Assembly (NCBI GenBank): GCA_021838765.1
Contig: JAKCCY010000037.1
Coordinates: 1-22,190 of the forward strand
Reading direction: 5' to 3'
DNA: 22,190 bases
Source: Nitrospirota bacterium
GTDB lineage: Bacteria > Nitrospirota_A > Leptospirillia > Leptospirillales > Leptospirillaceae
Within the stretch, counting starts at the first letter, position 1. Each line of letters starts with the position of its first letter. The notes under the pieces were generated by a model, which was given only the letters and a program-made list of their open reading frames with translations, was not told the DNA's origin and did not search any database. The position numbers and the translations under genes are program-made. Positions 1-22,190 of the stretch are shown here, in pieces.

Positions 1-144
1 GGAGAGACAATCGGTATTGTCACCTGGCAATACGCCAGGCTGGCTTCGACCTATCCGCATGAAACACTGGCTCCGGAGTACAGGGGAACGGTTCTGTCCC
101 TGGGAATGATCTATACCCACCTGAGGGCTGACCTTGCCCCATAA
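1..144 (+). pseudogene. 3' part of an unrecognised gene, cut by an IS element
   Basis: Frame 1 is open from the first base and reads GETIGIVTWQYARLASTY followed by about 20 further residues; the other two forward frames contain stops. The composition looks like a real protein, but I do not recognise the family. Host sequence probably ends near base 115, where the inverted repeat of the IS begins. The stop at 142-144 lies inside the IS, so the natural C-terminus has been replaced. The 5' end is outside the window. If the IS (116-2543) is removed, the frame happens to continue for about 27 codons on the far side to a TGA. That is suggestive, but no target duplication supports the join. Confidence 0.4.
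116..142 (+). repeat. Left terminal inverted repeat of DruA-IS4 element 1
   Basis: This pairs with 2517-2543. The inner 15 bases match at 13 positions. The outer 12 match less well but share the positions conserved in the second element. Confidence 0.7.
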
Positions 145-187
145 ATAGGGTATGGACACCGGACATTTTTTCGTGTAGTCTGACTGC

Positions 188-2524
188 ATGAAAATTTTCG
201 GACAGACCCTCGACACCTCGATACTCGACACGATCCGGGCCGAGGCAGCCTCCGCCGTCTCCCGGAGCGCCCTGGCGCGGAAGGTCTGCGAGATCCTGGG
301 GTGGAGCGGGGCCAACGGGAAGGCCAAGGAGATGAACGCCCGACTTCTCCTGAACACGCTCGAGAAGAAGGGAGAGGTCGTTCTTCCCCCGTCGAAAGGG
401 CCTGTTCCGGGATGGACGCCTCCGGAGGAGACGGATCCGCTCTGGCAGACGATGGCGGGGCCGTTCGAGGGATCTCTCTCCGATCTGGGCCCCCTCGAAT
501 TTGTGCGGGTCGTGACGAAAGACGAGTCGCGGATATGGAACGCGCTCTTTTCGCGGTATCATTATCTGGGGAAGGGACCGCTGTGCGGGGCCCAGATCCG
601 GTATCTGACGAAGAGTCCGACGCTTGGGTATGTGGGCGGGGCGGCCTTCTCGTCGGCCTCCTGGAAGGTGGCGGTCCGGGATCTGTGGATCGGGTGGAAC
701 GAGGAGGGGCGGCAGAAGAACCTCGGGAAGGCGGTCAACAACAGCCGCTTCCTGATCCTGCCGCACCTCCGGGTTCCGCATCTGGCCTCGCATCTTCTGG
801 GACGGCTGCTCCGGCGGCTGCCCGGAGACTGGGAGCGGCTCTACGGAGAGCGGCCGGTTCTGGTCGAGACCTTTGTCGAGCGGGAGCGGTTTGCGGGCAC
901 CTGCTACCGGGCGGCGAACTTCACGGAGATCGGACCGACGGCGGGTCTGGGACGCAAGGGCCGGGGCACGTCGGTCAAGACGGTCTTCGCCTATCCGCTC
1001 GCTCCGGATTTCCGGGAGGCGCTCAGGGGCGGGCCGGCGGAGGAGGTTCCGGAACCGGCCCGCGTCTTCTCCGACTGGACGGAGGAGGAGTTCGGCGGGG
1101 TGGACTTGGGAGATGCGCGCCTTGCGGCCCGGTGCCGGATTCTGGCGCAGGACTTCTATGCCCGGCCGCAGGCCTCCCTCCCGCAGGCCTGCGGCGGAGA
1201 CCGGGCCAAGGCGAAGGCGGCGTACCGTTTTTTCGACCATGAAAGGGCGACATTGGAGGTTCTTCTCGAGCCGCACCGGAAGGCGACGATCGAACGGATG
1301 AAGGCATACCCGGTGGTGCTGTGCGCCCAGGACACCACCGAGCTCGACTATTCGGGCCATCCCGACACGGAAGGACTGGGGCCCATCGGGAACCACAAGG
1401 GAGGGGCCCAGGGGCTTCTTCTGCACGACACGGTGGCGTTTACGACCGACGGAACTCCTCTGGGCGTGGTCTGCGCCCAGACATGGGTGCGCCCCAAGAA
1501 TCCACCCGTACCGCCGCCTCCGAAGAAACGGGGGAGAAAGCCCGAGAACGCCCCTCCCGAGCCTGCCCCTGCGGACTCGAAGAGCGAGTCCGAAAAGTGG
1601 CTGACAAGCTTCCGGGAAGTGGCCCGGATCCAGGCCCTTCTTCCCGGAATCCGGCTCGTCAGCGTGGGAGACCGGGAGGCGGACTTCCACGAGCTCTTTG
1701 TCCTGGCCGCCCAGGATCCCAAGGGGCCGGGCCTCCTTGTCCGGGCCGTCAAGGACCGGAAGACGACCGACGCCGCCCCGCTGTGGGAGAGCCTCAAAAG
1801 CCAGTCCGAAGCCGGGACGGTCGAGGTCGAAATTCCCCGGAAGGGAGGACGGCCGGGGAGGACGGCGCGGCTGTCCGTGCGCTACGGAAGCTTCGAGATC
1901 GCGCCTCCGGCACAGGGAAAGTCCAAAGGGGCTCCTCCGGTCCGCCTTCAGGCGGTGGTCGTCACCGAGACGGACGCGCCGGAAGGCATCGTCCCCCTCG
2001 AGTGGAAGCTTCTGACCACCGAGCCCGTCGACTCCCTCGAGAGGGCGGCGGAGGTCGGGGGCTGGTATGCCAGGCGATGGGGCATCGAGGTCTTCCACCG
2101 GACGCTCAAGTCCGGATGCCGCATCGAAGACCGGCAGATGGGCAACGACCATCGACTCGAAGCCTGTCTGGCGATCGACATGGTGGTAGCGTGGAGGCTC
2201 TTCCATCTGATGAAGCTGGGACGGGAGATCCCCGATGCCCCCTGCACGGTTTTCTTCGAAGAGGCGGAGTGGAAGGCCCTGTGCATCTTCCACAGCAAGA
2301 ATCCCGAGCCGCCGGAGACGCCGCCAACGCTTCGGGAGGCGATCCGGATGACGGCCAGGATGGGCGGGTTCCTGGGACGCAAGGGAGACGGGGAGCCCGG
2401 CACCGAAGTGCTCTGGAAGGGGCTTCAAAAGCTGGAGAACATCGCCGAATTTTGGGAAATTCTCGAACGGATGCGACGGGCCGGTCCCACATCTCCGGTG
2501 CCCAAGCGTCGGAGATATGGGTAA
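188..2524 (+). CDS. DruA-like (DUF4338) domain fused to Tn5-like IS4-family transposase
   Basis: This 778-residue protein has two parts. Residues 1-70 look like a helix-turn-helix region (ARKVCEILGW, then KEMNARLLLNTLEKKGEVVL). Residues 95-280 match the DUF4338/DruA pattern as I know it: RYHYLGKGPLCGAQIRYL, FSSASWKVAVRDLWIGW, NNSRFLILPHLRVPHLASH, then LVETFVERERFAGTCYRAAN. From about residue 295 it is an IS4/Tn5-type transposase: the AKAKAAYRFFD region resembles the Tn5 N-terminal DNA-binding domain; the catalytic residues are D382 (QDTTELDYS), D495 (VGDREADFHELF) and E634 in the YREK motif (YARRWGIEVFHRTLK). The triad is complete, so it may be active. DruA is known from the Druantia phage-defence system, where its biochemical role is unclear. 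Here it more likely serves transposition, and defence is only a possibility. The ATG follows the left repeat by 45 bases, and the stop lies in the right repeat region. Confidence 0.9.
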   Translation: MKIFGQTLDTSILDTIRAEAASAVSRSALARKVCEILGWSGANGKAKEMNARLLLNTLEKKGEVVLPPSKGPVPGWTPPEETDPLWQTMAGPFEGSLSDLGPLEFVRVVTKDESRIWNALFSRYHYLGKGPLCGAQIRYLTKSPTLGYVGGAAFSSASWKVAVRDLWIGWNEEGRQKNLGKAVNNSRFLILPHLRVPHLASHLLGRLLRRLPGDWERLYGERPVLVETFVERERFAGTCYRAANFTEIGPTAGLGRKGRGTSVKTVFAYPLAPDFREALRGGPAEEVPEPARVFSDWTEEEFGGVDLGDARLAARCRILAQDFYARPQASLPQACGGDRAKAKAAYRFFDHERATLEVLLEPHRKATIERMKAYPVVLCAQDTTELDYSGHPDTEGLGPIGNHKGGAQGLLLHDTVAFTTDGTPLGVVCAQTWVRPKNPPVPPPPKKRGRKPENAPPEPAPADSKSESEKWLTSFREVARIQALLPGIRLVSVGDREADFHELFVLAAQDPKGPGLLVRAVKDRKTTDAAPLWESLKSQSEAGTVEVEIPRKGGRPGRTARLSVRYGSFEIAPPAQGKSKGAPPVRLQAVVVTETDAPEGIVPLEWKLLTTEPVDSLERAAEVGGWYARRWGIEVFHRTLKSGCRIEDRQMGNDHRLEACLAIDMVVAWRLFHLMKLGREIPDAPCTVFFEEAEWKALCIFHSKNPEPPETPPTLREAIRMTARMGGFLGRKGDGEPGTEVLWKGLQKLENIAEFWEILERMRRAGPTSPVPKRRRYG

Positions 2525-2979
2525 AGGTCAGGTCTTAAGGAGGTCATGTTGTTGTTGATAGCCAACTCTCCTCTGGGCCCTGAATGGCAAGACCACCCGT
2601 TAATAAGGGGACCTGGTCGGATTTCGTGAGTGCCATGCCGGGGGTGATTTTCTTCTTGTCTACAAACTCGAGGAAGGGAATCCAGGGGCGGTCGTTTTTG
2701 TCCGAACCGGAACACATGCCGAACTGTTTGACTGATCCAGTACCACCAATCGATCAAAAGCTCTTTTTCTACCCATAGGGAACCAACGCATGCCTCACCG
2801 AAAACGACTGTATCGTGATCAACCAGTTTACCGTTGTCGAGAATCACCACAATCGGCGTGCCGCTATTATCGTCTTTCTGAACGGCCTTCCTCTGAGCAT
2901 AATCGGGCCCAAGAACCTCTCTGACAAGACCACTGTTCTGGTCGACTTCCGGACATACAAGGAAAAATCCCCGCATCAT
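2425..2979 (-). CDS. Hypothetical protein, C-terminus replaced by the IS
   Basis: The first ATG (2979-2977) overlaps the TGA of the preceding small gene as ATGA, which suggests translational coupling in the glycosylase operon. The host-derived part runs to about 2544 (roughly 145 codons). The last 40 codons read into the IS and stop at 2425. The N-terminal half contains a plausible strand-turn stretch, SGTPIVVILDNGKLVDHD, then a tryptophan-rich DWWYW. The C-terminal half is rich in Arg, Pro and His and less convincing, so the gene may already be degraded or frameshifted. I do not recognise the family. Confidence 0.4.
   Translation of the reverse strand: MMRGFFLVCPEVDQNSGLVREVLGPDYAQRKAVQKDDNSGTPIVVILDNGKLVDHDTVVFGEACVGSLWVEKELLIDWWYWISQTVRHVFRFGQKRPPLDSLPRVCRQEENHPRHGTHEIRPGPLINGWSCHSGPRGELAINNNMTSLRPDLYPYLRRLGTGDVGPARRIRSRISQNSAMFSSF
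2517..2543 (+). repeat. Right terminal inverted repeat of DruA-IS4 element 1
   Basis: The reverse complement begins with the CC..C.T..G pattern shared by all four ends of the two elements and continues as CTGACCTTTACCCAT. The transposase stop codon lies inside it. Confidence 0.7.
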
Positions 2980-3170
2980 TCACGGCAAACGAAGTCCTGA
3001 TCATCTCGGATGGAATCGATGAGGGCATCGAGATCCTGCAGAAGCGCAGCGCCCTTTTCGACCAGCTTTTGCACCCTCCTCCAGAGCCAGATCCGTTTGG
3101 CCGGTTCTTCAGACTGTTCCAACGCGCTTTCGATCTGTCCGGACGCAAGTTCTGCTAGCCATACGGTCAT
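2976..3170 (-). CDS. Small hypothetical protein (64 aa)
   Basis: The protein is helical and mostly charged: LAELASGQIESALEQSEEPA, then KRIWLWRRVQKLVEKGAALL, then QDLDALIDSIRDDQ. It starts 36 bases after the stop of the DNA glycosylase gene and its TGA overlaps the next ATG, so the three minus-strand genes probably form one transcript. The upstream ribosome site is weak. No known domain is recognisable; the heptad-like leucines would suit a short coiled coil or an adaptor. Confidence 0.5.
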   Translation of the reverse strand: MTVWLAELASGQIESALEQSEEPAKRIWLWRRVQKLVEKGAALLQDLDALIDSIRDDQDFVCRE

Positions 3171-3205
3171 CCGGGAAAAACCGAAGGCCAGAAACGTGGT
3201 CTCGT

Positions 3206-3760
3206 TCAGGGTTTCGAAACGAAACCATTGCCCTCAAGGTAGAAGCGGAGGAGGCGATCGCTCCACTCCTCCGCATAGTGCACTCCGATTCTTGGTCTTT
3301 CGGAGATGGCAAAAGGGGTGACCACTGTTTCTTCTTTCCAGATGTAGAAGTCCTGGCTTTCGAGATCGTGACCGTTCAGGGTCCGGTCGATGCCCATCGA
3401 CCGGCAGAGAAGACCGGGCCCGTTGGTCCGGCCTTCAATGTTCTCAACTGGCTCGACCGCTCGTATGAGCACCGCACAGGCCTGTCCCTCCCTTTCCGTC
3501 ACGACATTCATGCAGTGGTACATGCCGTAGATCATGTAGACGTAGGCATGGCCGGGAGGTCCGAACATGATTCTTGTCCGTGGGGTCATCCCGCGCGAAG
3601 AATGACAAGCCTTGTCGTGAGTTCCGAGATAGGCTTCGACCTCCACGATCCGGCCCGTTCGGGGAGTTCCGTCTTTGACGTTCACCAGAAACGCTCCGAG
3701 AAGTTCTTTTGCGACAATGATTGTATCCCGGTTATAGAAAGAACGGGGAAGAGGGTTCAA
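3206..3760 (-). CDS. 3-methyladenine DNA glycosylase (AAG/Mpg family)
   Basis: The enzyme removes alkylated purines such as 3-methyladenine from DNA and starts base-excision repair in the cytoplasm. The AAG fold signature is clear: LPRSFYNRDTIIVAKELLG at the start; GRIVEVEAYLGTHDKACHSS with the catalytic-type glutamate in VEAY; RTRIMFGPPGHAYVYMIYGM; MNVVTEREGQACAVLIRAVEP; and NGPGLLCRSMGID. At about 185-190 residues the length is normal for bacterial members. The frame is open to a TTG at 3778, but I prefer the TTG at 3760, which has GGAGAG six bases upstream and begins at MNPLPRSFYNRD, where the family usually begins. It is the first gene of a three-gene minus-strand set. Confidence 0.9.
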   Translation of the reverse strand: MNPLPRSFYNRDTIIVAKELLGAFLVNVKDGTPRTGRIVEVEAYLGTHDKACHSSRGMTPRTRIMFGPPGHAYVYMIYGMYHCMNVVTEREGQACAVLIRAVEPVENIEGRTNGPGLLCRSMGIDRTLNGHDLESQDFYIWKEETVVTPFAISERPRIGVHYAEEWSDRLLRFYLEGNGFVSKP

Positions 3761-3778
3761 GGGAAACTCTCCGGACAA

Positions 3779-4180
3779 GGAAGATCCTTGCGAACCTTCG
3801 GAGCTTCATGCGTTCGAAAAGCGTCCACAAACTGAGAAAGGCAAGTCGTCTGGTATGAACCGGAGACTTTGGCAATGCAGCGCGCGATCATTTGGGGTTG
3901 ACGCTCCTTCCTCTTCAGAATCTGATCAATTATCCTGCAAAGACTTTCTCAAAGTCATGCGACCCGAGCATACAGGATCGCCGGCCAGAAAAAACCGGGC
4001 TGAAGAAGAGCTTCGATCGCGGCTGTATCAGCAGGAGATCGGCCATCCGCACATCAGTCTGGAGCGTCAATGAGCACTCTTGGGGCTTTGTCGTTCCAGA
4101 TGGTTGGTCAAGCCCCTGAAACAGGATATCGTCCCCGAGAGGCTCATGCGCCTGATCGACAAGGATGGAGTGTAAAAATC
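3779..4180. other. Gap with no convincing gene
   Basis: Only short overlapping open frames occur on both strands. One minus-strand stretch near 3985-4050 reads ADTAAIEALLQPGFFWPAI without a usable start and may be a gene scrap. I see no RNA gene and no clear terminator. Confidence 0.4.
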
Positions 4181-5431
4181 TCATTCCAGGATCTGTGGCA
4201 CCCCGGCAAAACAGATGCGGTTCCCTCCCAGTTCCTTGGAGCAATACATGGCTTTGTCGGCTTCCTTCATGAGTATTTCCGGTGTTTCTCCATCCTCCGG
4301 ATAGATGGCGATTCCGATACTTGCGCCGAGACTGGGCATTTCGTTCAAGAGCATGATGGGATCTTCAAGCGCCTTGATGAGGCGGTCGGCAAGACAGGAT
4401 GGGGCTTCCGCATCGACCAATCCGGACATGAGAATAACGAATTCGTCTCCTCCGAGTCGGGCCAGAATGTCAGAGCCTCTCAGTACATTACTGAATCTTT
4501 TTGAAACCTCGATAAGAGCCAGATCTCCCTGGTCATGTCCCAGATGGTCGTTAATCTCCTTGAACCGGTCCAGATCAATATACAAAATAGCCAGTCGGCC
4601 CTTTTCGCGACGGCTGCCGGCCAAAGCATATTCGAGCCACTCCATGACAAAGGCACGGTTCGGAAGCCCTGTAAGAGGATCGTGGTGGGAATCATGGTGA
4701 AGGGAAAAAACCAGTTTGTTCACCTTGGAAATGTCTTCGAGTATTCTCTTTGATGTCACTCCCAGAAAAGACGCGAAGAAGATGAAAGACAGGCCAAACA
4801 GGGTCGATGTCCGGCGGAGGCGTTTGAGTGCGGTCCTTTGCATCTCCTTGTGTATTTTGACATAGAGACCCCGGAGGTTATCCATATACGGGATGATCTT
4901 CTCCAGAGAAGATTTCTCCTGGAGCTTTCGGAAGTGTTCACGGGTCTCCATCAAGCCCCGGCGTTCCATTCTCCTGGTCGACTGGATCAGATCGACGCTT
5001 CCCATGTTGGCGTAGTCGTTCAGTCGCGCAAGGGTATCGGCCGATCGCTCCTTCTGAAGCAGTTCTCGAAGGTGCCCGATGGCCTGAACCATCTTTTCGA
5101 TCCCTGTTGTATAGGAGACGAGGTAAGCTCTCTGCCCGGAAAGAAGGTAGCTGTTTTTCCCCAGCTGACTTTCCTCGATATCTGAATTGACCCGATCAAT
5201 CGCCGCCACAATACGCTGGTCCACTCGCGACTCGTTTTCCGCATGCAGGTAAGAAAACATCTCAAAGAGAGCGCCGCCATAGGACAAAATGATCATGGAT
5301 GTCAGCAGGGCAAGAAACCAGGCGAGTTTTCTTCCAGTCCATCTCCATGGGAGAAGAGAATCCTTCTGAGGATTCAGGAAGGGAGAATCCCGCCCCCCTG
5401 AACTTCGGACGAACCATTTTTTCAGCGCCAC
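4181..5431 (-). CDS. Membrane diguanylate cyclase, CHASE3-like sensor plus GGDEF
   Basis: It probably makes cyclic di-GMP from two GTP at the inner membrane. Residues 36-58 form a transmembrane helix (LAWFLALLTSMIILSYGGAL). Residues 60-200 are a predicted periplasmic helical sensor of CHASE3 type, with NSYLLSGQRAYLVSY resembling the CHASE3 core. A second helix follows at about 210-226. The GGDEF domain runs from 245 to 412: DPLTGLPNRAFVMEWL, YIDLDRFKEINDHLGHDQGD, then LARLGGDEFVIL with the motif intact at 327-331. RGSD at 318-321, five residues before GGDEF, is the product-inhibition I-site. It should therefore be active and feedback-controlled. The start is GTG, with a G-rich stretch about eight bases upstream. 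No EAL domain is attached. The transcript probably stands alone, since the upstream neighbour is more than 150 bases away. Confidence 0.88.
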   Translation of the reverse strand: MALKKWFVRSSGGRDSPFLNPQKDSLLPWRWTGRKLAWFLALLTSMIILSYGGALFEMFSYLHAENESRVDQRIVAAIDRVNSDIEESQLGKNSYLLSGQRAYLVSYTTGIEKMVQAIGHLRELLQKERSADTLARLNDYANMGSVDLIQSTRRMERRGLMETREHFRKLQEKSSLEKIIPYMDNLRGLYVKIHKEMQRTALKRLRRTSTLFGLSFIFFASFLGVTSKRILEDISKVNKLVFSLHHDSHHDPLTGLPNRAFVMEWLEYALAGSRREKGRLAILYIDLDRFKEINDHLGHDQGDLALIEVSKRFSNVLRGSDILARLGGDEFVILMSGLVDAEAPSCLADRLIKALEDPIMLLNEMPSLGASIGIAIYPEDGETPEILMKEADKAMYCSKELGGNRICFAGVPQILE

Positions 5432-5591
5432 TGCTTACCCCCGATCACAATCAATTTGTTTCGAGGAGAACGGTGAGGGCCTATTCATTTGAGCGGTTGC
5501 TCCACTTTATCCATACACGGGTTTTCATCGAACATGACTCTTAAAGATGCAGACATTCCATAGCCCAATTGTTTGTCGTCGGGATTCGGAT

Positions 5592-6191
5592 TCACCCGGA
5601 GAGTGTATCGAAAAGAGGACAACGGCTATCAGTACCAGAAGCAATTTGGGGAGGATCCATTACAAAAGGCAGCAATGTGCCAGGGGATAGGGAAAAATTC
5701 CGGAAAAGGAGGGATGCTGGCAGAGCCGCTTGGCTGCCATGGAGACACCAGTGATCGGTATCCCCATGAAAGAAGTGGGAGTCTTTTCCCGTCATGGCGA
5801 GGCACGAGCCATCGAGACGGCAAAGAGTGCGGGGACTGCCATCTCTCTGACACCAACCGGTCAAGCAGATTCTCAATCTTTTAGAAGTCTTGATCGAAGG
5901 TTTTCCCATAATGGGTTTTAAAACACCACTCTTGAAGAGGATTGGGGCTGTTCGATCCGGACTTTCGAAGATGACTTCGCACAATCCGTCATCACCATTC
6001 TGGAAAAGGCCCGGATTTCTCATTTTTAAAACGGCATGTTTCCTTTTTCGGGATTCTCCGATACTGTTCCGCCGATCTTTCAGTTCCGGCTTTCCCGGAT
6101 CTGAAGCATTCATTCGATCGTGCGAACAGATCAAAGCCTCAGTGGACAAAAGCGCCTGAATCTCCTCAAGAGACAGAACTTTCTTTTCCAC
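5592..6191 (-). CDS. Hypothetical protein, possibly degraded
   Basis: The best start is the GTG at 6191-6189, with GGAGGGA six bases upstream; the ATG at 6209 would sit inside that ribosome site. The N-terminus MEKKVLSLEEIQALLSTEA resembles the short LSQ(E/D)EIDALL peptide that opens FliM-type flagellar switch proteins, but nothing after it looks like FliM. The remaining sequence is rich in Cys, His, Ser and Pro with no recognisable domain. It reads more like a frameshifted gene than a folded protein. Treat the first 30 codons as credible and the rest as doubtful. Confidence 0.35.
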   Translation of the reverse strand: MEKKVLSLEEIQALLSTEALICSHDRMNASDPGKPELKDRRNSIGESRKRKHAVLKMRNPGLFQNGDDGLCEVIFESPDRTAPILFKSGVLKPIMGKPSIKTSKRLRICLTGWCQRDGSPRTLCRLDGSCLAMTGKDSHFFHGDTDHWCLHGSQAALPASLLFRNFSLSPGTLLPFVMDPPQIASGTDSRCPLFDTLSG

Positions 6192-6209
6192 AACACTCCC
6201 TCCAAACAA

Positions 6210-6692
6210 TCGGATTGTATTTTTTCTGTTTCAGAGGATCAAAGTCCCGATTGCCGCATTGTATTTAACACACTCCAACCGTTTGGTAAGTGATAGTGGT
6301 CACATAGGATAGAGATTCTTTTCATTATGAGGCTGCTCCAATGGAGACATCAGTCTGAAAAAGTGATTATGAGGCTGAAGTGAATCAAAAGCGTTCGGGA
6401 CAATCCTGAAATCTGAGTCTTCATTTTATCATGCCTGGTTTTTCACGAAAAACGAGTGGGAAAAATATAATTCCAGATGCTTCGAAGTATCAGAGTCATT
6501 GAGGTAGAGGAATCAATGCTTTTTAAGAACAGAGGAAGGCACTTCGCCTTGTTTTTTTCTCTTGGGAAACGGACTCTATTCTGATGACTCTGCAAATTCC
6601 CAAAAATGGGGCAAATCCGCTGAAGGTGGCAGCCGAAAAATGCCTGGGGATGAGCCTATTAATCTCAGAGTGCCTTCGTATATAATCTCACT
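6210..6692. other. Intergenic gap of about 480 bases
   Basis: The region is AT-rich with no convincing gene. ATTATGAGGCTG occurs twice, at 6324-6335 and 6366-6377, 42 bases apart, of unknown meaning. TATAAT at 6681-6686 sits just before the PIN fragment. Confidence 0.4.
6681..6686 (+). promoter_or_regulatory. Candidate -10 box of the truncated PIN gene
   Basis: A perfect TATAAT ends seven bases before the ATG at 6693. The expected -35 position reads ATTAAT, a poor match, so this is weak evidence. Confidence 0.25.
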
Positions 6693-6827
6693 ATGCGGAA
6701 GATTGTTATCGATACCGATGTCCTTGTGTCTGCATTCATTTCACCTGAAGGGGCCTCCAGACAACTTCTCCTTGATGCCCTTATGGGGGATGCAGAATCC
6801 GAAAGAACTCCATATCCCCCTAAATAG
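6693..6827 (+). pseudogene. Truncated PIN-domain toxin (N-terminal fragment)
   Basis: The 44-codon frame begins MRKIVIDTDVLVSAFISPEG ASRQLLLDAL, which is the start of PIN-family (VapC-like, PIN_3 type) toxins. It includes the first conserved acidic residues (IDTDVLVSAF). These are RNases that normally have about 130-150 residues and four acidic residues. Here the match stops after about 32 residues and the frame ends in TAG, so the rest of the domain and its other acidic residues are gone. No intact antitoxin is present upstream. A perfect TATAAT at 6681-6686 would place the transcription start near the A of the ATG, giving a leaderless message, though no good -35 accompanies it. Confidence 0.6.
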
Positions 6828-6962
6828 CTGAAAAAGCGTAATGTGCCCAGTAATTTTTAGATGTAACCGTAAGCTATTGCTGTAAAATAATATTTCAAAT
6901 CTTGAACCGGGCAGAGGGACAGATCACACTTTTTGCAATTATATCAGGGGTTTCTAGAAGAC

Positions 6963-8234
6963 ATGATCTCACCAACATCTAAAACACAGATTCTTCTGGC
7001 AAGTCTTGTGGGCACGACCATCGAGTTTTTTGATTTTTATATCTTTGCAACGGCATCCGTACTGGTTTTTCCGTCCTTATTCTTCCCTCCCGGCAACGCC
7101 ACTACGGCATCGCTTCAGTCTCTTGCCACCTTCGCCCTCGCTTTCATCACCCGTCCGATAGGTGCTGTTCTTTTCGGGCATTTTGGTGACCGTGTCGGGA
7201 GAAAGGCGACTCTGGTGGCCGCTCTTCTAACGATGGGGCTGTCAACCATCCTGATAGGCCTGCTCCCGACATATGGGCAAATCGGTATCATGGCTCCGCT
7301 CCTTCTTGCGATCTGCCGATTGGGTCAAGGTCTGGGACTGGGTGGAGAGTGGGGAGGCGCGGTCCTTCTTGCCACCGAAAACGCACCTCCCGGTCGAAGA
7401 GCATGGTATGGAATGTTTCCGCAGCTTGGCGCTCCGGCCGGGTTTATTCTTTCTACAGGTGTTTTCCTGCTTCTTTCCCATTATATGAGCCATGAGGAGT
7501 TCTCATCATGGGGATGGAGAATTCCTTTCCTGCTCAGTGCCTTTCTGGTGATGATAGGGCTGTGGATTCGTCTGCGTCTTATCGAGACTCCTGATTTCAG
7601 ACAATCGATGGACCGGGGCGAACGCGCCCGCATCCCGGTTCTCTCCGTCATCATCCATCATTCACGATCCCTTCTGGTTGGCCTGTTCTCTCTTTTGGCC
7701 ACCTTTGTGCTCTTTTATCTCATGACGGTTTTCGCCCTCGGGTGGGGAACCACCCATTTGGGCTACTCGCGGGAGACTTTTCTGCTTCTTCAAATGGCAG
7801 GAGTGCTCTGTTTTGCACTGATGATTCCGGTCTCGGCCCGGTATGCCGATCATCGAGGATGCCGGGAGTCAATGATCCTTGCCACTGTCCTGATCTTTCT
7901 GTTTGGCCTGTTGCTCGGGCACATGATGGTTGCACATCATCCAGGACTTGTTTTGCTTTTCTTTGTTTTTGGATTCTCGGTGACCGGTCTGACCTATGGC
8001 CCTGCGGGAACGGTTCTGGCGGAGCTCTTTCCAACACCGATCCGTTATACCGGAGCATCTCTTGCTTTTAATCTGGCGGGAATCGTGGGGGCTTCTCCGG
8101 CACCTTATATTGCGACCAAACTCGCCGTGACCCACGGTATCGGTTCGGTGGGAGGATATCTGTGCGTCACCGCAATCCTGACTCTTCTGGCGCTTTTAGC
8201 CGTAAAACCGGTGAACGAAAGCGGAAAATCGTAA
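6963..8234 (+). CDS. MFS transporter, metabolite:H+ symporter (MHS) type
   Basis: This is a 12-helix inner-membrane transporter. It opens with ILLASLVGTTIEFFDFYIFA, typical of MHS members such as the ProP/KgtP/ShiA-like group. The MFS motif A follows, GHFGDRVGRKATLV, then RLGQGLGLGGEWGGAVLLA, the conserved MHS helix 4 signature. RLIETPDF after helix 6 and the GPAGTVLAELFPTPIRYTGA stretch near helix 10 are also family marks. The substrate cannot be told from sequence; organic acids, amino acids, osmolytes and sugars are all known for the family. I start at the ATG at 6963, because the TTG at 6933 adds ten atypical residues. AGGGG lies 12 bases upstream, which is distant. The gene stands alone, with gaps on both sides. 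Confidence 0.85.
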   Translation: MISPTSKTQILLASLVGTTIEFFDFYIFATASVLVFPSLFFPPGNATTASLQSLATFALAFITRPIGAVLFGHFGDRVGRKATLVAALLTMGLSTILIGLLPTYGQIGIMAPLLLAICRLGQGLGLGGEWGGAVLLATENAPPGRRAWYGMFPQLGAPAGFILSTGVFLLLSHYMSHEEFSSWGWRIPFLLSAFLVMIGLWIRLRLIETPDFRQSMDRGERARIPVLSVIIHHSRSLLVGLFSLLATFVLFYLMTVFALGWGTTHLGYSRETFLLLQMAGVLCFALMIPVSARYADHRGCRESMILATVLIFLFGLLLGHMMVAHHPGLVLLFFVFGFSVTGLTYGPAGTVLAELFPTPIRYTGASLAFNLAGIVGASPAPYIATKLAVTHGIGSVGGYLCVTAILTLLALLAVKPVNESGKS

Positions 8235-8742
8235 TAACTTCTCTGACGATCACCGGATCATACCGGTTCCATAATCCTGATTTTCGGGGAGACAAAACTC
8301 TTTAGTTCCATCATTCCGGAACACTCAGGACATGTCGGCCCGAGGGAGGGAAGAACCACCGAAGATCGAGGGTATCGGAAAAGGACAAGAGAATCCGTTA
8401 AGAAAACGGAGCACATGATTCGACTCCCCCCTCCCGAGCGTAGCCCGCGCTAGTATGCACAAGGGGACTCTCTCCCAGATGGTAACCGGTTCAACCTGAG
8501 CGATCAGATCCTGTCAGATACTTCGGCCATTGAGGCCGATGCCTTGTTTCGGAGAACACGCGCGAATTTTCCATCGAGGCCCGAAAATCAGAACATCTTC
8601 CATTCTCAGGAGGCCGTATAAAGGCACACATTGACTGTCTTCCAGAAAGGAAAAAGCTCTTGACATATCGGGTGGGTCCATACATGTTGTATCATGCAAA
8701 ATAATTCTTTATTCGTTATCACAATCAAATTTCAGGGGACCC
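8235..8742. other. Intergenic gap upstream of ettA
   Basis: No gene is supported over about 500 bases. A short hairpin (ACCGG-6-CCGGT near 8251-8267) follows the transporter but lacks a T-run, so I do not call a terminator. A perfect TTGACA near the right end is listed separately. Confidence 0.45.
8660..8692 (+). promoter_or_regulatory. Candidate promoter of ettA
   Basis: TTGACA at 8660-8665 matches the sigma-70 -35 consensus exactly. The -10 is unclear: CATGTT is at the 17-base spacing, while TTGTAT (8687-8692) lies 21 bases downstream. The ettA start follows at 8743. Confidence 0.35.
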
Positions 8743-10410
8743 ATGGCACAATACGTCTTCACCATGAATCGAGTCGGCAAGGTTGTTCCGCCAAAACGCC
8801 AGATTTTAAAGGATATTTCCCTGAGTTTTTTCCCGGGAGCCAAGATTGGTGTTCTGGGGTTGAATGGGTCAGGAAAATCGACCGTACTCAAGATTATGGC
8901 TGGAATTGACACCGATATTCTTGGCGAAGCCACGCCGATGCCGAACATCAAGATTGGCTATCTGCCCCAGGAGCCCGAGCTTGATCCCGAAATGGACGTT
9001 CGGGGAGCTGTTGAGCAGGCTCTGGGAGAGGTGTTCGATGCCCACAAGAAGCTTGAAGAGCTCTATGCCGCCTATGGAGACCCCGATGCCGATTTTGATG
9101 CGCTGGCCCTTGAGCAGGGCAGGCTCGAGGCGATCATTGCCACCTCTGATGGCCATAACCTGAACCAGAAGATGGAAATTGCGGCGGATGCCCTGAGATT
9201 GCCGCCCTGGGAGGCAAAGATCGGGCACCTGTCCGGTGGTGAAAAGCGTCGTGTCGCCTTGTGCCGGCTTTTGTTGTCCAGCCCCGACATGCTCCTTCTC
9301 GACGAGCCCACGAACCATCTCGATGCCGAGTCTGTCGATTGGCTCGAGCAGTTTCTTCATGAATTTCCGGGGACCGTGGTTGCGGTAACCCATGACCGTT
9401 ATTTTCTGGACAATGTCGCGGAATGGATTCTTGAGCTTGATCGCGGTCAGGGGATCCCATGGAAGGGCAACTACAGTTCATGGCTTGAACAGAAGGAAAA
9501 TCGGCTTGAAGCCGAAGCGAAGCAGGAATCGGCCCGGATGAAGGCGATGAAGCAGGAACTTGAGTGGGTCCGTCAAAATGCCAAGGGACGACAGGCCAAA
9601 TCCAAAGCCCGGATGGCCCGTTTTGATGAACTTAGCTCAAAGGATTATCAGGCCCGAAATGAAACCCAGGAGATTTTTATTCCTGTAGGAGAGCGTCTGG
9701 GTGACAGCGTTATCGAGTTCAAGGGGGTTTCAAAGGGTTACGGAGACAGGCTTTTGATTGACAACCTTTCTTTTTCGATTCCTCCCGGAGCCATTGTCGG
9801 AATCATCGGTCCGAACGGCGCCGGGAAATCAACCCTTTTCCGGATGATCACAGGAAAGGAAAAGCCTGATTCGGGAGAGTTGGTCATTGGAAAAAGCGTG
9901 AAGCTCGCACATGTCGACCAGTCTCGTGAAATGCTGTCTGGCAATCGGACCGTATTTGAAGAAATTGCGAACGGCTCCGAGGTCTTGAAGGTCGGAAGCT
10001 ACGAAACACCCTCCCGTGCCTATATCGGCCGATTCAACTTCAAGGGGCCGGACCAGCAGAAGATCGTTGGCACTCTTTCCGGCGGGGAGAGGGGAAGACT
10101 TCACCTTGCCAAGACATTGATGTCAGGGGGCAATGTCCTTTTGCTTGATGAGCCTTCAAATGATCTGGATGTCGAAACATTACGGGCACTGGAAGATGCA
10201 CTGCTGGAATTTGCCGGTTGTGTCCTCGTGATTTCACATGACCGCTGGTTTCTTGACCGGATCGCAACGCATATCCTCTCCTTCGAGGGAGACTCGACTG
10301 TGTCTTTCTTTGACGGGAACTATCAGGAATATGAAGCCGACAAGAAAAAGCGTCTTGGCGCCGAAGGAGCAAAACCCAAACGTCTCAGGTACAAGCCGAT
10401 CAGCCGTTAA
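8743..10410 (+). CDS. ettA: Energy-dependent translational throttle protein EttA (ABC-F)
   Basis: This 555-residue soluble ABC-F ATPase binds the ribosomal E site and, in the family's known role, gates entry of the 70S initiation complex into elongation according to energy state. Both ATP cassettes are complete. Cassette 1 has GLNGSGKST (residues 39-47), LSGGEKRR (about 163) and LLLLDEPTNHLD. Cassette 2 has GPNGAGKST (about 356), LSGGERGR and LLLLDEPSNDLD. Between them lies the charged linker with QNAKGRQAKSKARMARFDEL, as in EttA. The N-terminus MAQYVFTMNRVGKVVPPKR is characteristic of EttA rather than Uup or YheS. An AGGGGA ribosome site sits five bases before the ATG. It stands alone and is the most confident housekeeping gene here. 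Confidence 0.95.
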   Translation: MAQYVFTMNRVGKVVPPKRQILKDISLSFFPGAKIGVLGLNGSGKSTVLKIMAGIDTDILGEATPMPNIKIGYLPQEPELDPEMDVRGAVEQALGEVFDAHKKLEELYAAYGDPDADFDALALEQGRLEAIIATSDGHNLNQKMEIAADALRLPPWEAKIGHLSGGEKRRVALCRLLLSSPDMLLLDEPTNHLDAESVDWLEQFLHEFPGTVVAVTHDRYFLDNVAEWILELDRGQGIPWKGNYSSWLEQKENRLEAEAKQESARMKAMKQELEWVRQNAKGRQAKSKARMARFDELSSKDYQARNETQEIFIPVGERLGDSVIEFKGVSKGYGDRLLIDNLSFSIPPGAIVGIIGPNGAGKSTLFRMITGKEKPDSGELVIGKSVKLAHVDQSREMLSGNRTVFEEIANGSEVLKVGSYETPSRAYIGRFNFKGPDQQKIVGTLSGGERGRLHLAKTLMSGGNVLLLDEPSNDLDVETLRALEDALLEFAGCVLVISHDRWFLDRIATHILSFEGDSTVSFFDGNYQEYEADKKKRLGAEGAKPKRLRYKPISR

Positions 10411-10460
10411 AGATCTTTCGGATCGGGAGCAGCGGGGTGAGTGGAGTGAGCAGCGTTTCG

Positions 10461-10619
10461 ATGGACAAAGCCCAGAATTTAAGTGAGGAAGACCGCTTCA
10501 AACTAGCGACCTATGCTGCTGCAGTTGAGGAAGACACAGAAGAGAGTTCTCTCTGGGAACACTTACCCATAAAGGGAGTTGACCGAACAAACCACCTTCC
10601 GGAGGAAGAATCTCGTTAA
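10461..10619 (+). CDS. Possible small acidic protein (52 aa)
   Basis: From ATG 10461 it reads MDKAQNLSEEDRFKLATYAA, then AVEEDTEESSLWEHLPIKG. The protein is acidic and helix-prone, with a protein-like composition. It follows ettA by 50 bases. The frame is also open to a GTG at 10437, and neither start has a good ribosome site. No family is recognisable and it could be chance. Confidence 0.3.
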   Translation: MDKAQNLSEEDRFKLATYAAAVEEDTEESSLWEHLPIKGVDRTNHLPEEESR

Positions 10620-11273
10620 TTTAGGGGTTTGGGGCTTCCGGACAGGAAAATGGGGATCCCGTTTTGGGGAGTTTCTGGAAAAATCGCCGTCCGAGGACTC
10701 TTACAGGGTCCTAAATAAATCCTTTTGAGTTTCCGATCGCCGTTTGAACCGTGACAGGAAAGACCGCCCGGGCATAAAGATCCAAAATGGACAGGAGAGG
10801 CCGTGTTTCTCTTGAGAACCCTGGGAGATTCGTGGACGGGGTTCAACAGCTCTTCCATTCCCCACTCCTCTCGGACAACCTCAAACAAGTGGGAGAGAGT
10901 CGTCAGTTCCCGACGAACTGTACACAGATTTGGAACGTTCATCCCTGTATTCTGCGATATCTTTCCTCTGGGTTGAAGTCAGAAAGCGTTTTCCGAGTTT
11001 ATGGGTTTTGAGAAAATCGACTCGACGGGATTCCTGATAGTCTCCTTTTTTTTTTCGAGGACACTTCCCGAGAGTACCGGACAAGAGCTTCGGAAAGAGT
11101 CGTACTTTCGGCTTCCTTCCGGGAGACGTCCCGGTCCATTTCTCCTTTGAGCAATCTCACCCAAGTCTCGGCTGCGACCCGAGTGTTAAATGTCTTTGTT
11201 TACCGGGGAACCCTTTCGACGGATCTTGACCTGCACTGATATGGGCCGCGCTTGAAAAAAGTCGCGATGCCAT
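10616..11273 (-). pseudogene. Decayed tyrosine-recombinase integrase
   Basis: Pieces in different minus-strand frames line up with the intact integrase at 11531. The start is ATG at 11273-11271, then TKTFNTRVAAETW against SRTFDTRSESELW, RKEAESTTLSEALVRY against REAESTTVTEALDRY, KRFLTSTQRKDIAEYRDERS against the KDIARYRDGRM region, and TVRRELTTLSHLFEVV against TVRRELTILSHVFKIA. Frame changes occur near the start, at a run of ten T (11046-11055) and near 10940. The tail IFPETPQNGIPIFLSGSP resembles TLPDTKNGKKRIVPLSPEA, but the stretch with the first catalytic Arg is missing and nothing is seen of the C-terminal HxxR/Tyr region. It therefore cannot work. It points away from the tRNA-Gly fragment, opposite to the intact integrase. 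Confidence 0.75.
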
Positions 11274-11363
11274 TTCTCCGGAGATTTGATAAGAAACTCC
11301 AGAGGGATTGTCCCTAAAATTCAATTTTCAGTGGGGAATATTTTTAGAAATGGCTTAAAATAC

Positions 11364-11413
11364 TGGAGCGGGAAACGGGATTCGAACCCGCGACCCTCGC
11401 CTTGGCAAGGCGA
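11364..11413 (-). tRNA. 3' fragment of tRNA-Gly(GCC), island attachment site
   Basis: Fifty bases on the minus strand give the complete anticodon arm (stem TCGCC/GGCGA, loop TTGCCAA with anticodon GCC), the variable region, the T arm with GGTTCGAATCC, the 3' acceptor strand TTCCCGC, discriminator T and an encoded CCA. The 5' acceptor strand and D arm are absent: the sequence beyond 11413 is AT-rich and unrelated. A tRNA 3' half beside a tyrosine integrase is the usual attL/attR of an integrated element. Its orientation puts the island on the right side, with the integrase as the first gene. The intact tRNA should lie beyond the window. Confidence 0.85.
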
Positions 11414-11470
11414 CCGATATTCGTAATTATTTATTTTTTATTCATTATACATTATGCTTTTTCGATGTTC

Positions 11471-11511
11471 GGCGTGATTTCATGATTCGTTTGGCGTGAT
11501 TTTGGCGTGAT
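11471..11511 (+). repeat. Three direct GGCGTGAT repeats, candidate integrase arm sites
   Basis: GGCGTGAT lies at 11471-11478, 11493-11500 and 11504-11511, with offsets of 22 and 11 bases, so all would face one side of the helix. They fill the space between the tRNA fragment and the integrase ribosome site, which suits arm-type binding sites of a tyrosine recombinase or autoregulation of its gene. Confidence 0.5.
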
Positions 11512-11530
11512 CCACTAAAAAGGGGGGAAA

Positions 11531-12598
11531 ATGGCAACGTTTCGCAAACGGTCAGGCGCATGGCAAGCTTCCATCATGCGAACAGGATTTCCTCGAGTGT
11601 CGAGAACATTCGACACGAGATCCGAGTCGGAGCTATGGGCCGCTACCATCGAATCCGAGATGGGGCACAGGAAGTTTGTTCCCACCAGAGAGGCCGAGAG
11701 CACGACTGTGACCGAGGCCCTCGACCGGTACGAACGGGAAATCACCCAGAAAAAGAAGGGGATAAAACAGGAGACGAGCCGTCTGCGGATTCTGAAACGG
11801 TCTATTCTCGGAAAAATGTCGCTGATCGCCGTCCAGGGGAAGGATATCGCCCGATATCGGGACGGCAGGATGAAGGAGGTCTCTCCGGCGACGGTCCGGC
11901 GCGAATTGACGATCCTGTCCCACGTCTTCAAGATCGCCATCAAGGAATGGAGCATCACCGGACTGTCAAATCCCGTCCAGTTGATCAATCTTCCCTCGGG
12001 ACGGGGAAGGGAACGCGACCGGAGGTTGTATTCGGGAGAACTCGACCGCATTCTGCGCGCGTCGGCGTCGTCCTTCCTCTCGTCCATCGCCCGGATCGCG
12101 ATCGAATCGGCCATGCGGCAGGAAGAAATATCGGGACTGGAATGGAACCGGGTGGATCTCAAGAAGAAGACCGTGACCCTTCCCGACACGAAAAATGGCA
12201 AGAAACGGATCGTTCCCCTCTCTCCCGAGGCGATCGGAATCCTGTCGGACCTCCCCCATCGGATCGACGGAAAGGTCTGGGGGATCGCCCCCCATTCGGT
12301 CTCGACCGCCTGGCGGCGAGCCGTAAAGTCCGCCAGGGCGACCTACGAGAAGGAATGCCGGGAGAAGAAGGAGAAGCCCGATCCCGCGTACCTGGTCGAT
12401 CTGACATTTCACGATCTCCGGCACGAGGCGACAAGCCTGTTGTTCGAAATGGGTTTCCATCCCATGGAGGTTGCCTCGATCACGGGACACGAGACGCTCA
12501 AGATGCTGAAACGCTACACGCATCTGAGAGCCGAGGACCTTGCGGAGAGGATGAAGAGGAAATCGAAGCCAGAACCGGAATGCGAAGAACCGGTTTGA
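11531..12598 (+). CDS. Site-specific tyrosine recombinase (island integrase)
   Basis: This 355-residue phage-type integrase would insert or excise an element at the tRNA-Gly site beside it. The N-terminal 60 residues (MATFRKRSGAWQASIMRTGF) look like the arm-binding domain. Residues 60-165 are the core-binding SAM-like domain (TVTEALDRYEREITQKKKGI). The catalytic domain has R196 (SAMRQEEISGLEW), K221 (DTKNGKKRIV), H294 and R297 (FHDLRHEATSLL), H320 (ITGHETLKML) and the nucleophile Y329 (KRYTHLRAEDL). All expected catalytic residues are present, so it looks intact. A GGGGGGAAA ribosome site precedes the ATG. It is a diverged relative of the broken integrase at 10616-11273. No excisionase gene is visible nearby. 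Confidence 0.92.
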   Translation: MATFRKRSGAWQASIMRTGFPRVSRTFDTRSESELWAATIESEMGHRKFVPTREAESTTVTEALDRYEREITQKKKGIKQETSRLRILKRSILGKMSLIAVQGKDIARYRDGRMKEVSPATVRRELTILSHVFKIAIKEWSITGLSNPVQLINLPSGRGRERDRRLYSGELDRILRASASSFLSSIARIAIESAMRQEEISGLEWNRVDLKKKTVTLPDTKNGKKRIVPLSPEAIGILSDLPHRIDGKVWGIAPHSVSTAWRRAVKSARATYEKECREKKEKPDPAYLVDLTFHDLRHEATSLLFEMGFHPMEVASITGHETLKMLKRYTHLRAEDLAERMKRKSKPEPECEEPV

Positions 12599-12631
12599 GG
12601 TGTTCCGGACAAACCCATTCTGTGGGCTATC

Positions 12632-12665
12632 TCCTGCCGTCCCGATATCGGGCGAATCCATCCCC
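12632..12665 (-). repeat. Inverted scrap of an integrase gene
   Basis: Read on the minus strand, these 34 bases match 11836-11870 inside the intact integrase (33 of 35 aligned positions, one base missing). They include the palindrome CCCGATATCGGG and would encode ARYRDGR. Similarity stops exactly where the outer inverted repeat of the second DruA element begins (12664). The scrap may be all that remains of another integrase copy, or the result of a local inversion. Confidence 0.65.
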
Positions 12666-14071
12666 ATCTTTAGAACTGATCTTGCCCCATAAAAAAGGAG
12701 TGAACACGGAGAGAAATTTTCTGTGCTCTCTCCGGCATGAAGATCTGTGGAATGGAGTTTGGGGAAAAGACGATCGGCAAAATCAGGGAGCTGATCGGGA
12801 CGGGACTTTCCCGGACGCGGCTGTCGCAGGAGGTCTGCCGGTTTTTGGGCTGGAGGAATGCGGCAGGAACCCTCAAGGAGATGAGTTGCCGCATCGCCCT
12901 CCGAACCCTGCACGACAAGGGGGAGATCGCCCTTCCGGAGGGCCGGATCGTCGACTTTACGCGGAAGGCTCCGGAAAAGGTGTGCGAAGAACCGCCGGAG
13001 CCGGTGGAGGGATCCCTGTGCGACCTGGGGGACGATCGAACTTCAGCGGGTGGGACCGGGAGACAAGGCCCTCTCCCGGCTCTGGTTCGATCTTATGGCC
13101 CGACACCATTACCTGGGCAAGGGAAGGCTGTGCGGAGCCCAGGTCCGGTATCTGATCCGGAGCTCCGCGAGAGGGGCGGTGGGAGCGGCCTCCTTTTCGA
13201 GCGCCGCCTGGAAGGTGGCCGTCCGGGACGGCTGGATCGGATGGAGTCCCGAACTCCGGGTGCGGAATCTGTCCCGGGTCGTGGCCAACAGCCGGTTCCT
13301 GATTCTTCCGCACGTCCGGGTTCCGCATCTGGCCTCGCACGTTCTGGGCCAGCTCGTGAAGCGGCTGCCCCGGGACTGGGAGGCGACCACCGGGGAGCGG
13401 CCGCTTCTTCTCGAGACCTTCGTGGAGGAGGCCCGGTTCTCCGGCACCTGCTACCGGGCGGCAGGGTGGACGGAGATCGGCCGGACGGCCGGTCTGGGAC
13501 GGCAGGGAAAGGGGGCTCCCGTCAAGAAGGTTCTGGTGTATCCTCTGTCGACGGAGGCCCGGAGTCTCTTGCGCGGCGGAGAGCCGGTCTTCGAGAAGCC
13601 CTGCCCCGTCCTTCCGCCTCCGGCCGACTGGGCGGAAGAGGAGTTCCGGGGCGTCCCTCTTCCGGACCAGCGGCTGGTCGCCCGGCTTCTGACCTTGGCC
13701 CGGGATTTTTTTGCCCGTCCGGCGGCGCAGTTGCCCCAGGCCTGCGGGAGCCGGGCCAAAACCAAGGCGGCCTACCGTTTTTTCGACCAGGAGAAGGTGA
13801 CGATGAAGACGCTTCTGAGCGCCCACACCAAAAAGACCGAAGAACGCCTGGCCGCCCATCCGGTGGTGCTGTGCGTGCAGGATACGACCGATGGGCGGGT
13901 TTTTGGGGAGAAAAGGCGACGGGGAACCCGGGACCGAAACTCTCTGGAAGGGAATCCAGCGGCTCGACGACCTGGCCGCCATGTGGACAATTTTTACCGA
14001 CCTCCAAAATCGTCCCACATCTTCCGTGCTCACAAGACGGAGATACGGGTAAAGATCAGACCGGAGGTGGG
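12664..14071 (+). mobile_element. Internally deleted DruA-IS4 element (copy 2)
   Basis: This element has the same layout as that at 116-2543 but is a diverged relative rather than a recent duplicate. Its inverted repeats have the cores CTGATCTTGCCCCAT (12676-12690) and, as the reverse complement of 14045-14059, CTGATCTTTACCCGT. The outer 12 bases share the positions conserved at all four ends. About 1020 bases are missing relative to copy 1, between the first catalytic Asp (about 13881) and a segment equal to copy 1 from 2360 (ATGGGCGGGTT). It cannot transpose alone, but its ends survive, so a related transposase could in principle move it. I see no target duplication. Confidence 0.85.
12737..14059 (+). 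pseudogene. DruA-transposase fusion gene, frameshifted and deleted
   Basis: The gene starts at ATG 12737 with MKICGMEFGEKTIGKIREL, then RTRLSQEVCRFLGWRNAAGT, the same helix-turn-helix start as copy 1. At the G5 run near 13027-13031 the frame shifts by one: before it reads VEGSLCDLG and after it TIELQRVGPGDKALSRLW. From there the DruA-like domain is complete and open: RHHYLGKGRLCGAQVRYL, FSSAAWKVAVRDGWIGWS, NSRFLILPHVRVPHLASH and LLETFVEEARFSGTCYRAAG. The transposase part begins (AKTKAAYRFFDQEKVTMKT, then VVLCVQDTTD with the first Asp) and is cut by the deletion at about 13890. The joined remainder is out of frame and runs past the right repeat to 14303. D2, the YREK glutamate and most of the catalytic domain are absent. 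A GTG at 13050 could still start a DruA-only polypeptide. Confidence 0.85.
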
Positions 14072-14743
14072 GGTTTACCCAAGTGAATTAGCATGTCGGG
14101 CATTTTTTCCTCAATCACCGGTAGCCTTCTCGATACTTTGGGGCGGTCCGTCAGCGCGTTCGTCGAACTCGAAACAGCCGATTCCGCATTCTCCTGCAAT
14201 GATTGCATATTCCGGTGAAGGTGAACGCCCAGAATCGGTGTTCAGCTTCAATCAGAATGGGTGTTCGGGATCCACCAGAATCTGCAGTCTATATTATCTG
14301 TAAAACACTATGACAGTCATGTAAAGGCATGTGACAGATTTGGGGGTCGGACATTGTCTGAATCGCTATCAGAATACATTCCTTCTTCAAGATATCCTGA
14401 TCCTTCCAGAATCCGGATAAATTATATTAATATGGCATAAATATTGCTTTAATCATAACCGTATTCCGTATAGTTAGATTCGGTTAGGGCTACTTGATCG
14501 TTGCCTAAAGGAAAGAAGTGAGGAGAACCGGGTGCGGACAAAAATCTCCTTCCCGGGAGAGAGTTTTGCAGGAGACAATCCTTCGGGACCCGTTATTCTC
14601 TGGGACGAGGACCAGCGGTTCCGAATACGCAGAGGGGGGAGGAGAGGACGGAACCCGGGGATTCCCGGTGAGGCATAACAATTGTCCTGCTCCCTTGCTA
14701 TAACCTGCCCGGTCTGAACGGGCGACATCGATCCGAGGATCCC
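14072..14743. other. Intergenic gap upstream of the response regulator
   Basis: No gene is supported. The out-of-frame tail of the broken element reads to 14303 but carries no motif. An AT-rich stretch at 14410-14475 contains TTGCTT (14444-14449) and TATAGT (14469-14474) with a 19-base gap, a poor promoter candidate. GCCCG/CGGGC at 14707-14723 forms a small hairpin just before the response-regulator ribosome site. Confidence 0.4.
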
Positions 14744-15358
14744 ATGGACATCCTTCTCGTGAATGATCACACGCTCTTCCGTGACGGCTTGCGATTGTTG
14801 CTTTCAACCCTCACGCTCGATGCGCGCCTGCACGAGGCGGATACCCTCGACACGGCGATATCACTGGCGCAACAGCATCCGGTATCCCTGTGTCTGCTCG
14901 ATCTGGATCTCAGGAAGGAGCGGGGATTTCCCGGGATTAGCCGGATCAGGGCCATCGCTCCGAAGGTTTCCGTCATTATCGTCTCGGGATCGGATGACCA
15001 GCCGACCGTGCGTGCCTGCCTGGAAGCCGGAGCCAAGAGCTACATTCCCAAAACCGTGACTTCAGAAAAGTTCCTTCAGGCTCTGAAGCGGGTGATGGAC
15101 GGAGAGGTCTTCCTTCCGCCAGGCATGGAAGACCTTGATCCGAATCCCCCCTCAGATTCTCCAATTTTGACCCCCCGCCAGCGAGAGGTGTTGTACGCCA
15201 TGAGCCGCGGGCTTCCCACTAAACTGATCGCCAGGGAACTCTCTTTGTCCGAATATACGGTCAAGGACCATATCTCGGACCTTTTCCGGGTTCTTGAAGT
15301 CAGCAATCGTGTCGAGGCGGTCAACAAAGCCAGCCGTTTGTACCTTCGTCCCCGTTGA
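14744..15358 (+). CDS. NarL/LuxR-type response regulator
   Basis: This 204-residue DNA-binding regulator probably pairs with the adjacent histidine kinase. The receiver domain (1-120) has the phosphoacceptor D53 (LLDLDLRKERG), the switch Ser in IIVSGSDD and K103 (SYIPKT). The acidic pocket reads VNDH where DDH is usual, so one acidic residue is replaced by Asn7. The LuxR-type helix-turn-helix lies at about 140-200: LTPRQREVLYAMSRGLPTKL, IARELSLSEYTVKDHISDLF, RVLEVSNRVEAVNKA. GAGGA lies five bases before the ATG. The kinase gene follows at once (80 bases to its likely ATG, or one base to a GTG at 15360), so they probably form an operon. Target genes are unknown. Confidence 0.9.
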   Translation: MDILLVNDHTLFRDGLRLLLSTLTLDARLHEADTLDTAISLAQQHPVSLCLLDLDLRKERGFPGISRIRAIAPKVSVIIVSGSDDQPTVRACLEAGAKSYIPKTVTSEKFLQALKRVMDGEVFLPPGMEDLDPNPPSDSPILTPRQREVLYAMSRGLPTKLIARELSLSEYTVKDHISDLFRVLEVSNRVEAVNKASRLYLRPR

Positions 15359-15437
15359 CGTGAGAAACGGCTCCGAGTCTCAGAAAAGGGGCCCTTTCCG
15401 GAGGCTGTCGGTCTGGTTGCTCTCCGATCCCTCGTCG

Positions 15438-16676
15438 ATGGAGCGGAGCAGTCCCGCGGTTCTTCCACAGGAAATCACCCGGGAGATCGTCACCCTTCAC
15501 GCGCGCGTTCTCCTGCACATGCCGGTCATCCAACTGCTTTTCGTGGGATGCGTCGGAGGAATCGTCCTGCCATCAGTGCCTCTGAAGATTTTCCTGTTCT
15601 GGGGTTTTCTCACGGTGAGCATGGAATGCCTTCGTGCCGTCTTTGCCTGGTGGATCTTGCCAGGCGTAGACACCCTTGCGCCGAAGCGTCTCCATGCCGT
15701 ATTCATGGCCCTCGACGCGCTGGCCGGAGCCATGGTGGGACTTTCCGCAATCCTGTTTCTTCTTCACCTTCCCTTGTTCTCCCAGGTCCTGATCGAAATC
15801 ATTTTGTACGCTATCGCCGCGGCCGGCGTTTCCGTTGCCGTCTCCTCCAAATATATGCTGGGCGTCTACTCTTTCCTGGTATTGCTGGGGGCTTCGGCCC
15901 CCTGGGTGGTCCTTCACCCGGACAAGGGGTTGTCTGTCGCCGCCCTCACGCTCCTGTACTGGTTTTTCCTGATCGGGGTGGCTGTCGAGAGTGAGCGTCT
16001 ATTATATCGCTCGGTCAAGATCCGCCAGGAACGTGATCGGGTTCTTGCAATGGCGAGTCACGACCTGCGGCAGCCTCTCCATGCCCTCTCCCTCTATAGT
16101 GCCGTTCTGGCTTCCGATCCCTCGCAGCAGGCTCTTCGGGAAATCGGGAAAAATATCGACCATATTGTCCGAGACCTGGGAGGAATGCTGACCGACCTTC
16201 TCGACCTGTCGAAGCTTTCCTCCGGTGGATACCAGGTCCAAAAGGAACTCTTTTCCTTGGACAAAACCATCGCCGACGTCTGTGAGGAATTTGTCTCGGC
16301 AGCCGCTGCAAAGGGACTGGAGTTGCGACACACACTGAGACCGATCCGGATTGCCGGTGACAGTCAGGCGGTCGCGCGAATTGCCCGCAACCTGATCGAC
16401 AACGCGGTCAAGTTTACCGAACTGGGCAAAATCCATGTGACGACGCTTCTGTCTGAGGAAGGTGGGGCCATCCTTTCAGTAACGGATACGGGAAAGGGCA
16501 TCGCCGGGATCGACCAGGAACACATTTTCGAAGAGTTTTATCAGGCCGACAATCCCAACCGCGATCGCAGCAAGGGGGTGGGATTGGGACTGTCCATCGT
16601 AAGCCGCCTGGCAGGACTGATGGAGGTCCGGATCTCCGTCAAATCGGTTTTGGGTGAGGCTCCTGCTTTCAGGTAA
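15438..16676 (+). CDS. Membrane hybrid histidine kinase, cut by a frameshift
   Basis: The N-terminal half has about six hydrophobic helices (MPVIQLLFVGCVGGIVLPSV through LTLLYWFFLIGVAVESERLL). The HisKA domain has the phosphoacceptor in MASHDLRQPLHALSLYS, about residue 208. The ATPase domain has NLIDNAVKFTELG (N box), SVTDTGKGIAG (G1) and SKGVGLGLSIVSRLAGL (G2). After VKSVLGE the frame reads APAFR and stops at 16674. One base more would give GSCFQVTFPGPV, the normal end of the ATPase domain, and continue without a stop into a receiver domain (next entry). The parent was therefore a hybrid kinase. Kinase activity may survive, since only the last few residues of the domain are lost. The start is uncertain: ATG 15438 lacks a clear ribosome site, and GTG 15360 is also in frame. 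Confidence 0.85.
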   Translation: MERSSPAVLPQEITREIVTLHARVLLHMPVIQLLFVGCVGGIVLPSVPLKIFLFWGFLTVSMECLRAVFAWWILPGVDTLAPKRLHAVFMALDALAGAMVGLSAILFLLHLPLFSQVLIEIILYAIAAAGVSVAVSSKYMLGVYSFLVLLGASAPWVVLHPDKGLSVAALTLLYWFFLIGVAVESERLLYRSVKIRQERDRVLAMASHDLRQPLHALSLYSAVLASDPSQQALREIGKNIDHIVRDLGGMLTDLLDLSKLSSGGYQVQKELFSLDKTIADVCEEFVSAAAAKGLELRHTLRPIRIAGDSQAVARIARNLIDNAVKFTELGKIHVTTLLSEEGGAILSVTDTGKGIAGIDQEHIFEEFYQADNPNRDRSKGVGLGLSIVSRLAGLMEVRISVKSVLGEAPAFR

Positions 16677-17146
16677 CCTTTCCGGGTCCGGTCCTCTCCT
16701 CCGGACCTCTCCCCCCCGATTCGGGAGAGGTCGTTCAGAAGGAATTTCTTGACGGAGTCCGGGTCTTTCTTGTGGATGATGAATCGAACGTGCAACACAG
16801 CATGGGGTCCTTGCTGACGTTGTGGGGAGCGGAAATCAAGACCGCATCCTCCCCTCAAGAGACCGAAGACTTGCTGAAAATCCTTGGCCCTCCCGGTCTG
16901 CTGATTGCCGACCTGCGATTGGGAGAAGAGGAAAATGGGCTTGGGATGCTCCACCGTCTGCATGAATCCTTTGGACCATTTCCGGTTCTGATGATCACCG
17001 GAGAAACCTCCCCCCAAGCCTTGACCGTTGTCCGGAAGTCCGGATTGGACCTGTTGGAAAAACCGGTGTCGGCAGAGGGTCTGCAGTCGGCGATCGGGGG
17101 CATCATGGCACATAGCCCGATTGGTGAATCCTCCTCACAACACTGA
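16661..17146 (+). pseudogene. Receiver domain detached from the hybrid kinase
   Basis: This is the +2-frame continuation of the kinase after the lost base at 16656-16661. It reads SCFQVTFPGPV, a short linker, then a full receiver domain: VRVFLVDDESNVQHSMGSLL with the acidic pair, LLIADLRLGEEENGLGML with the phosphoacceptor Asp, LMITGETS with the switch Thr, and LDLLEKPVSAEGL with the Lys. The first ATG would be at 16802, and the GTG at 16772 starts inside the acidic pair, so no sensible independent start exists. It is therefore a lost C-terminus rather than a stand-alone regulator, unless the ribosome shifts frame or the base is a sequencing error. Confidence 0.8.
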
Positions 17147-17500
17147 CCCCCCCCCGAATGGAGGGATTGTGGTCGGCAGAAGAGAACGCTAATCTGATAG
17201 TTATATGGAGGATTTTTCGTACGCATTCGTTAAACCCTTGGACCGGCATCATCTCAGGGCGAGTTCTCGTCGTTTTCTCCGAAGAGTTAACGGGTTCGAC
17301 GAATGCTTACGATTTTTCTTTCCCAGCATCGCATCCATTGATTTTGTTTCTCTCGGACGATGGAGTCCTGGGAAGATAACTCCTGATGGCCCATTATCTT
17401 CAAAGAACGGTCCATTTGAGAGAGGAGGTGTTATAAAGAAGGCTGTGAAATAGTTTGTCCAAATGGCGGGGTGGCTGGCTTCTTTCTACAACCATTATTC
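17147..17500. other. Gap before the ISL3 element, former PEP-CTERM promoter region
   Basis: No gene is supported; the 82-codon frame from 17205 has no domain. The region holds an imperfect 20-base inverted repeat (listed separately). It would have been the upstream region of the PEP-CTERM gene before the ISL3 insertion. Confidence 0.5.
17218..17311. repeat. Imperfect 20-base inverted repeat
   Basis: The left arm is 17218-17237 (CGTACGCATTCGTTAAACCC). The right arm is 17292-17311, whose reverse complement matches at 17 of 20 positions. They are separated by 54 bases. No transposase is inside. It could be operator-like, a hairpin or the ends of a very small element. Confidence 0.5.
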
Positions 17501-17523
17501 GGGGAGGTTCGGAAATGAAAAGG
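17501..17523 (+). promoter_or_regulatory. Orphaned ribosome site and start codon of the PEP-CTERM gene
   Basis: GGGGAGG at 17501-17507 is followed seven bases later by ATGAAAAGG (17515-17523), and then the ISL3 element begins. The last eight bases are the target duplication. Joined to 18889 onward they read MKRFKIKMGFLAFF, a classic signal-peptide start. Confidence 0.75.
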
Positions 17524-18880
17524 GGCTCTTCAGCTAAATCCGTGGGTGCCTGGCGGATCCGGTAAGTTGCCAAGTGTATGGTAAAGAGCGATTTTCAAGG
17601 AATCCGTGGAGCGAAAACCGAACGCTTTTCTCATAGTCAGTTTCGCCTTGAGATTCAGGCCCTCTACGGCTCCGCTGGAAAGGGTGCCTTTGGCCGCAAA
17701 CCAGTTCATGATCAGGGGCTTGTGGTTTTGGAGCATCCTGGCCACTTTTTTCATGGGCTCAAGTTTTGTGCGCATGGTGCGTTTGCACCAGCTGTCCAGG
17801 AACCGTCCCGCGACCGAGGCGTGCTCGAATTCCCAGAACCTCTGGAAGTCTTCCCTCAGGAGATAGGCCTTGACCGACTGGATGTTGAGCTTCAGGAGAT
17901 CCGCAAGACGGGCGGTCTGAGTCTCGGTCAGGTTTTCTGGCCGTTTCAGAAGGGCCCACCGGGCTTTCTCAAGAACGCTCTGTCCAAGGGCCTTGAAGGC
18001 TTTGTGCTCTTCCCGCCGGATCTGGTCGATCGCTTCGCCGAACTTCTTCATGATGTGAAAGCGGTCGAGGATGTTCAGGGCCTCTGGAGCGCACTGCCGG
18101 ATCGCGTCAAGGAAAGGCGCCCACATGTCGGTACAGATGTATTCGAGGCGGGCGCACCGTTCTTGGCTGAACTCCTTGAAGAACGTCAGAAGGGTGTCGG
18201 TTTTCCGGTCGGTCCCGCACCAGAGAAGGCGCCGAACCCCTGCATTCAGCTGGTAGACCAGCGTGAGGTATTTGTGGCCCTTGAAGACGGCAATCTCGTC
18301 GATTCCGATCTGGGTGATGCCCTCCAGAGAGCGGTGCTTCAGGCCGTAGTCCACCATGTAGGAGACGGCCCGATACACACTGTCCCAACTTGTCCGGAAC
18401 ACCCGGGCCGTTTCGCTCCAGGACAGTCTCCGGGCCCAGCGTCCCAGAAAGAGCTTGTAGTCGTTGGTCAGCTGTTCTTTTCCCGATCCCCAGGGGAGAG
18501 CTTCGACATGGATCCCGTGGAGAGGACAGTTCACACGGCGAGGCGCATAGAGGAAGAAGACCTTGAAGTCGAACAGGGGCAGATACTGGAAGGTCCGGGC
18601 CGTCTGGAGGTCATACCCGGGGCCTTTCCTGCCGCATTCCCGACAGACCGGCCTTCCTCCTTTTCTGGGAGTGATCTCGACAATCACAACATCCTCTCCT
18701 TCACGCTTCCCGAAAAAGACATTTCCAAGGACAAAGGACTTGAAACGGACGAGCCGATTCAGTACAGTCTTCACAAGCATTGCTCTTCCTCCAAATGGTT
18801 GATCGTTCTTGCAAAAACAATCATACCAAATGAAAAGGGCAATGCCTTACTTTTTTACCCACAGATTCTGCGGACGAGGC
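17524..18880 (-). mobile_element. Complete ISL3-family insertion sequence
   Basis: The element is 1357 bases. The left inverted repeat at 17524-17547 starts GGCTCTTCAGC, typical of ISL3. The right repeat at 18857-18880, reverse-complemented, matches it at 18 of 24 positions, including GTGGGT. It is flanked by the perfect 8-base direct repeat TGAAAAGG at 17516-17523 and 18881-18888; eight bases is the usual ISL3 duplication. It has one gene, with its stop inside the left repeat as is usual in the family. The insertion splits the PEP-CTERM gene after codon 3. Confidence 0.93.
17530..18780 (-). CDS. ISL3-family transposase
   Basis: This 416-residue DDE transposase has an N-terminal zinc-finger-like region with VCRECGRKGPGYD and CPLHGIHVEALPW. 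It is followed by the ISL3 DDE domain: IGIDEIAVFKGHKYLTLVYQ (first Asp), YICTDMWAPFLDAIRQCAPE (second Asp), ILDRFHIMKKFGEAIDQIRR and TLSSGAVEGLNLKAKLTMRK (the Glu in VEGLN). The C-terminus PPGTHGFS ends within the left inverted repeat, as in relatives. GGAGGA lies seven bases before the ATG. Length and motifs are full, so it looks active. The opposite strand is open for a long way, but that is a shadow. Confidence 0.95.
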   Translation of the reverse strand: MLVKTVLNRLVRFKSFVLGNVFFGKREGEDVVIVEITPRKGGRPVCRECGRKGPGYDLQTARTFQYLPLFDFKVFFLYAPRRVNCPLHGIHVEALPWGSGKEQLTNDYKLFLGRWARRLSWSETARVFRTSWDSVYRAVSYMVDYGLKHRSLEGITQIGIDEIAVFKGHKYLTLVYQLNAGVRRLLWCGTDRKTDTLLTFFKEFSQERCARLEYICTDMWAPFLDAIRQCAPEALNILDRFHIMKKFGEAIDQIRREEHKAFKALGQSVLEKARWALLKRPENLTETQTARLADLLKLNIQSVKAYLLREDFQRFWEFEHASVAGRFLDSWCKRTMRTKLEPMKKVARMLQNHKPLIMNWFAAKGTLSSGAVEGLNLKAKLTMRKAFGFRSTDSLKIALYHTLGNLPDPPGTHGFS

Positions 18881-18900
18881 TGAAAAGGTTTAAGATCAAA

Positions 18901-19644
18901 ATGGGGTTTTTGGCTTTTTTCTTGGGAATTGGATGGATTGTGGCGGCTCAGCCTGCTTTCGCGACAACAACTTCCCCCCTTTACGGAGTAGACCTAAGTG
19001 CATCGGCTGGAGGTACCATTCCTTTATATAATTCTTACGGACCCAATGAGACCTCGGGGAGCATACCGAGTTCGCTGGCACCGGGATGGACCGGAAGCGT
19101 CAACATCCTGACTGGACAAATTTCTGCGGGTACCACTAACGGTAATAGTGAGTTGCTTTATTCTCTTGATAAGACATATGTCGAAGGTTGGAACACAGTG
19201 ACCTTTCACGGCCCCACTGGTTCTTCCATTGATCCGACCTTTGAAATGACAGGAAATTTTTCTTCGACTTCGAGATCATTTGGATTATCTCGTTCTTCCG
19301 GGACCGGAGCAGTTTGTCTGGGACTTTCAATCGGAGGATGCAACGCGAATACCAAATTCGGTACGTCCCAACCAAATTTTTCGGTGGATCTTCCACTTTC
19401 CAATATTACCAATAACGATTCGGTCTTGTTGAGTTACAGTTTGACGACAACCGCTCCTTCCTTTGGAACCTCTGCCGTTTTTGACCCAATCGTCGGATTC
19501 ATTCTTCCTACCGGTTGGAGTGTCACGGGTGCGGCAGGAGGAATAGCCGCGACCCCTGAACCCTCTTCGATTGCCTTGTTTGGCACTGGGATTCTTCTGA
19601 TGAGTTTTCTAACACTCCGGGGTCGATCGGTCCTGAGGGCATAG
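18901..19644 (+). CDS. PEP-CTERM surface protein, separated from its start by ISL3
   Basis: The C-terminus has the PEP-CTERM sorting signal: TPEPSSIALFGTG, a hydrophobic helix and a basic end (RGRSVLRA). Such proteins are exported by Sec, cut and possibly anchored by an exosortase, and often relate to the outer surface or biofilm matrix. The N-terminus GFLAFFLGIGWIVAAQPAFA is a signal-peptide core with a likely cut after AFA. The mature part is rich in Ser, Thr and Gly, with two Cys in GAVCLGLSIGGCNA; the rest has no known domain. The ATG at 18901 is the only in-frame ATG left and lacks the basic MKRFKIK that the uninterrupted gene would have had. In the present sequence the old ATG reads CTG (18880-18882). 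Expression would now need a promoter near the ISL3 end. No exosortase gene is in the window. Confidence 0.82.
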   Translation: MGFLAFFLGIGWIVAAQPAFATTTSPLYGVDLSASAGGTIPLYNSYGPNETSGSIPSSLAPGWTGSVNILTGQISAGTTNGNSELLYSLDKTYVEGWNTVTFHGPTGSSIDPTFEMTGNFSSTSRSFGLSRSSGTGAVCLGLSIGGCNANTKFGTSQPNFSVDLPLSNITNNDSVLLSYSLTTTAPSFGTSAVFDPIVGFILPTGWSVTGAAGGIAATPEPSSIALFGTGILLMSFLTLRGRSVLRA

Positions 19645-19889
19645 AAGATCCCTGAAAACAGTACTGATCAGCGATTCAACGCACATTCCGCAACTCGAAA
19701 TATTGAGCCTGGGATTTTTTGGGGGAAGGATTTTTCGAAGCGGATCTGAAGACACACCTCTCGCCTTCGTGCCGTTCTTCCGTTTTTCGACGGGGTTCGG
19801 CACGCTCAACTGGCCCGGGAGAAGCGCCTTCGACCCAGGATGTCTCTCTCACAGGGAGGTCGAGAGACGGACGGGTCGGGTGTCTGGAG
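19645..19889. other. Intergenic, probable IS debris
   Basis: I see no supported gene here. Overlapping open frames on the plus strand (from 19703 and 19719) are low-complexity Arg/Gly/Pro-rich shadows of the remnant to the right. Confidence 0.4.
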
Positions 19890-20390
19890 TCAGGTCAGGG
19901 GATCGCTTTTTCCCCCTTTGGTTTGAGGGGTTCCCCCGGCCCTTGGGGGCGGGGGGCGCCTGGGATCGGACGTTCTTTCGTTCCGGCCGGGGAGCAAGCG
20001 ATCCTCCTCGGGTTTGATCTCTCGTCTGGCAGACCGAACGTGGGGCACGACATAGACGGATGGATCGACGCCGGTCCATCGGAGGATCTGCTGGAAGCCG
20101 TTTTTGCAGTCGGACGGGATCTGGATCCGACGGGGACCGTCTTCAATGCGGACGATCATGGCATGGGAGAGGTGCTGGAGAGCCTCCCGGCTCGTAGGAT
20201 GCGTCATCAGACCCCGGGGAGGACGGTCGAAGGGTTCCCTGGCCTGTCTCATCTTGTACTGGAGGTCCATGTAGACGAGAGCGGCCAAGAGGAGGACATG
20301 GCCCAGAGCGTCGAGCCGCTCCTCTTTTTTGGGGAAATTTCGAGTCAACAAAAAGAACGTTCCAGGAAATAAAGGGGCTTGTCTACCCCA
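19890..20390 (-). pseudogene. C-terminal remnant of an IS1634-like transposase
   Basis: The minus strand reads PKKEERLDALGHVLLLAALV, then YMDLQYKMRQAREPFDRPPR, PTSREALQHLSHAMIVRI, and then RRIQIPSDCKNGFQQILRWT with GVDPSVYV. This order (a glutamate-rich start, hydrophobic helix, QMRQA-like arginine helix, PTxRxxLxxL, and a final QxxILxxxGxxPxxY) is what I recall for the C-terminus of IS1634/IS4-related transposases. The catalytic domain upstream is missing. The sequence after the Val-rich end (below about 20060) is Pro/Arg-rich and probably noncoding. I could not find inverted repeats. Confidence 0.55.
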
Positions 20391-20454
20391 TTTGTTTAAC
20401 GGTATTTAGATTTGTGTCGTTGTGGAGTTAAGCACAATTTAAAAGCCCTAACCT

Positions 20455-22190
20455 TCAGGATTGCTCTCCCTTATCAGGACTGCCAAAGTCATTTTTCCGT
20501 GTCCAGGACCCGAAAGGCGTCCATGATGCAATCCAATCCGGAATCGCCTCCCCCAACATCGGCCGGGCAATGGCGTATCCCTGAGCCCATTCGCACCCCA
20601 TCCCGATCAGGGTCCGACCGTCTTCTTCATCTTGGACCCCTTCCGCTATCACCTCGATCTGCATCATCTGGCAGACGGAGACGAGGCTCGACACAATAGC
20701 CCGGACCTTCGGGCATTCCCTAATTTTTCCCACAAATCCCTGATCGATCTTGATTCCCCCCACCGAGAGATTCTGGAGAGAAATCAGGGAGGCCTGCCCC
20801 GTTCCGAAATCGTCGAGGATGACACGAATCCCGAGGTCGAAGCATTTTTCGATGGCCTTCTGGAGCTGAGACAGACCCCTCAAAGCCTCGGTTTCCGTGA
20901 CTTCAAGGGTCATGGGACAGGATCCCCCATGGCGGGCGATCACGAATCTGAGGTCGTCCTGGAAGGATCGGGACAGGAAATACCGCGCCCCGATGTTGAC
21001 ACTGACCCGAAGGTCGAGTCCCCTCTGCTTCCACCGGTTCTGTTGGGCAAGGGACTCTTCCAGCACGAATCGGCCAAGCGAAGCGATCAGGTCGCTTTTT
21101 TCCGCCACGACGATGAAAGCCTCCGGCAACAGAAAGCCCCGATCCGGATGGTTCCATCGAACCAGAGACTCGACTCCGACCACTTGGCCGGTCGTCATGT
21201 TGACCTGAGGTTGATAATGAAGAAAAAATTCCCCGTTCGGCAGGGCCCGTTCGAGTTCGGTTCGAATGCGATGCGACTCGATGAGTTGTTCTTCCATTTC
21301 CTGCTGGAAAAGAGCCCAGCCGTTGCGGCCGCGATCTTTCACGCGGTAAAGGGCCAGGTCGGCATGAGCGATCAGGGTGGTGGCATCTCCCTGATCCGGA
21401 GGGCAGATCGTGAGTCCCAGACTCCCGGAAATGCGGACCGTGGCTCCGTCCGCATTTTTCACATCGAAGGGATCGAGAAGCGATTCCACGATTTTCGTGA
21501 AAAACTCCTGGGGATCCGCTCCCTTGTCCAGGTTCGTCAGAAGAAGCCCGAACTCGTCCCCGCCCAGACGGGACAAGATATCGGTTTTTCTCAGAAGCCG
21601 TCTCAGGCGGTTGGAAACCTGGATCAAAAGCTCGTCCCCCTTTTGATGGCCCAGACGGTCATTCACCTCTTTAAAGCCGTCGAGGTCGAGAATTCCGACC
21701 GCGAACCTCTCCCGGGTCCTTCCGGCCCGGACGAGAGTCTGTTCGATTCGCTCCTTGAACACGCGGCGGTTGGGCAGATCCGTGAGAGCGTCGTGGGAGG
21801 CCAGATGTTCAATCCGGTCTTCGTTGATCTTTCGCTCCGTAATGTTGGAAAAGATCCCGAGATAGTTCGTGACCGGACCGTCCTTTTCGAGCAAGCTCAT
21901 CGAGAGCCGCTCGCAGTAGACCTCCCCCGACTTTTTCCGGTTCCAGAGCTCTCCTTCCCAATGCCCCTTCCGGGTGATCTTCGTCCACATCCCGTCGTAA
22001 AAATCCTGGTCCTGCCTCCCGCTGTTGAGGATGGAGAGTTCCTTTCCAAGAATCTCTTTCCGCAAATACCCCGTGATCCGCGTGAAGGACGGGTTCACAT
22101 CGATGATGGTGTGCTTCTCATCAATGATTACGATTCCTTCGGAGGCATTCTCGAAAAGACGGAGATATCTCTCCCGGATCTTTTCGTCTT
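20455..22190 (-). CDS. PAS-GGDEF-EAL cyclic-di-GMP protein, 5' end beyond the window
   Basis: The frame stays open from the right edge; about 30 residues (EKIRERYLRLFENASEGIVI, then a PAS start) precede the GTG at 22098, so that GTG is not the start. The order is PAS with its following C-terminal motif (YLGIFSNITERKINEDRIEH), GGDEF (DALTDLPNRRVF through LSRLGGDEFGLL) and EAL. The GGDEF motif is intact and has an RKTD I-site five residues before it, so it can be a cyclase. The EAL motif reads ESLVRW. The other phosphodiesterase residues are present: Asn in SVNIGARYF, Glu in LEVTETEAL, DDFGTGQASL, Lys in IKIDQGFV, Glu in EGVQDEE and Gln in WAQGYAIARP. It is likely bifunctional or PAS-switched. 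It is the second c-di-GMP gene in the window. Confidence 0.9.
   Translation of the reverse strand, partial: DEKIRERYLRLFENASEGIVIIDEKHTIIDVNPSFTRITGYLRKEILGKELSILNSGRQDQDFYDGMWTKITRKGHWEGELWNRKKSGEVYCERLSMSLLEKDGPVTNYLGIFSNITERKINEDRIEHLASHDALTDLPNRRVFKERIEQTLVRAGRTRERFAVGILDLDGFKEVNDRLGHQKGDELLIQVSNRLRRLLRKTDILSRLGGDEFGLLLTNLDKGADPQEFFTKIVESLLDPFDVKNADGATVRISGSLGLTICPPDQGDATTLIAHADLALYRVKDRGRNGWALFQQEMEEQLIESHRIRTELERALPNGEFFLHYQPQVNMTTGQVVGVESLVRWNHPDRGFLLPEAFIVVAEKSDLIASLGRFVLEESLAQQNRWKQRGLDLRVSVNIGARYFLSRSFQDDLRFVIARHGGSCPMTLEVTETEALRGLSQLQKAIEKCFDLGIRVILDDFGTGQASLISLQNLSVGGIKIDQGFVGKIRECPKVRAIVSSLVSVCQMMQIEVIAEGVQDEEDGRTLIGMGCEWAQGYAIARPMLGEAIPDWIASWTPFGSWTRKNDFGSPDKGEQS

Follow-up and report, generated by a model that had tools for sequence, protein, structure and literature searches.

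Mom-type DNA modification is on record for phages and for some bacterial genomes (PMC7824862), and the action of Mom on DNA is also described in PMC6483171. At the N-termini of DndF, DUF4338 domains, otherwise labelled DruA, have been described as GNAT (acetyltransferase) domains (PMC10853773); that paper's single mention of DUF4338 concerns DndF rather than transposases, and the word 'Mom' does not occur in its main text. Our literature searches found no publication linking the domain to Mom or to transposases, most subscription papers lying outside the search, and none bringing Druantia, Mom and an acetyltransferase together. As far as these searches alone can tell, a Mom link of DUF4338/DruA is absent from print.

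Here we describe such a domain in a window of 22,190 nucleotides (the whole stretch of DNA that was analysed) from a Nitrospirota bacterium. This window contains an IS4/IS50-type (Tn5) insertion sequence, and its transposase is extended at the N-terminus by a unit with a predicted helix-turn-helix (HTH) and a Mom-like GNAT domain. We favour, with some reserve, the reading that this domain is an active enzyme transferring a CoA-derived group to DNA.

A Tn5-type transposase with an additional N-terminal unit

The original prediction, made from the sequence, had placed a DruA-like domain and an IS4 transposase in one polypeptide, and profile searches confirmed this arrangement, with matches to PF14236 (DruA), PF14706, PF02281 and NF033590 (Table 1). 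The NF033590 match (E 1.2e-113, 380 bits) lies above the family-model cut-off of 160, and that to DDE_Tnp_1 (PF01609) falls slightly below its own (21.3 versus 23 bits). The predicted catalytic residues D382, D495 and E634 are indeed present and are identical in all 99 aligned fused proteins, which we selected from 120 listed matches. Moreover, R630, E634 and K641 are invariant among the fused relatives and Y627 nearly so; with these residues the protein combines the DDE triad with the YREK signature, which we take to be the mark of IS4-family transposases. The transposase part is complete. Compared with the IS50/Tn5 group of that family, the window protein has ~290 additional N-terminal residues, and Tn5 structures align with the model from residue 293 onward only.

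The claim of a helix-turn-helix start held in part: three helices (residues 10-22, 26-37 and 48-60, block means of 90-98 pLDDT) stand at the N-terminus of the AlphaFold model, yet no HTH profile of Pfam matches the 778-aa protein at E<=1. Residues 1-68 have a mean pairwise identity of 0.58 among fused relatives. The following domain matches PF14236 at residues 93-256 (E 1.6e-33, 116.6 bits versus a cut-off of 27), but over model positions 40-222 of 297 only, and calling it a full DUF4338 was too strong.

As for the element itself, the left end of copy 1, CTGACCTTGCCCCATA, agrees with its reverse-complemented right end, CTGACCTTTACCCATA, at 14 of 16 positions. A target-site duplication was sought around this copy and none was found, the flanks ACCTGAGGG and GTCTTAAGG agreeing at 5 of 9 positions. 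The second copy has terminal inverted repeats (TIRs) CTGATCTTGCCCCATA and CTGATCTTTACCCGTA, again with no target-site duplication found; its second frame matches PF14236 (E 5e-31) and PF14706 (E 1.2e-19), and its frames, as we read them, have lost most of the DDE core. A phage-type integrase gene (11531-12598; PF00589, E 2.3e-22) immediately precedes this copy. The window also contains an ISL3 transposase gene (17530-18780, minus strand; open frame of 416 aa; PF01610, E 2.9e-75), and searches of the window for tRNAs and, at gathering level, for Rfam families returned none.

Table 1. Positions of the insertion sequences, protein domains and key codons in the window
Feature	Position	Strand	Remarks
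Insertion-sequence copy 1	128..2531	+	2404 bp; imperfect terminal inverted repeats
Left terminal inverted repeat, copy 1	128..143	+	CTGACCTTGCCCCATA
Right terminal inverted repeat, copy 1	2516..2531	+	
Fused protein, 778 aa	188..2524	+	ATG start, without internal stop; stop codon counted in
Predicted helix-turn-helix-like N-terminus, residues 1-68	188..391	+	AlphaFold model helices
Mom-like GNAT domain (predicted), residues 97-270	476..997	+	PF14236 match 93-256; AlphaFold model/structure comparison
H125 codon, opposite Mom H48	560..562	+	
R187 codon, opposite Mom R101	746..748	+	
S201 codon, opposite Mom S114	788..790	+	residue is A in PDB 8bv8 (titled S124A)
Y240 codon, opposite Mom Y149	905..907	+	
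Tn5-type DNA-binding domain Tnp_DNA_bind (PF14706), residues 296-353	1073..1246	+	E 1.4e-18
IS4 transposase IS4_3 (NF033590), residues 344-756	1217..2455	+	NCBIfam
Catalytic D382 codon	1331-1333	+	
Catalytic D495 codon	1670-1672	+	
Catalytic E634 codon	2087-2089	+	
Tn5 dimerisation domain Dimer_Tnp_Tn5 (PF02281), residues 666-751	2183..2440	+	E 1.2e-22
Second, decayed copy of a related insertion sequence with the Mom-like domain	12676..14059	+	1384 bp; internally deleted, frame change

Fold and putative site of the DruA-like domain

Structure comparison of the AlphaFold model gave the domain a GNAT acyltransferase fold, and the nuclease reading was rejected on this ground. The best structural match was phage Mu Mom (PDB 8bv8, 'Methylcarbamoylase mom'; PF25680), with which the domain shares 15% identity over the aligned profiles. 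In this alignment H48-Y49, R101, S114, S136, D139, Y149 and N153 of Mom stand opposite H125-Y126, R187, S201, T228, E231, Y240 and N244 of the window protein, respectively; the PDB 8bv8 construct, titled S124A, departs from Mu Mom at residue 114 in the 231-aa numbering. H125, R187, S201, E227 and Y240 are invariant in 99/99 fused proteins, 95/95 rows of our domain profile A1 and 70/70 domains from all contexts; among the fused proteins, E231 is D or E in 97/99 and Y126 is Y in 93/99. The Mom columns hold H in 13/13, R in 12/13, S in 9 and T in 4 of 13, and Y in 13/13, and the window domain has each of these conserved H, R, S/T and Y residues. Across 96 fused rows, the domain and the DDE core show about the same degree of conservation (0.66 versus 0.65).

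The window protein gave no direct match to the Pfam Mom family PF25680 at E<=1, and 50 of the 95 A1 members did (best E 4.4e-6); precomputed annotation assigns PF25680 to 2 of the 120 listed domain-level matches and to 1 of the 120 listed relatives of an IS701 fusion, L071. The A1 members match 16 Pfam families in all. GNAT proteins have an acetyl-CoA loop motif, R/Q-x-x-G-x-G/A, after strand 4; by our reading it is absent from residues 191-201, and Mom likewise has none there. A sequence search of the PDB with profile A1 returned one unrelated match only, at E 2. Against a viral structure library, the model scored best with a Faunusvirus protein of 469 aa (E 1.8e-10, TMq 0.58); several phage proteins bearing an endonuclease-like label matched it as well.

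Taken together, sequence and model comparisons show a GNAT fold, kinship with Mom, strict retention of the residues aligned with the Mom site and, as described below, recurrence in several insertion-sequence families. That the domain would acylate the transposase itself, RNA or a host protein instead of DNA appears quite improbable, given that Mom is the only GNAT family among the Pfam families matched by A1 members and that the conserved residues follow Mom. The original prediction had suggested a DNA-binding or target-choice module; that the domain probably acts on DNA is retained here, while this particular role is the less likely one for a GNAT fold nearest to Mom. We would give a limited chance to a Mom-like fold kept as a non-catalytic module of this kind within the transposase: Mom itself acts on DNA, the module lies beside a predicted HTH and a Tn5-type DNA-binding domain, and the homologous Druantia-type DruA, with V/T/I and G opposite R187 and S201, indicates that site-less versions exist. 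However, the invariance of H125, R187, S201, E227 and Y240 (99/99 and 70/70) is not obviously needed for pure binding.

In the enzymatic reading that we prefer, the N-terminal unit would consist of the predicted HTH and a Mom-like GNAT acyltransferase domain (the part labelled DruA/DUF4338), which would catalyse the transfer of a CoA-derived group to DNA. The target would probably be the adenine amino group, as with Mom, and the substrate DNA could be held by the transposase or by the HTH. Host Dam methylation regulates the transposition of Tn5 and Tn10. By analogy, the likeliest benefits would be self-marking that regulates transposition in a comparable manner, or a shielding of the element-bearing DNA from restriction, as Mom provides for Mu.

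Recurrence and mobility across insertion-sequence families

A protein search matched 4213 of 7992 scored candidates at E<=1e-3, and 119 of the 120 listed matches carry PF14236 with PF14706, 116 of those also PF02281 (the query counted in). Since the matches run into the thousands and nearly all of those listed share this pairing, a chance fusion is excluded; the fusion, which can already be read from the domain strings of database entries (JGI names), also supports the proposed physical tie of the DruA-like domain to transposition. A strict scan of 23 loci for TIRs and target-site duplications yielded 9-bp duplications with TIRs at two loci only (L017 and L011), both from one genome of Candidatus Brocadia pituitae. 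A further genome (G409) holds four fused copies with 98.5-99.6% identity to the first, whose flanks, judged by eye, are duplicated over 6 bp in 4/4, or over 8 bp in 3/4 and 7/8 in the fourth. These duplications and near-identical copies indicate that the fusion belongs to an old insertion-sequence group that has been recently mobile in some hosts. Relatives of the domain sought by tblastn were absent from the phage collection at E<=1e-5, and the plasmids gave 2 records.

The domain also occurs with other transposases. Fusions were found in ISAs1 (L076 by its RefSeq name; PF13808 in L076, L008, L083 and L084) and in IS701 (L071, with PF13546; NF033540, 285 bits versus a cut-off of 150), and 118 of the 120 listed L071 relatives combine PF13546 and PF14236. 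Beside an IS66 transposase (NF033517, 246 bits versus 180), the domain forms part of a ~2.4-kb element with TIRs of ~78 bp in genome G443, where six compared copies share 97.9-99.7% identity with the first; it stands beside IS66 transposases also in G409, in three copies at 99.8-100%, and in G549, with 38-bp TIRs and an 8-bp duplication, GACTCTTT. Neighbouring transposases of ISKra4 (L197, 248 bits versus 205; TIRs of 25/26 bp) and IS1634 (L200, 246 bits versus 100) are represented by a single locus each; NCBIfam replaced the script label 'ISLre2' of L197 with ISKra4.

We then considered 20 matches of our own, non-random choice, mostly free-standing, and in 15 of these an insertion-sequence transposase is encoded either by the ORF itself or by one adjacent to it. 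Four are IS4 (L184, L198, L201, L202) and seven IS66, three of the latter by Pfam (L132, L189, L192) and four (L186, L190, L191, L199) solely through our own HMM of two sequences, L190 weakly (E 3e-6). The others are ISAs1-like (L196), ISKra4 (L197), IS1634 (L200) and IS701-like (L187, at 130 bits, below the model cut-off of 170). No such transposase was found for L185 (neighbours compared with our own HMMs only), L188 and L195 (some neighbours scanned), L193 and L194. Scans for inverted repeats gave pairs of only 8-11 bp for L184, L188, L189, L193, L194 and L195, none for L187 and L199, and pairs of 14-19 bp with no 8-bp duplication for L190, L191 and L198, the TIRs of L197 likewise lacking one. 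A further DruA-domain ORF, at L141 (934-2175, minus strand), has a DDE_Tnp_1 match (PF01609, E 1.6e-5).

In L193 and L194 the IS-type domain is lined up with a gene for a HerA-like ATPase, joined in L193 by a weakly NurA-like gene; in L194 the arrangement was recognised from matching ORF sizes alone. Both domains have N for D165, K for W170 and Q for E231, and the genes could form an operon for defence or for DNA-end processing.

In a domain tree of 70 rows (71 tried; is4_L017 dropped), the context labels need 18 changes, compared with 37.7 in shuffles. The 28 IS4 fusions form one clade with four 'free' rows (100/96), and by the starred branches the IS66 label must change at least twice. For the IS4-fused label 5 changes are required, since its clade also includes 'free' rows that are perhaps fragments of fused copies; the clustering of labels is informative no further than that.

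The presence of the domain in several families suggests that DNA modification may be a function of the elements themselves. A broader proposal, which we put forward tentatively and with less confidence than the enzymatic reading itself, is that at least six families (IS4, ISAs1, IS701, IS66, ISKra4 and IS1634) acquired a Mom-like DNA-hypermodification enzyme, fused or neighbouring and mostly behind an HTH, and would be self-marking transposons that modify DNA in their life cycle, with Druantia DruA as a remodelled relative.

Relation to Druantia DruA and to Mom

Kinship with Druantia-type DruA, as originally predicted, was borne out: PF14236 matches both, and the IS-type domain aligns with the ~400-aa Druantia type, one of two types alongside a longer one, at hhalign Prob 94.6-96.8 (E down to 2e-10). 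With the long type the alignment covers 61 columns at Prob 85.1. Across three phylum samples, PF14236 of any kind occurs in 16/299, 23/246 and 16/251 genomes. The third sample has 11 full-length cases among its 16 (L159-L169), and both of those scanned (L159, L163) are Druantia-type.

The identification of the domain with the Druantia protein itself was not upheld. The PADLOC DruA models (PDLC00001 and PDLC00002, of 407 and 675 positions, the latter representing the long type) recognise 7/7 Druantia-type proteins at E 7.5e-106 to 3.5e-178, whereas DruA1 aligns with just 35 residues of the window protein at E 0.0024, short of a clear match, and of two further IS-type proteins gives nothing for L122 and E 0.0075 for P0182. 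In the shared core, conserved residues of the ~400-aa type align with R138, R164-D165, G249 and T251 of the IS type, but its 14 sequences have the substitutions noted above opposite R187 and S201, H in only 5/14 opposite H125, and a gap opposite Y240 in the program alignment, where a similar S-x-Y-N-R stretch is seen by eye only. As the IS type keeps the Mom-like site and the ~400-aa type has diverged there, the IS type is the one with that site. These PADLOC scores and diverged residues rule out a true Druantia DruA and, at the level of sequence, make the fused domain a separate subfamily homologous to it.

That the domain is a Druantia phage-defence gene carried as cargo thus seems very improbable to us. 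Druantia gave PF14236 its name, 3 of the 120 listed domain-level matches are called Druantia DruA in their sources (P0139, P0157, P0239), and the L193 and L194 rows contain the HerA-like and weakly NurA-like genes; set against this are the PADLOC scores, the lack of any listed ORF above 802 aa in the window (the stretch in which a neighbouring druE helicase gene was sought includes only 187 bases upstream of the gene), and the fused or adjacent transposases of 15 of the 20 chosen matches. P0139 also carries PF14706, making it a transposase piece, and the Druantia names of these three IS-type proteins are a likely over-annotation. Separately, in L086 and L093 open frames above 1000 aa join a Druantia-type DruA to an AAA-like part that weakly matches SspF/DndF.

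The data are compatible with the suggestion that Druantia DruA may descend from such transposons, because the IS type aligns both with Mom and with the Druantia type, between which no alignment was obtained (profiles of Mom against either Druantia type, Prob 2.7 and 0.1). This origin becomes testable through a Mom-like site kept by the IS-type module and not by the Druantia type, and DUF4338/DruA gains a testable enzymatic reading with named residues. In addition, Druantia names on insertion-sequence pieces such as P0139 can inflate counts of defence genes. If common transposases do carry a Mom-like enzyme, chemical marking of DNA may be within the reach of ordinary insertion sequences. The setting differs from that in the phage: Mom is encoded by a separate phage gene, whereas the IS-type domain is fused to a transposase or stands beside one, mostly behind an HTH.
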